From an uncultured Arenicella sp. (GTDB taxonomy: Bacteria > Pseudomonadota > Gammaproteobacteria > Arenicellales > Arenicellaceae): a DNA stretch of 64,000 nt. Both the position numbers and the translations under genes were made by a program. A model generated the notes under the pieces. It worked only from the letters and a program-made list of their open reading frames with translations, was not told the origin of the DNA and did no database searches. The stretch is from NCBI GenBank assembly GCA_937974565.1, contig CALJWL010000047.1:1-64000 (forward strand), read 5' to 3'. Within the stretch, counting starts at the first letter, position 1, and every line of letters begins with the position of its first letter. Shown here one piece after another: positions 1 to 64,000 of this stretch.

Positions 1-24
1 GTTCGATTCCGACCCTCGGTACCA
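1..24 (+). tRNA. 3' end of a tRNA gene (truncated by window edge)
   Basis: The first 24 bases match the last part of a tRNA. They hold a T loop (TTCGATT) followed by the 3' T stem CCGAC, the 3' acceptor strand CCTCGGT, discriminator A and an encoded CCA. The anticodon lies outside the window, so the amino acid cannot be told. A rho-independent terminator follows directly. Confidence 0.85.
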
Positions 25-40
25 CTGGAAAATAAAGAAT

Positions 41-74
41 GCTCTGTTCTCTTTTTGAGACAGGGCTTTTTTTT
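41..74 (+). terminator. Rho-independent terminator of the tRNA
   Basis: GCTCTGTTCTC pairs with GAGACAGGGC around a T5 loop (one bulged T, one G-T pair), and eight T residues follow. It lies 16 bases after the tRNA CCA, so it ends that transcript. Confidence 0.85.
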
Positions 75-309
75 GTCCGTTTTATATTGCATTACCGGCC
101 CAGCTATTTCACTCTTTATCATCGCGGCGTAAAAACACTAATTTATAAAAGGTCAAATAAATGAAGGCCTCCGTTGATCTGAATAAAAACCTTATAAACA
201 TCTGAAATATATAAATTTTCACCTTTCCAAAAAAACTAGAATAGTTATTGTTCTTTAATTAGTTCGTTTAAATACAACAAAGAATACTCCCTGAAAATAA
301 GCCGTTTTT

Positions 310-323
310 TGAATACGTATGTA
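310..323 (+). promoter_or_regulatory. Distal operator-like site of the amylase gene
   Basis: TGAATACGTATGTA is centred on TACGTA, 33 bp upstream of the centre of the perfect palindrome. The identical 14-mer, in the same orientation relative to the gene, lies upstream of the TonB receptor (54292-54305, minus strand). The regulator is not in the window. A LacI-type sugar regulator would be a reasonable guess, but only from context. Confidence 0.6.
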
Positions 324-338
324 ATAAACAGCTTACCT

Positions 339-360
339 CTGATGAATACGTATTCATCAG
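339..360 (+). promoter_or_regulatory. Perfect 22-bp palindrome, operator of the amylase gene
   Basis: The core TGATGAATACGTATTCATCA is flanked by C and G, giving a perfect 22-bp palindrome about 70 bases before the amylase start codon. With the degenerate site at 310-323 it forms a pair spaced 33 bp centre to centre, about three helical turns. A similar pair precedes the TonB receptor gene at 54.3 kb. Confidence 0.75.
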
Positions 361-430
361 ATTGTCTAGCAAATCATACGGGGTTAACCTGATATTCCTT
401 ACGATCACACAACCCATAAGAGAGGAGAAT

Positions 431-2431
431 ATGCTTAAAAAAATAAGCGTGTTAATAACAGTCTTGATCAGTTGCGGCACCAGCCTGATCGCACATGCAC
501 AGAATAGAACCGCCTTTGTACATCTTTTTGAATGGAGCTGGAACGATATTGCTCTTGAATGCGAACAACACCTTGGCCCCAAAGGTTTTGCGGCTGTTCA
601 AGTTTCACCACCACAAAAATCAATCACTCGAAGCGAATGGTGGTCTCGCTACCAGCCACTAAGCTATGAAATTACCGGCCGAGGAGGCACACGAGCTGAA
701 TTTCAAAGCATGGTGAATCGCTGTAAAGCCGTTGGCGTTGATATTTATGTGGATGCCGTTATCAACCATATGGCCGCATTAAATCGCAGCTTCCCAGAAG
801 TGCCCTATGGAGCCAATGACTTTCATAACTGTACTGACGATATCAATTACGGTGATCGGTTTTCGGTACAAAATTGCGATTTGGTTGGGCTAAACGATTT
901 AAAAACAGAATCGGAATACGTCAGACAGACAATCGCTAACTATATGAACGATTTGATCAGTCTTGGTGTTGCTGGATTCCGACTTGATGCCTCTAAGCAT
1001 ATGGCAAGCGCAGACATTGCCGCAATTAAGGCCAAATTAAGCACGAGCGCTTATATATTTCAAGAAGTTATCGGTGCCCCTGGAGAAGCAGTTCAACCTT
1101 CAGAGTACACACAAAACGGAGACGTGACTGAGTTTAATTACGAGCGAACTTTGGGCTTTTACTTTAAAGGCCGTGGGCCATTAAAGGATTTACGAAATAT
1201 TCGCAGCTTCTCTGGCTGGTTACCCAGTAACGATGCCGTTGTGTTCGTATCTAACCACGATGACCAACGCCAAAATGCCAACGCCACACTTACTTACAAA
1301 GACTCCGGCGATCTTTATTACATAGGCGAAATATTTAGCCTAGCGTACCCTTATGGGTACCCAAAGGTGATGTCAAGTTATCGGTTCGAGGATCACGATC
1401 AAGGCCCTCCAGCCAACGGTGTGCATTCGGGTGACGCTTGTGGCGCTAACTGGATATGTGAACACAGATGGAGAGGCATTGCCAATATGGCCGAGTTCCG
1501 TAATGTCACCAGCAGCCGATTTGAACTTAGTAACTGGTGGGACAATGGCAATAATCAAATCGCCTTTGGGCGAGGTGATCTTGGCTTTGTGGTAATCAAC
1601 CGCGAAGACAACGCCAGTCTAAACCAGATTCTTCAAACTGGCATGCCAGCTGGGCAGTACTGTGACATTATTAATGGAGAATTTGATAAAAGCGACTCGA
1701 GCTGTGACGGGCCCGTCATTACCGTCAACAATAACGGTACAGCAAGTTTTAACGTTAACTCTATTAACGCATCGGCCATTCATGTGGGTGCCAAATTGGG
1801 TAACACTGGCGGTGGCGACAATACAGGCGGTGGTGACAACACGGGCGGCAATGATGATACTCCTATTTGGTCCAATGCTTACTTTAGAGGCACGGCAAAC
1901 TCATGGAGTACAACTCCCATGACTTTTAGTAATGGTTTATGGCGCACGACTCAAACGTTTGGCACGGACAATCCAAGATTCAAAATTGCCCGTTTTCAAA
2001 ACTGGAACGAAGCCTACCCAAACCAAGACGTTTTGATTAGCGCCCCTGGAACCTACGAAATCACATTCGACGACAGTAACCAAGAAATTACGGTTTCTGA
2101 GCAATCGGACAATGGCAATGGTGGCGGGCAAGCAACCACGGCAACGGTGACCTTAGAATGCAGTAACGGTTTTACCCAATTAGGTCAAAGTGTTTACGCC
2201 GTAGGTAATGTGGCGGAGCTAGGAAATTGGAACCCAGCAAACGCGGTTAAATTAGACCCAGTGAATTACCCTACTTGGAATTCAGACGTGGCATTTGAAA
2301 CAGGTCAAACGATAGAGTGGAAGTGCGTCAAACGTTCGGAAACCAATCCTAGCCAAAACGTACAATGGCAAGGTGGGGACAATAACAGCGTTGTGGTTGA
2401 CGGTGACAAACAAAGTAACGGCAGCTTCTAA
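431..2431 (+). CDS. Secreted alpha-amylase (GH13) with C-terminal CBM20 starch-binding domain
   Basis: Hydrolyses internal alpha-1,4 bonds of starch outside the cell or in the periplasm. The product is 666 aa from the ATG at 431, preceded by an AGAGGAG ribosome site. A Sec signal peptide (residues 1-23) ends in AHA. The GH13 regions are visible: DAVINH, GFRLDASKH (nucleophile D186), FQEVIG (acid/base E212) and FVSNHD (D277). R184, N275 and the Arg in VMSSYR match the three chloride ligands of animal-type amylases, so activity is probably chloride-dependent. After the all-beta C domain comes a Gly/Asn/Asp linker (about 458-477), a small beta domain of uncertain family (about 478-558) and a typical CBM20 (about 571-666; ELGNW, WKCVKR, WQGGDNN). 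The gene is monocistronic, with a paired operator upstream and a terminator downstream. Confidence 0.95.
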   Translation: MLKKISVLITVLISCGTSLIAHAQNRTAFVHLFEWSWNDIALECEQHLGPKGFAAVQVSPPQKSITRSEWWSRYQPLSYEITGRGGTRAEFQSMVNRCKAVGVDIYVDAVINHMAALNRSFPEVPYGANDFHNCTDDINYGDRFSVQNCDLVGLNDLKTESEYVRQTIANYMNDLISLGVAGFRLDASKHMASADIAAIKAKLSTSAYIFQEVIGAPGEAVQPSEYTQNGDVTEFNYERTLGFYFKGRGPLKDLRNIRSFSGWLPSNDAVVFVSNHDDQRQNANATLTYKDSGDLYYIGEIFSLAYPYGYPKVMSSYRFEDHDQGPPANGVHSGDACGANWICEHRWRGIANMAEFRNVTSSRFELSNWWDNGNNQIAFGRGDLGFVVINREDNASLNQILQTGMPAGQYCDIINGEFDKSDSSCDGPVITVNNNGTASFNVNSINASAIHVGAKLGNTGGGDNTGGGDNTGGNDDTPIWSNAYFRGTANSWSTTPMTFSNGLWRTTQTFGTDNPRFKIARFQNWNEAYPNQDVLISAPGTYEITFDDSNQEITVSEQSDNGNGGGQATTATVTLECSNGFTQLGQSVYAVGNVAELGNWNPANAVKLDPVNYPTWNSDVAFETGQTIEWKCVKRSETNPSQNVQWQGGDNNSVVVDGDKQSNGSF

Positions 2432-2466
2432 TTCACGACCTTAGAAAACAAACATCGCATTGATAG

Positions 2467-2505
2467 TTGGCGGTCAACACATTGTTCGCCGCCAATTATT
2501 TTTTC
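2467..2505 (+). terminator. Terminator of the amylase gene
   Basis: TTGGCGG and CCGCCAA form a stem with a 15-base loop, followed by TTATTTTTTC. It lies 35 bases after the amylase stop codon. Confidence 0.7.
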
Positions 2506-2699
2506 AATATAGCCGTTCTAAAGGAATAAGGAATACGGCATGAACCACTTCCGTTCACTTATCAAGCCACCAAGGTAACCTCTTTGGTCATCAACACAGT
2601 CAGAGCTATGTGTCTTAATTTATAACTGTCCTTCACCAAACGCAAAGCGTAACAATAACGTACCCCCATTACATTGCTGTCAATCGCGCTTGCTCTTAT

Positions 2700-2930
2700 T
2701 TACCAGTTTCTGAACCACAAGCTGATAAACTCATACTCTCTGGGCCATACAATGCACCTATTCAAAAATGCCTGAACTTCGTAGTTTTCTGATTTTAGTA
2801 CATTCTCGTGACGTAACTTTAAACTGGGGTATATCGGCCCAGGTGCTGCCTCAAACAACGGCGCTACGTTATTGAGCTGTTTATACGCCGCCTTCATGAT
2901 TGGTTTATTGGGTGCAATGGAAAGTATCAT
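2700..2930 (-). CDS. Possible small gene or remnant of a larger gene (76 aa)
   Basis: This open frame sits in the otherwise empty 2.5-3.1 kb gap. Its composition looks protein-like rather than random: it has a tract KLRHENVLKS followed by EVQAFLNRC and WPREYEFISLWFRNW. An in-frame stop immediately precedes the ATG, and a GAGGTGA lies about 15 bases upstream. I do not recognise the family. It could be a small protein or the C-terminal stub of a decayed enzyme gene. Confidence 0.3.
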   Translation of the reverse strand: MILSIAPNKPIMKAAYKQLNNVAPLFEAAPGPIYPSLKLRHENVLKSENYEVQAFLNRCIVWPREYEFISLWFRNW

Positions 2931-3147
2931 TCATGGAATTTCATCATTCACCTCACGCACTTTACTGACCAACAGTCGTCACTATTGAAAAACCCGTGAC
3001 CTCTTTTAGAAACCTGGCTTGCCAACAAAAATCGTAATTTACTAAAATCAACCAATCAATCAACGCAAACGGTAACAACTGCTATAAAACTAAAGTAAAC
3101 TAATATACCTACAATCATTAAAATTTTGAGATAAGGCAGCTCACAAT

Positions 3148-4524
3148 ATGGCATTTCCGCATTCAATTTTTAAGGCTTACGACATCCGAGGAATAGTCGA
3201 TCACACTCTCACTCAAGACATTACTTACAAAATTGGTCAAGCAGTTGGTAGCGAGGTCATTAAGAGTGGCGGAGACACCATTGTAATTGGGCGAGATGGC
3301 CGCTTATCAGGCCCATCGCTGGCAACAACTTTAGCCGATGGTTTAAGAGCCACAGGTGTCAATGTAATCGACATTGGAGTTGCGCCCTCCCCTGTTGTCT
3401 ATTATTCCAGTTACTCAAAAGAGGTGCCGTCGTGCATTGCGATTACAGGCAGTCATAACCCACCTGACTACAATGGGTTTAAAATGGTCGTCGATGGCAC
3501 AACATTATCTGCCGGAAGAATTCAGGCCCTTAAAGAACGCATCCTTAATGACGATTTTGAATCTGGTGAGGGTTCTTACCAACAAGAGGAAATAATCGAC
3601 GACTACATTGCGCGTATTGTCAACGATGTGAAACCCGCACGTAAAATGAAGATCGTAATCGACTCAGGTAATGGCGTTGCTGGTGCAACCGCGCCAGAAG
3701 TATTCAAACAACTTGGGTGCGATGTGATAGAACTGTTTAGCGAAGTTGATGGCACGTTTCCTAATCACCACCCAGACCCAAGTCAAATTGAGAACCTACA
3801 AGACCTAATCACAGCCGTGCGCGAGCATGGCGCTGAAATTGGTCTGGCTTTTGATGGTGACGGTGACCGGTTAGGTGTGATCACCCCCAATGGTGAAATC
3901 GTCTGGCCTGACAGACAAATGATTCTGTTTGCTCGAGATATTCTGAGCCGAAACCCAGGCGGCGAAATTATTTACGATGTAAAGTGTTCACGCAGCTTAC
4001 CTGCTGAAATCGAAAAAGCAGGTGGCAAAGCAACTATGTGGCGCACTGGACACTCGTTTATTAAAGCCAAATTAAAAGAAACCGGCGCAACCATTGCTGG
4101 CGAAATGAGTGGTCATATTTTTTTCAAAGAGCGCTGGTTTGGTTTTGATGATGGTGTTTACGCAGGCGCGCGACTGATAGAGCTTCTGTCTAACATGTCA
4201 GATACGCCACAAAAAATATTCGACGCCCTGCCCAACAGCATTAACACGCCTGAGTTAAAAATGGACTTTGAGGAAGGTGAACATTATGCGTTTATGGACA
4301 AGCTTAAAGACTCCGCAACGTTCAATGCTAATGCTCAAGTCAGCACCATTGATGGCATAAGAGTGGACTACCAAGATGGCTTTGGCCTTATTCGTCCATC
4401 TAACACAACGCCGATATTGGTATTGCGGTTTGAAGGTGATGATGACGCGGCTTTGGCGCGTATTCAAGATGACTTCAGAACGGCAATCAAACAAGTTGAT
4501 GACCAGATCAGCGTTCCTTTCTGA
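3148..4524 (+). CDS. algC: Phosphomannomutase/phosphoglucomutase
   Basis: Interconverts hexose 1- and 6-phosphates (mannose and probably glucose), feeding GDP-mannose/UDP-glucose and polysaccharide synthesis in the cytoplasm. The 458-aa protein has the normal family length. It shows the N-terminal KAYDIRG motif, the phosphoserine loop TGSHNP, the metal loop DGDGDR, the sugar-binding GEMSGH and the C-terminal phosphate-binding RPSNTTP. It starts at the ATG at 3148 with only a weak ribosome site. The ClC gene follows 52 bases after the stop, in the same direction. AlgC/ManB-type dual specificity is a family expectation; substrate preference cannot be read from the sequence. Confidence 0.92.
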   Translation: MAFPHSIFKAYDIRGIVDHTLTQDITYKIGQAVGSEVIKSGGDTIVIGRDGRLSGPSLATTLADGLRATGVNVIDIGVAPSPVVYYSSYSKEVPSCIAITGSHNPPDYNGFKMVVDGTTLSAGRIQALKERILNDDFESGEGSYQQEEIIDDYIARIVNDVKPARKMKIVIDSGNGVAGATAPEVFKQLGCDVIELFSEVDGTFPNHHPDPSQIENLQDLITAVREHGAEIGLAFDGDGDRLGVITPNGEIVWPDRQMILFARDILSRNPGGEIIYDVKCSRSLPAEIEKAGGKATMWRTGHSFIKAKLKETGATIAGEMSGHIFFKERWFGFDDGVYAGARLIELLSNMSDTPQKIFDALPNSINTPELKMDFEEGEHYAFMDKLKDSATFNANAQVSTIDGIRVDYQDGFGLIRPSNTTPILVLRFEGDDDAALARIQDDFRTAIKQVDDQISVPF

Positions 4525-4579
4525 TCTCGGTTTTAGTTTCTAACCTCACTAGATCAGTATTGGCTATTTACAACTCTTG

Positions 4580-6400
4580 GTGCAACTACGTTTGATTCAG
4601 TCTGTTAAACAATGGTGTAAAACCACTTATCAAAACTTTGTTGAATCTCAACAAGTTAGGCTTTCGAATAATATCGAAGGCTTGCCTCAGCTTGCTCTAT
4701 TGGGACTGCTTTGTGGTATTTTTTCAGGCGGAATCATCATATTGTTTCGTTTACTAATTGAATCGAATGTCACAGGCCTTTTACCGGCTGGCAGCCCAGA
4801 GTATTTTGAGTCACTAGGTCCGCATGTTCGCTTTTTATTGTGTGTGTGTGGAGGACTGCTGGTTGGGTTAATACTTCACCTTTTACGCCCCAAAAATCGC
4901 AACGTTGGGGTGGTGCATGTAATAGAGAGGTTGGATTACCATCAGGGGAAACTTCCGATTCGCAATGCCTTAGCTCAGTTTCTAACTGGCGCCATAGCCC
5001 TTATCTCTGGCCACTCAGTGGGCCGTGAAGGCCCCAGTGTACACCTTGGTGCAGCGGGTGGCAGTGCATTGGGCCGATTACTCAGCATCCCAAACAACGG
5101 TGTTCGCATTCTCGTTGGCAGCGGTGTTGCAGCGGCCATTTCAGCGGCCTTTGACACGCCCCTAGCCGGTGTTATTTTTGCCATGGAAGTGGTTATTATG
5201 GAATACACCGTGATCGGTTTTACCCCAATAATCTTAGCATCAGTCAGCGCAGCCACATTAGCACGAATAACGTTCAATGATGCCAGTGGTTTGTATGTGC
5301 CTGATTTAGCCATTCAATCTTTAGCAGAGTTACCGGTCGTTGCACTGATGGGCGCCGTAATCGGTGTGCTCGCAGCGGGTTTTATTCAATTAACCATGCT
5401 AACCAGCACGGCATTTAGCCACCATGCTATCTGGGTGCGAACAACCGCTGCTGGTGTGCTTACCGGTCTCATTGCTTATGCATTGCCCGAGGTCATGGGT
5501 ACTGGTTACGACACAGTGGATCAATTGCTAACTTTAAGCCCTGAAATCGGCATGAGTTTGGCTTTTATTGTCTTGCTTTTATTCGCCAAAACCATTACCA
5601 CGGCTTTTGCGGTCGGTTTAGGAGTGCCAGGCGGCCTAATTGGTCCAACTCTGTTTATTGGGGCATCAGCAGGCGCCGCGACCGGCCTGATTACAGCGTC
5701 ATTGTTTGCTGATTTCTCACATATAGGCTTATACGCTGTACTGGGCATGGCGGCCATGATGGCCGCCACATTACAAGCACCGTTAGCCGCACTGGTGTCG
5801 TTGCTTGAATTAACGTCGGATCACGCGATCACATTACCTGGTATGACCGCGGTTATTACTGCCTCATTAATTACTCGGTCGGTTTTTGGTAAATCATCAA
5901 TCTACCGTCACCTTATGTTGGCTAGGGGCTTGGATTACCGAAATAGCCCAGTTGCAAAAGCGTTAAGACGAATTGGCGTTGCCAGTGTGATGGATCGCGG
6001 AATATTGCAACAACATCGGCACATATCTGTATCGATGGCACAAGAAATATTAAAACAAGAGCCACGTTGGATGCTGTTGATAGATGAAGAAGACAACAGC
6101 AAAACCAGCTTGTTACCAGCCACGGATTTGGCATGTTACCTTAACGAACTCAATAAACGCGGAGATACGGATCAGGATCAACCAGACCCGCACAAAGAGA
6201 TTCTGGATTTATTGCAAATACCGGCGAAGCGCTTGGATACGGCCGCGATCACCATCATCGCAACCTTACAAGAAGCGCACGAACGTATGCTGTCTGAACA
6301 GTGCAATGCGCTCTATATTACAGGGGCTCACGGTCAATCAAAAAACAAAATATACGGCGTAATAGCACGTGAACATATCGAAAGCAGTTACCGCGTCTAA
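4580..6400 (+). CDS. ClC-family chloride channel/transporter with degenerate C-terminal CBS region
   Basis: Inner-membrane chloride protein, about 606 aa. No ATG is available, so the start is GTG 4580 or the adjacent TTG 4577. The membrane domain (about residues 35-455) carries GREGP with the gating Glu (about E151), a PLAGVIFAME segment, GVPGGLIGP and a conserved Tyr near the end (SIYRHL). The last 150 residues look like a diverged CBS pair. Two features differ from E. coli ClcA: the Glu that passes protons (ClcA E203) is replaced by Val in FAMEVV, and the usual GSGIP anion loop reads NVGVVH. It may therefore be a channel or have altered proton coupling. It follows algC and is convergent with nfeD. 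Confidence 0.88.
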   Translation: MQLRLIQSVKQWCKTTYQNFVESQQVRLSNNIEGLPQLALLGLLCGIFSGGIIILFRLLIESNVTGLLPAGSPEYFESLGPHVRFLLCVCGGLLVGLILHLLRPKNRNVGVVHVIERLDYHQGKLPIRNALAQFLTGAIALISGHSVGREGPSVHLGAAGGSALGRLLSIPNNGVRILVGSGVAAAISAAFDTPLAGVIFAMEVVIMEYTVIGFTPIILASVSAATLARITFNDASGLYVPDLAIQSLAELPVVALMGAVIGVLAAGFIQLTMLTSTAFSHHAIWVRTTAAGVLTGLIAYALPEVMGTGYDTVDQLLTLSPEIGMSLAFIVLLLFAKTITTAFAVGLGVPGGLIGPTLFIGASAGAATGLITASLFADFSHIGLYAVLGMAAMMAATLQAPLAALVSLLELTSDHAITLPGMTAVITASLITRSVFGKSSIYRHLMLARGLDYRNSPVAKALRRIGVASVMDRGILQQHRHISVSMAQEILKQEPRWMLLIDEEDNSKTSLLPATDLACYLNELNKRGDTDQDQPDPHKEILDLLQIPAKRLDTAAITIIATLQEAHERMLSEQCNALYITGAHGQSKNKIYGVIAREHIESSYRV

Positions 6401-6497
6401 AAAAAGTAAAGCTCGGTCCAAAAACACCGCAGTCTCTTAAGAGACCACTCTTTTAAGGGATTATGCAGTTTAGATAAAAAGCGGTTTTGTGTGGACG

Positions 6498-6944
6498 TTA
6501 TCGGCCAACAATTAACCGAATCCCTTCAAGTCGCTTTATCACTGCCGTATCGCCGTCAGCTAGCGGTTGATCTTGGCCCTCATCAATGCGCGCAGGCCAG
6601 TCAGAACCGGACCAAAACACTTTGCCTTCTTGCTTAGCTGAAATTGCTTCTATTACTCTGACTCGTTGACCAATGGCATCATTGCCAGCAATAAGCCCAG
6701 GTTTGTTTTGCCATCGTTTTAACGGTGGGTACAGCACAGCCGCCGACAGTAATGAAGCCAACAAAAAAATTAAAGTGGAAATCATCCACGATAGCTCTGG
6801 TGCCACCCATGCTATCAACGCTGTGACCAATGCACCCAGCCCAAAAAACAAAAACCAAAACACTGAAAATTGCATTATTAACAGTTCAGCGCCGATCAAA
6901 GCAACGGCCAGAACCAAATAAAATACAGCTGGTGACATAATCAT
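6498..6944 (-). CDS. NfeD-like membrane protein
   Basis: Short NfeD family member (148 aa) with two or three N-terminal membrane segments (about residues 5-80) and a C-terminal OB-fold-like beta domain (about 90-148, with IGQRVRVIEAI and DGDTAVIKRLEG). It lacks the ClpP-like protease domain of long NfeD proteins. AGGAGG lies six bases before the ATG at 6944. It follows the stomatin-like gene by 11 bases. The NfeD/stomatin pair is a widely conserved two-gene unit thought to organise membrane microdomains or membrane-protein quality control. Confidence 0.88.
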   Translation of the reverse strand: MIMSPAVFYLVLAVALIGAELLIMQFSVFWFLFFGLGALVTALIAWVAPELSWMISTLIFLLASLLSAAVLYPPLKRWQNKPGLIAGNDAIGQRVRVIEAISAKQEGKVFWSGSDWPARIDEGQDQPLADGDTAVIKRLEGIRLIVGR

Positions 6945-6955
6945 CCACTACCCTC

Positions 6956-7864
6956 CTAAATTTGTTTAGACTTTTCAATTTGCCCTTTAAGAGCATCAAA
7001 CGCGGTAAACGCTTTGCTCACCACAGAAGTAACATCAGAACCGTCGGTTGGAAGTAACGCAACCGTACCCTCACGGGCCAACTTCTCAAATGCTGAGATG
7101 TATTGTTCAGAGAGCTGTTGAGCAACAGCCGTGGTGCCACCTTCATTATTGATGGCCTCAGAGATGGTCTTAATTGCTCTTGCACGTGCTGTGGCTTCAA
7201 TTTCTACGGCATCAGCTTGACCTTGAGCCCGCAATACTAAAGCTTGCTGATCACCTTCAGCTTCATTAATTTGTGCTTGCCTGTAACCTTCAGAAGTTGT
7301 TACATCAACACGGCGCTGGCGCTCGGCGGCCATTTGTTTCTCCATCTCGTCAAGAATCGTAGCCGGTGGTGAGATGTCTTTGATCTCATAACGCAATACT
7401 TTAGTGCCCCAAGCTTCTGAGGCTTCATCAATGGCGTTAGTTACAATAGCATTGATATTTTCACGTGACTCAAAGGTTTCATCTAAGGTAATTTTACCAA
7501 TCTCAGCGCGCATGGTGGTTTGTGCTAATTGAGTAATGGCAAATCGCAGGTTTTCCACGCCGTAAGACGCAGACTTTGGGTCCATAATTCTCAGATAGAG
7601 TACACCGTCGATACCTAGCGGTACGTTATCTTTGGTGATCGCTTGCTGTGCAGGCACGTCAATAGCAAACTCTTTAAGTGAATGCTTATAGGCAACTCGA
7701 TCTAGAAACGGAACTAATAGGTGAAAACCAGCTTCAAGTGTTGCTGCATACTTCCCCAAACGCTCGACCACATACGCTGAATTTTGCGGAACAATCCGCA
7801 CGATATTTTTAAAAATAAGGAACGCAATAATTACGCCCGCAATGACAAAAACTAAATTGTCCAT
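6956..7864 (-). CDS. qmcA: SPFH/Band 7 (stomatin/QmcA-like) membrane protein
   Basis: Membrane-anchored oligomeric scaffold. The 302-aa protein has one N-terminal membrane segment (about residues 3-22), the band 7 domain (about 25-190; VPQNSAYVVERLGKY and ISPPATILDEMEKQMAAERQRR) and an Ala/Glu-rich coiled coil typical of stomatins (about 185-255). AAGGAG is well placed before the ATG at 7864. It is the first gene of the pair with nfeD. The symbol qmcA follows the E. coli homologue and rests on the pairing and fold. Confidence 0.9.
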   Translation of the reverse strand: MDNLVFVIAGVIIAFLIFKNIVRIVPQNSAYVVERLGKYAATLEAGFHLLVPFLDRVAYKHSLKEFAIDVPAQQAITKDNVPLGIDGVLYLRIMDPKSASYGVENLRFAITQLAQTTMRAEIGKITLDETFESRENINAIVTNAIDEASEAWGTKVLRYEIKDISPPATILDEMEKQMAAERQRRVDVTTSEGYRQAQINEAEGDQQALVLRAQGQADAVEIEATARARAIKTISEAINNEGGTTAVAQQLSEQYISAFEKLAREGTVALLPTDGSDVTSVVSKAFTAFDALKGQIEKSKQI

Positions 7865-7989
7865 TTTAATCTCCTTAAAATTATGTGTGATTAGCTTACC
7901 ATTAATGATCTATATCGAGCCATCATCAAAATTTGCAAATGGCAATATAATGGTAATTTTAGAAGCGTGGCTTCAGCATGCATTTACCC

Positions 7990-8026
7990 AAAAAGCCCAA
8001 GACAGAATGAACATTCTATCTTGGGC
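7990..8026 (-). terminator. Terminator of the xylose/GH3 operon
   Basis: A 14-bp stem (7995-8008 with 8013-8026, one mismatch) with a four-base loop is followed, on the minus strand, by TTTTTGGG. It lies 30 bases after the GH3 stop codon and is the first good terminator seen downstream of xylB. Confidence 0.8.
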
Positions 8027-8055
8027 CCTGAACATCAAAAACCTATTGGCTCTAA

Positions 8056-10413
8056 CTAAAGTTTTGAAACCGTTAAACTGATACTGTGAAGGTTATCTGA
8101 ACTGTTTCCCAACAAAATTTCAAATTGACCTGGCTCCACGGTTTTCTGCATGTTGATGTCATAAAAAGCCAAATCACGTTGTGCATCCAGTTCAAACTCA
8201 ATCGTTTTACTTTCACCCGCTTTCAGTTCCACACGAGCAAACGCTTTGAGTTCCTTAACCGGTCTGGTAACACTGCTCACCGTATCACGAACATAAAGTT
8301 GTATGACTTCTGAACCCAACTTATCTCCGATATTTTTAACATTAGCCGAGACCACAACTTGGCCAAAGGGAGTAATTTCAGAAACGCTGAGCTTAGGCTT
8401 ACTCATCGAAAACTCCGTGTAGCTCAAGCCATACCCAAAAGGATAAAGCGGGCTGGCATCTGCGCCCAAATAACCGCGTTTTGCCGAAGGTTTGTAGTTG
8501 TAATAAGACGGCAAATGGCCAACGGAGCGCGGAATACTGACGGGTAATTTACCACTGGGGTTCGCCTCACCAAAAAGTACATTGGCCACTGCTGTGCCTG
8601 TTTCTTGCCCTAAAAGCCACCCTTGAATGAGTGCATCGGCCTGTTCAGCAACAGTGGTAACAGCCAGAGGGCGGCCACTAATTAAAACAACAATGATGGG
8701 CTTTCCGAGTTCATGCAATTCATCAAATAACTGTTGTTGCTCGCCAACCAATTGAATGCTTGTACGATCACCGTAATGCCCTGCTACGTACGCTTCACGA
8801 CTGGTTGCTTCATTGCCACCAATGGCTAAGACTATCGCATCGCTGTCTTTGGCTACATCAACGGCCTGTTTAATTCGCTCTTGATTTTCTTTAGGGTCAG
8901 CAAACTCAACTTCATCACGAAACCAGGCCTTCCAGCCCGGGTTTTCGGTGATTCTAGCCCCTTCAGCATACACAACCTCTATGTTGTCCTTAACATAACT
9001 ACGCACACCCTCAAGTATGGAGACCGTTTGTCGTGGCTGGTCAGAGTATCCCCCAAGAACCACATTGTCAGCATTAGGCCCTATAACGGCGAGACGTTTG
9101 ATAGTCTCAGTCTGCAAAGGCAGAGTGTTATTCTCATTCTTCAGCAGTACCATACTTTGCTCTGCAGCTCTGACAGCCAGTGTACGGGCTTCATCATTGC
9201 CGGTGATGGCATCCGCATAGTCAGCATCAGCGTAGGCATTTTCAAATAACCCAGCTTTGAATTTAAGGGACAAGATACGGGTTACAGACTGATCAATCGC
9301 TGACATCGGGTACAAACCGTCTTTAACTAACTGTACTAAAATTGGATAAACGTCAGGGTCAGGCAACTCCATATCAACACCGGCTTGATGCGCTAAAACA
9401 GCGGCTTGCTTATAATCCGGCGCTATATGATGAATGTCCTTCAGTTGCTCAATGGCATCGTAATCAGAGACCACTACCCCATCAAACCCCCACTCACCAC
9501 GCAGCACGTCTTGTAATAAGAACTTGCTGGCGTGCGACGGAACACCATCAATTTCGTTATAAGAAGCCATAACGCTAGCGGCATTGGCTTCTCGCACTGC
9601 CGCTTCAAACGGGGGAAAGAAAACTTCACGTAAAATACGTTCAGAGATATTCGCTGGTGCAATATTAATGCCCGATTCAGGTTGACCATGCCCGGTCATG
9701 TGTTTGAGAGTAGTATACACTTTGTCTTTTGCAAGCGTCTCACCACCGCCTTGAAAACCTTGGATCGCTGAAACCCCCATGCGTGATACCAAGTAAGGGT
9801 CTTCGCCGAACGTTTCTTCAATTCGCCCCCACCTAGGGTCGCGAGCCACGTCAATCACAGGCGACAACACATGATGTACGCCTCGCGCTCTGATTTCACG
9901 TGCCACAATGCTGTAAATGTTTCGAATCAACGCTTCATTCCACGTGCTAGCCAAACCAATAGCTTGAGGAAAAGACGTTGCGTCTTTGGCTTGAAAACCA
10001 TGTAGACCTTCTTCATGAAACAACACCGGAATGCCCAAACGCGTGTTTTCAATAGCCTCTTTTTGAATGCTGTTAATAAATTCAACACTTTGCCTAGCAT
10101 CTCGCGCTGGAGTGTTTTGCACATCGCCGAAACCTGTGACGTCTTGCGGACGAGCTACGCAACCCACTCCATTAGGGTGTGCTTTGTGCAGAGCCTGTGG
10201 TTTGAGTTTACCTTCATCATTGAGAAACTTGCGCTTCATTTGCCAAACGCAAACCATTTGCGCCACTTTTTCTTCCAACGTCATGCGCGAAAGTAGGTCT
10301 TGAGTGCGTACCTCAATGCTTTGCGAGGCATCTTTATACAGCTGCGCGCTAGCATTACTAATGCATAATAATCCGGTAAATAAAACACCGACAATTAACT
10401 TTAATGAAAACAT
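8056..10413 (-). CDS. Periplasmic GH3 beta-glycosidase (beta-glucosidase/beta-xylosidase)
   Basis: Exo-acting glycosidase that releases terminal beta-linked sugars from oligosaccharides. The 785-aa protein has a Sec signal peptide (about residues 1-23, ending ASA), the GH3 barrel with KHMTGHGQPESG and the nucleophile in VVSDYDA (D317), the GH3 C domain with the sugar-binding GGNEA, and a C-terminal fibronectin-III-like domain (about 680-785). The architecture is that of BglX. GTGAGGAGC precedes the ATG. It lies 94 bases after the Nudix regulator with no terminator between, so it probably belongs to the xylose operon. That context favours beta-xylosidase or mixed activity; the sequence alone does not decide. 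Confidence 0.9.
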   Translation of the reverse strand: MFSLKLIVGVLFTGLLCISNASAQLYKDASQSIEVRTQDLLSRMTLEEKVAQMVCVWQMKRKFLNDEGKLKPQALHKAHPNGVGCVARPQDVTGFGDVQNTPARDARQSVEFINSIQKEAIENTRLGIPVLFHEEGLHGFQAKDATSFPQAIGLASTWNEALIRNIYSIVAREIRARGVHHVLSPVIDVARDPRWGRIEETFGEDPYLVSRMGVSAIQGFQGGGETLAKDKVYTTLKHMTGHGQPESGINIAPANISERILREVFFPPFEAAVREANAASVMASYNEIDGVPSHASKFLLQDVLRGEWGFDGVVVSDYDAIEQLKDIHHIAPDYKQAAVLAHQAGVDMELPDPDVYPILVQLVKDGLYPMSAIDQSVTRILSLKFKAGLFENAYADADYADAITGNDEARTLAVRAAEQSMVLLKNENNTLPLQTETIKRLAVIGPNADNVVLGGYSDQPRQTVSILEGVRSYVKDNIEVVYAEGARITENPGWKAWFRDEVEFADPKENQERIKQAVDVAKDSDAIVLAIGGNEATSREAYVAGHYGDRTSIQLVGEQQQLFDELHELGKPIIVVLISGRPLAVTTVAEQADALIQGWLLGQETGTAVANVLFGEANPSGKLPVSIPRSVGHLPSYYNYKPSAKRGYLGADASPLYPFGYGLSYTEFSMSKPKLSVSEITPFGQVVVSANVKNIGDKLGSEVIQLYVRDTVSSVTRPVKELKAFARVELKAGESKTIEFELDAQRDLAFYDINMQKTVEPGQFEILLGNSSDNLHSISLTVSKL

Positions 10414-10507
10414 CTCATGCTCCTCACAATAGAATTTTGTGGTTCGATATAATGGGTTCTGTATTTATAATTAAGGTTAGCTAAACCGGTGAACCGACGC
10501 GTCAGTT

Positions 10508-11173
10508 CTAAAACTCGAAGACAAAGCCTTTCCTTTGCAGTTTTTGGTACACGCCAGAATCAAATCGGTAAAATTGTGCGGCACGATGCGCACGTCCAAC
10601 TTGTTTCTCACCACAATCCATTAGCAACTTCATCCCCAACATCTTGCGTCTGAAATTGGGTTTATTGAGTTCTTTATCAAGAATGGCTTCGTACAAACGT
10701 TGTAATTCTAATAACGTAAATTTTTTAGGCAGCAAACTAAAACCTATCGGCGCACTTCGAACTTTGGCTTTCAAGGATTTCATCCCGTAGTCAAGGATTT
10801 GCCCGTGATCATACATCAGTTCAGGCAACTCCTTCACTGGAAACCAATTTGCGGCCAGTTCGTGTGCGCCCGCAACGGCTTCATAATCTTGAGGCCTAAC
10901 CAGCGCGAAGTATGCGGTGGTGATAACACGTTCACTAGGGTAACGATCTAGAGAACCAAAGGTTCTAAATTGCTCTAGAAAAATATCATCAATTCCGGTT
11001 CGGGTGCGTAGGGTCCGAATGGCAGCATCTTCAAGACTTTCATCGCCTTGAATAAAGTCGCCAGGCAAACCCCATTGGCCTTCAGCAGGTCCGCTGGCAT
11101 GCTGAATCAGGCAAACTTCCAGTTTGCCCTTTCGACACCCAAAAATAACGTTATCGACGGAATGGTGATACAT
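10508..11173 (-). CDS. Nudix-type (NrtR-family) transcriptional regulator of the xylose operon
   Basis: Predicted sugar-responsive DNA-binding regulator, 221 aa. The N-terminal Nudix-fold domain (about residues 5-145) is followed by a winged-helix segment (about 150-221). The Nudix box is degenerate: the family's REVxEExG reads RTLRTRTG in GDESLEDAAIRTLRTRTGI, so catalytic Glu residues are missing and the domain most likely senses a ligand instead of hydrolysing it. Related Nudix regulators control sugar genes in other bacteria. It starts one base after the porter stop codon, with its ribosome site (GAGG) inside the end of that gene. It is cotranscribed with the genes it presumably controls. 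Confidence 0.85.
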   Translation of the reverse strand: MYHHSVDNVIFGCRKGKLEVCLIQHASGPAEGQWGLPGDFIQGDESLEDAAIRTLRTRTGIDDIFLEQFRTFGSLDRYPSERVITTAYFALVRPQDYEAVAGAHELAANWFPVKELPELMYDHGQILDYGMKSLKAKVRSAPIGFSLLPKKFTLLELQRLYEAILDKELNKPNFRRKMLGMKLLMDCGEKQVGRAHRAAQFYRFDSGVYQKLQRKGFVFEF

Positions 11174-11174
11174 T

Positions 11175-12572
11175 TTAACCTCGCATATTTTCTAAGCTGA
11201 CTCCTCTTGTTTCTTGCACCATTTTAATAACAAATATAACGGACAATGCAGCAAAGAACGCATAAACACCATAAGCCCCTGCTAGGCCAATGCCGGCCAG
11301 CATAATCGGGAAAGACATGGTGATCAGAAAATTGGACAGCCATTGAAACAGGCCAGCAATGGCCAAACCGGAACCACGAATTTGGTTAGGAAACATCTCG
11401 CCTAACATAACCCACATCACTGGCCCCCACGAAAAGTTAAAGAACATGACGTATGCATTTGCGGAAATCAAAGCAATCTTACCGGTGCTGTCATTCAACA
11501 CCAGTTTTCCATCTGCCACCTCGGCCCCCGCAAATGCCAGAGTCACAATAACCAAAGTGATGGCCATGCCCACTGAACCAATTAGTAACAGCGGCTTACG
11601 ACCAATTTTGTCAATCAAGCACAATGCGAATACAACCGCAGCAATGCTCAACAGGCCCGACAGAATATTAATTTGCAATGCATCGTCTTCAGAAAAACCA
11701 ACGGATTGCCAAAGAACAGCACCGTAATAAAAAACAACATTAATACCGACTAACTGCTGGAACGTGGCTAAGCCAATACCCACCCAAACAATGGTGCGAA
11801 CCTTTCCTGCCCCATCCTTCAGGTCTGATAAGCTCGTCTTTTTAGGCTCGGCTTCAAGGGAACGTTGAATATCAGCTTGCAAGACCTTAGCTTGATCGTC
11901 GCCTTGCAACTTGGTTAGAACCTGAAGAGCCGCCGCATTTTTACCTTTTAGCACTAAATACCTTGGGCTCTCCGGAATAAACAAGAGCGTGACTAAAAAC
12001 AACGCCGCTGGAATGGTTTCAATCCAGAACATCCATCGCCAAGCTTCGTAGCCGGCCCAAAAAATTTCGGTGGATCCACCTGCAAAATTCGCCAGTAAAT
12101 AATTGGAAAAGAAAGCCGCTGACAACCCGCTAATGATGGCCACTTGTTGAATACTTGATAACCTGCCGCGAATCTCCGTGGGCGCAATTTCACTGATGTA
12201 AGCAGGGGCCATAACGCTGGCCGCACCCACCGCCAAACCACCTAAGATACGGTAAAAGACAAATTCTAAAGAACCAGTAGAGATGCCTGAGCCCCAGGCA
12301 CTGACCAAAAATAATATGGCCGACACCAACAATAACGAACGCCGACCATACACATCAGCAAGCCTTCCAGCGAAGAAAGCCCCTACCGCACAGCCCAATA
12401 ACATTGAAGCCACGTTGAAACCAGTGCCAATGCTGTTCGATTTAAACGCGGTTTGTAAACCGTCCACAGTTCCATTAATTACACCGCTGTCAAAGCCGAA
12501 TAAAAAGCCGCCAAGTGTGGCGACCAGACTAATACCTATGATGAATGTCATATTCGTGTTGGAACTAGACAT
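11175..12572 (-). CDS. MFS sugar porter, probable D-xylose/H+ symporter
   Basis: Inner-membrane sugar:proton symporter of the sugar porter family (465 aa, 12 membrane segments). Family signatures are visible: GFLFGFDSGVINGT in helix 1, GRLADVYGRRS in the 2-3 loop, PESPRYL after helix 6, QQLVGINVVFYYG in helix 7 and DKIGRKPLL in the 8-9 loop. AGGAGG is seven bases before the ATG. It lies downstream of xylA and overlaps functionally with it, so xylose is the likely substrate. The gap to xylA holds a 22-base hairpin. Confidence 0.9.
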   Translation of the reverse strand: MSSSNTNMTFIIGISLVATLGGFLFGFDSGVINGTVDGLQTAFKSNSIGTGFNVASMLLGCAVGAFFAGRLADVYGRRSLLLVSAILFLVSAWGSGISTGSLEFVFYRILGGLAVGAASVMAPAYISEIAPTEIRGRLSSIQQVAIISGLSAAFFSNYLLANFAGGSTEIFWAGYEAWRWMFWIETIPAALFLVTLLFIPESPRYLVLKGKNAAALQVLTKLQGDDQAKVLQADIQRSLEAEPKKTSLSDLKDGAGKVRTIVWVGIGLATFQQLVGINVVFYYGAVLWQSVGFSEDDALQINILSGLLSIAAVVFALCLIDKIGRKPLLLIGSVGMAITLVIVTLAFAGAEVADGKLVLNDSTGKIALISANAYVMFFNFSWGPVMWVMLGEMFPNQIRGSGLAIAGLFQWLSNFLITMSFPIMLAGIGLAGAYGVYAFFAALSVIFVIKMVQETRGVSLENMRG

Positions 12573-12595
12573 ATCAAACCTCCTGATGAATATAC

Positions 12596-12617
12596 GCCAC
12601 TGCTCAAGGGCAGTGGC
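12596..12617. repeat. Hairpin between xylA and the sugar porter
   Basis: GCCACTGC and GCAGTGGC form a perfect 8-bp stem around TCAAGG. There is no T-run on the minus strand, which is the transcribed one, so this is more likely an mRNA-processing or stabilising element inside the operon than a terminator. Confidence 0.6.
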
Positions 12618-12657
12618 TTTATTGTTATAGTGCGTTTAAGAGCCTAAAACTGTGACT

Positions 12658-14004
12658 CTAGTCAATACAAAATAGTGCGTCGTTAATTGTGTTTTCAACC
12701 CATTCTTGCTGGCCGCTTTCCGCGGCAGGATAACCCGACTCAACAGCATGATTAAAAAGATCATTTAAGCGTAATTTGCCCGCTTCAAAGTCCGCCCCTT
12801 TGCCTTGTCTAAAACTTTCATAACGGCGTTTTTTAAAAGCGTCAAGCTTACCATCACGGATCAGTTTATCGGCAACAAGTAAACCACGAGCAAAGCTGTC
12901 CATACCACCGATATGTGCAATAAAAAAGTCTGACATATTAGTGGACTCTCGCCGTAGTTTGGCATCAAAGTTTAAGCCGCCATTAGTAAACCCACCGTTT
13001 TCCAGAACCACAATCATAGCCTGAACACAATCGTACAGGTCGGTGGGGAACTGATCGGTGTCCCAACCATTTTGGTAATCACCACGATTCGCGTCTATGG
13101 AACCCAATAAATCAGCATCGGCCGCCATTCTTAGATCGTGTGCAAAGGTGTGTCCAGCCAAGGTGGCGTGATTAGCCTCAATATTCAGTTTAAAGTCTTT
13201 ATCTAAACCATGATGCCTTAAAAAACCGATTACGGTTTGCGCATCAAAATCGTACTGATGCTTAGTCGGTTCCATCGGCTTGGGTTCAATCAAAAAGTCG
13301 CCTTTGAAGCCAATGCTACGGCCGTAGTCTCTGGCCATGGTTAAGAATCGAGCCATGTGTTCCAATTCTTGCTTGGTGTCGGTATTAAACAAACAAGAGT
13401 AACCTTCGCGACCACCCCAAAATACGTAGTTTTCACCCCCCAATTCAACCGTGGCATCAAGCGCCATTTTCACTTGCGCGCCCGCGTGTGCAACCACATT
13501 AAAATCAGGGTTAGTACTGGCACCATTCATGTAACGAGGGTTAGAAAAGACATTGGCGGTGCCCCAGAGTAACTTAATGCCTGTTTCTTTCTGCATTTCT
13601 TTAGCGCGATCAACCATGGCTTGCAGATTTGCTTGACTGTCAGAAACACCGCGGCCCTCTGGAGCCATGTCAATGTCGTGAAAACAGTAATAAGGCACAT
13701 TAAGTTTGCTGGTTAGTTCAAAAGCGGCATCCATTTTCTGATTAGCCACTTGCAAAGGGCTGTCGCCATTTAACCAAGCATGCTGGCGTGTTTCGCTGCC
13801 AAAAGGATCCGCCCCACCCGAACAAAATGTGTGCCAGTAGCACACAGCAAAACGTAAATGATCTTCCATGCGTTTTCCTGACACCAAACGATCAGGGTCG
13901 TACGCTTTATACGCCAGTGGGTTGTCGGATTGCTTACCCTCGAATTCAATACGAGAGATATTGGGGAAATATTCAGTGTCTCCAATGTAAACGGGACGGG
14001 ACAT
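12658..14004 (-). CDS. xylA: Xylose isomerase
   Basis: Converts D-xylose to D-xylulose in the cytoplasm with two divalent metal ions. The 448-aa protein is a class II isomerase with the family's usual length. The catalytic His is in FHDID (H109). Metal ligands lie in [19 protein letters not shown] and [23 protein letters not shown] lies eight bases before the ATG. It sits 34 bases after xylB and is followed by the sugar porter, giving the order xylB-xylA-porter-regulator-GH3. Confidence 0.97.
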
Positions 14005-14038
14005 AATTACTCCATTACGTTGTGTTGTTTGGGCTTTA

Positions 14039-15541
14039 CTAGCTAAAGAAAGGCCGCATGTGTCGTTGTAAATTTAAATAGTTTTGGTAGATGCTTTGAT
14101 AAGCTTCAACCAAACTAGGATTGGGGGTGTATTCAATTTGATCATAGTTTGCCAAAGCGGAATCCGTATACGTTGCATCAATGATGCCGTGATTGTCCAC
14201 CAAACTGCATGCTTGAAGAGCGGCCCCAAATGCCGCACCTTCGTTATTTTTGTACACAGAAGTTTTTACGCCAAACAAATCCGCCACCATTTGACACCAT
14301 TGAGGGCTGTTCGCGCCACCGCCAGTCAAGGTAATTTGAGTGGGGTTAATATTGTGGGCTTGTAGCTCATTAAAACCATAATAAAGCCCAAAGGTCACTC
14401 CTTCAACCGAGGCTCGTATCAAATTTGTCTGCGTGAGGTTCTGCGAGTTTATACCGGCTAAGACACCTTCTGAGTTTGGTAAGTTTGGTACTCTTTCACC
14501 GTTCAAATAGGCAAGCATCGACAAACCTTCGGCGCCAACCGGAGACAGTTTTAATGAGGCATCGATTTCTTCAACGTCATACCCCAAAAGGTGTCGTACG
14601 CTTTCGGTGGTGGTGGTGCAAGCCATGGTACAAACCAATGGCAACCAACCGCCATTAGAGCTGCAAAAGTTAGCCAGTTCACCGTTGCTATTATCGATAG
14701 CATGCTCTGAAAAAGCAAAAATTGTACCCGAGGTTCCTAAACTGAGGGTCATTCTCCCCAAATTGGTTGTATTCGTGCCGATGGCGGCCATCATGTTGTC
14801 GCCACCACCGATGGCCACTTGCACATCATTTGAAAGGCCTAAACGTTGGGCCACATCAGGAATTAAGGTGCCAATAGACCGGTTCTCTAAGCTCAACGAG
14901 GGCAAACAAGACGCCAAGTGTCCGCTGTCATCAATGGCATTGATCAAGGCGTTGCTCCATTCTCGCTTGCTGACATCCAATAGGCCGGTGCCAGATGCAT
15001 CACCCATTTCCATACAACGCTCTCCGGTGAGCCAGAAATTCAAATAATCATGCGGTAGCAAAACGGTGCGCATTGCTTGAAAAATGTCCGGTGCATTGTC
15101 TTTTAATTGCTTAAGTTTCGGTGCGGTGTAACCCGGCATCATCGGATTACCCACCAAACGAATGCACTCTTCTTGACCGCCAAGCGCTTGCATAATGTCT
15201 AAACATTGCTCAGAACTCGTGGTGTCACACCAGAGCTTAACCGGTGCAATCACATCTCCTTCTTTATTCAAAACAACTAAACCGTGTTGCTGGCCGGAAA
15301 CAGCCATGGAACGCACGTTATTAAGGTAGTGTTCTGGCACCTGCTTCACTACCTCAATAAAGGCGTTAATCCAATCCACCGCATTTTGTTCAGCCAAGCC
15401 GTTACCGTCTTGCGTGATATCCAGTGGCACTGAAAAAGTACCGCAAGTCGCTTTAGTTTTAATATCCAGTACCAAAGCTTTTATACTTTGAGTGCCTAGA
15501 TCAATGCCTAAAGTATAGTGTGTAACGTGCTTATCGAGCAT
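14039..15541 (-). CDS. xylB: Xylulokinase
   Basis: FGGY-family kinase (500 aa) that phosphorylates D-xylulose to xylulose 5-phosphate for the pentose phosphate pathway. It shows the N-terminal phosphate loop [13 protein letters not shown], the catalytic-Asp segment [11 protein letters not shown], the ATP-binding [10 protein letters not shown] and the adenosine-site [20 protein letters not shown]. It is the first gene of the leftward xylose operon. The ATG at 15541 has only a weak ribosome site. Confidence 0.95.
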
Positions 15542-15562
15542 CTTATTATGTCTACTGCGCTT

Positions 15563-15568
15563 ATTATA
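15563..15568 (-). promoter_or_regulatory. Possible -10 box of the xylose operon
   Basis: TATAAT on the minus strand lies 22 bases before the xylB start codon. It sits inside an imperfect inverted repeat (TTATA...TAATAA, about 15561-15584) that could be the regulator's operator. No good -35 box was found, which would suit regulated transcription. Confidence 0.35.
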
Positions 15569-15748
15569 TTCAATATGACTATAAGCCTATCAGGCCTTTG
15601 AACATCATTCAAGAGACCGGCTCGCCATAACAAATATTATTTTAATAAAAAAGACTCCCTTCTACCTATCTTTTCTGATCTCAAGCAATAAAAGCAGTAT
15701 TACTCACATTCAAGGCAATAGCCACCGAAATAGCACGCCCCAAACGCT

Positions 15749-16249
15749 CTAACGATTATGGTCGGTTTTTTTTCGACTCAACAGTGCTTTTTGAAAGCGT
15801 TGATGAATACTGTCCGACACCTCTTTCAACTCAGTTATAGACACATTAAGAGCGTGGTCACCGATTGACGGTGTTGAGTTACCGATCTCCTTACCGGCCA
15901 ATTCGTCGGTCGAATTAAGCACTTTTGTCACTTCTTCAGTTAACTTACGCCTTATCTCAGCTTTATTATTTGGATCTACATCGTATCGTTCACCAAGTTC
16001 AAACAACTCTTGTTCGTTAAATGACACACCAATGCGGGCACGTTTTGGTGGGCTGGACGGCATTCCGACGATTTCACGAATCATTGAACTCGGCGCCTTG
16101 TGTTCACGAGCCGCTAATGTACGCAATAACGTATCGGCCGCATCCGGAAAGTCCAAGCTGATTTGAACCTTACGAATTTGTGCCGACTCGCGCTCCCACT
16201 TTGGGTTTTTATCAGTTAAATTTTTGCTCTTATTAGTGTGATTTGACAT
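15749..16249 (-). CDS. Hypothetical protein, last gene of the polyamine/PspA cluster
   Basis: A soluble 166-aa protein I do not recognise. The N-terminal 25 residues are polar. Then come segments resembling a ribbon-helix-helix arrangement (VQISLDFPDAADTLLRTLAAREHKAPSSMIREIV) and a second similar block (ARIGVSFNEQELFELGERY...AEIRRKLTEEV), followed by a polar C-terminal helix. It begins five bases after the preceding stop codon, so it is translationally linked to the cluster. A DNA-binding or adaptor role is possible, but it is a guess. Confidence 0.75.
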   Translation of the reverse strand: MSNHTNKSKNLTDKNPKWERESAQIRKVQISLDFPDAADTLLRTLAAREHKAPSSMIREIVGMPSSPPKRARIGVSFNEQELFELGERYDVDPNNKAEIRRKLTEEVTKVLNSTDELAGKEIGNSTPSIGDHALNVSITELKEVSDSIHQRFQKALLSRKKTDHNR

Positions 16250-16254
16250 TGTAT

Positions 16255-16887
16255 TTAGCCATTAGGCAGAAAAAAGTCGACGGCGGTTGCCGATACCGTT
16301 ACTTCTGCAAAAAACTCAGTCTCACCATCTTCCCACACTTCGATGGAAATCGAATGATGATTAGAATCGCCCTCCAACTCATGGTAGGTAAACGGCATGG
16401 ATTCATCTTCATACTTAGAAATGCCGCGATTTCTACGGTCTTCGTTGTAATAGTACGCCTGTGCTTCACACAAAGTTCGGGTGTATCTAGAGCAAGTCCA
16501 CTGGGCACGCCGAGGATCCACCGCAACCTCACGCAACCGCAAACCAGCGCCCTCACACTCTGGGTCAAACACCGCTGCCAGCTCATCACCATCAAATATC
16601 TCAATAATTTCAGGATGACGAATTTTGTGTGAAAACGTAATAGAGTCGTGATCTGCATCGTAAGTCGCGTTGACTTTTAAACCCGATGCATGGCTTAAAG
16701 CAAAGTCGGACACAAGCTCACCCGCGTAATCGTAAGTATTCACAGTCTCAACCGACAACGTTTCGCCACTAAGACCTTCTGGTAAAATTTCACGGAATTT
16801 TAGCGTCACTAAGTCGCCTTGATGCAACTGATCAAAACGCTCAACGGTTCGCGTCGACTCTGATGATTTTTTTCTTTTAAAAAACAT
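16255..16887 (-). CDS. Hypothetical protein in the PspA/polyamine cluster
   Basis: An acidic, soluble 210-aa protein with no signal peptide. It begins MFFKRKKS, then a beta-rich domain (about residues 17-95; GDLVTLKFREILPEGLSGETLSV) and a second beta-rich half ending near residue 205. GGAG precedes the ATG. Position suggests equivalence to YjfK (DUF2491) of the E. coli yjfIJKL group or to the DUF4178 proteins often found near such genes. I cannot confirm either family from the residues. Confidence 0.75.
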   Translation of the reverse strand: MFFKRKKSSESTRTVERFDQLHQGDLVTLKFREILPEGLSGETLSVETVNTYDYAGELVSDFALSHASGLKVNATYDADHDSITFSHKIRHPEIIEIFDGDELAAVFDPECEGAGLRLREVAVDPRRAQWTCSRYTRTLCEAQAYYYNEDRRNRGISKYEDESMPFTYHELEGDSNHHSISIEVWEDGETEFFAEVTVSATAVDFFLPNG

Positions 16888-16981
16888 AATTACTCCAAAA
16901 TTAATCAGGTTTACCCGTTAAACTCAAATGAAAACCAACGGTCAACGGCAAATGATTTAATCATTCGTCTGACGGCTAACT

Positions 16982-17416
16982 CTAAGCAGTCAATTTTTCT
17001 GAACGATAAAAAGCACTGACCATCAGTGTTGAAATAGGCAAAGTGGCGTATTTCATCGCTAACTCAGGCAAAAACCGGAATAGATGATCGTGTAAGATTT
17101 GAGGCCACACTAAGTGATAGTTCCAATATATAAAGGACGGGGCTAGAGCCACTAAAATCAACGTCACGATTTTTTGTCGGTTCAGCTTTAACAAATAATA
17201 GGCCAGCGGCGCCTGTAAGAAACAATAAATAACAAGGTCATGAGCTTTGTTAGCCCTCTGAAACCATTTCTCAGTAACACAACAATCAAACAAAGCACCA
17301 CTAATTGGGCTGATAAGCGGTAAAAAACCTCCCACCATCAACACCAAATAGTGATAAGCAAACCCCATGATCGCCACCAGTAAACAGTGATATATTAAGT
17401 TGTCGCGTTTAACCAT
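16982..17416 (-). CDS. Small membrane protein in the PspA/polyamine cluster
   Basis: A 144-aa hydrophobic protein from the ATG at 17416; an in-frame TTG at 17428 is an alternative start. It has four probable membrane segments (about residues 8-30, 60-75, 82-105 and 118-138) and a Cys pair (DCCV) in the first extracellular or cytoplasmic loop. No family is recognised. It lies between pspA-like and the 210-aa gene, in the same direction. Confidence 0.7.
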   Translation of the reverse strand: MVKRDNLIYHCLLVAIMGFAYHYLVLMVGGFLPLISPISGALFDCCVTEKWFQRANKAHDLVIYCFLQAPLAYYLLKLNRQKIVTLILVALAPSFIYWNYHLVWPQILHDHLFRFLPELAMKYATLPISTLMVSAFYRSEKLTA

Positions 17417-17537
17417 GAGTGACGCCAAAATCAGTTTTAATGCCTTGAATTAAAGATAACGATTCACACGAACTCAATAATCGAGTTCATGTGAAATGGC
17501 AACGTAAAACCTTACTCAGCCTACTTACGTTAAGTAA

Positions 17538-18218
17538 CTACTTTTTTAAGCTCGCCAAGATATCGTCAGCACTGGTGCCTGTTGACGACAAACCCGCATC
17601 GGCCAGCTCAGCATCCAAATCCGCACCTTTCTCAAGATCAGACAGCCATTTATCGGCATCCATACGATTTTCCGCTTCTTCTTGACGCGATTTAACTCGT
17701 TCCATTGCGCGCTGAACACGCTTAGCACCTGAGTCATTGGTCGGCATGGCCGCTGCTACTGCAGTTTGGGTCTTTTGTACTTGTTCATACGTTTTCAGCT
17801 TTTCAAGTTCGATCTTGTTCTTCTCGATACTGGCTTCGCGTTCTTTCACAATTTTGTATAAACGGTCTGTCTGAGCGGTTAACTCTTCACCTTGCGCATC
17901 AACATCTGTTTTTTCATCAGTGAGTTCAGCAATTTTAATCGCCACTTTTCGTGCCAAATCTTCATTCCCTTGCTCTAAAGCAGCTTTGGCCTTTGCAGTG
18001 TATTCGGCAATGTCTTCTGATAATTCGATGCTTTTTTTATCAAACTTGATCGCTTGCGCCTTTAAATTTCGAATATTGACGGTTGCCTTAGCAATGCCTT
18101 CTTTTGCCTCGCGAATTTCTTGTTCTAAGATCGTCATGGCTTGGCTATCAACAATGGCCTCACCCGCTTTATTTACGTTGCCTTTAATGGCTGCAAACAG
18201 GTCTTTTAAAATACTCAT
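17538..18218 (-). CDS. PspA/IM30 family protein (YjfJ-like)
   Basis: Peripheral inner-membrane scaffold of the ESCRT-III-like PspA/Vipp1 superfamily (226 aa). It is almost wholly helical with long coiled coils (about residues 25-150), opening with an amphipathic N-terminal helix MSILKDLFAAIKGNVNKAG and showing the family's EQEIREAKEGIAKA pattern. The C-terminal 60 residues are acidic and Ala-rich. AGGAG precedes the ATG. It lies next to a YjfI-like gene as in E. coli yjfIJ, which distinguishes it from stress-inducible PspA of the pspABC operon. The role is probably membrane maintenance together with the aminopropyltransferase and DUF350 proteins. Confidence 0.9.
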   Translation of the reverse strand: MSILKDLFAAIKGNVNKAGEAIVDSQAMTILEQEIREAKEGIAKATVNIRNLKAQAIKFDKKSIELSEDIAEYTAKAKAALEQGNEDLARKVAIKIAELTDEKTDVDAQGEELTAQTDRLYKIVKEREASIEKNKIELEKLKTYEQVQKTQTAVAAAMPTNDSGAKRVQRAMERVKSRQEEAENRMDADKWLSDLEKGADLDAELADAGLSSTGTSADDILASLKK

Positions 18219-18267
18219 AAAATACTCCTAAGTAATAAATTGAATGGATTAAAGAAGCAATACTGTG

Positions 18268-18678
18268 TTACTGAATGTAATCAGCAACGGCTTCGAGAAC
18301 GTCGTTGTAGTTATCAATTTGCACCTCAATTTCGTGCAATAGGTTGGTCATCGTCGTTTCAATGGCCATCGCACCAAACAAGACATAACGGTTATCTTGA
18401 ATACCGACAGAAGATAAAGCCATCGGTAATGAGATGGTTAACAAACCCCGATTCAACTCAGCACGCAGATCCTCGCGAACGCTGGCTTCATCAAACAAAG
18501 GGGTAATGGTAAGAATTTGCGTATCAGTTGCCACCACAATCACCACCGCATCGGGGGTGTCGCTGTTTTCAATGGTGACGGTTTCCGTTTGAGCATTAAA
18601 CTCAGCCGAAAAAGTATTGCCACCTGGCACGTTACCGCGATTAATTTGATAGGCTATTTCTTGTAATGTCTCGTTCAT
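18268..18678 (-). CDS. YjfI-like protein (DUF2170)
   Basis: A soluble 136-aa protein. The pattern (ATDTQILTITPLFDEASVREDLRAELNRGLLTISLPMALSSVGIQDNRYVLFGAM, then an acidic helix ending IEVQIDNYNDVLEAVADYI) matches what I know of the DUF2170/YjfI family, which is regularly encoded directly upstream of a PspA-like protein. Biochemical function is unknown. It precedes the PspA-like gene by 49 bases. Confidence 0.8.
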   Translation of the reverse strand: MNETLQEIAYQINRGNVPGGNTFSAEFNAQTETVTIENSDTPDAVVIVVATDTQILTITPLFDEASVREDLRAELNRGLLTISLPMALSSVGIQDNRYVLFGAMAIETTMTNLLHEIEVQIDNYNDVLEAVADYIQ

Positions 18679-18751
18679 AGTTAATTCCGTATAGTTTGAA
18701 TAATGTCAAATGGTTAAAAACAGGTTTTTATCAACAGATTCGTAATTGTTG

Positions 18752-20491
18752 TTAACGTATTTGGGTTATAAATACGCCTTCTTGTTTGCGCCAGCCTTCT
18801 GAGTGATAGGCGTATAACACTGGCGAGTTAAGCCGGTTTGCCTTAATTTTCTCAAGCTGATTAAAAAACGGTTTGGGGAACGTGAACGCTCCTAAAATAA
18901 AGTCATTATTGATTACGTCGCTTTGTAGCGCTTTGGTTTTGTTCCTGATTCGGCTTAAGGGGTCAGCACCGATCTTACTCGCGATAGTCCAACCCCACTC
19001 ACCAAAGGACGGCACATTAGCGTGGTATTGCTGCGCACTTAATCCGGCCTCTGAAATCGTTTTGCCTATTGATAAAAAGGCGTTTTTGCTGTGATATGGA
19101 CTGGTGGATTGAACCACCATGGCCCCATCACCATTAAGCAAATTAGATAACTGGCGATAAAAATACACGCTGTATAACTTGTTTAAATCTGGATGGCTTG
19201 GGTCGGGCAGATCGACAATAATGGTGTCATACGCTTGCCGCTCAGCCACCAAATTTTCAACATAAAGAAACGCATCCTCGTTTATCACCGATACTCGCGA
19301 GTCATTTAAGGCGCCCGCATTAAGTTCAGTCAAACGCTTGCTCAGCCAAAAGTCGACCTCATCATCTCGCCCTGAAAATAAGCGTGTCATGGCCGGGTCT
19401 AAGTCAATCACCGTGACCGATTTAGGTTGGTAACGTAATATGTCGCGCACGGCCAAACCATCTCCACCACCGACGACCAGAACTTTTTCATTGCGCGCTG
19501 ATGCCAGCATTGCCGGCGAAACCAACATGGCATGATAAATATCTTCATCCGCACTAGAGAATTGTAAGCGCCCATTGATATACAAACTTAGTATTGGCTG
19601 CCCCACTCCGCCAATAATACGTTCAGTAACCACAATATTCTGAAAGCGTGTGTTGTTTGAATAGATCACCTTGTCTTTGTAAAGCATGCTGTTCATTGAA
19701 TTAATCCAAGTATTACCTTTGAGCAATACGGCAACCAATAACATCCCTACCATCATTTTCATTAGCACGAGTAAGGCTACCCAGCGAATCTTGTGCCAAA
19801 ATTTTGCAATAAAGATCGCGCCTAACAGTAAATTTAACAGTGCGGTCGCGGCCGCTGAGATGATTATCGGCTGTGACAAACACACGGTGACCCAAATCGC
19901 GGCACCAACACCACCACCGATGTAGTCCATGCCATAGACGGTGCCCGCATTGTTTTCTACTCGCTCATAGAGGTCTTCACGAATGCGCGCGATAAACGGA
20001 ATTTCCATCCCGATAAAGAACCCTAGCACGGCTCCTAGCAAGTAAGGAGTGACTTTGGATACTTCACGTAAGGCATGAACCGGTCCACCATCCGCAATAA
20101 CACTGGGGTCTAATCCAAAGGTTTGTTGAAGTTCATTTGGCAGCACAAAGGCATATGAGACCACGGCCGCCATGAGTAAAATCGAGGTGCCACCAATGAC
20201 CGAGATAACGGCTTCTAACCAAGCAAAGCCAGTGTAAGGGTTATCAATAGTTCGAGCGTAGAATGCGCCCACACCCATGGACGCGACCATAACGCCAATC
20301 ATGCCGTAAACCGCCACATCCACACTTCCCAGCACCCTACCAGCGTAATGCGCTAACAAATACTCATAGATAATGCCGCACGCCGCACCAACGGCCATGA
20401 TTCCTAAGAGCATGGCATCTTTACCAGACAATCCAGACTTAGCGTTAATGTCTGTGGCAAGATTTGCAGTGGTGGTAGGTTTTGAACTCAT
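18752..20491 (-). CDS. Membrane-fused polyamine aminopropyltransferase (spermidine synthase family)
   Basis: Predicted to transfer an aminopropyl group from decarboxylated AdoMet to an amine acceptor. The 579-aa protein has seven or eight N-terminal membrane segments (about residues 25-270) and a cytoplasmic spermidine-synthase domain (about 275-520) with VLVVGGGDGLAVRDIL (AdoMet site), VTVIDLDPAM and the catalytic DLPDPSHP. Spermidine synthases are usually soluble and about 290 aa; the membrane-fused form suggests an acceptor at the membrane or coupling to transport. The methyl-donor precursor enzyme (AdoMet decarboxylase) is encoded by the first gene of the same cluster. The acceptor is not known. 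Confidence 0.9.
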   Translation of the reverse strand: MSSKPTTTANLATDINAKSGLSGKDAMLLGIMAVGAACGIIYEYLLAHYAGRVLGSVDVAVYGMIGVMVASMGVGAFYARTIDNPYTGFAWLEAVISVIGGTSILLMAAVVSYAFVLPNELQQTFGLDPSVIADGGPVHALREVSKVTPYLLGAVLGFFIGMEIPFIARIREDLYERVENNAGTVYGMDYIGGGVGAAIWVTVCLSQPIIISAAATALLNLLLGAIFIAKFWHKIRWVALLVLMKMMVGMLLVAVLLKGNTWINSMNSMLYKDKVIYSNNTRFQNIVVTERIIGGVGQPILSLYINGRLQFSSADEDIYHAMLVSPAMLASARNEKVLVVGGGDGLAVRDILRYQPKSVTVIDLDPAMTRLFSGRDDEVDFWLSKRLTELNAGALNDSRVSVINEDAFLYVENLVAERQAYDTIIVDLPDPSHPDLNKLYSVYFYRQLSNLLNGDGAMVVQSTSPYHSKNAFLSIGKTISEAGLSAQQYHANVPSFGEWGWTIASKIGADPLSRIRNKTKALQSDVINNDFILGAFTFPKPFFNQLEKIKANRLNSPVLYAYHSEGWRKQEGVFITQIR

Positions 20492-20535
20492 GGAAACAAA
20501 TACCAGTTCTATTAAATTGTTCTGGATAAGCCGAA

Positions 20536-21438
20536 TTAAACTAAATAGGCTAAGGCCATGAACGCCAACGCAATGAACAACGCTGCTTCAACCGCCGCCA
20601 CGCCCACATTTTGCTGGTGATCAACCTCTTCGATCACGTTAACTTTGAACAGCACCAAGGGTAGAAACAGTCGATAAGAAACCCACACGATGGTGGCAAG
20701 ACCAAAGGCGTAAACTGCCCAATAAAACACAGACCAAAGCAAATTAAGCTCAGCCGCATCCACTAAAAAACTGGTAGTTGTAATAGCAATACCCGTGGCT
20801 ATCAGCTGCCCCGCATAACGTAATGCAATCGCGACATTGCCGGTTTGAATTGCCGCTTGCCACGAATCGGCCGCATCAATATTGTTAGCCACATTTTCTT
20901 TATTGCGAGACCGATAAACCGCCATACGCAGCACGGCCACCGCCGCCAACACCAATTGTGAAACAACAAACACAGCTACCACTGGAATCAGGCCCACTAA
21001 GCCTTCACTGTCCACCCACATCAATGTCTTTTTTGCTACTAATCCAACAACCGCCATATTGGCCGCCACAATGATTGCAGCGCTCATATTTCCGTTTCGA
21101 ATCTCGGCGGCTAGGCTGATGTTTCTTATGACAATTTTGTCTTGAATTAACACGCCTAAAATTAGCAGCACCGAGCCTAGCGCTCCGTACATTAATAAGC
21201 TGGTAATTTCAGCAATGTGACTTGGCAGTGCCTCACCTGATTGCACACCAGTAAGCATAAAAATCAACCCCAACACGCCGCCAGCAATACTTACCCCAAA
21301 CGCAAAATTGTCTTTACTATCCAGTTCACTTTTTGCGTCAACGCCTAAGTGTTTAGCAAGTGCGTAACGAACCGGCACAACAAACAGCAGGCAGACAACA
21401 ATGTTAATAACGAGCGTAATAATTTGATCAATGGTCAT
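20536..21438 (-). CDS. Tandem DUF350 membrane protein (YjfL-like)
   Basis: A 300-aa polytopic membrane protein with about eight membrane segments, made of two DUF350-like halves. The first has DSKDNFAFGVSIAGGVLGLIFML and the second AIQTGNVAIALRYAGQLIATGIAI at corresponding positions. E. coli YjfL is a single copy of about 130 aa, so this is a duplication-fusion. Function is unknown; DUF350 proteins recur next to PspA-like and spermidine-synthase genes. GGGGAA precedes the ATG, nine bases after the lipoprotein gene. Confidence 0.85.
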   Translation of the reverse strand: MTIDQIITLVINIVVCLLFVVPVRYALAKHLGVDAKSELDSKDNFAFGVSIAGGVLGLIFMLTGVQSGEALPSHIAEITSLLMYGALGSVLLILGVLIQDKIVIRNISLAAEIRNGNMSAAIIVAANMAVVGLVAKKTLMWVDSEGLVGLIPVVAVFVVSQLVLAAVAVLRMAVYRSRNKENVANNIDAADSWQAAIQTGNVAIALRYAGQLIATGIAITTTSFLVDAAELNLLWSVFYWAVYAFGLATIVWVSYRLFLPLVLFKVNVIEEVDHQQNVGVAAVEAALFIALAFMALAYLV

Positions 21439-21447
21439 AATGTTCCC

Positions 21448-22416
21448 CTATTTACCGCCAAAACTGGATCTACGACTGCCTGATGAGCGAGAGTTGTAAC
21501 CGCTTTTGTATGACTTACTGCTGCTCGAATTCGACTTAGCGTAAGCGCTCTTAAAGGGTTTGGGTTTTTGAATTTGCGAACTTCTCTTCGTATAAGGTTG
21601 CCCTTTAACACTGGTGTTACGTGCATAAGGACTCTTAAATGATTTGCCTTTCGCGGTATACGACTTTTTTGTCTTAGCTAAGGCATCCGCTTGATTGGTA
21701 CGCGCTTTCGGTGAACTGTAAGCCCCTCGATTACGATCATGATAGTAAGATGGCCGTCGATTCGAAGACCAACTGTCGTAATAAACTGGGCGATTGCCAA
21801 ACAGTGATGAGAAAAAGGCGTATTGTCCATACCAGTGCCAAAAAGACGCACCGGTTGACGATGTGCGCCACTCACCGTAGTTACTGTTACCAACGTACTC
21901 AGACCCAATTGCACCACCTTCAGCCTTACTGTCTTCAAATTCGATTTCACGCATTTTGGGCAAGGCACCTTCGGTAAAATCAGCAAGCATATTGATGGCA
22001 TCCACCAGCATCGCATCGTAGTTACTGATTGCGGTGCGGATATTTAACAACTCTAAGTTTATTGCTGAACCTTCGGCTGTTGTTTGAATTTGCTTTTGCG
22101 CATCCGATTCAGCATCCGACAATCGTTGTTTAATCGATGAATACGTTGGCCCCCGCTGGGTCCCTTCGGACGCCAACGTGTCAATAATTTGCCTGAATTC
22201 GGGCTTTTTATTTCGCGCAACCTTGGCGTAAGCCGGCAACAATGATGCGTTTCGCAACGTGCCATTATTGATCTGTGAGTTCAACGTATCAAACGCACTT
22301 TGAGCCGCACTTAAGTTCGCAGAAATCTCAGCTTTAATTTCTTTTGTTGGATCTGAGCCACAAGCCGATATAGCCATGGCTAGCAGAGAAATGATCACAA
22401 TTTTTGTGAGTCTCAT
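21448..22416 (-). CDS. Lipoprotein of the polyamine/PspA cluster
   Basis: A 322-aa predicted lipoprotein. The signal peptide ends in a lipobox (AISAC, Cys 19) followed by GSD. Residues 25-135 form helices that resemble a coiled-coil bundle. The last 110 residues are rich in Ser, Tyr, Lys and Arg (for example SYKSGYNSRSSGSRRS), a flexible, strongly basic tail that could bind anionic envelope polymers. AAGG precedes the ATG. I do not recognise the family. The position between speD and the DUF350 gene ties it to the cluster. Confidence 0.8.
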   Translation of the reverse strand: MRLTKIVIISLLAMAISACGSDPTKEIKAEISANLSAAQSAFDTLNSQINNGTLRNASLLPAYAKVARNKKPEFRQIIDTLASEGTQRGPTYSSIKQRLSDAESDAQKQIQTTAEGSAINLELLNIRTAISNYDAMLVDAINMLADFTEGALPKMREIEFEDSKAEGGAIGSEYVGNSNYGEWRTSSTGASFWHWYGQYAFFSSLFGNRPVYYDSWSSNRRPSYYHDRNRGAYSSPKARTNQADALAKTKKSYTAKGKSFKSPYARNTSVKGQPYTKRSSQIQKPKPFKSAYAKSNSSSSKSYKSGYNSRSSGSRRSSFGGK

Positions 22417-22532
22417 TTATGTACCTTCATGTGAGTTCTTAGGTTTATTGTTAATCTGTATTTTTTTGAGTTTTGCCATGGGCAATGAACTTGATGCTTT
22501 ATTTGGCTTACTGACCTAAAATCAATATTCAC

Positions 22533-23006
22533 TCAAGAATCAGCGTGCTGTAAGTTTTGCTGATTTATGCCTCGAAGAGCTTCGGCATTATAATGACTCT
22601 TGTTCCCAGGCATTGCTCTTTCAATAATTTGACAAAAAAAACGCCCCTGCCGGTCCGCCGAACGCAATACATCAATTGCGGCTTCAACGGGCTCCATTGC
22701 GCTATGTTTATCGCTGCACACAAATATATCTATTGCCGCGTAGTTGTCTTCAGGCCACGTGTGTATCGAAATGTGGCTCTCAGCCAACATCAACACACCG
22801 GTATTACCCAGACCATCACCAAAATCATGAAAATGAGCAACTAATACCCTCGCGTTAGCCGCGGTGGCTGCCTCTCGCAATAAAGCTTCTAACTGAACAC
22901 AATCTAAATGGCTGATTAAACCAGCATGCTCAACAATGGCATGAAACCCTTTTGCTCTGAATTTCGCTGGATTGGGGCTGCTCGCCCTTATTACATTTTT
23001 CTGCAA
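22533..23006 (-). CDS. speD: S-adenosylmethionine decarboxylase proenzyme (SpeH type)
   Basis: Makes decarboxylated AdoMet, the aminopropyl donor for polyamine synthesis. The 157-aa protein is of the short bacterial class. It contains ESHISIHTWPE, in which S77 is the predicted self-cleavage site that becomes the pyruvoyl group, the nearby catalytic His residues, and a Cys in IFVCSDK. No ATG fits the reading frame upstream of the conserved GFHAIVEHAG; TTG at 23006 is the only plausible start and its ribosome site is weak. The transcript leader is very short (about 27 bases) because the promoter at 23040-23068 is close. It is the first gene of a nine-gene leftward cluster and supplies the membrane aminopropyltransferase. 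Confidence 0.93.
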   Translation of the reverse strand: MQKNVIRASSPNPAKFRAKGFHAIVEHAGLISHLDCVQLEALLREAATAANARVLVAHFHDFGDGLGNTGVLMLAESHISIHTWPEDNYAAIDIFVCSDKHSAMEPVEAAIDVLRSADRQGRFFCQIIERAMPGNKSHYNAEALRGINQQNLQHADS

Positions 23007-23036
23007 GAGAGTGTCGTCGTTGTTTAGTTGGTGAGA

Positions 23037-23068
23037 GACATATTATGTCAAGTGTCATAATATGTCAA
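23037..23068 (-). promoter_or_regulatory. Near-consensus sigma70 promoter overlapped by a perfect inverted repeat
   Basis: On the minus strand TTGACA (23063-23068) and TAATAT (23040-23045) are separated by exactly 17 bases, an almost ideal sigma70 promoter. The inverted repeat GACATATTATG / CATAATATGTC (23037-23047 and 23056-23066, 8-bp spacer) covers both boxes. A dimeric repressor bound here would block polymerase. It drives speD and probably the whole downstream cluster. Confidence 0.8.
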
Positions 23069-23139
23069 ATGTTTCTACGAATTAATTGTTGCGAACGATT
23101 TAACTTTCGTACGACGTTCGTTGAGTAGGCAAACAGCGC

Positions 23140-23691
23140 TCACTTACGACGTTGGACAAACGCGTAGACTATCCCCGCCACTACGCCACTAAAATGCCCT
23201 GCCCAACTAATGCCGTACTGAAACTTGAACAGTGCAAATATCATCGCCCCGTAAATAAGAAATGTGACGAACGCAATAACCACGTCCTTGATCTGTTTTC
23301 TCAGAAACCCGTTGGTGATCAAAAAAGACCAATAAGCAAACACCAGCCCCGATGCACCGATAACAACCCCAGACGAACTAAGCAGCCATGTCAGCCCGCC
23401 TGAAATTACAATTAGTATTCCCGTCCGGCGGCCAAACTGTGATGGGTCAAGGGCGCTAACAAAACTGCCCATGATCAATAAAGGCACTATATTTGATAAA
23501 AGGTGACTTAAGTTTGCGTGTAAAAATGGAGAAAAAAATACGCCTGTCAGCCCTGATATTGAGCGCGGCCTTAATCCTAACCACGTAAAATTACCGGGCA
23601 ATACCACTTCAATAACAAATACGGCCAATATGATTATTGCCAATAGGACTGGCTGACTGATCACTCTTTTTAGCTTATTACGATAGGCCAT
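23140..23691 (-). CDS. Rhomboid-family intramembrane serine protease
   Basis: Cleaves membrane proteins within or near the bilayer. The 183-aa protein has six predicted membrane segments. The catalytic dyad is visible as GASG (S114) and AGHFSG (H166), and the oxyanion-side HANLSHLLSN motif is present. It lies upstream of the speD promoter in the same direction but separated by the strong promoter, so it is probably an independent unit. Confidence 0.9.
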   Translation of the reverse strand: MAYRNKLKRVISQPVLLAIIILAVFVIEVVLPGNFTWLGLRPRSISGLTGVFFSPFLHANLSHLLSNIVPLLIMGSFVSALDPSQFGRRTGILIVISGGLTWLLSSSGVVIGASGLVFAYWSFLITNGFLRKQIKDVVIAFVTFLIYGAMIFALFKFQYGISWAGHFSGVVAGIVYAFVQRRK

Positions 23692-24011
23692 TCTTTTGTC
23701 TCTGCGTTACACATCGTTGTGTGGTGATTATCTACCCAACAAAACCGGTAAGAACCCAAACGTTTTGATTGGACACCTATATATAACAAACTATGATGAC
23801 GATTAATTATCTATCAATAGTGAATCCGTAAATCACTGGGTTTCTTTTAATTAGGTACCCATCACTATTTCTGAAATCAGTATGAGTGAACTAAAAGCAA
23901 GTCTGTATTGAAAAAAATTGAACACGCGATAAGCCAACACAGGCTCTATATGTGCAACGACAAGCCTTGGAGTAGATTAACACCTTGATCGATTAGTGTT
24001 CTAATAAGAAC
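23692..24011. other. Intergenic region between rhomboid and hydrolase genes
   Basis: AT-rich stretch of 320 bases. I see no gene, hairpin or clear promoter beyond what the rhomboid and hydrolase genes would need. Confidence 0.5.
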
Positions 24012-25085
24012 TTACTTCACGGAAGCATCAAAATGTCGAATCGCATCGTCGATGATGCTTTCGTATAAAGTATAATTTTCTCGCATAATGCAGTGCCGTG
24101 CCTGCGCATAATGCTGAGTCTCGCAATGACTAAGCGACGCACAAAACTGCTCTGCTTTGTCTGTACGTACCAATAAATCAATTCCAGCGGTATAAACTTT
24201 TACCGGCGTAACGATATTGCTTACAAAATCTGGGTTTAGTAGCTTTTCAGTGGATTTTACCGTTTCATGCAACCACTTATATGTAACCCCTTTAGTACGC
24301 AGTTGTTCATTGATAGCAAATAAAGCACTCTGCACTTGAGCGGTTTTAGGGTTGGCATTACAACCTGTGGCTTGTCCAAACACCAGTTCCTCGCCCGGCC
24401 AAGCACTGGCTCTTGGCGCGTAGGACGCCCCCAAACCAACGTCACTCATTAGTTTAGCAATCGTCGCCAGATTATCGTACGGAAAATCGCCTGAGTTAAT
24501 CTGGATCATCGGCACGATCAACGCGTACGCGTCCACATCAACCTCTTGCTCAGCGGCCATGCGCATGGTGATATGAGCCCCTTTAGAGGTAGAAAAGAAA
24601 AATAACGGCAAGTCTTTGCGTTTAACTTGATTTGCAAACATGGCAACTTCAGCACCCAATAGACCGTAATCTTCCACATACCCTTTTTCAGGGTGCTGTG
24701 ATAGAGGGCGATACGAAAGACCTTGCCCGCGATACTCAATTGCTCCAACGCGATACCCTGCCGCGTGTATGCGAGTAATTTCACGCATCATCATTTCAAT
24801 TGAGCCTGTAAAACCCGGCACCACTACCACCGTCCCTTTGGGGTTGGCGTGTTCCAATAAGCCAGTGCGCAATTTTACGCCATCCGCGACCGTCATCATT
24901 CGCCACTTAAATTTGTCGGGTATGGGCGTGATTTGACCCTCTAAATAAGCGTTAGCTTGGGCCAATTCAGCTTGCGAAACTTGAGCGTATTCATGCTGTA
25001 CGTAGTTGATCTTAACAAAGGCCGTTACCCAAGCCCCTACGACCAATATGAGCAACACCACTAGACTGCGTTTAATAATTTTCAT
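24012..25085 (-). CDS. Membrane-anchored alpha/beta hydrolase (lysophospholipase-like)
   Basis: A serine hydrolase of the monoacylglycerol lipase/PldB type. From the ATG at 25085 it is 357 aa (a TTG five codons upstream is less likely). One N-terminal membrane helix (about residues 5-25) serves as signal anchor, so the catalytic domain is probably periplasmic. Visible motifs are VVVPGFTGS (oxyanion region), EYRGQGLS, the nucleophile elbow STSKG, an Asp in AGIDLLV and the final His in ARHCIMRE. The substrate cannot be named; a lysolipid or ester is likely. Confidence 0.85.
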   Translation of the reverse strand: MKIIKRSLVVLLILVVGAWVTAFVKINYVQHEYAQVSQAELAQANAYLEGQITPIPDKFKWRMMTVADGVKLRTGLLEHANPKGTVVVVPGFTGSIEMMMREITRIHAAGYRVGAIEYRGQGLSYRPLSQHPEKGYVEDYGLLGAEVAMFANQVKRKDLPLFFFSTSKGAHITMRMAAEQEVDVDAYALIVPMIQINSGDFPYDNLATIAKLMSDVGLGASYAPRASAWPGEELVFGQATGCNANPKTAQVQSALFAINEQLRTKGVTYKWLHETVKSTEKLLNPDFVSNIVTPVKVYTAGIDLLVRTDKAEQFCASLSHCETQHYAQARHCIMRENYTLYESIIDDAIRHFDASVK

Positions 25086-25153
25086 GTTACGTTTGTTCAA
25101 ACCCTTTAATCTTCTCTCAAGTATGAATTAAATCAATTTAAAGGTAAAAACCA

Positions 25154-26038
25154 GTGAATATGTATCAAGGCAAGACGGCCGTCATCAGTGGCGGCGCTGA
25201 GGGCATTGGATTCAGCATTGCCACGGCCCTAGCTGAACAAGGCATGAACTTAGTCTTAGGGGATATTGACGAGGCAAAACTTGCCGAAGCTGAGTCGATT
25301 TTACATGGCAAAGGTTACCCAGTCTTAAGTTGTAAAATGGACGTAACCCAACCTGAAGACTGGCAAAACACAGCCAACAAAGCCATAGAAAAGTTTGGCA
25401 AGATCCACATGGTGGTGAATAACGCCGGCGTTGCATCGGCTCCCGGCCCGATTGAAAAGACCAATCACAAAGACTGGCAATGGGTGGTTGACGTGAATTT
25501 GATGGGCGTGGTCTACGGCGCCGAAGCGATGATTCCGCACATCAAAGCTCACGGTGAAGGTGGGTGGATGATCAACACCGCATCAATGGCTGGAATGCAC
25601 GGCATACCGTACGCTGGGGCTTACACAGCCACCAAGGTGGCCGTGGTTGGCATGTCTGAATCGTGGTCCGCCGAGCTAAGCAAGCATAATATTCATGTCT
25701 CAGTGCTGTGCCCCGCGTTCGTGCAAACACGAATTCATTTAGCTGGTCGCAATAGACAGTCGGCTTATAAAGCGCCACCACCAAACCGCGTAGACCAACA
25801 AAGAGACGACGGGCATAACGCGGCTAAGGAATTGGTGGAGAATGGCATTGCGCCCGAAATTGTAGGGCACCGGGTGGTGGAAGCGTTGAATAATAGGGAG
25901 CTTTATATTTTTACTCACCCAAGTCACCGAAAAGATTTGGCTGAGCGTGCAAAACGCATTGACGGTGCGTTTGCCAGAGCATCAGAAAGCCCACTGCTTC
26001 AAGATATCAAGGAGTCTGAATCATTAGATTTTATGTAA
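25154..26038 (+). CDS. Short-chain dehydrogenase/reductase
   Basis: NAD(P)-dependent oxidoreductase of the classical SDR family, 294 aa. It has the cofactor loop SGGAEGIG, NNAG, the catalytic Ser in NTASMAG and Tyr/Lys in YTATK. GTG at 25154 is preferred because AAAGG lies nine bases upstream; an ATG at 25160 is two codons in. It is divergent from the hydrolase gene. The substrate is unknown. Confidence 0.88.
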   Translation: MNMYQGKTAVISGGAEGIGFSIATALAEQGMNLVLGDIDEAKLAEAESILHGKGYPVLSCKMDVTQPEDWQNTANKAIEKFGKIHMVVNNAGVASAPGPIEKTNHKDWQWVVDVNLMGVVYGAEAMIPHIKAHGEGGWMINTASMAGMHGIPYAGAYTATKVAVVGMSESWSAELSKHNIHVSVLCPAFVQTRIHLAGRNRQSAYKAPPPNRVDQQRDDGHNAAKELVENGIAPEIVGHRVVEALNNRELYIFTHPSHRKDLAERAKRIDGAFARASESPLLQDIKESESLDFM

Positions 26039-26115
26039 CGGATAAGGTGTCAAATGTGTAGTCGTGACGCATTGACAGTACATTGTATGAGCAGAATACA
26101 AGCATCACCAACTCA

Positions 26116-26766
26116 TTAAACGCCGGCCTTGAGATCGGGTAACTCGTCATCAAGGTCGGCCACACTTCTTGCACGTCGAAACCGCCGAGTTACAACACCT
26201 AACGGTCGAGCATGGCGCCTATGGGAGTCAATTTCACCTTCTTGAGTTACCGAAAACGCTAAGCGCTCAAGCGGAGGGGAAAAATCGGAAAAAATTTCAG
26301 CTGAATGCTCAGTGGCGGCTCTATTACCCCGTGGGTCTACCCGATACCAAGCGCCCTGAGTGTTCTCGCCACTTTGTGCATTGCTTTCCCTAGAGTCGTG
26401 AAGCAGGGAAAAATCAAGCCAAACCGCATTCAGACCATGCAAACAGAACGTACCATCCCCGACAGACAGCCGCTGATAGCAGAGTGCGGCCGGAATCGAG
26501 TTAGCACGCAATAAAGCGGCAAGTAGGTGGCTCTTTGCATAGCAAAAGCCAGTGAAATGTGCCAACACCTCAGAAGCCCGAATGGTCACCTCAGAACAGG
26601 GAAAATCTGAACTGTGTTGTATTTCATCGCGAACAAATTCAAAACACCGTTTTGCGATTTCGCCTTTGCTTTTTACACCAAAATTTAGCTCACAGGCTTT
26701 AGCCAACACTGACGGTTCACGCCAGTCAATGTATTCAGAATGTTCTAAAAAATCATTACTAATCAC
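26116..26766 (-). CDS. Transglutaminase-like cysteine protein
   Basis: A cytoplasmic 216-aa protein of the transglutaminase/papain-like superfamily. The triad is visible in order: C75 in GFCYAKSHLL, H110 in CLHGLNAVW and D144 in YRVDPRGN. There is no signal peptide. Such proteins are generally proteases or amidases; no substrate can be inferred. It is convergent with the SDR gene. Confidence 0.85.
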   Translation of the reverse strand: MISNDFLEHSEYIDWREPSVLAKACELNFGVKSKGEIAKRCFEFVRDEIQHSSDFPCSEVTIRASEVLAHFTGFCYAKSHLLAALLRANSIPAALCYQRLSVGDGTFCLHGLNAVWLDFSLLHDSRESNAQSGENTQGAWYRVDPRGNRAATEHSAEIFSDFSPPLERLAFSVTQEGEIDSHRRHARPLGVVTRRFRRARSVADLDDELPDLKAGV

Positions 26767-27193
26767 GTGATACGTTCACCTGTGTTCCTTGAGAAAAATT
26801 CAAATCAACGTGCCTTTGGCAAAATCTTTACGTTACCTAATCAAGGCCTTTACGAATCATATTATTCATTCTAACACGATGAACAATAACGCAAAGCAGG
26901 TAAAATAAGCCGCGTCTGAAAAGGGCCGAACCAAACAGTTTTTTAAAGCTCGAATAACGACTAAACTAAATGTCCCTTAATAATCAACCACTTTTCACAT
27001 TCATGGGCCACAGCTTCCGCTACTTAATGGCATCAATAGCAGGCTAAATGACATTAATGCCATCTAAAAATGCTGGACAAATAAATTAGACTTGTCAGAC
27101 AACTGTCGATATGCTGAATGGGCTCGCAAGAGCAAAAGCGCAAACCCAGCCCCCAGTTTGTAAAAACTAACACTTCAGAAATGAGGCCATAAA
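26767..27193. other. Intergenic region upstream of the carboxypeptidase
   Basis: A 427-base AT-rich stretch with no supportable gene. A loose inverted pair (ATGGCAT near 27027 and ATGCCAT near 27057) is visible but is too short to call an operator. Confidence 0.4.
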
Positions 27194-29473
27194 ATGAAGA
27201 ACCCTACTCTTCTAATGGTGTCCACGGTGTGCTTATTAGGTTTTACAGCAACACCCGTGTACGCCGATCAGATAACGCTCAACCAATCCCTGCAACTCAT
27301 GGAGCAGGAAAAAGCCATCACCAACGTGTATCGCGCGTACTTCCCATCCAAAGACATCGCGCGCAAGGCCGCGATCACGTTTCATTCTCAATTACTGGAA
27401 GCCCATTATGACGAAGGCTATCTAATTTTTGAATTAACCCCTGCCGAAATACGTCAACTGACGGCATTTGATTTCAAAATCAAACGCGCAACTCAATACA
27501 TAGAGCGTCGCAGTGCAGCACTGCAAGCAAGGCAACAACTGATGCAACGCAATGCGCTCGCTCCGCAAGCCAATGTAAACATTCAAGCCGTGCCCGGGTT
27601 TCCTTGTTACGAGACCGTTGAAGACACGTTTGCGGTTGCCCAAGACTTTGTTAGTACCTACCCAAACCTTGCGCAATGGATTGATGTAGGAAACTCATGG
27701 GAGAAAACCGTTGGCCTAGGTGGCTATGACATTAATGTACTGAAACTCACCAATCAAAGTGTGAGCGGCAGCAAACCTAAGCTCTTTATTAATAGCGCAA
27801 TACACGCTCGTGAGTACGCCACGGCACCATTGAATCTGGATTTCGCTCGTTGGCTACTTGAAGGCTATGATAACGACGCGGATGCCACTTGGATTTTAGA
27901 CCATCATGAAGTACACCTGATGTTACAAACCAATCCTGATGGCAGAAAACGAGCCGAAACAGGCATTTCATGGCGAAAAAATACAAACCAAAACTATTGC
28001 GGACCAACGGGGAACAGTCGAGGTGTTGACCTAAACCGTAATTTCACCTTTAGTTGGAATAGCACCAACGGTGTTGGCTCTAGTGGCAACCAATGTTCAG
28101 CCACCTTTAGAGGCCCTCAAGCGGGCTCTGAACCTGAAATTCAAGCCATAGAAGGGTACATCCGAGGTTTATGGCCTGATCGCCGAGGTCCAAATCGAAA
28201 TAACGCCGCACCTTCGGACACCAGCGGCATACATATCGACATCCACAGCTTCAGTGAATTGGTATTATGGCCTTGGGGCGATGCAAACCAGGCCGCGCCG
28301 AACGGCCCAGCATTGCGCACATTAGGCAGAAAGTTCGCTTTCTTTAATGGCTACAGCCCACAGCAATCCATCGGACTTTACCCAACAGATGGCACGAGTG
28401 ACAGTGTCAGTTATGGCGAACTGGGGGTAGCTGCGTATACGTTTGAATTAGGCACAAGCTTTTTTCAAGAATGCAGCATCTATGAAAACACGATCAAACC
28501 AAACAATATCCCTGCTCTAGTCTACGCTGCAAAGGTAGTACGCACACCGTACATCACCCCTGCTGGCCCCGACAGCATCAATCTTGCACTGAGTAACAAC
28601 GCCAGTAACGGTGGTGTACCGGCAGGCACATTGGTAACACTGACCGCCACCGCCAGCGACTCACGCTACAACAACAGTAATGGTTCAGAAAGCACACAAA
28701 ACATTAATAGTTCTGAATACTACATCGACCTAGCACCCTGGGAAAACGGAGCATCAGCACAGGCACTTAGCGCCAGTGACGGCTCATTTAACCAACGCAC
28801 TGAAGGTATAACGGGAGTAATAGACACATCGGGTTTGAGTAATGGCAGGCACACGGTGTACGTTCGCAGTCGTGACAACGATGGTGTTTGGGGAGCTGTA
28901 TCTGCGGTGTTTTTAAACATCACAGACACACCGCCGCCGCCGACTTGCGCTTTTGAAGATGACTTCACCACCTCCACCGGATGGTCAAATTCGTCAGCGT
29001 CAACATGCTCTACCGGAACTTACGTCAGAACCAACCCAACTCAAGCAACCAGCAGTGGCGTGATCACGCAGGTCAGTGGTGATGCCGGTGGCGATGGCTT
29101 TGCTCTCTTTACGGCCACCAACAGCTCAGCTGGGGCCAATGACGTTGACGGTGGTGTGTGTATAGCGCAATCGCCTACGATTACAGTAAACGAAGATTCA
29201 ACATTGTCATTCGCATGGTTCCATGGTCAACGCGACACAGGAGATGATGGCTCTGGTGACTTCTTTGAAGTTGAGTATTCAACCAATGGGGGCGCCAGCT
29301 TTAGCTCATTGGTCAACATCGGCGATGTCAGAACACAAGCACAGTGGCAAAATGAAACCACACCAATTGCCGCGGGTTCAAGCGTGATACTGAGAGTCAG
29401 TGCAAGCGATGGATCAGCCGCGGGTGATTTAGTGGAAGGAGGGTTAGATTCAGTATCGATCTGCTCTGATTGA
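27194..29473 (+). CDS. Secreted zinc carboxypeptidase (M14)
   Basis: Removes C-terminal residues from peptides outside the cytoplasm. The 759-aa protein has a Sec signal peptide (residues 1-24, ending VYA), an N-terminal propeptide-like region (to about 130) and an M14 domain (about 135-450). Zinc ligands H204 and E207 (HARE) and H351 (DIHSF), and general base E418 (FELGT), are all present, with NPDGR and the DLNRNF substrate site. C-terminal to it are a beta domain (about 455-580) and a second beta-sandwich (about 585-759) probably for substrate or surface binding. GAGG precedes the ATG. It is monocistronic. Confidence 0.92.
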   Translation: MKNPTLLMVSTVCLLGFTATPVYADQITLNQSLQLMEQEKAITNVYRAYFPSKDIARKAAITFHSQLLEAHYDEGYLIFELTPAEIRQLTAFDFKIKRATQYIERRSAALQARQQLMQRNALAPQANVNIQAVPGFPCYETVEDTFAVAQDFVSTYPNLAQWIDVGNSWEKTVGLGGYDINVLKLTNQSVSGSKPKLFINSAIHAREYATAPLNLDFARWLLEGYDNDADATWILDHHEVHLMLQTNPDGRKRAETGISWRKNTNQNYCGPTGNSRGVDLNRNFTFSWNSTNGVGSSGNQCSATFRGPQAGSEPEIQAIEGYIRGLWPDRRGPNRNNAAPSDTSGIHIDIHSFSELVLWPWGDANQAAPNGPALRTLGRKFAFFNGYSPQQSIGLYPTDGTSDSVSYGELGVAAYTFELGTSFFQECSIYENTIKPNNIPALVYAAKVVRTPYITPAGPDSINLALSNNASNGGVPAGTLVTLTATASDSRYNNSNGSESTQNINSSEYYIDLAPWENGASAQALSASDGSFNQRTEGITGVIDTSGLSNGRHTVYVRSRDNDGVWGAVSAVFLNITDTPPPPTCAFEDDFTTSTGWSNSSASTCSTGTYVRTNPTQATSSGVITQVSGDAGGDGFALFTATNSSAGANDVDGGVCIAQSPTITVNEDSTLSFAWFHGQRDTGDDGSGDFFEVEYSTNGGASFSSLVNIGDVRTQAQWQNETTPIAAGSSVILRVSASDGSAAGDLVEGGLDSVSICSD

Positions 29474-29495
29474 TAGTCGGTTTAGCTAAAAAGGT

Positions 29496-29529
29496 GTATG
29501 TTGTTCCGTATTCTTACGGAACAACATAC
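29496..29529. terminator. Hairpin between convergent genes, probable bidirectional terminator
   Basis: A perfect 15-bp stem (29496-29510 with 29515-29529, loop TTCT) lies 23 bases after the carboxypeptidase stop. On the minus strand it is followed by a T-rich run (CTTTTTA), but the plus strand lacks one, so efficiency is probably greater for leftward transcripts from the DUF1178 gene. Confidence 0.65.
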
Positions 29530-29694
29530 TCATTGGCCTAGTGCTTCTTTGAGAGGGCTTTTAACGTAAAGCACACAAGCAGAGATTGATCACTAAAACA
29601 GATTAAATGTAGACACACCATCCATAGAAAAAATGCCCATCTTACAAATACAGTATGTAAACAAAATCGGCTCTTTTATGCAGCCAACATGCAA

Positions 29695-30192
29695 TCAGTT
29701 CAATTTATCTTTGTCCACGGGCTTAGGTGGCAACGGAACAGCCGAAACACCTTCGTCTGCCAACGTTTTCATTTCCGACCTACTGGCCGTTCCACGAATA
29801 TTTTCAGGCTCCTTCTCACCCCGATGAATTTTAAGCGCTTCGTTCGCAAACTTATTACCAACATCAGTAAAGTTTGATTCAACAAATTTATGCACCTGAC
29901 CTAACATTTTCTGTAATTGCGGGTAACTAGGTAAGTTCTTGTCCGCTGAGCCGGATTTATCTGTGCCGCCGGTGGCCACTTGTTGAGGCACCGAATCTCG
30001 CGGCGGCTTAGTAATCATGGAGTTGCTTTTCCGCCCCAACTTAGCGGCGGTCACTTTCTTCTTTACATTACCGGCCCCGCACACAGGGCACACCAACAAG
30101 CCCATTGCCTGTTGGTGTTTTAGATCTTCAGTATTTTTAAACCAACCTTCAAACTCATGCTGGTGTTCACACTGTAAATCGTAAATAACCAT
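29695..30192 (-). CDS. DUF1178 family protein
   Basis: A 165-aa protein with the DUF1178 opening MVIYDLQCEHQHEFEGWF and a zinc-ribbon-like CPVCG pair; Cys also at the start (CEH). Charged, flexible C-terminal half. It starts 27 bases after typA in the same direction and may be cotranscribed. Biochemical function is unknown; proteins of this type are widespread in proteobacteria. Confidence 0.85.
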   Translation of the reverse strand: MVIYDLQCEHQHEFEGWFKNTEDLKHQQAMGLLVCPVCGAGNVKKKVTAAKLGRKSNSMITKPPRDSVPQQVATGGTDKSGSADKNLPSYPQLQKMLGQVHKFVESNFTDVGNKFANEALKIHRGEKEPENIRGTASRSEMKTLADEGVSAVPLPPKPVDKDKLN

Positions 30193-30219
30193 GATATTTT
30201 ACTGAGCCGGCTCGCGCTA

Positions 30220-32031
30220 TTACTTTGACTCTCGACTGGCGCGCTTACGCTCATGTTCAAGCAAAAAGCGCTTACGAATACGAATACTCTCAGGTGTGAT
30301 TTCCACTAATTCGTCATCGTCAATGAACTCCAAAGCCGATTCGAGCGTGTGTTTCACCGGTGGCACAAGTTGTATCGCATCGTCTTTTCCAGACGCTCGA
30401 ACGTTCGTAAGTTGCTTGCCTTTTAACGGATTCACCGTCAAATCATTGTCACGTGAGTGGATGCCCACCACTTGCCCTTCGTAAACCATTTGCGATGGTT
30501 CAATCATCATCTTACCGCGATCTTGTAAATTAAAGATCGCGAAACCCAATGCTTTGCCTGTGCCATTCGCAATAAGAACACCGTTTTTACGTTGCCCAAA
30601 TGATTTATTCTTTTTCGGCCCGTATTTATCAAAATTATGATAAATCAATCCAGAACCAGAGGTCATGGTCATAAAGTCGGTTTGAAAACCGATTAGACCA
30701 CGCGATGGAATGGTAAAATCCAATCGAACTCGGCCTTTACCATCGGGTTGCATATTGTTCAAATCACCACCACGCTCTTGCAGAGCTTGCATGATGGTTC
30801 CTTGATGCTCTTCATCAATATCGACGGTCAACGTCTCGAATGGTTCGTGAATTTCACCGTCAACGTCTTTATAAATCACTTCAGGGCGCGACACCGCCAA
30901 CTCAAAGCCTTCACGACGCATGTTTTCAATGAGTACGGATAAATGTAATTCTCCACGGCCAGACACTTTAAACTTTTCAGGGTCATCGGTATCTTCAACT
31001 CTTAGTGCCACATTGTGCAATAACTCTTTCTCTAAACGATCTCGAATCTGTCTTGATGTTAAATATTTGCCTTCTTGACCGGCAAACGGAGACGTGTTCA
31101 CTTGAAATGTCATTGTAACGGTTGGCTCGTCAACCGTTAACGCAGGAAGTGCTTCAACCGCATCACGATCACAAATGGTGTCCGAAATAAACAACTCGTC
31201 CATGCCCGTCACAGCCACAATATCGCCTGCTTTGGCTGTCTCTACTTCAACACGCTCCAAGCCCTTAAATCCAAAAATTTTACCGATACGGCCATTTTTA
31301 GTTTTACCGTCCGCACCAATCACCGTGATTTGGCCATTCGTACTGATGGTGCCCTGTTTGATTCGACCAATGCCAATCACCCCCAGATAGCTTGAATAAT
31401 CCAACTGTGAAACTTGCATTTGGAAAGGCTTATCTTCATCTACGGGTGGTGGCGGAACGTGATCGACAATGGTTTGGAATAAGGCGTCCATGTTATCGGT
31501 AATATTGTCAGCATCATCGGTTGCAAAGCCATTGATCGCTGATGCATAAATAACGGGAAAATCCAATTGCTCATCAGTGGCACCAAGAATATCGAATAGA
31601 TCAAAGGTTTGATCCAACACCCAATCAGGGCGAGACCCTTCACGGTCAATTTTGTTGATTACCACAATTGGACGTAAATTATGCTCAAACGCCTTTTGCG
31701 TTACAAACCGAGTTTGTGGCATTGGGCCATCAACGGCGTCAACCAATAAAATGACGGAATCAACCATGGACATAATACGTTCCACTTCACCACCAAAATC
31801 GGCGTGCCCTGGAGTGTCCACGATATTTATCCGGTAATCTTTCCAAGTCAATGCTGTCGGCTTGGCGAGAATCGTAATGCCACGCTCTTTTTCAATGTCA
31901 TTACTGTCCATCACGCGCTCAACCAATTCAGCACGTTCATCAAATGTGCCAGATTGCTGAAGCAGTTTATCCACTAGGGTGGTTTTACCGTGGTCAACGT
32001 GCGCGATAATCGCAATATTACGTAAATTCAT
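30220..32031 (-). CDS. typA: Translational GTPase BipA/TypA
   Basis: Ribosome-associated GTPase that supports 50S subunit assembly and stress growth. From the ATG at 32031 (AAGG upstream) the protein is 603 aa; a longer frame to 32067 lacks support. G-domain motifs [21 protein letters not shown] and NKIDR are visible, followed by domain II, EF-G-like domains and the BipA-specific C-terminal domain ([20 protein letters not shown], then [16 protein letters not shown]). Confidence 0.97.
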
Positions 32032-32299
32032 AGCCTTACCGAGGTCTCTTGTGAGTTTTTGCCGCACTACGACTTAGCCTTATTTTTACAAAATAACAGG
32101 CATCAGCGGCGCTCAAAATCAAAGCGCGATTATAGGGTAAAGCTAATTAAATGCTAGGTAAATACTGGGTAATCTGAATGTTTTTCAATAAACCTTGCAC
32201 TAAATCACAAATCACTATTGCATGAACAATAAAAGTGCTTTGGTTGTGATCAACAATAACAATGCTTCGTCGTAAAAGGGAGGCCCGTTTTAGCTTGTA

Positions 32300-33466
32300 T
32301 TAAAAAGCGTTTGACAAAGGTAGGTGCAGCTTAAATTCGCTAAATACGGTGGGCCTGTTTCTTAACGCCATAGTGCCACCTGCATTTTTAATGGCTTCTC
32401 TTATTGCCGCTAAGCTATCGCTTTTTAAAGGGCCTTCTCTATTGGGTTGCGCATCAGAAAACCCATCAAGTAAAATCAGTTTAACACCGTGACCTTGTTC
32501 AAGGTTTTGCAGCTTTTCTTCACTCACCAGCCCTTTGGCCAAAACGTGCTGCATTGCGCTCATTTCGTCAATGCCTTCGCCGTCATCAGCAACAGTGATC
32601 GCCCAGCCACCTTCATCACATTCGACACCAACGAATATTTTGATGTTGCCAGGTTTGCCCGCCGCTTCTCTAACAGCCGAGGCTCGACCACCGTGAATAA
32701 TGGAATTACTAACCATTTCACAGATTGAGGCTTCAAGTAAGGCGTAGTGTTCATCCGTGACACTCAAGAGTTCATCACCCACAATCTCTAACACATGAGC
32801 GTGCCCTGAATTAATGGATTCAATTTGACTGATGTTATGAATTGCCGCGGCCAATGGAGAAACCGCATCCATTTCATCAACATCAATACTGCGTTCATCC
32901 GACGCACGTTTCGCGGGTTTGGCTTTTCCAAAGCAATAAGCAACCCAAGAAGCGACAATAAAACACCCCAACAGAGCAGCGAAAAACAACAGCGTGAGCT
33001 GAGTTTGTTTTGCGTTGTGCGCTTCTTTAACTCGAATCGTCAATTCAACCAATTTTGATTGCGCGTTACGTAACTTCCCCTGTTCCAATAGTGCCACTAC
33101 CGACGGCATGTCGTAGCCTTGATCTTCGAGGTATGAATCTAATGCTGGGGCTTGTTCAAGTCCTTGAAAATCACCGGGGCCCGACACTAATTCAGTGAGC
33201 GTCGCCTTAAAATGCTCCAACTCATAAAAATTCATTGGTTCATGAAAGCGACTGGGTAGATTAAGGATCACTCCTACGAATTGAGTTTGTAAACTGTGCT
33301 TTCGCAATTCCTTGGTGCCAAGCCATGCGAAGCTAGCCAAATACAGGGCTAAAACAATTACAGATACAAATTTTAGAATCACCCTCTTTTCCACGTATCC
33401 CCCGATACCCTCTTGAATACCCTGTCGAAGCCGAAGTGTAGTTGATTTACCTTTATTGTGCGACAA
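32300..33466 (-). CDS. Membrane protein with an orphan HATPase_c domain
   Basis: A 388-aa protein with a membrane segment at about residues 30-50, an external helical sensor-like region (about 55-155), a second membrane segment (about 160-180) and a cytoplasmic GHKL ATPase domain (about 250-385). The N, G1 and G2 boxes are visible as EMVSNSIIHGG, VADDGEGID and GHGVKL. A convincing phospho-acceptor H-box before the ATPase domain is not visible, and no response regulator is nearby. It may be a non-canonical histidine kinase, an anti-sigma-like kinase or an ATP-dependent sensor. Confidence 0.75.
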   Translation of the reverse strand: MSHNKGKSTTLRLRQGIQEGIGGYVEKRVILKFVSVIVLALYLASFAWLGTKELRKHSLQTQFVGVILNLPSRFHEPMNFYELEHFKATLTELVSGPGDFQGLEQAPALDSYLEDQGYDMPSVVALLEQGKLRNAQSKLVELTIRVKEAHNAKQTQLTLLFFAALLGCFIVASWVAYCFGKAKPAKRASDERSIDVDEMDAVSPLAAAIHNISQIESINSGHAHVLEIVGDELLSVTDEHYALLEASICEMVSNSIIHGGRASAVREAAGKPGNIKIFVGVECDEGGWAITVADDGEGIDEMSAMQHVLAKGLVSEEKLQNLEQGHGVKLILLDGFSDAQPNREGPLKSDSLAAIREAIKNAGGTMALRNRPTVFSEFKLHLPLSNAF

Positions 33467-33681
33467 CCCCAGACCTTTCTAACGCTTATCTGAACTCGAT
33501 TTAACACAGCTTAACAGCGTATTAGCATAAAACTGAATGCTTACGCTATTATAGCCGTTAATGTTTGTCTCACAGTTTATTCATACAGCCACAATGGCGG
33601 CCTGTTGACCGGCATGAAGACATCACCCTCACCGCCAAGCTCATTTATCGAGGCTGTATGTAAGAAATGAGGCGGCGCAGG

Positions 33682-33930
33682 TTAAAACTTAAACGCGGCG
33701 ACCACGCCCAATATCGCCACGGCTGAAATCATCACGATGACTTTGACGGACAACGGGGCATCAAAGTAACGATTGCTGACTTCTGCAATCGGCTCTTTGG
33801 TTTTGACGGGTTCTCGGTGTTTTGTTGGTCTTTCCGCTGCACCAATAGGGGCATTGATGTTGCCAAGCTTCACGTCTTTAGAGTCTGTGATCTTAATAGT
33901 GGCATTAGAAAAGTCGGTTTTATTGGTCAT
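33682..33930 (-). CDS. Small membrane protein with N-terminal RHIM-like motif
   Basis: An 82-aa protein with one C-terminal membrane helix (about residues 60-80), so it is probably tail-anchored. Residues 9-27 (NATIKITDSKDVKLGNINA) match the last residues of the upstream product at 9 of 19 positions, with VKLG at 20-23. Its start overlaps the end of the upstream gene by 11 bases, so the two are translationally coupled. It resembles the paired amyloid-motif genes of bacterial immune or cell-death systems, but no biochemical role is known. Confidence 0.75.
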   Translation of the reverse strand: MTNKTDFSNATIKITDSKDVKLGNINAPIGAAERPTKHREPVKTKEPIAEVSNRYFDAPLSVKVIVMISAVAILGVVAAFKF

Positions 33931-34429
33931 TGTTTAGATTCCCTATTTGAATATTGTCAGAATCGCTTATTTCAATATTGGCGTTCTCAAAACTGATGGA
34001 CACACCTTCAACGCCGTTCATCGCCTCAACGATGGCATTATGGATTTTATCAATCAATGGCTCATCTGAGGATAAGAAAAACTCTTTATCACCGTTAGAC
34101 ATCCGCACCGACAATCCATACATCACATACCGTGGGTCAATCTTATTTTGTTCACGTCGAGTCCGCCAAATTTTATAACAATAAAAAAGAGCTGCGCCAC
34201 CGAACACCAAAAATAAAAACCCACTCACCTCACCGTCACTAAGAGCCGCCAAACCAATAAAAGCCAAAACGGCTCCGACCAGCATCACCAACGGTAAATG
34301 CTCAACCGACACGTATTCAATGTGTTTTTTCCGCGTAACTCTGCCCGGTTTAATCGAAGTCATCTGAGAGATTTGATAACTGGTTTTTTTGTACTTTAAT
34401 ATTCGTGAATTAACACTTAGATGGGCCAT
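33920..34429 (-). CDS. DUF6232-like membrane protein with C-terminal RHIM-like motif
   Basis: A 169-aa protein with a cytoplasmic N-terminus (MAHLSVNSRILKYKKTSYQI), two membrane helices (about 45-85) and a C-terminal cytoplasmic region. This includes EFFLSSDEPLIDKIHNAIVEAM and ends with IEISDSDNIQIGNLNN (IQIG at 160-163). The core I/V-Q-I/V-G followed by xxN matches the RHIM amyloid motif of RIPK-type proteins. The N-terminal part resembles DUF6232; that assignment is from memory. Function is unknown. Confidence 0.7.
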   Translation of the reverse strand: MAHLSVNSRILKYKKTSYQISQMTSIKPGRVTRKKHIEYVSVEHLPLVMLVGAVLAFIGLAALSDGEVSGFLFLVFGGAALFYCYKIWRTRREQNKIDPRYVMYGLSVRMSNGDKEFFLSSDEPLIDKIHNAIVEAMNGVEGVSISFENANIEISDSDNIQIGNLNNDQ

Positions 34430-34736
34430 GGTCTTTAGTTTCCTTACACTCCTTAGATGTATTAGCCTTTGTAGTTTGTATCGTTTTCAAAAAAGAATCA
34501 ACAGGCCAAAGCAATGGAGTGCGACAGAATCAAGAAGCGATTCTTAGCAACGTTAGGCCATGCCATGGCTCGTCAATAAGGCTCAATATTTTTAACAAAG
34601 ACTTGAGGCAAAATGAGTGGCCGATAGTGTTTTAGTTTTTCGTCATTTCTCGTTAAGATAGAGCTAACGGAGCAAGGCCTTGTTGGAACAATCTACTGCA
34701 TGGGCCTGTGTAATTTCAGCACAACAAATGAATGTT
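34430..34736. other. Intergenic region between divergent genes
   Basis: About 300 bases separate the leftward RHIM-like unit from the rightward DUF486 gene. It should hold both promoters. I see no strong box, hairpin or repeat. The frame of the DUF486 protein continues upstream to 34680 without family support. Confidence 0.4.
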
Positions 34737-35084
34737 ATGTCAATAGTTACTAAAACTGTTTTATTATTGGTCGTCTCCAATTGCTTTATGCTGACGGCTT
34801 GGTATCTGCATTTAAAAACACTAAACCACAAGCCTTGGTTTATCGCTGCATTGGTCAGCTGGGGCATCGCGTTTTTTGAATATACGGTTCACATCCCCGC
34901 CAACCGTATTGGCCATGAAGTATTAAACTTGCCTCAATTGCAAATTTTACAAGTCGGCATGTCGTTGCTGATTTTTATTCCGTTCGCAATTATTGTGATG
35001 GGACACCCTATTAAGTCCGACTATATTTGGGCTGCGTTTTGTTTGATGGTGGCCGCGTATTTTATATTTAGAGATATTGTTTAA
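34737..35084 (+). CDS. DMT-superfamily membrane protein (DUF486)
   Basis: A 115-aa protein with four membrane helices, the normal length of DUF486 proteins when started from the ATG at 34737. The family-like tract SWGIAFFEYTVHIPANRIG is present. Likely an inner-membrane transporter or a component of one; substrate unknown. Its stop codon overlaps that of the convergent MFS gene by four bases. Confidence 0.8.
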   Translation: MSIVTKTVLLLVVSNCFMLTAWYLHLKTLNHKPWFIAALVSWGIAFFEYTVHIPANRIGHEVLNLPQLQILQVGMSLLIFIPFAIIVMGHPIKSDYIWAAFCLMVAAYFIFRDIV

Positions 35085-36304
35085 TCATTAGGGTCTTTAT
35101 TTAACTCACGTTTGCCCAGAGTTTCTGATGTTTTGAACAACAAAACGCCCAACCCTAACAGTCCTAAAGTGCCACTTATAAAGGATGAGAACGCGAGGGA
35201 GACTACGCTGGCAAGAAAACCAATTAATACTGGGCTTACTACGCCATAAAGATCATTGCTTAACCGCCAAGTTCCAATGAACATTGCGCGCGCCTTCTTG
35301 GGGGCTAAATCTGCACCCAGCGTCATAATAATGCCCCCACCTATTCCATTACCCACACCAGCCATCAAACTCACGGCCAGAAAAGACCAGAAGCCCACGC
35401 TCATTGGAAGCAAAATCAAACTGGCTGCCAACAGCGCAATACAAACACCGCCAGTAAACTTTCGACCACGCTTGTCGGCTATGTTTCCACCAAAATAGAT
35501 CAACACAACATCCGCCGCTGTCGATAAAGAAAACACCAAACCAATGTCGGCGACTGATAAGCCAATGTGGTAACCCCAAAGAGGAATCAACACCTGGCGA
35601 GCCGTGCGCACAAACTTCAACACACCAGCAAAAAGGCTACTGTAAAGAAAAGCCGTGTGCCCCCGACGAATCAATGCGGCCAATTCAATATAAAGTTGTT
35701 TGCTTGTTTGAGAATCTTCAGGCAATGACGGCTTTTCAGTGGCTTTAGAAAACACAGGGCTAAGACACACCACAGCCGTTGCAAAGAACATCAACGCCGC
35801 GGCAAAATAAAACGCAAACGCATAACTAAAATACTCAATCAGTAAACCAGCCATGAATGGGCCAAGCAGCATGCCCAACCGCTGTGTGGTGGCGATTAGT
35901 GATAATGAACGCCCACGGCGATTGATTCTCTTGAATGCGCTGAGTAAAACATGCTGCCCAAGCATCCATAAACCAATACTTGCCCCAAAAAGAGCCATCA
36001 AGATAGCCTGCATGTAAAACGGCAACGTCAATGAGAACGCGACACACACACCCGTAATACAGATTAATGCCAGCCGCATCGGTTTCCTGCGACCATACTT
36101 GGTAATCCATATACTTGCCGGTGCATTAATGATCAATGTACCCGCGCTCTTTAAGGTAAATAATAAACCAGCGCCTAACCAAGAAGAACCTTGGTCGACT
36201 GCATAGAGTGGAATAATGAGAAGAATGAAACCGTGCATTAGAGAAACAAAAAAACTAGGTAGGTAGATAAACACACCGTTATTCAGTTTCATTTCTTGCA
36301 TCAC
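35081..36304 (-). CDS. MFS transporter, last gene of the molybdenum operon
   Basis: A 407-aa major facilitator with about 12 membrane helices. The loop motif TKYGRRKPMR follows helix 2, and NIADKRGRKF is the matching motif in the second half. It starts five bases after the modC stop codon and lies in the operon of Mo storage and uptake genes. That makes an export or accessory role in molybdate handling possible, but the substrate is not evident from sequence. Confidence 0.85.
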   Translation of the reverse strand: MMQEMKLNNGVFIYLPSFFVSLMHGFILLIIPLYAVDQGSSWLGAGLLFTLKSAGTLIINAPASIWITKYGRRKPMRLALICITGVCVAFSLTLPFYMQAILMALFGASIGLWMLGQHVLLSAFKRINRRGRSLSLIATTQRLGMLLGPFMAGLLIEYFSYAFAFYFAAALMFFATAVVCLSPVFSKATEKPSLPEDSQTSKQLYIELAALIRRGHTAFLYSSLFAGVLKFVRTARQVLIPLWGYHIGLSVADIGLVFSLSTAADVVLIYFGGNIADKRGRKFTGGVCIALLAASLILLPMSVGFWSFLAVSLMAGVGNGIGGGIIMTLGADLAPKKARAMFIGTWRLSNDLYGVVSPVLIGFLASVVSLAFSSFISGTLGLLGLGVLLFKTSETLGKRELNKDPND

Positions 36305-36309
36305 AACGG

Positions 36310-37416
36310 TCAGCTGTAGAGGATACAGGCGCCGGATTTAATAACAAAAAATACGTCTTTGCCTGTCACAAGGCCGAGACTCATCAGGCTCTCACGACTG
36401 ATTTGTGCGTTCAACATCACGCCATTATTCAATGACGCACACACCATGAACTGGCCACTGGCTTGCTCTATTTTATCAATAGTGACGGGGATAATGTTTT
36501 GTGCCGAAATGCCCTCTGGGTGCTGTGTGGCAATGATAATCTCGTCCGCAGGAATCCCAACCATGAGTTTGCCATGAGGAGGCACTTCAGTCTTAGAGGT
36601 AATCAAACTGTATTGTGAATTTTCACTGAGTATATGCAAAAGGCTGGTGCTTTGATCTGAATCGCTTGGCGTGTCACTTACGATTGATGGAATGATATTC
36701 TCATAGTGTTCTCCGTGAGTAAGGTCAAGCACTTGTTGCCTGAAAAATATGTCGTTAGCCGCGCCAAACGCCACGTTCTTACCTTGCTCAATCACTAACA
36801 CATCATCACAGAGCGCTTGAATTTCAGCAGGGTAATGAGAAATCATCACCATCGGAATGCTCAACTCTTCTCTAATTCTCTGCAGAAACGGCAACACTTG
36901 ACGCTTGAGTTGCAAATCCAAAGCCGAGAGAGGTTCATCCAGCAGTAACAAGTCTGGATCAGAAAAAAGGGCGCGCCCTAAAGCCACTCGTTGACGTTCA
37001 CCACCAGAAAGACTTAAGGTTGACCGTTCTAATAAATCATTAAGCTCAAGCAATTGACACACAACTTGCAACGAGAGAGCCGAATGATCGCTGCGCTTTC
37101 TATGTGAGGCTATGCACAGGTTTTCCTTAACGTTTTTATTTGGAAATAACAAACCATTTTGTGGAACATAGCCAATACGACGATGTTCAGCGGGAACAAA
37201 CACGCCTTTTTCACTGTTCAACCAATCTTGATTGTTGAAACGGATAACACCTGTTGCACCTTTGTGTAAGCCCGCCAAGCATTTGAAAATCGATGTTTTT
37301 CCCGCACCCGACACACCAAATATACCGGTCGTGAGTTTGTTAAAGTCGGCTTCAATATCCAGGCTAAAACGATCCAGCTCAGAGGTGATAGACAAATGCA
37401 GTCTTGGGTTGGTCAT
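36310..37416 (-). CDS. modC: Molybdate ABC transporter ATP-binding protein
   Basis: Drives ATP-dependent molybdate import with ModB. The 368-aa protein has Walker A GVSGAGKT, the Q loop VPQNGLLF, the signature LSGGERQRVALGRAL and Walker B LLLLDEPLSALD, with a C-terminal TOBE-like region (about 290-365) that regulates transport by binding oxyanion. It lies 11 bases after modB. Confidence 0.93.
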   Translation of the reverse strand: MTNPRLHLSITSELDRFSLDIEADFNKLTTGIFGVSGAGKTSIFKCLAGLHKGATGVIRFNNQDWLNSEKGVFVPAEHRRIGYVPQNGLLFPNKNVKENLCIASHRKRSDHSALSLQVVCQLLELNDLLERSTLSLSGGERQRVALGRALFSDPDLLLLDEPLSALDLQLKRQVLPFLQRIREELSIPMVMISHYPAEIQALCDDVLVIEQGKNVAFGAANDIFFRQQVLDLTHGEHYENIIPSIVSDTPSDSDQSTSLLHILSENSQYSLITSKTEVPPHGKLMVGIPADEIIIATQHPEGISAQNIIPVTIDKIEQASGQFMVCASLNNGVMLNAQISRESLMSLGLVTGKDVFFVIKSGACILYS

Positions 37417-37427
37417 TACTCGTCAAA

Positions 37428-38096
37428 CTACTTAGTCAATTTAGATTCAGACAAGGATTCGGCACTAAAGATTGCCACAAAACCGATCACAATAGCGATG
37501 CTGAGTAAAACATAAGCCTCTGTGTCATTACCGACTTGCTGAGCGGAAAAAATGGCCGATGCAATGGTTTGCGTTTGACCAGGTATATTACCGGCAATAA
37601 TGACGGTAGCGCCAAATTCACCCACCGCACGCGTAAAGCCAAGAATGGCCGCCGCAACAAGACCACGGAACGCCAATGGCAGACTGAAATGAGTGAAGGT
37701 TTTTACTGGTCCAAACCCCAGTGTCCTTGCCATTTTTTCCAATTCAGGGTCAACGCCTTCAAACGCCACTCTGGCTGTTCTAACCACTAATGGCAAGGCC
37801 ATTACAGCCGCCGCGAGTACGGCGGCTTTCCACGTGAGTAGAATATTCAGATCAAAGCCCAACGTATTTTCGCCCAATGGGCCGTTGGCCGCAAAAACTT
37901 GCAACAATAGATACCCCACTGCCGTGGGCGGTAACACCAAGGTAATACCGACAATGCTTGAGACTATCCGCTTACCTTTAAATGATGAGCGCGCAAGAGC
38001 ATAGGCAATTAAAATACCGGGGATTAAAATAATCGCCGTCGCGACGATGGCAACCTGCAAAGTAAGCTGTATAACTTCGACAATAGATGTTTCCAA
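37428..38096 (-). CDS. modB: Molybdate ABC transporter permease
   Basis: Inner-membrane channel of the molybdate importer, 222 aa, with five or six membrane helices. The permease loop reads [30 protein letters not shown], and the tract [31 protein letters not shown] is characteristic of ModB. It lies seven bases after modA. Confidence 0.95.
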
Positions 38097-38103
38097 GGAA
38101 TAC

Positions 38104-38970
38104 TCAGTTCAAGGTTTGATCATTTAAAATTGTATCAAAACCATGCGCCGCAAAAATGCTTTGCGCTTGATTGCCCATAATGAAGTTAAGAAAGTTAGCC
38201 GCATCAGGGTGTTGGTCTGCTTTTCTAACACTAGCCGCCATGTATTTTACACGTTCTGATTGGCCGTTTTCACGTAAATCGATTTCATATAACACCTTCA
38301 GTTTGGCTGACGCAATCACGTCGGTCTTATAAACGATTCCAATCATATTGGGTATATGAGACACCGCGCTCGCGGCCGCTCTAACGTCGGGGGCCGGTAA
38401 CACTCGATCTGATACTTGTGACCATACCGAACTCTTTTCTTCTAACGAGCCACCTGACTCATCTTGCTTACTGGATTTCAAATTAGATAAATACAATTTA
38501 GTGTAACGCCCAGCGGGCACCGCATCAGGGTCACCCAACGATAAAAATTTAAATGGAATCGACGCCAAGTGGCTTGGGTGGTCTAATGTCCAAGAAGAAT
38601 CAATAGACGACACTATCACCAAATTATTCGATAAAAACACCCGTTGACTGTGCGCCTCAATCAAATCTCTTTCGGCCAAATACTGTACCCACTGTGCATT
38701 GGCCGACAAGTAGATATCGGCTCTGGGGGATGCTTCAATCTGTCGAGCAAGGACATTCGATCCAGCAAAATTAAACGTAACTTGAGTGTCCGTCTTCGTT
38801 TCATACGCTGAGCCCACATCCCTCATCACGTCACGCAAACTGGCGGAAGCAAAAACTAAGAGTGTGTTATTTTTATCATTGGCGACGCCTCCTGAGCAAC
38901 TGAATAAGCCCATCACACATAAAACACTAATCGTAAAGACGACGAAGTGTTTTCGCAGTGGCGGCACCAT
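38104..38970 (-). CDS. modA: Molybdate-binding lipoprotein
   Basis: Periplasmic molybdate receptor. From the ATG at 38970 the product is 288 aa with a lipobox (LFSC, Cys25), so it is a membrane-anchored lipoprotein rather than a free binding protein. The open frame continues to 39024, four bases from mosA, and that start cannot be excluded. The region [17 protein letters not shown], the ADIYLSAN segment and VAGRYTKLY-like tract are typical of ModA. Together with modB and modC it forms a complete importer directly after the storage-protein genes. Confidence 0.92.
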
Positions 38971-39027
38971 TGATGAAATTGCCTCAATGGCTCGGCACAC
39001 ACGCCAACTAATCAGCGCGCGCATAAC

Positions 39028-39858
39028 TTAAGCAGCATGAATGATCGTGCCAACATGCTCACCATTAAGTGCCGCTGAAATATTATCGGGGTCACAGCCG
39101 TTGATAATTTGAAATTCATTAACTAAACGCCCATTAGGCAAAATATCCAACAAAATAGACTCGAATGGCAAGGTATCCAGTTGGCGTTTTTTAAGTTCAG
39201 TAACGGATATCTCGTCAATAAAATCAGCATTGACGTTTTGTTTCGGATCTTTGTCATACAAACCGTTTACGTCTTTAACCAAGGTCAAACGTTTACAACC
39301 AAAACATTCCGCTAATAATAACGCACCGGCATCGGTTCTATGAGGTGGAATGCCCCCTGTCTTTGGCGGGTGTTCCCATAAGGAATACGGTGGCACACCA
39401 CTGAAAATTACCCCAGGTGCGGAGTGCAAGAACATCGGTAGTAAATGACCAAACATTTCCGGTGGTATAGCAACAACACCGTAAGGGGCTAATAACGTTC
39501 CTAGTATATGTGCGTTACCCAGGGCATCGGCCTGAGCTAATTCAGCCAAAACACCTGTCGGCATACCTATATCAATACCAATCGAAAAAACATGGCGTGT
39601 GCGCGCACCACCACCGGTGCCAATAATCAGTTTGTGTTCTTTTAAGCCGTCGACAAGCGTATCGACCACAGGCAGTGTAATGTCTCTGCCGGCATCCATA
39701 ATCGAGCGTCCGCCAATTTTTATGACCTGTGCGTAAGGCAGCATGCTAACCACAGGTGTTTCAGTTGATCGCACCACGTCTTTATCGAGAAGACTTTCTC
39801 GCATCAGCATGGAGTTCATATGATGACGATTATCCTTATTTTGATCTTGTTCGCTCAT
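39028..39858 (-). CDS. mosA: Molybdenum storage protein alpha-like subunit
   Basis: Amino-acid/uridylate-kinase-fold subunit of the ATP-dependent molybdenum storage protein, which packs polyoxomolybdate clusters in a hetero-oligomeric cage. The 276-aa protein has the ATP site VIKIGGRSIMDAG, GTGGGARTRHVFSIGIDIGMPTG, GIPPHRTDAGALLLAE, LVKDVNGLYDKDP and the C-terminal NGEHVGTIIHAA. From memory it aligns better with Azotobacter MosA, because of its N-terminal ESLLDKDVVR block, than with MosB. It follows mosB by 91 bases and precedes modA. Confidence 0.88.
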   Translation of the reverse strand: MSEQDQNKDNRHHMNSMLMRESLLDKDVVRSTETPVVSMLPYAQVIKIGGRSIMDAGRDITLPVVDTLVDGLKEHKLIIGTGGGARTRHVFSIGIDIGMPTGVLAELAQADALGNAHILGTLLAPYGVVAIPPEMFGHLLPMFLHSAPGVIFSGVPPYSLWEHPPKTGGIPPHRTDAGALLLAECFGCKRLTLVKDVNGLYDKDPKQNVNADFIDEISVTELKKRQLDTLPFESILLDILPNGRLVNEFQIINGCDPDNISAALNGEHVGTIIHAA

Positions 39859-39949
39859 GAGTATTTTTTCTAATTTTTTCTTTGATTTTTACGTATTCAA
39901 GCGTTTATGAAAACGTATCCGCTGCTTAGGTGTTAACCCAAATCGAATG

Positions 39950-40765
39950 TCAGTCGGCGTAAATGATGGTGCCAACTTCTTCACCGTTCAACGCACGCGT
40001 CAAGTTGCCTTTTTCAAGGCCGTTAATAATCTGAATTTGAGTTTGATTACGAGCATTAGACATCAATTCGAGTACGGCTCTTTCAACAACAACGTCTTGC
40101 AAATCTTGCTCGATCAGCTCAGATACTGAAATTTTAGGAATAAACTTCGCGTTCTTATCTTTTTTCGGGTCGGCCGTATACAGGCCTTTTTCATCTTTAA
40201 TGTAGATCATGGATTTGGTGCCTAACACTTCACTCACCAGATAACAGCCCGTATCGGTTCTGTGCGGTGGAATACGACCAACACTGGGCGTCTCGTGCCA
40301 ATAAATATACGGCGGCATACCAAAAAATATCGCCGCTTGTCGCTCAGCCAAGTACAATGGCAGTTGAGCGAACTGAGCTGGCTCGATAAAAGGTATTCCG
40401 TGTTTCGCCAATAAGTAGTTAATCATACGCGCGTTCTGCATGCTCACGAACGTTCCCAACACACTCAACGCGCCCGTTGGTAAGCCTAAATCCAGACCAA
40501 CGCTGTAGGCGTGACGTGCGCGGGTACCAGCGCCAGTTCCTATAATCATTTGGTGATTAGGAAGGTTTTCAACAATTTCATCAATCACCGGAAATACCGC
40601 GGCTTTACCACGGTCGATAAAACTTTGCCCCCCCAGCTTAATGACATTAGCATCAGGTAGAATCTGCAACACATCTTGTTGCTTTGTTTGGTTGAGTAAG
40701 TTTTGGTCACTGAGTGAGCCCGTCATCAACTGCTCACCGAGTGCGGTTAGAATATTTGTATCCAT
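39950..40765 (-). CDS. mosB: Molybdenum storage protein beta-like subunit
   Basis: Second subunit of the molybdenum storage cage, 271 aa. It has the ATP/polyphosphate site VIKLGGQSFIDRG, GTGAGTRARHAYSVGLDLGLPTG, IPPHRTDTGCYLVSE, IKDEKGLYTADPKKD and NGEEVGTIIYAD. The N-terminal LMTGSLSDQNLL and the ILPDANVIKLGGQS order resemble Azotobacter MosB as I recall it. It lies 40 bases after the methyltransferase gene. No nitrogenase gene is in the window, so storage probably serves other molybdoenzymes. Confidence 0.9.
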   Translation of the reverse strand: MDTNILTALGEQLMTGSLSDQNLLNQTKQQDVLQILPDANVIKLGGQSFIDRGKAAVFPVIDEIVENLPNHQMIIGTGAGTRARHAYSVGLDLGLPTGALSVLGTFVSMQNARMINYLLAKHGIPFIEPAQFAQLPLYLAERQAAIFFGMPPYIYWHETPSVGRIPPHRTDTGCYLVSEVLGTKSMIYIKDEKGLYTADPKKDKNAKFIPKISVSELIEQDLQDVVVERAVLELMSNARNQTQIQIINGLEKGNLTRALNGEEVGTIIYAD

Positions 40766-40805
40766 ATTGGCTAATTCGTTTTTATCTGTTTGTTTTTCAG
40801 CAGTC

Positions 40806-41603
40806 TTATCCCGTTAACTTGAAACCATAAAGAGTGTAGCTGTGTTGTGTGACTTCGGTTTCATCAAGGTTTTGTTTTGCCCATTGTTTTAACTCTTTCA
40901 ATATAGAATTTTTTAGCTCTACCGGCAGCAATGTGCCTGCCAACCCCTCTTTATCGGACCAATTTCCAATCAGCTTCTCAAGCTTAACACTGTCTTGCCA
41001 TGCACTTGCTATTACAGGCTCTAACACCGTGGCTTTGTTATTAACGAGTTTGGCGCGCAGCCGCTTTAAATGTTGTTGTCCATCCCGAGGCTCCAACCCA
41101 TTGTCGAGTAATAAGCCATGTAACTGCTTACGCAGTTTTCGCTGCAAAGACCCTTTAGAACGTTCAATACGGCCAACAATTAAATACGCCAAACCGTCAT
41201 ATCCTACTCGATAAGACTCTTTGACGGCATGATCAATGTCAAGCCAATGCAAAGCGCGCGATGAAAACACAATGTTGGTAGAATTAGTTTCAACGGGCCA
41301 TGCGTTTCGGCCATCGGCCCATCTAATGGCCTCATTAAGGTAAGGGTAATGTTGACGAAACTCATTGAGCATCCCTTCAGACACATCCAAACCTACGTAT
41401 GTATCGGAAATTTGATGTAACTCACTTCCGATTTGCCCAGTTCCACAGCCAATCTCAACAACTCTTCTTAATGTCAACTCACTGGTAAGAGAGTAAACGG
41501 CATTTGCCACAGACAAACAGAGAGACTTAGAAAAGCCTGTGCGCTTATTATATTGCACCGCTTGATCATCAAACGACGGAACGGCCGCTAATTTTTTCTG
41601 CAT
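40806..41603 (-). CDS. SAM-dependent methyltransferase, first gene of the molybdenum operon
   Basis: A 265-aa class I methyltransferase. It shows the family opening FDDQAVQYNKRTGFSK, the AdoMet loop VVEIGCGTGQIG, YVGLDVSEGML and the motif IV region VFSSRALHWLD. The C-terminal half is less conserved. Substrate is unknown. It begins the molybdenum operon; the link may only be one of transcription. It is convergent with nothing and shares the gap at 41604-41747 with the multicopper oxidase terminator. Confidence 0.85.
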   Translation of the reverse strand: MQKKLAAVPSFDDQAVQYNKRTGFSKSLCLSVANAVYSLTSELTLRRVVEIGCGTGQIGSELHQISDTYVGLDVSEGMLNEFRQHYPYLNEAIRWADGRNAWPVETNSTNIVFSSRALHWLDIDHAVKESYRVGYDGLAYLIVGRIERSKGSLQRKLRKQLHGLLLDNGLEPRDGQQHLKRLRAKLVNNKATVLEPVIASAWQDSVKLEKLIGNWSDKEGLAGTLLPVELKNSILKELKQWAKQNLDETEVTQHSYTLYGFKLTG

Positions 41604-41659
41604 TAAATATTAGGTTGCTGACAACACTGGCAATAAGAAAGATCAATTATTAATATTAA

Positions 41660-41711
41660 TAAAAGGGGCAACGATCTCCTTGAAAAAGAGCGCTTCAAAA
41701 AAATCGTTGCC
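41660..41711 (-). terminator. Probable terminator of the multicopper oxidase gene
   Basis: GGCAACGAT (41667-41675) and ATCGTTGCC (41703-41711) form a stem with an inner short hairpin of TTGAA/TTCAA. On the minus strand it is followed by CCCTTTTATT. It lies about 37 bases beyond the oxidase stop codon. Confidence 0.6.
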
Positions 41712-41747
41712 TTGGGTTTACGGTTTATTGCTATTGTAACTCTTCTC

Positions 41748-44700
41748 TCATTGAGTACTCAGGGTGTCATCAAGAATCACTTTTTCTTGAGTAATAACCG
41801 GCATCATCATCCCACGGTCTTCATGCCTAAGAATATGGCAGTGATATACCCAGATGCCTTCTTTATTAAAGTTATCCATTACCGATATGTTATTACCAAC
41901 TTGAGTTTGATTCGGCACATTGAACCAATATCTAACTTTCACATAGCCGTGCGGGGGAATCAAAATTGTATCCCACCAATTACCCACAATGCCGTCAACC
42001 GCCATATCAGCCTGATAAACACCCGCTTTTCCAGGGGCTGAATCAGTGTCGGTTAAGGCCGTGCGCTGAATCGCGGCGGACTCAGAAGTCACGGCGCGCA
42101 TCACCCACTGCTTATCACCACCAGCGAATGTTTCGTAACTCAGTTGCCCTACTTCTTCCACGAAGAACGGGTTGATATGAATATGAAACGGATGACTCAC
42201 GCCTGAGTTATTAATCAGTATCCACTCTTCCCCTGTCGTCGCAACGGGCAGGCCTGGTATTGCTTTAATATTATCCGCGTTTGCGTGATTACTGTTTACC
42301 ACACCGGGTTTAGTTAAACCCGAAACAGACTCCCAATCCGGCATGCCAACGGCGGAAAACGAATACTCCCCACTGTCACTCTGCTGTATCTGTTGATAGT
42401 AGCCAGGGTTGGTCCACCACCACAGTCCGTAATCACTGGTTTTGTTCGTGTACGAAGTAACCCGATTTTTTAACTCAAAATGCTCAGTTAAAAGACCGTT
42501 TCGCCGGTCACTCATGTCTATCTCATTCGCAGAACTAATACCTGCACCTATCACTGAGTTAGCAATCGGGTTACCAATAGGATCATTAAGCGCAAAGATA
42601 CGACCATTCAACGTAAATTGATTGGTGGCTTTGCTTGCACCGTGAACCTGCACTTGCGCACCCGACACATCAAAACTGACTGGGCGAGATTGCAAGATGT
42701 CGGAGTTTTCGATAGGGCTCACATAGCTTGGCGTGGACGCCATCGTGCCTGTTGGTGCCACACTAGAGAGATAAGAGTCGGTCGGCATTTTGGGTGACGC
42801 GGTTGTCACAGCGCCACTCACAGTCACGTTCATCAACACAGAAGTATCAGGCGAACCGCCGCCGCCAGCGTCCACATACGGTTGCCATTTCCCTGCTCCA
42901 GCGGCACCCGTCTGAATCTCACCGTACGCAAAATCAACGTCGATAAAATCATTGTTTCCATCCGTTATTGGTTTAACCTTAATGATCGGCGCCATCGGTG
43001 TATCAGCAGTACCCGCCCAATTTACCTTATAAGTTTGATTCTCGATGGGATTGCCATTTTGCGTGATAATGTAAGGATTAATGTTTTGCGCATACGCAGT
43101 CGGTTTTTGATTGGTCCCTGTGCCGGTTGTTGTCCTAGCAATCAAAGCCTTTATGTTGTCATCGTAATCTATATCATTGCCTGCGGTGTCTTGAGTAGGG
43201 AAATTTTTAAATAACACATAACTACCCGCCGCATCAAACTGCACTAAGACATCGGTACGATTGCCTGGCGCAAGTAACAATGGCTTGCTAGCCGAAACTT
43301 CGACTTTCTCACTGAGCGTAATACCGTCTGCGGCAACCATATACATGGTCGTCGTTGCCGACTCATACTTATTCGTTCCAGTGTTTAGCTTACCCAACCA
43401 TATATGGCTAATCGCCCGATGATTCGTGCCAGCATTAATCATTCTCCAACGCTCAAGCTGCCCCGGTTGAATCTGATCATACGTGCCCGCCCCAACGTTG
43501 TAAGGGTTTTTACCATTGACCGTCACGTCTCGTTTACCACCATTACCAGCGGGTTCCACACGGCCTTGGCCGTTAGCTTCTCCGAGTTGTATTCCATAAT
43601 TGGTGATTTCTTGGATAACCAAAACACGATCATGCTTATCTTCCCAAGCTTGTCGATCGTAATCCGTTTGAGCGCCCTGAGCCGTGCTTGACGGCTTACT
43701 CGGATAAGGAACAACGGCATTGCTGCTGTCTTCCATAATCACAATTGAGCCAGACAAACCGTTTTCAACCTGCGCGGCAGTGGAACCGTGTTTGTGCGGG
43801 TGATACCAGTGTGTGCCAGGCAGATGAATGTCAGGAATTTTGTACTGATAAACCCAATTACCATCTTTAACGGATTGATCTGACACCGACCCTTCATCTA
43901 AGCCGTCACTGGTCGGCACTGGACTATTCGGGGCATCGTATGGAAAACCATAACTGGGGGAGTCAGGCAAGTCACCATTAGGTGTAATAACAATGGTGAC
44001 GTCGTCTTTTGCCGGATCCACATGCAAACCATGCACGTGCAAATTCGTGTTATTCAAATTATGCGGCACGTTTATTTCATGACGCAAATGGTCCATTGCC
44101 AAGGTTTCATCCACGCTTAAGTTATTCAATTCTTCAAACTGTTGCAGTTCGGCATTGTGTGTCGGGTCGAGCATATTGACTATATCAACGTTAACCAAGT
44201 CACCGGGTTTAAAGTGAAAGGTAGGAGCCGGGATCATTGATGTGCCATTAACTAAACCGTAAGCGCGCGTCCATATGCTGTTGTCCGGTGCGTCTTGAAT
44301 TCCAGTCACTTGACTGGTTTCTGCGAATTGAGCAAACAGCGTGGTATTTAACGTGCCTGCCCCAGAAGTCGGCTGCGACGCGTAAATTTTACGTGGCGTT
44401 AATGTGGCTGATTTTATGTAATACTGAGTGGTCGCTGACTGATTCAAATAAACAGAAATGCTATTACTGGACCCATCGGTTTTAATCATAGATAACGGAA
44501 TGTCCCAAGCGACCTGATGCAAACTGGTGTCAACGTCATTAAATTGCTGAAATAATGAGATGCCATTAACGCTAATCGCAACAGGGTTGTTGGGCCCCTG
44601 ATTCGAAGACGCTGCGGTGGCCATGGTTTGCATTGTGAGTTGAACGACCGTTGGGTGTGACAACGTAAATGTGAAATTCAAGCCCGCACCCGACTTACCT

Positions 44701-44945
44701 GTTTCCAGCCCCCAAGCATTTCTTAAAGAATCAAACGCCGCCCCTGTGCTATGAGTCTGATCAAATGCAAAAGCGGTGACTGTGGATGACCCTGCACCCG
44801 CCACTGATGTGGGGCTGTCCGTACTTAAATTAACCGCCGAGTAAGATTGAAACAATGCTTGCTGTTGAGCCTGTGCTTGTAATCCATAAAAAAAGAACAG
44901 CAGAAAAGCTAACACAGCCAGGTGACTGGTAATCGGTTTATTCAT
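41748..44945 (-). CDS. Large secreted multicopper oxidase
   Basis: Copper-dependent oxidase of phenolics or metals. From the ATG at 44945 (the better-spaced start; ATG 44954 is three codons upstream) it is 1065 aa, about twice the common laccase length. The signal peptide ends AQA (residues 1-27). All four copper-site motifs are visible: HVHGLHV, HWYHPHKHG, HPFHIHIN and HCHILRHEDRGMM (H1035 to M1046). The extra length is an N-terminal beta domain (about 30-195) and long insertions between cupredoxin domains (about 560-870). Substrate is unknown; Mn, phenols or Fe are possible. Confidence 0.9.
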   Translation of the reverse strand: MNKPITSHLAVLAFLLFFFYGLQAQAQQQALFQSYSAVNLSTDSPTSVAGAGSSTVTAFAFDQTHSTGAAFDSLRNAWGLETGKSGAGLNFTFTLSHPTVVQLTMQTMATAASSNQGPNNPVAISVNGISLFQQFNDVDTSLHQVAWDIPLSMIKTDGSSNSISVYLNQSATTQYYIKSATLTPRKIYASQPTSGAGTLNTTLFAQFAETSQVTGIQDAPDNSIWTRAYGLVNGTSMIPAPTFHFKPGDLVNVDIVNMLDPTHNAELQQFEELNNLSVDETLAMDHLRHEINVPHNLNNTNLHVHGLHVDPAKDDVTIVITPNGDLPDSPSYGFPYDAPNSPVPTSDGLDEGSVSDQSVKDGNWVYQYKIPDIHLPGTHWYHPHKHGSTAAQVENGLSGSIVIMEDSSNAVVPYPSKPSSTAQGAQTDYDRQAWEDKHDRVLVIQEITNYGIQLGEANGQGRVEPAGNGGKRDVTVNGKNPYNVGAGTYDQIQPGQLERWRMINAGTNHRAISHIWLGKLNTGTNKYESATTTMYMVAADGITLSEKVEVSASKPLLLAPGNRTDVLVQFDAAGSYVLFKNFPTQDTAGNDIDYDDNIKALIARTTTGTGTNQKPTAYAQNINPYIITQNGNPIENQTYKVNWAGTADTPMAPIIKVKPITDGNNDFIDVDFAYGEIQTGAAGAGKWQPYVDAGGGGSPDTSVLMNVTVSGAVTTASPKMPTDSYLSSVAPTGTMASTPSYVSPIENSDILQSRPVSFDVSGAQVQVHGASKATNQFTLNGRIFALNDPIGNPIANSVIGAGISSANEIDMSDRRNGLLTEHFELKNRVTSYTNKTSDYGLWWWTNPGYYQQIQQSDSGEYSFSAVGMPDWESVSGLTKPGVVNSNHANADNIKAIPGLPVATTGEEWILINNSGVSHPFHIHINPFFVEEVGQLSYETFAGGDKQWVMRAVTSESAAIQRTALTDTDSAPGKAGVYQADMAVDGIVGNWWDTILIPPHGYVKVRYWFNVPNQTQVGNNISVMDNFNKEGIWVYHCHILRHEDRGMMMPVITQEKVILDDTLSTQ

Positions 44946-45566
44946 ATGAGACATCTCCCTCTAAACTAGGCGTTGATTAATAGGCTCCACATGCCCAATT
45001 GTTATTTTTTGAAACATACACAAACAAAAAGTAGACAAATGCTTAATAACAATATGCTATGAAAATGGTAATATCGCAACTCGAATCAATCATTTTCAAA
45101 TTTCCCGCTAAATGAGGCGCGAAAATCGCACATGACAAATCAAAGCAGAGCATTTATCAGTAATGGCAGGCAGTATGTCTAAGGAAACATCAATCTAATA
45201 TTACACGTCATTACACTGAGGCTTGTTAACGGCCACTACTTGTTAAGGCCACTTGTTAACGGCCACTAACAGCTTGACTCCGCGATTAGAACCATGCTGT
45301 AAGAAATTGGCTTTAATACCAACGCCTTGACTTATCTGTTACGTCTCACTTATTTCATCAACGTTCTGTAATTAAGGTACGCCGCTTTTTACAGCACAGA
45401 CAACCAAAGGCGCTCAATTTGGGTTTGCAACAAAAGCACACACACGCTCTTGATCCTCAGACGCCTTGTGTTGCAAAAGTCACCACAAAACCGTTATCAA
45501 TTATTTACAGTATTGTCAACAAAAAATGTTAAAGTAATCATCTAATTATGTCGAAACGAGGGGATT
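44946..45566. other. Intergenic region between divergent oxidase and C25 protease genes
   Basis: This 621-base stretch holds the promoters of two divergent genes and a small tandem repeat at 45222-45268. No gene is supported. Confidence 0.5.
45222..45268. repeat. Three short tandem repeats
   Basis: CTTGTTAACGGCCACTA occurs at 45222-45238 and again at 45252-45268, with a shortened copy CTTGTTAAGGCCA between. The copies differ in length by four bases. It lies about 300 bp upstream of the C25 protease start, beyond normal promoter range. Confidence 0.7.
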
Positions 45567-48500
45567 ATGTTAGCCATAAATAAATTTAAGACCGCAATCA
45601 GCATTGCTCGTAAGAGCCTGTTTAGTACTGTATACGGATGCTTTCTGTTTGCCGCCACGCACACCTACGCCACTGAAATTGATTGGGGAAATATCGGCCA
45701 ACCCAGTGCCACGGTACTTAACAGTGGCACCACTGTTGCGGCGACTAATAATAACTGTGTTCCTGGTGTGACGTTTTGTGATACTTCAGCAACGGTTACG
45801 TTTGAAGTCGATAACGACGGTCAAGGAGGGGAAATTAATTGTGGCTTTTTAGGTGGCGCGGAATGCGGTGCTTATTTTGATACCGAATTTGGCGGTATTA
45901 ATGACGATCATTTACGCTTCGCCATAGACGCAACTGGCATTGATCTCGACGACAGCCTCAATATATGCGTAGAATTTGATCGTTTAGTGGAAGGGTTAAA
46001 CTTCGATGTATTAGATATTGATGAAGGCCCTTTCGACGATGTGATTGAAGTATTTTTTACCGACACGCCTTCGGCAACCCCCATATTGCAACGTAATGAT
46101 TTAACCAACGCCTTCGCATTTGGAGACATCAGTACGGGCACTGACCCTAACCACGTTGCCATTCATGATCCTAGCTTTGCGGCCCCAGACAATGAAGTTT
46201 TGGGTTGGGGTTCAATTCAACCTGGCGGCGGTAATGCGGGTGCGGGTGATGACGGCGGCAACGTCACGCTTGATTTCGGCAGCACTCGTGTCTGGGGGTT
46301 TTGCATACGGTATCGTACCGGCCAAACCTCACCGGCTGATCCTGCTTTTCAATTTTTAGGGCTTAGTGGGCTGACGTGGACGGCTTCGTTACCCGTGAAT
46401 CTGGATTATTTTTCCAGCTCTCAAGTTGGTAACGCCGTTTCAGTTAAGTGGTCAACCAGTGCCGAGAGCTTTAATATTGGCTTTAATTTATGGGGCGAAG
46501 TGAATGGTGAGTGGATTGCGTTGAATCGACGCATGATTCCTAGCCAAAAAGTGGACTCGCATTCATTACTAAATTATCGTCGCCGTATCAAACTCAATCG
46601 GAGCAATCGCGCCATCACCCAAATAGGCATCTCAAGCATCGACACTCTGGGCAATGAGGAGTTTTATGGCCCGTTTAATATCGGCCAAAGTTATGGAGAA
46701 CAAAGTGTGCCAGAGCCCATTGATTGGGCGCAGGTCGTGGCCAAAAAAGACGCAATACTAAGAGACAAAGGCTTGGTTAAGCGTAATGGACGTTGGATTC
46801 ACCAATCGAGATTGCAGCGCATTACAAACCCTGAACAACATCGGCTTGATGTTTCTTTCAATAAAACAGGCATCGTACGTTTAACTCATCAGGACTTATT
46901 TAACGCTGGGCTAGATTTACGTGGTAAAAAAAGCCACGAAATTGCCGTAAGCCATCAAGGCCGTGCTGTGCCTCGAAGCGTGCGAATGAATAATCGAAAC
47001 AGAACGTTTGGTGAACGATCATTCATCGACTTTTACGTTGACAGATTGGTAGGCGATTTAACGCTGTACAACGCAAATAACGTGTATCAAGTCTCAACCA
47101 ACCCCAACTTAGTTGCGAACATGAGAACGGTGCGTGCTAACGGCAAGCGACCAATAACACCGTTGTTACGTAAAAAAATACATTTTGAGCAAGATCGCTA
47201 CTACATGAATGCCAGCACCACCGGCTCCCCTTGGTTAGATCAGCGCATTGGCTTAGGTGGCAACCCAACACTCAACCTTAACCTGCCACAACTCAATGAT
47301 CGTGTGCAGGGCACTGACTTAGAATTACGCCTTCAATTAATGGGGGGGTTCGACTTCCCTGACATTGAAGAAGATCACCATCTAACAGTGTCGATTAATG
47401 GCCATCAATTGCTCAACGAACGTTGGGGAGGAATTGATGCACGGGTGTTTAGCTTTCAAATACCCCATGAATTTCTCATCGCGGAGGGTGAAAACACGGT
47501 CACTTTGACGGCGTTAAACAACGAAGCCAATATTGCTCTGTTACTGTTCGATAACTATCAAGTATCTTATCAAGCGAAAGCACAAGCTGACGCCAAACAA
47601 CAAACCTTCACCATTGAACCGAATGACGGTTCGGTGTTTGAAATAAGTTTAGAAAACCGTTCCAGAATATGGGCTTACGCACAAGACGACAGCGGTAACA
47701 TTGTGCGTTTAGCAACCCGAAGACACGCACAGAAAACGGCGCTGGGTACTCGTGAATATACATTGCGCTTACCTAAGTTAAACGATAAAAACACACACTA
47801 TTGGTTGGTTAAAAGCGATGGTTTTATTAAACCGGTATCCATGTTGTTGGTGCCCACAACGTTTGCTGAAGTCAACCAAGCGAACTTATACATCATCGCC
47901 GATGAGGCTTTTATTAGTCCCGAACTCACTGGCTATGTCGAGTTTAAGCGCGCGCTAGGCGTTACAACTGAACTCGTCAGTTATCAGTCTATTGTTGAGC
48001 AATTCGGTTACGGGTTTAACGACCCCTTAGTAATCAAAGAGTTTCTGTCTGAACAACAAGCTGGACTTAACAATTCATCCGTATTGTTGGTCGGCGGACA
48101 TACTTTTGACTACCTTGATCGTACTGAACAAGGGTCCGTCTCTTTCATTCCAACCGCCTATCGCCCCAGTTCAATCATACAGTATTCACCCACCGATTCA
48201 CCGCTGGTTGACTTAGACCAAGACGGTCTGGTGGACGTTGCCATTGGACGCTGGCCTGTGCGCACTCCTGAGCAATTATCAGTCATCATCAATAAATCAA
48301 TGGCGTGGGCGAACGGTGAAGGTTTAGCCAACGATTCAAGCGTGTTACTGATTGCGGAGAATGACGATGCCAACAGCGGCGCAAGTTTCTCGCAACAACT
48401 GGAGGGCTTGGTATCACGCTACGATGTTGATGCACCAACCTACTCCAACTATTGGTCACAAGCCACTCGTCTCTACGCCAATAATTATGCAGGCACCGCC

Positions 48501-49031
48501 AACCCAATCGCGGCACAACAAGCCGACATCCATACCGAACTACGTAATGGCCACGCATTAACGATATACAGTGGGCACGGTTCACCAACAAGTTGGTCGT
48601 TCAGGCGCTTATTAGACGTTAATGCGCTAACGCAATTGGATGATACACATCAAGCTGGCATGGTGATTCCTCTGGCATGTTACACCACTTATTATGAAAC
48701 AATCAGCAACGAGTCATTAGCCAATAAATTGTTGTTTAAAGAACAAGGTGGCGCAGTATTGATTGCTGGGGCGGCAACACTGGGCAACTATGCTAGCAAT
48801 GGTAAGATATTGAATCAATTGATGCGTTATCAAGCACGAGAACAAGTCACCTTGGGACACGCACTAAAATTGGCAAAGCGTAGCGTGGGCAGTACAAACA
48901 TAGAACAATCGAACCTGTGGACCATTCTTGGTGATCCAACGCTCAGATTTAATCGCGATTATCAAAATCAAGTACACCAAGAAGACACATCGGATGCTGA
49001 AAGTAACCCTAAGCTTCGTATGCTAAATTAA
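45567..49031 (+). CDS. Secreted gingipain-family (C25) cysteine protease
   Basis: Extracellular cysteine protease, 1154 aa. The signal peptide (about residues 1-36) is long and ends THTYA. The N-terminal half holds beta domains and an Fn3-like section, and the C25 domain occupies about 760-1130. The catalytic pair is H1004 in YSGHGSPTSW and C1038 in IPLACYTTYYE. The order (GHG, then PLACY 34 residues later) is typical of gingipain-type peptidases. No type IX sorting domain is visible at the C-terminus. GAGGGG precedes the ATG. Confidence 0.9.
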   Translation: MLAINKFKTAISIARKSLFSTVYGCFLFAATHTYATEIDWGNIGQPSATVLNSGTTVAATNNNCVPGVTFCDTSATVTFEVDNDGQGGEINCGFLGGAECGAYFDTEFGGINDDHLRFAIDATGIDLDDSLNICVEFDRLVEGLNFDVLDIDEGPFDDVIEVFFTDTPSATPILQRNDLTNAFAFGDISTGTDPNHVAIHDPSFAAPDNEVLGWGSIQPGGGNAGAGDDGGNVTLDFGSTRVWGFCIRYRTGQTSPADPAFQFLGLSGLTWTASLPVNLDYFSSSQVGNAVSVKWSTSAESFNIGFNLWGEVNGEWIALNRRMIPSQKVDSHSLLNYRRRIKLNRSNRAITQIGISSIDTLGNEEFYGPFNIGQSYGEQSVPEPIDWAQVVAKKDAILRDKGLVKRNGRWIHQSRLQRITNPEQHRLDVSFNKTGIVRLTHQDLFNAGLDLRGKKSHEIAVSHQGRAVPRSVRMNNRNRTFGERSFIDFYVDRLVGDLTLYNANNVYQVSTNPNLVANMRTVRANGKRPITPLLRKKIHFEQDRYYMNASTTGSPWLDQRIGLGGNPTLNLNLPQLNDRVQGTDLELRLQLMGGFDFPDIEEDHHLTVSINGHQLLNERWGGIDARVFSFQIPHEFLIAEGENTVTLTALNNEANIALLLFDNYQVSYQAKAQADAKQQTFTIEPNDGSVFEISLENRSRIWAYAQDDSGNIVRLATRRHAQKTALGTREYTLRLPKLNDKNTHYWLVKSDGFIKPVSMLLVPTTFAEVNQANLYIIADEAFISPELTGYVEFKRALGVTTELVSYQSIVEQFGYGFNDPLVIKEFLSEQQAGLNNSSVLLVGGHTFDYLDRTEQGSVSFIPTAYRPSSIIQYSPTDSPLVDLDQDGLVDVAIGRWPVRTPEQLSVIINKSMAWANGEGLANDSSVLLIAENDDANSGASFSQQLEGLVSRYDVDAPTYSNYWSQATRLYANNYAGTANPIAAQQADIHTELRNGHALTIYSGHGSPTSWSFRRLLDVNALTQLDDTHQAGMVIPLACYTTYYETISNESLANKLLFKEQGGAVLIAGAATLGNYASNGKILNQLMRYQAREQVTLGHALKLAKRSVGSTNIEQSNLWTILGDPTLRFNRDYQNQVHQEDTSDAESNPKLRMLN

Positions 49032-49506
49032 AACAATGCCCACAAGTGGTAAATGAAATGAGCGACAAAAATTTTCCATGGCACTGCGGCTTGTGGCACT
49101 GAGGCTTACTTAAGGTCAACAAAAATCTCTGAAAAATCCAATCACGTTGTCAGGGGTCACCAAAGTTTACTCGGTGTTCCGCCCAAAAATTCGAGCATTG
49201 AGGAGAATACGCCGTGATAAATGGTCATAGCGTCTACTTATCTACTTGTTGTCTTAGGTTTGGCCAGTTAAGGTACACAGAGATCGCCTGTACCGAGTAG
49301 GCCGTTTTACTAATCTATCAGCGACAAGCCTAACGCTCTCCCCTAAAATAACGCTATGCTCTTATTAATAAACCGCGACCTTCAACGTGTCTAATAAGAA
49401 TTAATAAAAGAGGCTCGATAAAAACAAATATTTTTTGACCGTCATCACTTAATAATATTAAGGCAGTAGCCTATAAATTATCGTAAGCCATTTCGAAAAA
49501 AAATCC
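49032..49506. other. Intergenic region upstream of the phosphate symporter
   Basis: A 475-base stretch with no gene. The last 100 bases are AT-rich and should hold the nptA promoter. I found no convincing terminator or pho box. Confidence 0.4.
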
Positions 49507-50658
49507 ATGTCTAATGTAAACTCTCAAACGATAACTGAGCAACAATCATCGCAGCAATACCTTCGGTGGTTAATGGTTGCGTCTCTTATTTATCTGTTAA
49601 TTTGCGCCGTTGGCATGATCGGTGGCGGCTTCAAAATGTCGACAGGCGATCATGCTAAAGAACTGTTCGCCTTTGCCAGCAACCCATTTGCTGGGTTGGT
49701 AATCGGTACGGTAGCAACCGCGTTGATTCAATCATCTTCAACCGTAACCTCCATTATAGTGGGGCTGGTTGCAGGCGGTTTACCCGTATCCATTGCCGTA
49801 CCCATGGTGATGGGAGCAAATATTGGCACATCGATAACGAACACAATTGTTTCTCTCGGCCATGTACGTGCAAAAGAGGAGTTCAAACGGGCTTTTTCAG
49901 CCGCGACGGTACACGATTTTTTCAATCTGTTGTCGGTCGTTATTTTTCTACCTTTGGAAATAGCCTTTGGAATTTTAGAGAAAATGGGTTCTTCGTTAGC
50001 CGGGCTTTTCTATCAATCAGGTGATGCATCGATTAAGGGCTTAAATTTTGTAAAGGCCGCCACTAAGCCAGTTGTCGGAACCGTTAAGGACATCGCCCAA
50101 TCCATGGGCGACCAAGTTGGTGGTATTTTACTGATCATTGTTGGCATTATGCTCATTTTCTTGGCCATCACGATGGTAGGAAAACTATTGAAAAAATTAA
50201 TGGTCGGTAAAGCCAAAGACATTATGCATACCGCTATTGGAAGAGGTCCAATCTCGGGTATCGCGTCAGGCACTTTAGTAACCGTATTAGTTCAATCATC
50301 GTCTACCACAACGTCTTTAATGGTACCTCTTGCTGGCTCTGGTTCCTTCAAACTTAGGGATATATACCCGTTCACACTGGGTGCAAATATTGGAACTTGT
50401 GTTACCGCCGTGCTTGCTGCGACAGCGGTAACAGGTAACGCCGAAGCGGCCTTACAAATCGCGTTTATTCACTTAACCTATAACATCCTAGGTGTTCTGA
50501 TTATCTACGGAATACCATTTTTGCGTGACCTTCCAGTCAAAGCAGCAGAGAAATTAGGAGAAACGGCATCGGAAAATAAAGCCGCTGGGCTAGCGTATAT
50601 ATTAGGTGTTTTCTTTGTTGTTCCTGGCATTTGCTTGGGCATAAGCAGTGTTCTTTAA
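49507..50658 (+). CDS. nptA: Na+/phosphate symporter
   Basis: Inner-membrane Na+-coupled phosphate importer or exporter of the PNaS family (383 aa). Two inverted halves each carry the QSSS motif that forms the substrate site (ALIQSSSTVTSIIVGLV and VLVQSSSTTTSLMVPLAG), and GANIG occurs in each half. About eight membrane helices. It lacks the PhoU-like domain of longer members. It is followed 18 bases later by a small coiled-coil gene, perhaps a regulatory partner. Confidence 0.92.
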   Translation: MSNVNSQTITEQQSSQQYLRWLMVASLIYLLICAVGMIGGGFKMSTGDHAKELFAFASNPFAGLVIGTVATALIQSSSTVTSIIVGLVAGGLPVSIAVPMVMGANIGTSITNTIVSLGHVRAKEEFKRAFSAATVHDFFNLLSVVIFLPLEIAFGILEKMGSSLAGLFYQSGDASIKGLNFVKAATKPVVGTVKDIAQSMGDQVGGILLIIVGIMLIFLAITMVGKLLKKLMVGKAKDIMHTAIGRGPISGIASGTLVTVLVQSSSTTTSLMVPLAGSGSFKLRDIYPFTLGANIGTCVTAVLAATAVTGNAEAALQIAFIHLTYNILGVLIIYGIPFLRDLPVKAAEKLGETASENKAAGLAYILGVFFVVPGICLGISSVL

Positions 50659-50676
50659 AAGAAAAGGTATATTATT

Positions 50677-50898
50677 ATGAGTAATTTTCAAGGGTTAACC
50701 ACCGAGCGGCTTAATAAGCTCATCAATGAAACACAGCAAACGCTTGACGAATTGCGGCATGAAGTCGGAAGACGAGAGCAAGTACAGAAACAAAATGAAA
50801 TATTAGACTTAGATAGCCACATGAAAAGTGCCGAACTCAGTCTCACCACCATCCGTAATTTTATTAATTATCTTGTGGAAGGCTCGCGTAAAAATTAG
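50677..50898 (+). CDS. Small coiled-coil protein downstream of the phosphate symporter
   Basis: A 73-aa soluble protein, almost entirely helical, with heptad-like spacing at residues 10-60. AAAAGG precedes the ATG by about 10 bases, and the gene lies 18 bases after nptA. I know no family. Cotranscription with a phosphate symporter could mean it is a regulatory subunit, but that is inference. Confidence 0.65.
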   Translation: MSNFQGLTTERLNKLINETQQTLDELRHEVGRREQVQKQNEILDLDSHMKSAELSLTTIRNFINYLVEGSRKN

Positions 50899-51235
50899 TG
50901 CCTATTCAACTTTCTGTAATGCCGTTCTTTAGCATATCCGCCATAAAAATGGCGACCCTAGCCTCAAGGTGCTAACGAACAAAACTTTATTACCCAATCC
51001 ACATATGATGAATAAGTGGGTTAAACACGTTGGGACGCGTCTCCTTGCACCTGCAATAGGCCGAAAAAACGACGTACACCGTAAGCGTTTTAACTAAAAC
51101 AAGCTTGTCATCGTAAAAGCAGCTCCACTCACCAATTGCTGAGTGATTAAAAAGTCAAAGGCCACGCTAGTTAGCGTGGCCTTTGACAAATCCAGCGTCG
51201 AGCCCTACGACACCAGAGTAGTAGCGGCGTTCTAA
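50899..51235. other. Intergenic region between convergent genes
   Basis: A 337-base stretch with no gene. It holds the strong leftward terminator of the TonB receptor at 51154-51187. Confidence 0.5.
51154..51187 (-). terminator. Strong terminator of the TonB receptor gene
   Basis: A perfect 15-bp stem (51154-51168 with 51173-51187) around a four-base loop is followed on the minus strand by TTTTT. It begins 48 bases after the receptor's stop codon. Confidence 0.9.
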
Positions 51236-54130
51236 TTAGAAGTTATAACTGGCGCCCAAGAACACTTGGCGACCAAACAACGCATTACTGCTTAATTGCT
51301 CAGGTGCATTAAAATAATTGGTGAACGCCTCGTCGGTCAGATTATCCACTTGGAATAATAACGTAACCCCTTGGTAACGTGACCCATCTGGAAAACGGTA
51401 TGAGCTTTGAAAATCAAATACCGATTCAGTGTCTGTGATAGGCAACTGCTCACCAATGCCGCGCTGGCGTGAAATAAACTCATCTCGAAAACGATACCCC
51501 AACCGAGTTTCAAAGCCGCCTAATTTATAGAAGACGGTGGCATTAAACACATTTTCCGACAGGCCTGGCAATGGAATTGACGTGCCACTGCGACCACTTT
51601 CGTTATCAGGCAGCTCAATAGAACTATCGGTGTATGAGTAATTAGCCGTGATGCCTAGACCACTAAACGGCTCTGGCAACCAGCTAAAGGTCTGCGTAAA
51701 AGCAAGCTCAATACCCGATACCCGGCCGCCTTCACCGTTGGCAGGCGCATTAAACATGCCAATCGGGTCCAACGTGATACCAGGATTGAGATTAACGTTA
51801 TTTGGGTTCACAAACCCTTGGTCAATAAAATTTACTTCTTGATTCTGATTAAAAATGAAAGTCTCGAGATCTTTATAAAAAACCGCCGCCGAGTAAATCC
51901 CGCCACTGCCGGTGTAGTATTCCACCGACAAGTCGAATTGATTTGCTTCAAATGGTCGCAAATTAGTATTACCGCCGTTGCCACTGACTACGCCTGTGGT
52001 GCCATTCACGTTAATTGAGTTACCGGCACGTAAATCGTTCAAATCAGCACGCGCAATCACCTTGGCCGCCGCCAAGCGTATCAAGGTTTGATCGCTTACT
52101 GAAAAGGCCACATTAAACGATGGTAAAAATTCGTCGTAACTACTGCTTAAACTGATCGGCAGTACTTCACCGTTTAAAATGGTGTTCGAACTTGAGCCTT
52201 GATCGGTATCAATGTAGCGCACGCCGACATTACCTCTGGCTGGCACGCCAAGAAATTCACCGTCGAAATTTAACTGCGCAAACGCGGCCACCGTGTCTTC
52301 TTCTACTTCGTAGGTTTCGGTTAGCAAAAAGTTAATATCGCCGCCAGCCACCGCGGCCGCACGATTCACTTGCTGCGTGGGGGTCAAGTTCGGAAACAAC
52401 GCGCTCACGGCTTCAAAATCAATATCTAAAAAGCTAGGAAACCCAGCAAATTCGTCATTAAATTGTTCAACGTTGTACAAGTTTGGGTCAAGAAATACCG
52501 GCGAAAACCCTGGGATGGAATTAACAAATGGATTGGGGTTTTGGACGCCTGCATCGTCATTATTACGTGCAAATTGATAGAACCCAGCTTCGTTGCCGAC
52601 CGCAAAACCTTCTCTTAACTGCGAGGTGCTGCGCTCCGAATAGCGCGCACCAAACTCAATTGACGTAATGCCCGTGTCGCCAAACTGGTATTCGGCACCA
52701 CTGGAAAACGCCGTTAATTCGTCCTCATTCGTGGTTGGAAACGACTGAAACGCGCCGACCGCAACTTGATTTGGGTTTGACCCGAAGTTATTGCCCAAAG
52801 TGAAGGTGCTGGGAATATCTAAGCCATCCAGGCCAATGTTAAACACCACATCGTCTTCTAATTGAAAACCGTTGTTCACTTGATGGATAATGACGCGTGT
52901 GTCGGGTGCAAACGATTCAGAAGCGGAATACGACACATCCCCTTTAACCGTCCATGGGCCTGAATTCCATTCGCCACTGAAACCGAGTGTGTAAAGCTCA
53001 TTATCGAAGTCGCGGGTTTGTGTATCACTGCTTGGCGTAATACCAAAGCCACCGCAACATGCCCCTGTGCTGAATGGCGCGCTGGGGTCAGTAATCGGAG
53101 ACGCCGCATCACGGGTGAAGGTGCCGCCGATAATCACGTCATTTGACACCACCGCATTGGTGATTGTGGTGCCACCGTCAATCGACTGAGGGCCCAACAA
53201 CGTGATGCCTCGTGCAAATCCGGTCGATTCAAAATTAGAGTAAAATGAGTCAAACGCTAACTCTAGATTTTCATTCGGGCGAAACTGAACGCTGGCAATA
53301 AACGAATCACGTTGGTCTTCACCGCCCAGCTCTTCAGCCCCATAACGAAACGGAATCACTTCATTGATGCCGTTGCCATTCAAATCTTGGGACGTTTCAG
53401 TAAAAATGTCCGTCCCAAAGCGAAAACTGGAATTCGGCTGCACTAATCGCGCATACCCCACAGTTAAGCCCACCGTCTCGTCAGCCAGAATGCCTTGATA
53501 AGTAAAGCTGGAACGATAACCGTATTCATCAGAGTCCACCGAGTCGCCCGCTCGATCGTTATAACTGCCGCGAATGTTGACTGAATAGTTGTGTGGCTTT
53601 TCCAAACCGGCGTCCAGAGGTCGACCGATTTTCAACTCAACGGTACCAGCTAGGCCGCCCTCAATTAAATTGGATTGACTGGACTTATACACATCGGCGC
53701 CTGAAATCAATTCCGATGGGTACTGAGAAAAGTCTATTGCGCGACTCCCTGTGGTGGCTGCTTGCTCACGGCCATTAAGTGTCGAGATCACCAAGTCTTC
53801 GTCTAAGCCTCGAATATTAATTCGGCCTGCCTGACCGGCGGTACGTTGGGTTGAAATACCCGGCAAGCGAGACAACGAATCCGCCACTGAAATATCCGGC
53901 AGTTTGCCAATATCTTCTGACGAAATGGATTCAATAACCGTGTCGGAGTTACGTTTATTATCAATCGCGTTGCGAAGGCTTCGAGCATAACCAACCACAA
54001 CCACTTCTTCTAATTCTAGCACCTCATCTTGCTGCTGCGCGTGTGCATGAGTAAAGCAGGCGCCGGCACAGGCCGCGGCAACCAGCGTCTTCTTAAATAC
54101 GTGTTGAATGTTTGTTTTGATCAGCGCCAT
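51236..54130 (-). CDS. TonB-dependent outer-membrane receptor, probable maltodextrin receptor
   Basis: Takes up a bound ligand across the outer membrane using TonB energy. The 964-aa protein has a signal peptide (about residues 1-32, HAHAQ), a TonB-box-like EEVVVVG, a plug domain (about 50-170; SVADSLSRLPGIS and NIRGLDEDLVISTLNGRE) and a beta barrel ending in the terminal Phe of LGASYNF. The plug and barrel resemble the Xanthomonas/Caulobacter class that includes MalA. It shares with the GH13 amylase an operator pair of the same sequence, orientation and spacing, which points to maltodextrin; other glycans remain possible. Confidence 0.92.
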   Translation of the reverse strand: MALIKTNIQHVFKKTLVAAACAGACFTHAHAQQQDEVLELEEVVVVGYARSLRNAIDNKRNSDTVIESISSEDIGKLPDISVADSLSRLPGISTQRTAGQAGRINIRGLDEDLVISTLNGREQAATTGSRAIDFSQYPSELISGADVYKSSQSNLIEGGLAGTVELKIGRPLDAGLEKPHNYSVNIRGSYNDRAGDSVDSDEYGYRSSFTYQGILADETVGLTVGYARLVQPNSSFRFGTDIFTETSQDLNGNGINEVIPFRYGAEELGGEDQRDSFIASVQFRPNENLELAFDSFYSNFESTGFARGITLLGPQSIDGGTTITNAVVSNDVIIGGTFTRDAASPITDPSAPFSTGACCGGFGITPSSDTQTRDFDNELYTLGFSGEWNSGPWTVKGDVSYSASESFAPDTRVIIHQVNNGFQLEDDVVFNIGLDGLDIPSTFTLGNNFGSNPNQVAVGAFQSFPTTNEDELTAFSSGAEYQFGDTGITSIEFGARYSERSTSQLREGFAVGNEAGFYQFARNNDDAGVQNPNPFVNSIPGFSPVFLDPNLYNVEQFNDEFAGFPSFLDIDFEAVSALFPNLTPTQQVNRAAAVAGGDINFLLTETYEVEEDTVAAFAQLNFDGEFLGVPARGNVGVRYIDTDQGSSSNTILNGEVLPISLSSSYDEFLPSFNVAFSVSDQTLIRLAAAKVIARADLNDLRAGNSINVNGTTGVVSGNGGNTNLRPFEANQFDLSVEYYTGSGGIYSAAVFYKDLETFIFNQNQEVNFIDQGFVNPNNVNLNPGITLDPIGMFNAPANGEGGRVSGIELAFTQTFSWLPEPFSGLGITANYSYTDSSIELPDNESGRSGTSIPLPGLSENVFNATVFYKLGGFETRLGYRFRDEFISRQRGIGEQLPITDTESVFDFQSSYRFPDGSRYQGVTLLFQVDNLTDEAFTNYFNAPEQLSSNALFGRQVFLGASYNF

Positions 54131-54259
54131 GGCTGTTTCTCCTCTTCTTGCGTGTCATTGTTATGTACTTTGGGGAGAGACTTATTCCGTGGCTTTAATC
54201 GAATCGAGTCTCCACACAGTTAATCAGTGTAATGACAACTCTTGGTGACAACAATTGAT

Positions 54260-54276
54260 GGCATACGTATTCAAAC
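54260..54276 (-). promoter_or_regulatory. Proximal operator-like site of the TonB receptor
   Basis: TTTGAATACGTATGCC on the minus strand is centred on TACGTA at 54264-54269, about 136 bases before the start codon. It is 32 bp from the distal site. The left half matches the amylase palindrome. Confidence 0.6.
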
Positions 54277-54291
54277 ATCAAGAAACAGTCA

Positions 54292-54305
54292 TACATACGT
54301 ATTCA
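54292..54305 (-). promoter_or_regulatory. Distal operator-like site of the TonB receptor
   Basis: TGAATACGTATGTA on the minus strand is identical, with the same orientation toward the gene, to the distal amylase site at 310-323. The two sites here are 32 bp apart, compared with 33 bp at the amylase. Confidence 0.65.
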
Positions 54306-54487
54306 TGACTCTATAAAAAACACATGACTATCGGTGCCATTGCTATCAACAACGTCCTTTGTTGTGCCCCGCCCTGCTTTTTGTCTACATTAGTTGGTGT
54401 TGTCTAGGACTCATCGCAAACTTGCGACCCTGTTCATCAGACAGAATGCGGCAATCGCTCGGCTTCTTTCACCCAACATGGCAATAA

Positions 54488-55882
54488 CTAAATCAATCGA
54501 CAACGAAAAGATTTACCCTTAATTTTACCGGCACTTATTTTTTTAACCGCCTGCTTAGCCACCGTGTGTTCCACCGCAATATAAGCCCACCGATTCATTA
54601 TTTGTATTTTGCCCAGTTTCGAAGCGTCAATCTGAATGCTTTCATCATCGTTTTTTGTCAGCGCGCCCACTAAATCACCTGGGCGTAACTTTTGCTTCTT
54701 ACCCCCTTCAATTCGCAGCGTTGACATAACGGCTCTAGGCGGCGTTTGACTTAGAACCTGTTTTGGCGGCAATTCATGATTCGTGGTTTTTCGACCCGTC
54801 AATGCCGCCAATTTCTCCATTCGATATTGCTCACCCTTATGAAACAAAGAAAGCGCTGTGCCCTTTTCACCGGCGCGGCCTGTGCGGCCAATTCTGTGCG
54901 TGTAAACTTCTATTTCTTTAGGCAAATGAAAATTGATCACGGTTTCTAAGGTGCTGATATCCAAGCCTCGCGCCGCAACATCCGTCGCCACTAACACATT
55001 CAGGCTGCCATTGGAAAAGCGGATTAATGTTTGATCACGGTCTTTTTGTTCCATGTCTCCGTGCAATGCCGACGCACTAAAACCCATGCTCTTTAAACCA
55101 CCAGAAACCGCTTGCGCATCGGCACGAGTATTGCAAAAAACGACGGTTTGAGTCGTGGCACGCTCAAGCAATAAACGAGCCAATGCGTCTATCCTCATGT
55201 GGTCATTTTCGACTTCGTAAAAACGCTCATCAATGCGAACCTGATCTTGCCCATCAAGTACACTCACGTGTTCAGCATCGTCGCTGACCCTCTTAGCTAA
55301 CTCAGCAATCTCATCAGGGAATGTGGCACTGAACAGCAACGTTTGTCGCTTTTTAGGTATCAACTGCAATATCGTATCCAGCGTTTTTTGAAACCCCATA
55401 TCCAGCATTCTATCGGCTTCGTCCAACACCAACGAGTTAATGCTGACCAAATCCAAGTTGTCTTTTACCAATAAATCTTCAATGCGGCCTGGGGTTCCCA
55501 CCACAATATGAACGCCTTTAGCCAAGGAGTCTGTCTGTGTCTTGATCGATGTGCCACCGTAGACCGTAACCACTTTTACGTTAGCAATCGCTCGTGCCAA
55601 ACGCCTTATCTCTGTTGCCACTTGCTCACTTAACTCACGAGTCGGGCACAATATCAGGGCCTGAGGCTTAAACGTGCTGACATCAATGGCATTGAGTAAG
55701 CCAATACCGAACGCGGCGGTTTTTCCTGAGCCGGTGTGGCCTTGAGCGATAACATCTTGACCGGCCAGTATCAGTGGCAAGCTTTGCTGCTGAATTGACG
55801 TCATGGCGTCAAAACCAAGTGCATCAATCGTGGTGACTAACTCTTCTCTTAGGTTTAAAGAAGAAAATAAATGAGAACTCAT
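54488..55882 (-). CDS. dbpA: ATP-dependent RNA helicase DbpA
   Basis: DEAD-box helicase for 50S ribosome assembly. From the ATG at 55882 (AGGTG seven bases upstream) the protein is 464 aa. The Q-motif region, Walker A GHTGSGKT, DEAD in LVLDEADRM, SAT in FSATFPDE, and HRIGRTGRAG are visible. The C-terminal domain (about 385-464; EGGKKQKLRPGDLVGAL, IQIMNRWAYIAVEH) is the DbpA RNA-binding domain that recognises hairpin 92 of 23S rRNA. Confidence 0.97.
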   Translation of the reverse strand: MSSHLFSSLNLREELVTTIDALGFDAMTSIQQQSLPLILAGQDVIAQGHTGSGKTAAFGIGLLNAIDVSTFKPQALILCPTRELSEQVATEIRRLARAIANVKVVTVYGGTSIKTQTDSLAKGVHIVVGTPGRIEDLLVKDNLDLVSINSLVLDEADRMLDMGFQKTLDTILQLIPKKRQTLLFSATFPDEIAELAKRVSDDAEHVSVLDGQDQVRIDERFYEVENDHMRIDALARLLLERATTQTVVFCNTRADAQAVSGGLKSMGFSASALHGDMEQKDRDQTLIRFSNGSLNVLVATDVAARGLDISTLETVINFHLPKEIEVYTHRIGRTGRAGEKGTALSLFHKGEQYRMEKLAALTGRKTTNHELPPKQVLSQTPPRAVMSTLRIEGGKKQKLRPGDLVGALTKNDDESIQIDASKLGKIQIMNRWAYIAVEHTVAKQAVKKISAGKIKGKSFRCRLI

Positions 55883-56193
55883 GGTTTGCACCTACTGTGC
55901 TATGCCTTAAAACCGCGATTCTACACGCCCTAGTGCAATAGCACACGGAAACAAATGCATTAAATCCGTTACCCTTGCCACACTCATAACACTCGTGTTC
56001 GAAAAGTGAACTCTCTGCAATCAATCGATCCGACGATTGCTTTTCTTATGGCCAACTCGATGTGCAATTGTGCTGCACCGAACGACGATTTTTTTGCCGC
56101 GCTCGGTGGTTTGACGGTGGCGTTAAAACATTGAACAACGTCTGAATTTACGGCGATACTCAAACAAACTAAACCTTACGCTTGGTTAAAATT
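55883..56193. other. Intergenic region upstream of dbpA
   Basis: A stretch of about 310 bases between the SDR pseudogene and dbpA. No gene or strong signal was seen. Confidence 0.4.
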
Positions 56194-57003
56194 CTAGAGT
56201 TTGAAGATACGCTTGAAATCAACCTTGCCATTCTCATCAAGCAAACTGCGGCGGTAACGTCGCATGCCTTCTAACCAACCGTCTCTGTCGTTGGCTCTGG
56301 TTTCTAAGTAATGCTGAACTTCGAAATGAGGCAAAATCAAAAAGTCCTCGCTTTCTATGCCTTTTATTATAGCGGCGGCGCATTGCTCCGCTGTAATCAC
56401 ACCAGGCAAATCTAATGCTCGCTCTTCATCGGTCAACCCTAAAATATTCGTTTTAACGTATTGCGGACAAACCACTGAAACTTTAATGCCATCATCAGCA
56501 TGACTGATTGCCAACGAGTCGGCAAGCGAAACTGCCGCGTGTTTAGTCGCACTGTAGGCGGCATCAGATATCTGTATTAATACGCCGGCAGCAGATGCAA
56601 CGTTAACCAAATAGCCACTTTTACGCTCTATCATTTTTGGCAACAAGGCTCGACAGGCATAGACGTGCGCCATTACGTGCAAATCCCAATTTTTTTGCCA
56701 AACTTGATTGTCCGCTGAAGCCGCGTGAGTTGGTTCGCCTTCGGCAAAACCCGCATTAGAGAAAAAGAGGTCCACAACACCTTGCTTTTCAGCCTGCTTA
56801 ATCAATTATTGAATTGACTCTTCATGGGTCACATCGCACTGAACAGCCACGGCGCTCAACTCATCGGCTAAGGGCATCAGCGTATTTAAGTCCAGATCAG
56901 ACAATACTAAACGCGCGCCTTTAGCGGCAAATTCTCTTGCCACGGCGGCGCCAATACCACCAGCTGCCCCGGTAATCACAATTAATTTATCCGCAATATT
57001 CAT
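56194..57003 (-). pseudogene. Short-chain dehydrogenase gene split by one in-frame stop codon
   Basis: Two halves of one classical SDR are in the same frame. The upper part (ATG 57003) carries TGAAGGIG and ends in THEESIQ; then TAA at 56806-56808; then LIKQAEKQG, the SNAG segment, catalytic Ser (NVASAAG), Tyr and Lys (YSATK) and a normal C-terminus. A TTG directly after the stop would not give a working enzyme because it lacks the cofactor loop. If the stop were read through, the product would be about 269 aa, the normal size. This is a recent nonsense mutation, a sequencing error, or rarely readthrough. Confidence 0.85.
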
Positions 57004-57243
57004 TGTCTTTCAGTATTCTTTAGCACGCTTGGACCTTTTTAAAGTCGTTGTTTTTTTAGGTCGTTATTGTGATGTAATCATAAATCAGTGCATTACGTTT
57101 TTTGTCGCTTAAATGGCTTCGGTATACGCCACTTGTGTGGTAGTGATGATGAAGCAAATCATTTAAAAATTCCTTTTTAAAATACCGCCCAGGGCCACGC
57201 TGGACGGCATTATTAAGCCGTGTGTTAGGCTAATGGATAACGC

Positions 57244-57984
57244 CTATTCATCGTCGATTGCATCTATCTCAGCAGTCAATGCTTGGATATCGTGAATCAT
57301 ATAGCGTTTATTTTGCTTGCTTATAATTCCTTTATCGGACCAATGTCTAAATATTTGGTTCACTCGTTGCCGAGAGCCTCCGCTCATTTTCGCGAAATCC
57401 GATTGACTGATCTTAAAAGGCAGAACAATGCTTTCACCGTCTTGTTCCCCAAATAAATCGGTCAAGTGCAGTACCCGCATTGCAACCCTGGCTCTGAGTG
57501 GCCTAAATAACAGTGTTTCGATTAGCTTATAAAGCAATTTGGCGCGCCCAATCATATCAACCATAATGTTTCGATAAAATATCGCACCATTACTGAGAAC
57601 CGAGTCAATAACGGAAATGGGTACCAAAAGAACGGTCACTTCAGTTTTAGCACGAGCTTCTAGAGGCATCGGCGCCCCTTGATGAAACGCGGCTTCACCG
57701 AACCAGCCCCCTGTTTCCCAGGCAGTTAGCATAAACTCTTCTCCTTTGGGGTCTATGATTGAAATATTTACTTGGCCATCAACAATGCAAAATAAATTGT
57801 GTTGTTCATCACCAATTTTGTATATGAATTCTCCCGATTTGAAACTTTTAACTTTCGAGAGAGCAATAACACGAGAAATTTCAGAATCTGAAACACCTTG
57901 AAACCACCCACCCGTTGAAACACGCTCTAAGAGTTCGGCTTTACCCAAAGCCGTCATCTTAGTATTGACCTTTTTCTTAACCAT
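57244..57984 (-). CDS. Crp/Fnr-family transcriptional regulator
   Basis: A 246-aa regulator with an N-terminal cyclic-nucleotide-binding-like domain (about residues 25-145; GEFIYKIGDEQHNLFCIVDGQV, GGWFGEAAF) and a C-terminal Crp-type winged helix (about 170-240; ISQSDFAKMSGGSRQRVNQIFRHW as the recognition region). There are no FNR-type cysteine clusters. The ligand is unknown; the Arg/Ser pair that contacts cAMP phosphate in Crp is not clearly present. Targets are unknown. Confidence 0.9.
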   Translation of the reverse strand: MVKKKVNTKMTALGKAELLERVSTGGWFQGVSDSEISRVIALSKVKSFKSGEFIYKIGDEQHNLFCIVDGQVNISIIDPKGEEFMLTAWETGGWFGEAAFHQGAPMPLEARAKTEVTVLLVPISVIDSVLSNGAIFYRNIMVDMIGRAKLLYKLIETLLFRPLRARVAMRVLHLTDLFGEQDGESIVLPFKISQSDFAKMSGGSRQRVNQIFRHWSDKGIISKQNKRYMIHDIQALTAEIDAIDDE

Positions 57985-58211
57985 CGTTTTTAATTAAGCT
58001 TACCCGTTTATTGTTATATGACCCTCAATTTAGTCTTCGCGAGTATAGAACACTGACACTTGTATGTAACCACCATTTCTAACGAATCATTGTGTCAAGC
58101 ACGGCGCACCTAAGACCCTCAGATTCACCTTTATTGTAACGATGACTCATGGCCGCCACAAAAGACCAGAGGCTCACTCTGTCTCGACGTTAGATGGCTT
58201 AATCTTAGTTG

Positions 58212-58916
58212 ATGAACAGTCGTAAACAACACAACACCACTAAGCAAAAAGTCGTCATCTACGGCGGTAACGGATTCGTAGGAACCCATGCCGCACAAAG
58301 CATCGCAAAATTAGGCGGTGACGTTGTTTGCATCAGTCGCAGTGGGCACAAACCTCTGTACTTGAAAGACCAAAAGTGGAGTCATGATGTTCGCTGGTGC
58401 AAAGGGGATGCAACTCAACCATGCCCTGAACTGCTCAGCACAGCACATTGCATGGTTATTTCAGTAGGGTCTGCCCCAATACCAACTTGGTCAAAAAGCG
58501 CTTACGACGAACAGTTGTTTACCAATGGCATCGCCTGCGTGAATACAATAGAAGCCGCTCTTGGCATCGGCATCAAAAAAATCATTCTCTTGAGCGCGCA
58601 GATACCTTGGTTATTACGCACGGACAAATTCGCGTACTTCGAGGGTAAAAGAATGGCCAAAGAGGCGGCTCGCAAATTTTCCCAAACGTCATCAGAACAC
58701 CGCGCCATAGTATTAAAACCAGGCATGATTACTGGAAAACGGGTTCTGAAAAATGGCAAACACCTACGCCTTGATTTATGTACGGCCCCGTTCTCGACAA
58801 TCATGCCATGGCAATTTGTGTCGGTGGAAAGAGTCGCAAATCGCATTGCCGATGCAACGTTAAACCAAGACAGTTACTCTGACCAATATGTCGAAATTTC
58901 TAATCGGGAAATTTAA
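58212..58916 (+). CDS. NAD(P)-binding epimerase/NmrA-like protein
   Basis: A 234-aa Rossmann-fold protein. The cofactor loop reads YGGNGFVGTHAAQS (residues about 17-30), and the length and sequence resemble atypical/extended SDRs of the NDUFA9/NmrA group. The classical catalytic YxxxK is not clearly seen; YFEGKRMAKEAA takes its place. The ATG at 58212 (or TTG 58209) is used. Divergent from the Crp/Fnr gene. The substrate is unknown. Confidence 0.8.
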   Translation: MNSRKQHNTTKQKVVIYGGNGFVGTHAAQSIAKLGGDVVCISRSGHKPLYLKDQKWSHDVRWCKGDATQPCPELLSTAHCMVISVGSAPIPTWSKSAYDEQLFTNGIACVNTIEAALGIGIKKIILLSAQIPWLLRTDKFAYFEGKRMAKEAARKFSQTSSEHRAIVLKPGMITGKRVLKNGKHLRLDLCTAPFSTIMPWQFVSVERVANRIADATLNQDSYSDQYVEISNREI

Positions 58917-59354
58917 ACGCATTTACCCTCAGACTCTTCCGATTAATTAACTTTTACGTGACTTCCATCAGCTAAAGCCATTAAACTTAAACATAACAGC
59001 GTGCCGCAAACGACGCCTGTTGTTTGGTGGTTATTTGAGTGTAAGCGGCACTCAATCAAACCCTAACATTCAGCTATAAACTGTTTCAAACGAACATATT
59101 AACTTTATAGCGTTAACGTTAACCTTAGCACTCAATAACGGTGCTATAAAAAGAACACATTTTAAGAAACGCCTCACGGTTTAATTTTGAACGTATTTGC
59201 ACGCCTCAATACTGCACCAGCGGCCAGGCCTGCTCAACGTTAATGGCCTCAAACGATACTATTTAAGGCTTACGAGCCAGAGAGCGTTTAAAAAAAATAA
59301 TTTAACGTTCCCTAATCATTAAGTTTTACGAGCTTAAATTTATAAGAGGTAACT
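58917..59354. other. Intergenic region upstream of the formaldehyde dehydrogenase gene
   Basis: A 438-base stretch without a supportable gene. It contains the palindrome GTTAACGTTAAC (59112-59123) about 230 bases before the start codon, which may be chance in AT-rich DNA. No strong promoter was identified. Confidence 0.4.
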
Positions 59355-60464
59355 ATGGACACCAAAGCCGCAGTAGCTTTCGCCGCAGGCGAACCACTGA
59401 GTATCGAAACCGTTCAATTAGAGGGCCCACAAAAAGGTGAAGTACTGGTGGAAATTATGGCGACGGGAGTATGCCATACTGATGCCTTTACTCTCTCTGG
59501 TGACGACCCAGAAGGAGCCTTTCCAGCCATCTTAGGCCATGAAGGTGCTGGGATCGTCAGAGAGGTTGGCGCAGGAGTTATATCCTTAAAACCGGGCGAT
59601 CACGTCATTCCATTGTATACCCCAGAATGTCGAGAATGCGATTACTGTCTACACCCGAAAACCAACCTTTGCCAAGCAATTCGATCAACACAAGGTCAAG
59701 GCTTGATGCCAGATGGCACCTCACGATTCTCATTTCAAGGCAAACCTATATTGCATTACATGGGTTGCTCTACTTTCTCAAATTTCAGTGTGCTGCCGGA
59801 AATTGCCTTAGCGAAAGTAAGGGAAGATGCGCCTTTTGACAAAGTATGCTACATCGGCTGCGGCGTCACAACGGGTGTGGGTGCGGTGGTTTTTGACGCC
59901 AAGGTTGAACCAGGGTCAAACGTGGTTGTATTTGGTTTGGGTGGTATAGGCCTTAACGTAATTCAAGGGGCTCGCATGGTCGGGGCGAACAAAATTATCG
60001 GCATCGACTTGAATGAAAATAAGGTTGAAGTCGCCAAGCAATTTGGTATGACTGATTTTATAAACCCGAATAATGTGGGCAATGTTGTCGAAGCCATTCT
60101 TGATTTAACCAACGGCGGTGCTGATTATTCTTTCGAGTGCATCGGCAATGTAAATACCATGCGCCAAGCACTTGAATGCTGCCATAAAGGTTGGGGCGAA
60201 AGCATCATCGTCGGTGTTGCCGGGGCTGGACAAGAAATAGCCACCCGACCATTCCAACTGGTGACTGGAAGAGTGTGGCGAGGAACCGCGTTCGGCGGCG
60301 CCAGAGGGCGTACCGATGTGCCTAAGATAGTCGACTGGTATATGGATGGTAAATTAAACATTGATGACTTGATTACCCATAAAATGCCACTAACAGACAT
60401 TAACAAAGCGTTTGATTTAATGCATGAAGGAGCCAGTATTCGCAGTGTGGTTGAATTCTCTTAG
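59355..60464 (+). CDS. frmA: S-(hydroxymethyl)glutathione dehydrogenase / class III alcohol dehydrogenase
   Basis: NAD-dependent zinc enzyme that oxidises S-(hydroxymethyl)glutathione, the key step in formaldehyde detoxification. The 369-aa protein has catalytic-zinc ligands in GVCHTD and GHEGAG, the structural-zinc cysteines in [15 protein letters not shown], and the cofactor loop [12 protein letters not shown]. The ribosome site AGAGGTAACT precedes the ATG. No S-formylglutathione hydrolase gene follows, unlike many frmA operons. Confidence 0.96.
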
Positions 60465-60598
60465 CGACATCAAAATATATATAGCCGAACTTAATCTGAG
60501 GTTAGGTTTGGCTATTTCATTCTACTGACTTTTCAATGTTCTAACATTAGCAGCCTAAATACGGCAACCGCCTTTCAAACCCAGACCTAGATTTGCCC

Positions 60599-61765
60599 AT
60601 GCCCGTCGTCCAAATATTTTTTCGTTTTTTAATGCTTGGTCTGGTTAGTTTTGGTGGGCCAGCGGCTCATATTGGTTATTTTCAAAAAGCGTTTGTCGAG
60701 AAACTGAAGTGGTTAAACTACGAACACTACGCCAAACTGGTTGCTTTGAGCCAATTCTTACCTGGCCCAGGGTCCAGCCAAGTTGGGTTTGCTGTGGGCG
60801 TACATCGTGCGGGGTTAGCAGGAGGAATAGCCGCTTTTCTTGGCTTCACGTTACCCTCTTTTACATTAATGCTGTTATTGTCCTATGGCACATCAAATAG
60901 TGATTGGGCTCACCTTATCAATGGTGCGACTACTGGCTTAAAATTATTAGCCGTGGTCGTTGTCGCCGACGCGGTTCTGTCAATGTTTAAATCTTTTTGC
61001 AGAGAGTGGCAATCTATATTAATCGCATTACTCACCGCCACGGCATTGTTATTACAAAGCAACCTCTTAATACAAATATCGCTACTCTGCTTGGCGGCAA
61101 TTGCCGGTCTGCTTATCTTCCCCTATTCGGCTAATAAAAAACATTCAAATACCCAAGGTATCGAAAATCGAGGTACTACGGTACGAGTTCAGTGGTTAGC
61201 ACTGACCTTGTTTTTCACGCTTTTTTTAGGACTGCCCTTGGTCTCTAAACTCTCAACACAGTTGGGTGTGTTCCACGATTTTTATAACGCGGGCAGCTTG
61301 GTTTTTGGCGGTGGCCATGTCGTCTTACCTCTACTTCAACATTCCGCTGGAGATGCCCTGACCCAAGACCAGTTTCTAACAGGTTACGCTGCGGCTCAAG
61401 CTGTGCCTGGCCCTATGTTTACTCTTGCAACATATTTAGGCGCACAATTAACCCCCAACCCCATCGTTGGAGCCGGTATCGCCACCGTGGCAATTTTCCT
61501 CCCTGGCTTGTTATTAATGGTGGCGTTTAAAGACGGTTGGGAGGCCATGCTCGAAAAACCAAGGGTTGCTGGGGCAACGTGGGGCGTTAATGCGGCGGTA
61601 GTGGGCTTACTTATGGCCGCTTTTTATCAGCCCGTTTTTACCAGCGCGATTTATAACTGGCAAACGTTATTGGCTTGTGTTGCGGGCTTTTTGGTAATAA
61701 GACTGACTAAATGCCCAATTATGATTTTGGTTATCGTGTTTACCGCTCTGGGGTATTGGCTTTAA
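60599..61765 (+). CDS. chrA: Chromate transporter ChrA
   Basis: Inner-membrane CHR-superfamily transporter that exports chromate or related oxyanions. The 388-aa protein is a two-domain, long-chain ChrA with about 10-12 helices. Each half carries the family GGP/PGP motifs (FGGPAAHIGYF and PGPGSSQVGFAVG; FGGGHVVLP and AVPGPMFTLATYLG). The ATG at 60599 is chosen over the TTG at 60593. The actual substrate may be another oxyanion such as sulfate. Confidence 0.92.
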   Translation: MPVVQIFFRFLMLGLVSFGGPAAHIGYFQKAFVEKLKWLNYEHYAKLVALSQFLPGPGSSQVGFAVGVHRAGLAGGIAAFLGFTLPSFTLMLLLSYGTSNSDWAHLINGATTGLKLLAVVVVADAVLSMFKSFCREWQSILIALLTATALLLQSNLLIQISLLCLAAIAGLLIFPYSANKKHSNTQGIENRGTTVRVQWLALTLFFTLFLGLPLVSKLSTQLGVFHDFYNAGSLVFGGGHVVLPLLQHSAGDALTQDQFLTGYAAAQAVPGPMFTLATYLGAQLTPNPIVGAGIATVAIFLPGLLLMVAFKDGWEAMLEKPRVAGATWGVNAAVVGLLMAAFYQPVFTSAIYNWQTLLACVAGFLVIRLTKCPIMILVIVFTALGYWL

Positions 61766-61795
61766 AGAGTCATTGCGCAGAGCTTCCATAGAAAA

Positions 61796-62857
61796 TTACT
61801 CATCAGTTTTGTCAACCTGACCCGCCTTAAGAGCCTTTAGTTGTTTTTCTAAACGTGAGACTTTCTTTGCTAGGTTAACATCCTTCACATAGTCTTTAAA
61901 TGGCTTAGGCGGTGTGCCAGCCCACATGCCAGGCTCTAACACGTCAGCGGTCACACCACAGCGATGCACCAGTATCGCATCATCAACAATGGTTTTATGA
62001 TCCAACACCCCAGTTTGACCAGATAGAATGGCGCGTTTCCCCACATTACTTGAGCCAGCAACACCACATTGCGCTACAAACAAGGCATCTTCGTCAATTC
62101 TAACGTTATGAGCTATATGGCATAAGGCATCTATTTTCACACCACGCGCTATGCGCGTAACACCATAGGTCGCACGATCAATATTTGAATTCGAACCTAT
62201 TTGTACATCGTCAGCAATGTGTACGATGCCAGTATGTGGAATACGATGATAGCAACGATCATGATCTTGAGCGAAGCCAAAACCTTCATTACCAATGATC
62301 ACGCCAGGGCGAATAATCACTCGCTCACCAATCACGCATTCATAACCGATATTAACCATGTTATGTACAACTGAATCGGCTCCAATATAAGCCCCATGTT
62401 CGATCACGCAATTGGCGCGAATTTGCACATTATCTCCTATCTCCACCCCTTTACCAATAACAGAATTAGGACCGATACGCACACCGCCACCAATACGAGC
62501 GGTATCGTGAATCACCGCACTCGGGTGAATGCTGGGCCACTCCAGATCGGCTTTATCATAATCAGCAAATTTCTGTTTACAAAGCGCTAAGGCCAGGCGT
62601 ACGTTCTTAACAACAATCAACGCAACCGATTCATCACGCACAAGGTCGGCAACTTTTTCAGTGGTCACTAACACCGCTGGCCCAAGTGAATTTGCAAACC
62701 TATTTTCTATGTCTTTAAATGGTTCAGCAACGAATATAAGGCTTGATGCACCGAACTCATCAATTGAGTCAAGACTCACAAAATTGGTTTCAAGATTGCG
62801 TGATAAAATAACTAAGTCACGAATATGGTCGTGAACTTGTTGTGCGGTAAAACTCAT
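61796..62857 (-). CDS. lpxD: UDP-3-O-acylglucosamine N-acyltransferase-like (LpxD)
   Basis: Adds the N-linked acyl chain in lipid A synthesis. From the ATG at 62857 (AGAGG nine bases upstream) it is 353 aa with an N-terminal LpxD-type domain (about 1-100) and a left-handed beta helix of hexapeptide repeats (about 105-320), ending in a coiled coil. The catalytic His is in LCHIAHNVRI, and the acyl-binding FGFA in GNEGFGFAQDHDRCYHRIPHTG. It stands alone rather than in the bamA-skp-lpxD-fabZ-lpxA operon, so it may be a second copy with a different acyl donor. Confidence 0.88.
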   Translation of the reverse strand: MSFTAQQVHDHIRDLVILSRNLETNFVSLDSIDEFGASSLIFVAEPFKDIENRFANSLGPAVLVTTEKVADLVRDESVALIVVKNVRLALALCKQKFADYDKADLEWPSIHPSAVIHDTARIGGGVRIGPNSVIGKGVEIGDNVQIRANCVIEHGAYIGADSVVHNMVNIGYECVIGERVIIRPGVIIGNEGFGFAQDHDRCYHRIPHTGIVHIADDVQIGSNSNIDRATYGVTRIARGVKIDALCHIAHNVRIDEDALFVAQCGVAGSSNVGKRAILSGQTGVLDHKTIVDDAILVHRCGVTADVLEPGMWAGTPPKPFKDYVKDVNLAKKVSRLEKQLKALKAGQVDKTDE

Positions 62858-63041
62858 GGGAACCTCTAATGGTTTTTCTCTCAATACTTAGAATCCTTCA
62901 GGGTGGAAATCATTACAATTTTCTTGATAATTTCATAGGTGACTATCACTAGCTGCCACTAACGAGTACGACTAACAGCCATAAGAGTCACTGTGAAGTA
63001 CTCACAGTACACGCGCCCAGCGACGATCACTTCACTAACCT

Positions 63042-64000
63042 TTATGGCACAGCACAATCATAATCGTCGATCTGTCGATTAAAACACACCATAAAATCGA
63101 ACTCTGAAGCATTCGATTTAGTGCATGCGTGTATGACCTCTCCCAACGGCGGGCGATCGGTTTTACTGCGCATCAATTTTTGATTCTCCACAAACTGAGT
63201 TTGCAAAATTAAAGACGAAACAAAGCCCTGTACATAACACCCAAAGGCGTCATTATGATCCTTAATAAATATTTTATCTGTTTTAATAAACCGGAGAGGA
63301 TCGTGTTGCCCAACCGAAAAGTGATTGGCTTTTTGTTTGGTTCCTGCGATACCGCAGCGCTCAAGATCGTCAATGCATTTATCCAAGTTCCAACGTTGCT
63401 TTGTTTTATCGTAGGATAAATAAGCGGTACGAAATTGCTCTAAATTGCCCACTGTATTGAGTGATAAAGCGCGTTCATCCAACACGATGGTTTTATGCCC
63501 GAGCTTACGCTTAAGTTTTTTAGGGCTTAATGGCGAGGAAACATTAACGTATTCACCCAACGGAAAAAATACGCGAGTCGCGTTGTCACCATCACTGCTA
63601 AGGACATGTAATAACGGTGGTTGGTGTTCATCAAAAACACAACGCGCCGCCGCTTCTTTTAGTAATACCGCCTTGTTTGCTTCTATCGCGGGGTTTAATA
63701 ATATGAGGGCATCAGCAAACCGATTAATTTTATTACAAATTGAAGGCTCATCACTAATCGACGGGTTTGCCTCTACCAAATTCTTTAGTAGTACGTCGTG
63801 CAATGCGGATAACACAATAGCCCCACCAAAACTGTGTCCGATGATGACATAGCTATTTTTGCTTAATCCGCTGCCAGTAATGCTGTTATCAGTGGGCGCA
63901 ACCCTGTTTTCTTGACGCAGAGCAGGTTGAGAAACTAATACCTGATGCAGCTTAGTAAAAACTTCAGTAGCTCCGCCTGCTCCCACCTCTTCAGCAACAG
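63042..64000 (-). CDS. Lipase-like alpha/beta hydrolase (truncated by window edge)
   Basis: The C-terminal part of a serine hydrolase. It has the nucleophile elbow GHSFGGAIV followed by a helical lid, and several Cys residues (CNK, RCVFDE, RCGIAG, CYVQG, CTK, CFNR, DYDCAVP) that could form disulfides in the periplasm. The reading frame continues past base 64000 without a stop, so its start is not in the window. The Asp/His of the triad are not certain. The final residues AVP directly precede a stop at 63042. Confidence 0.75.
   Translation of the reverse strand, partial: VAEEVGAGGATEVFTKLHQVLVSQPALRQENRVAPTDNSITGSGLSKNSYVIIGHSFGGAIVLSALHDVLLKNLVEANPSISDEPSICNKINRFADALILLNPAIEANKAVLLKEAAARCVFDEHQPPLLHVLSSDGDNATRVFFPLGEYVNVSSPLSPKKLKRKLGHKTIVLDERALSLNTVGNLEQFRTAYLSYDKTKQRWNLDKCIDDLERCGIAGTKQKANHFSVGQHDPLRFIKTDKIFIKDHNDAFGCYVQGFVSSLILQTQFVENQKLMRSKTDRPPLGEVIHACTKSNASEFDFMVCFNRQIDDYDCAVP

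Follow-up and report, generated by a model that had tools for sequence, protein, structure and literature searches.

In a stretch of DNA from an uncultured Arenicella sp. (64,000 nucleotides; here called the window), nine open reading frames on the minus strand (15749-23006; ORF list with translations) include an aminopropyltransferase fused to a membrane domain, and the catalytic (SpeE) domain of this fusion is predicted to face the periplasm. The explanation favored here, which is close to an even call and advanced tentatively from sequence and structural models, is that the cluster may be a regulated envelope-modification operon in which the C-terminal lysine of a partner protein would be aminopropylated in the periplasm from decarboxylated AdoMet (dcAdoMet). 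The relevant features are as follows.

23140..23691, minus strand: rhomboid-family gene directly upstream of speD (Pfam/NCBIfam)
23037..23068, minus strand: promoter-like TTGACA-17-TAATAT of speD, including the palindromes (TTGACA 23068-23063, TAATAT 23045-23040; 10/12 matches)
23037-23066: two copies of the 13-bp palindrome GACATAWTATGTC over the speD promoter (an exact copy and, 17 bp away, one with a single mismatch)
22533..23006, minus strand: speD, AdoMet decarboxylase of the short bacterial type, TTG start (Pfam/NCBIfam)
21448..22416, minus strand: lipoprotein with basic Ser/Gly/Tyr tail ending ...GGK (final Gly-Lys codons 21451-21456)
20536..21438, minus strand: tandem DUF350 membrane protein, YjfL-like (Pfam)
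18752..20491, minus strand: membrane-fused aminopropyltransferase, 579 aa (Pfam/NCBIfam, AF2, Foldseek)
19688-20491, minus strand: fusion residues 1-268, half-MFS domain plus seventh helix
18755-19687, minus strand: fusion residues 269-579, SpeE domain
18268..18678, minus strand: YjfI/BacA-like DUF2170 protein (Pfam/NCBIfam)
17538..18218, minus strand: PspA/YjfJ-like protein (Pfam PspA_IM30)
17463..17495, minus strand: 15-bp terminator-like stem between pspA and the 148-aa gene (sequence scan)
16982..17428, minus strand: 148-aa membrane protein, present in 0 of the best 80 of 235 related loci
16255..16887, minus strand: 210-aa protein, position and family conserved in related loci (relatives beta-rich, DUF4178, in Ravi 2024)
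15749..16249, minus strand: 166-aa ribbon-helix-helix-like (RHH-like) protein, candidate repressor of the palindrome (RHH by eye)

The nine genes run in one direction with spacings of 5-116 bases (computed from the ORF coordinates), as the first-pass annotation had described, and its gene calls agreed with the profile searches: AdoMet_dc for SpeD (E 1.3e-22), DUF2170/YjfI (E 1.3e-19), PspA_IM30 (E 5e-34), DUF350 in three stretches (E 1.6e-31) and, within the 579-aa fusion, PRK03612 for the SpeE domain (576 bits; cut-off 472). The basic lipoprotein tail it had recognized was likewise found, behind a lipobox identified by eye and by pattern. No Pfam or NCBIfam family exceeded its cut-off for the lipoprotein or the 148-aa, 210-aa and 166-aa proteins; the two RHH-like segments of the 166-aa protein were seen by eye only, and no Pfam profile matched the window copy or five relatives over cut-off. 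The DUF2170 gene adjoins pspA, its product matched the BacA model weakly (27 bits; cut-off 300), and the window PspA scored 14 bits against the PspA equivalog model (cut-off 243). Whereas PspA of the classical PSP system (PspABC-F) is accompanied by PspB, PspC and PspF, none of these was found by Pfam among ten window proteins (the nine gene products and the rhomboid).

The first-pass annotation had proposed a genome search for the co-occurring set. The same order of genes is seen again in the best 80 of 235 relatives (YjfI in 78, PspA in 76, DUF350 in 76, lipoprotein in 73) and is, therefore, not due to chance; in 7 of these 80 loci, no lipoprotein lies within the stretch covered. Among the same best 80 of 235, the 210-aa family is conserved in position in 76, the RHH-like gene is conserved in position and family in 70, and a K+ channel gene, absent from the window cluster, occurs in 53 (directly followed 3′ by a rhomboid relative in 15). 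SpeD was rejected as an obligate cluster gene, being present in 24 of these best 80 of 235 (with some contigs ending early). A PF02675 match was found somewhere in the genome for 11 of 12 fusion-bearing genomes, and the same-genus genome G143 has a fusion of a second subfamily (see below) and no SpeD match. A phage collection gave no match at 1e-30.

Among known systems, E. coli has the gene order yjfIJKLM-yjfC; this operon and ygiBC have YjfI, PspA, DUF350 and a lipoprotein in common with the window, with an ATP-grasp ligase in place of SpeE. A 2019 study by Li in Biochem J reportedly found AdoMetDC together with an MFS-SpdSyn fusion and DUF350, in clusters said to occur in thousands of genomes, and is said to have proposed a polyamine-independent role while leaving the acceptor open. 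SpeD, fused SpeE and DUF350 would be shared with the window; here we go on to propose a compartment and a candidate acceptor. That such neighborhoods had been noted by comparative genomics, as the first-pass annotation stated, is borne out in print: the pertinent parts of Ravi 2024 (PMC11237479) describe a YjfI-PspA-7TM/SpeE-DUF350-lipoprotein-RHH operon as the second CesT/Tir-PspA class (RHH being the final gene in some), place YjfI-type DUF2170 in the CesT/Tir superfamily, name the lipoprotein domain Ctha_1186 and relatives of the 210-aa protein DUF4178 (a family that Pfam reported neither for the window copy nor for three of its relatives), and treat the E. coli-type ATP-grasp spermidine ligase operons as a third class. 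The window shares with class 2 the YjfI-type protein, PspA, the 7TM + SpeE fusion, DUF350 and the lipoprotein, and its 210-aa and RHH-like genes may, by their conserved positions, be counterparts of the beta-rich protein and the final RHH gene; it differs in its leading speD, the inserted 148-aa membrane gene and the lack of a K+ channel. The class-2 section of that paper mentions no periplasmic topology, C-terminal lysine or operator, and the word "periplasm" is absent from the paper. The DUF2170 + PspA pair also occurs in the P. aeruginosa bac operon, for which the relevant part of the report (PMC10948618) gives a proposed sigma-54 site and no SpeE homologue.

Structure prediction of the fusion (AF2; mean pLDDT 88 and 89) gave seven transmembrane helices, the first six of which resemble one half of MFS transporters (best Z 17.7 over 188 residues, rmsd 3.5, for fusion residues 12-235 among Foldseek's first 1000 chains). 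Two MFS halves with 12 helices are absent, and the fusion is not classed as a transporter despite its half-domain. Because an MFS half starts and finishes in the cytosol, helix 7 would carry the SpeE domain to the outside. Lysine and arginine are more numerous in loops 2-3, 4-5 and 6-7 than in loops 1-2, 3-4 and 5-6 in 85/85 and a further 32/32 fusions, that is, the positive-inside pattern holds in 117/117. The SpeE domain contains no cysteine in 109 of 117 fusions (80/81, 1/4 and 28/32), whereas 20 soluble SpeE of the class, the canonical comparison set, average 4.3 cysteines, with one lacking any. From charge pattern, cysteine loss and MFS-half fold, the SpeE domain is predicted to lie on the periplasmic side of the inner membrane. 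The first-pass annotation had placed the transferase in the membrane beside the PspA scaffold; the membrane fusion stands, but a catalytic domain beside the cytosolic PspA does not agree with the predicted topology.

The SpeE domain itself has the fold of the T. thermophilus triamine/agmatine aminopropyltransferase (1uir/3anx), with Z 34.0 over 280 residues. The likeness is one of fold, to chains of 309-313 residues without the membrane domain. Its donor site is kept: Asp344, 365, 406, 427 and 430 are invariant in 117 fusions, so that the dcAdoMet site and catalytic Asp are retained. In the acceptor pocket, by contrast, an acidic residue is gone and a basic one has appeared. The equivalent of Glu463 is found in 0/117 fusions versus 16/20 canonical soluble SpeE, that of Tyr496 is Phe in 117/117 versus Tyr in 20/20, and position 438 is basic in 116/117 versus 1/20. 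Loss of Glu321 was rejected as a general mark, Glu being present in 3/81 PspA-linked fusions but in 4/4 and 32/32 of the other subfamily. In P. falciparum SpdS, the residue at the motif position of Asp430 binds the distal amine of putrescine, according to the part of PMC4356361 that concerns it; since Asp430 is kept in the fusions (alignment by motif position), a diamine may still be accepted.

A candidate acceptor emerged from the neighboring exported proteins. The lipoprotein ends in Gly-Lys in 74/74 cases, the residues before it varying, compared with 8/1795 background ORFs; 11 PspA-linked loci with a lipoprotein, partly overlapping the 80 and left out of the 74, all end likewise. Gly is encoded by all four of its codons and Lys by both, which indicates that the constraint acts on the protein and led us to reject the end as a by-product of the next gene's ribosome site. 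In the second fusion subfamily, sampled in a class survey (203 genomes), a phylum survey (398 genomes; flanks taken for 40 matches over cut-off) and 5 of 13 plasmid records, membrane or exported neighbors end in Lys at 30/36 loci (3/4 class, 22/27 phylum, 5/5 plasmid), and no such partner was found at six (L088, L153, L155, L157, L158, L191). Most of these partners, many of which are 50-100 aa with an N-terminal membrane helix, are unrelated to the window lipoprotein and to one another (phmmer groups, which leave out the L160 partner); those of L184, which is second subfamily by score, and L207 group with the window lipoprotein. The partners were picked partly by their C-terminal end, and reading frames were chosen by hand for small partners in GC-rich loci (e.g., L203, L205) and some DUF1190 proteins. 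When candidates of the 27 phylum loci were scored blind to the last residue, 21/42 eligible same-strand ORFs ended in Lys, compared with 6/88 background and 3/18 opposite-strand ORFs. In several loci of the second subfamily, the gene after the fusion encodes an oxidase whose start is twin-arginine-like. The first-pass annotation had considered a soluble polyamine, a lipid, a peptide or an envelope component as the acceptor; the invariant C-terminal Lys of an exported neighbor is a concrete candidate.

A terminal lysine has another periplasmic use, as in the Braun lipoprotein: E. coli Lpp is linked to the wall through its final Lys. The lysine described here could likewise be an anchor joined to peptidoglycan by an L,D-transpeptidase, with the periplasmic transferase modifying something else or capping the Lys to control anchoring. 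Besides the Lpp precedent, the combination of a C-terminal Lys with an outer-membrane-type lipobox is consistent with this (of 74 lipoproteins, 63 have a lipobox that the pattern located, and position +2 in these holds G, S, T or A and in no case D, which suits an outer-membrane location), as is an opposite-strand gene, presumably L,D-transpeptidase-like, near 19 of the best 80 of 235 loci. However, small partners held by an N-terminal helix would gain little from wall linkage, and the Lys end accompanies the aminopropyltransferase across unrelated partner groups. Moreover, the DUF1190 lipoproteins of the class survey, found beside the ATP-grasp ligase in E. coli, have Gly-rich tails that mostly end in Gly and never, unlike the window lipoprotein, in Lys (GG 7/11, K 0/11). 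Anchoring is considered rather unlikely. No more probable is that the periplasmic SpeE domain aminopropylates a small molecule, a lipid head group (e.g., phosphatidylethanolamine) or an imported polyamine, with a role for the tail protein as cofactor, dock or carrier. The retained Asp430, the MFS-half fold and the membrane position would fit such a role, and MprF, with membrane flippase and lipid-modifying enzyme in one chain, is a precedent; yet the terminal Lys of unrelated partners would be left unexplained.

A cytosolic SpeE domain that produces spermidine or a related polyamine beside PspA appears very improbable, although speD lies in the window operon and the catalytic residues, in the SpeE domain as in SpeD, are intact. 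Ser77, His82 and Cys97, which we take by motif to be the pyruvoyl and catalytic residues, are invariant in 25/25 aligned SpeD (24 loci and the window); no export signal was seen by eye. The charge pattern in 117/117 fusions, the MFS-half fold and the cysteine loss all argue against a cytosolic domain, as does the polyamine background: profile searches of the window genome found no PF01276 decarboxylase and, for PF02784, only a LysA-like match. Endogenous putrescine as the acceptor is thereby weakened, no route to it through PF01276 or PF02784 being found. In line with the lysine modification favored here, the genome has one SpeD and no separate canonical SpeE among the matches listed (two of the three). 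Class 2 AdoMetDC (PF01536) was found in 0/12 fusion genomes, but the positive control was likewise without a match, which makes this uninformative. In the work of Li, a speE deletion was reportedly not complemented.

In the periplasmic lysine modification favored here, SpeD would, judging from its conserved active site, make dcAdoMet in the cytosol, and the half-MFS domain, judging from its fold, would hand it across the inner membrane. We know of no transport of dcAdoMet across a membrane, and the mechanism would need such a crossing. The six second-subfamily loci without a Lys-ending partner and the missing SpeD match in G143 also weigh against it. The periplasm-facing SpeE domain would then aminopropylate the side-chain amine of the C-terminal Lys of its exported partner, which in this operon is the GGK-ending lipoprotein. 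The strongly basic tail would then carry an N-(3-aminopropyl)lysine end. Such a tethered, polyamine-like cation should hold on to anionic lipid, LPS or a wall polymer. PspA and YjfI would act from the cytosolic side, DUF350 within the membrane.

Repression of the operon by the RHH-like protein, through binding to the palindrome over the speD promoter, is suggested by conservation and co-occurrence. The 30-bp double site has no further match in the window genome (up to 3 mismatches allowed) and did not arise in 100 shuffled versions of the window; the region shows no excess of promoter-like sites as such (13 versus 18.9 expected). The 13-bp palindrome recurs in related clusters. Among the best 80 of 235 loci, a site with at most one mismatch is present in 56/70 RHH loci, in 0/4 complete loci without RHH and in 3/6 cut-off loci without a visible RHH gene (p = 0.003, a value that overstates the association because the loci are related). 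An operator as a universal feature was rejected, 14 of the 70 RHH loci having no site. Because the terminator-like stem follows pspA, membership of the last three genes in a common transcript is in doubt.

New here are the predicted periplasmic SpeE topology, the Lys-ending partners, the change in the acceptor pocket and the recurrent 13-bp palindrome. A literature search, with most subscription journals outside its range, found no title or opening of an abstract on C-terminal-Lys aminopropylation or a periplasmic SpeE domain. A more general reading, put forward with somewhat greater reserve, is a periplasmic posttranslational modification in which an outward-facing, membrane-tethered aminopropyltransferase modifies the C-terminal Lys of a dedicated exported tail protein from dcAdoMet, the several unrelated partner groups sharing only a flexible tail and that Lys. 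ATP-grasp spermidine ligation would be the sister chemistry with Gly-ending partners, and through PspA-linked operons both would equip the envelope with tethered polyamines. The acceptor question is narrowed to one residue, one compartment and one mass shift (+57.06 Da steps, C3H7N). In ordinary tryptic digests, the modified end (..RGK, ..GGK) would go missing because the peptide is so short, and it may have been overlooked for this reason. If true, this would be a new extracytoplasmic protein modification, and it would explain the polyamine enzymes in PspA/DUF350 operons and tie them to the ATP-grasp operons of E. coli.

The nine-gene, same-strand cluster that the first-pass annotation had read from the sequence was borne out by the ORF listing of the window, with families assigned by profile; for the lipoprotein and the 148-, 210-, and 166-aa proteins, no family match over cut-off was obtained (Pfam/NCBIfam). 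The region comprises the following features:

23140-23691: rhomboid gene, just upstream of speD
23068-23040: promoter-like site, before speD
15749-23006, minus strand: nine ORFs, in the order of transcription speD, lipoprotein, tandem DUF350, 7TM-SpeE fusion, YjfI (DUF2170), PspA, 148-aa membrane protein, 210-aa protein, and 166-aa RHH-like protein
17463-17495: terminator-like stem of 15 bp, between pspA and the gene for the 148-aa protein
12658-15541, same strand: xylose isomerase- and xylulokinase-like genes (names by eye), directly downstream of the operon

AdoMetDC was reportedly found by Li and co-workers in 2019 together with an MFS-SpdSyn fusion and DUF350. An operon class comprising a CesT/Tir-PspA dyad, a 7TM-fused spermidine synthase-like protein, and DUF350, together with a lipoprotein, a beta-rich protein, and, in some cases, an RHH gene at the end, has been described (Ravi et al, 2024; PMC11237479), as anticipated by the earlier remark that comparative genomics had noted such neighborhoods. 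The neighborhood is therefore not new, and the cluster in the window is this known class, here with SpeD built in. In P. aeruginosa, the DUF2170-PspA pair is part of a six-gene operon tied to biofilm formation (PMC10948618). A published mechanism for the class was not found in the literature searched.

One scan yielded 235 relatives of the fusion, and the best 80 loci were kept. Among these best 80 of 235, where some contigs stop inside the cluster, the fusion was present in 80, YjfI in 78, PspA, DUF350, and the 210-aa family in 76 each, the lipoprotein in 73, RHH in 70, SpeD in 24, and rhomboid in 15; the genome search for a co-occurring set, suggested earlier as a check, returned a recurring core of YjfI, PspA, DUF350, the lipoprotein, and the RHH-like gene. 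The 148-aa membrane protein, encoded beyond the stem at 17463-17495, was found in none of the 80. In 53/80 loci (after RHH in 50, after the 210-aa gene in three), there is a K+ channel (by eye) that carries a ligand-sensing domain; this channel belongs to the operon in most relatives but is missing from the window, and Ion_trans_2 had two matches elsewhere in the window's genome. The rhomboid gene directly follows this channel in 15/80 loci, and a processing protease may therefore belong to the system; the rhomboid of the window matched rhombosortase weakly (TIGR03902, 19.8 bits against a cut-off of 84).

The palindrome GACATAWTATGTC occurred in 129 exact copies in the related loci, each of which lies between the fusion gene and the yjfI start, upstream of the first gene by no more than 400 bases, or slightly within one of these genes. 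Before yjfI, the spacing of sites was 35-36 or 17-18 bp in 45 of the 56 intervals listed. In the window, the -35 and -10 of speD are covered by a pair of copies spaced 17 bp apart, the one exact and the other with a single mismatch, and this 30-bp double site had no second match in the window's genome at ≤3 mismatches. Sites with at most one mismatch were present in 56/70 loci with RHH versus 0/4 complete loci without it, and also in 3/6 cut-off loci with no visible RHH. The RHH-like protein would be the natural candidate for a repressor acting at the palindrome.

AF2 models of the full fusion and of its membrane part alone contained seven transmembrane helices, of which helices 1-6 correspond to a half-MFS fold (best Z 17.7 by structure comparison). 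MFS halves have both ends in the cytosol, so helix 7 would place the SpeE domain in the periplasm. Counts of K+R by the positive-inside rule were consistent with this orientation in 85/85 fusions (mean 8.4 versus 1.9) and in 32/32 further fusions (8.2 versus 0.2). The SpeE domain was devoid of Cys in 80/81, 1/4, and 28/32 fusions, whereas soluble SpeE of the same class (n = 20) had a mean of 4.3 Cys, with one enzyme lacking Cys. In several loci of the second fusion subfamily, the next gene encodes a flavoprotein oxidase with a twin-arginine-like start (by eye; L088, L153-L156, L158, L161, L162, and L203), often with a lipobox; of two oxidases run against Pfam, both exceeded the cut-off for NAD_binding_8 and one that for Amino_oxidase. 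Taken together, the membrane model and MFS fold, the positive-inside count, the scarcity of Cys, and the putatively exported oxidase neighbors predict that the SpeE domain is likely a periplasmic transferase. The aminopropylated product might in turn be a substrate of such an exported oxidase.

Gly-Lys is the exact C-terminal end of 74/74 lipoproteins (73 loci plus the window), whereas among 1795 other ORFs of these loci (mechanically listed, ≥100 aa) eight ended in GK and 210 in K. The residues ahead of the terminal Lys vary (RRGK, SGGK, RSGK, and GGGK), and a DNA constraint does not account for the end because neither residue is tied to one codon: Gly appears with all four of its codons and Lys with both. 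The second subfamily (fusions of ∼500-550 aa in cases with a clear start) was sampled in four class loci, 27 phylum loci, and 5 of 13 plasmid records; PspA matched nearby in 5/27 phylum loci. A neighboring exported or membrane-anchored protein with a terminal Lys was present in 3/4 class, 22/27 phylum, and 5/5 plasmid loci. By phmmer (E 1e-3; L160 left out), these partners formed separate groups, plus singletons:

L087 and L091: lipoproteins ending SRGK
Eight partners: proteins of 78-100 aa ending GGK or SGK
Six partners: proteins of ∼50-90 aa ending RVK or RIK
Six partners: DUF4178-type (family by eye), in which a transmembrane helix close to the C terminus is accompanied by a GGSHK-like tail
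L162 and L205: ends THK and SHK

The partners in L184 and L207 grouped with the lipoprotein of the window. In the same-genus genome G143 (locus L087), in which SpeD had no profile match, a second-subfamily fusion lies beside the SRGK lipoprotein. Because partners were picked with Lys in mind, ORFs of the 27 phylum loci were also scored blind to the last residue (a transmembrane helix, 15-320 residues after it, ≥30% G/S/Y in the last 20). K ended 21/42 same-strand ORFs near the fusion versus 6/88 in the background (P = 5e-8, which ignores kinship) and versus 3/18 on the opposite strand (P = 0.02).

In a comparison with 20 soluble enzymes of the class, all 117 fusions kept the donor-site and catalytic Asp. 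Glu463 was found in 0/117 fusions versus 16/20 soluble enzymes, Tyr496 was replaced by Phe and Thr429 by Pro in 117/117 versus 0/20 each, and residue 438 was basic in 116/117 versus 1/20. Such an active site would fit an amino acid-like acceptor better than a diamine, and the carboxylate at a terminal Lys might pair up with a gatekeeper-loop base. Asp430, however, is retained, which counts against an amino acid-like acceptor; its counterpart in P. falciparum SpdS, matched by motif position, binds the distal amine of putrescine (PMC4356361). The window's genome (97.9% complete) encodes one SpeD and one PF02784 protein, which reads as LysA; the profile search found no PF01276 decarboxylase there, and the sole match to the nspC model was the LysA-like protein, far below cut-off. 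Beyond the fusion, PF01564 had, among the matches listed, only one, MFS-SpeE-like match in this genome (L004, G000:C1:56255-59710), a longer protein of this kind that extends across two overlapping ORFs of 521 and 334 aa and is perhaps frameshifted.

Li and co-workers reportedly found the fusion unable to replace SpeE, and we regard ordinary spermidine synthesis as very improbable. The recurrent Lys ends could also mark a wall anchor, which seems unlikely, and a periplasmic transferase might serve another periplasmic acceptor, a reading that we likewise doubt. Periplasmic aminopropylation of the terminal Lys is favored ahead of all these rivals, if still tentatively.

A parallel is offered by DUF1190 lipoproteins, present in 11/369 class genomes. 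Seven of the 11 end in Gly-Gly (L192 and L195-L200) and the others in GS, GS, AG, and LA; a terminal Lys was found in none. The gene downstream, where read (by eye), looks like one for an ATP-grasp spermidine ligase, and such ligases use a C-terminal Gly carboxylate, as does glutathionylspermidine synthetase. Thus, the residue at which a partner protein ends appears suited to the reaction of the adjoining enzyme, which is the boldest inference of this analysis.
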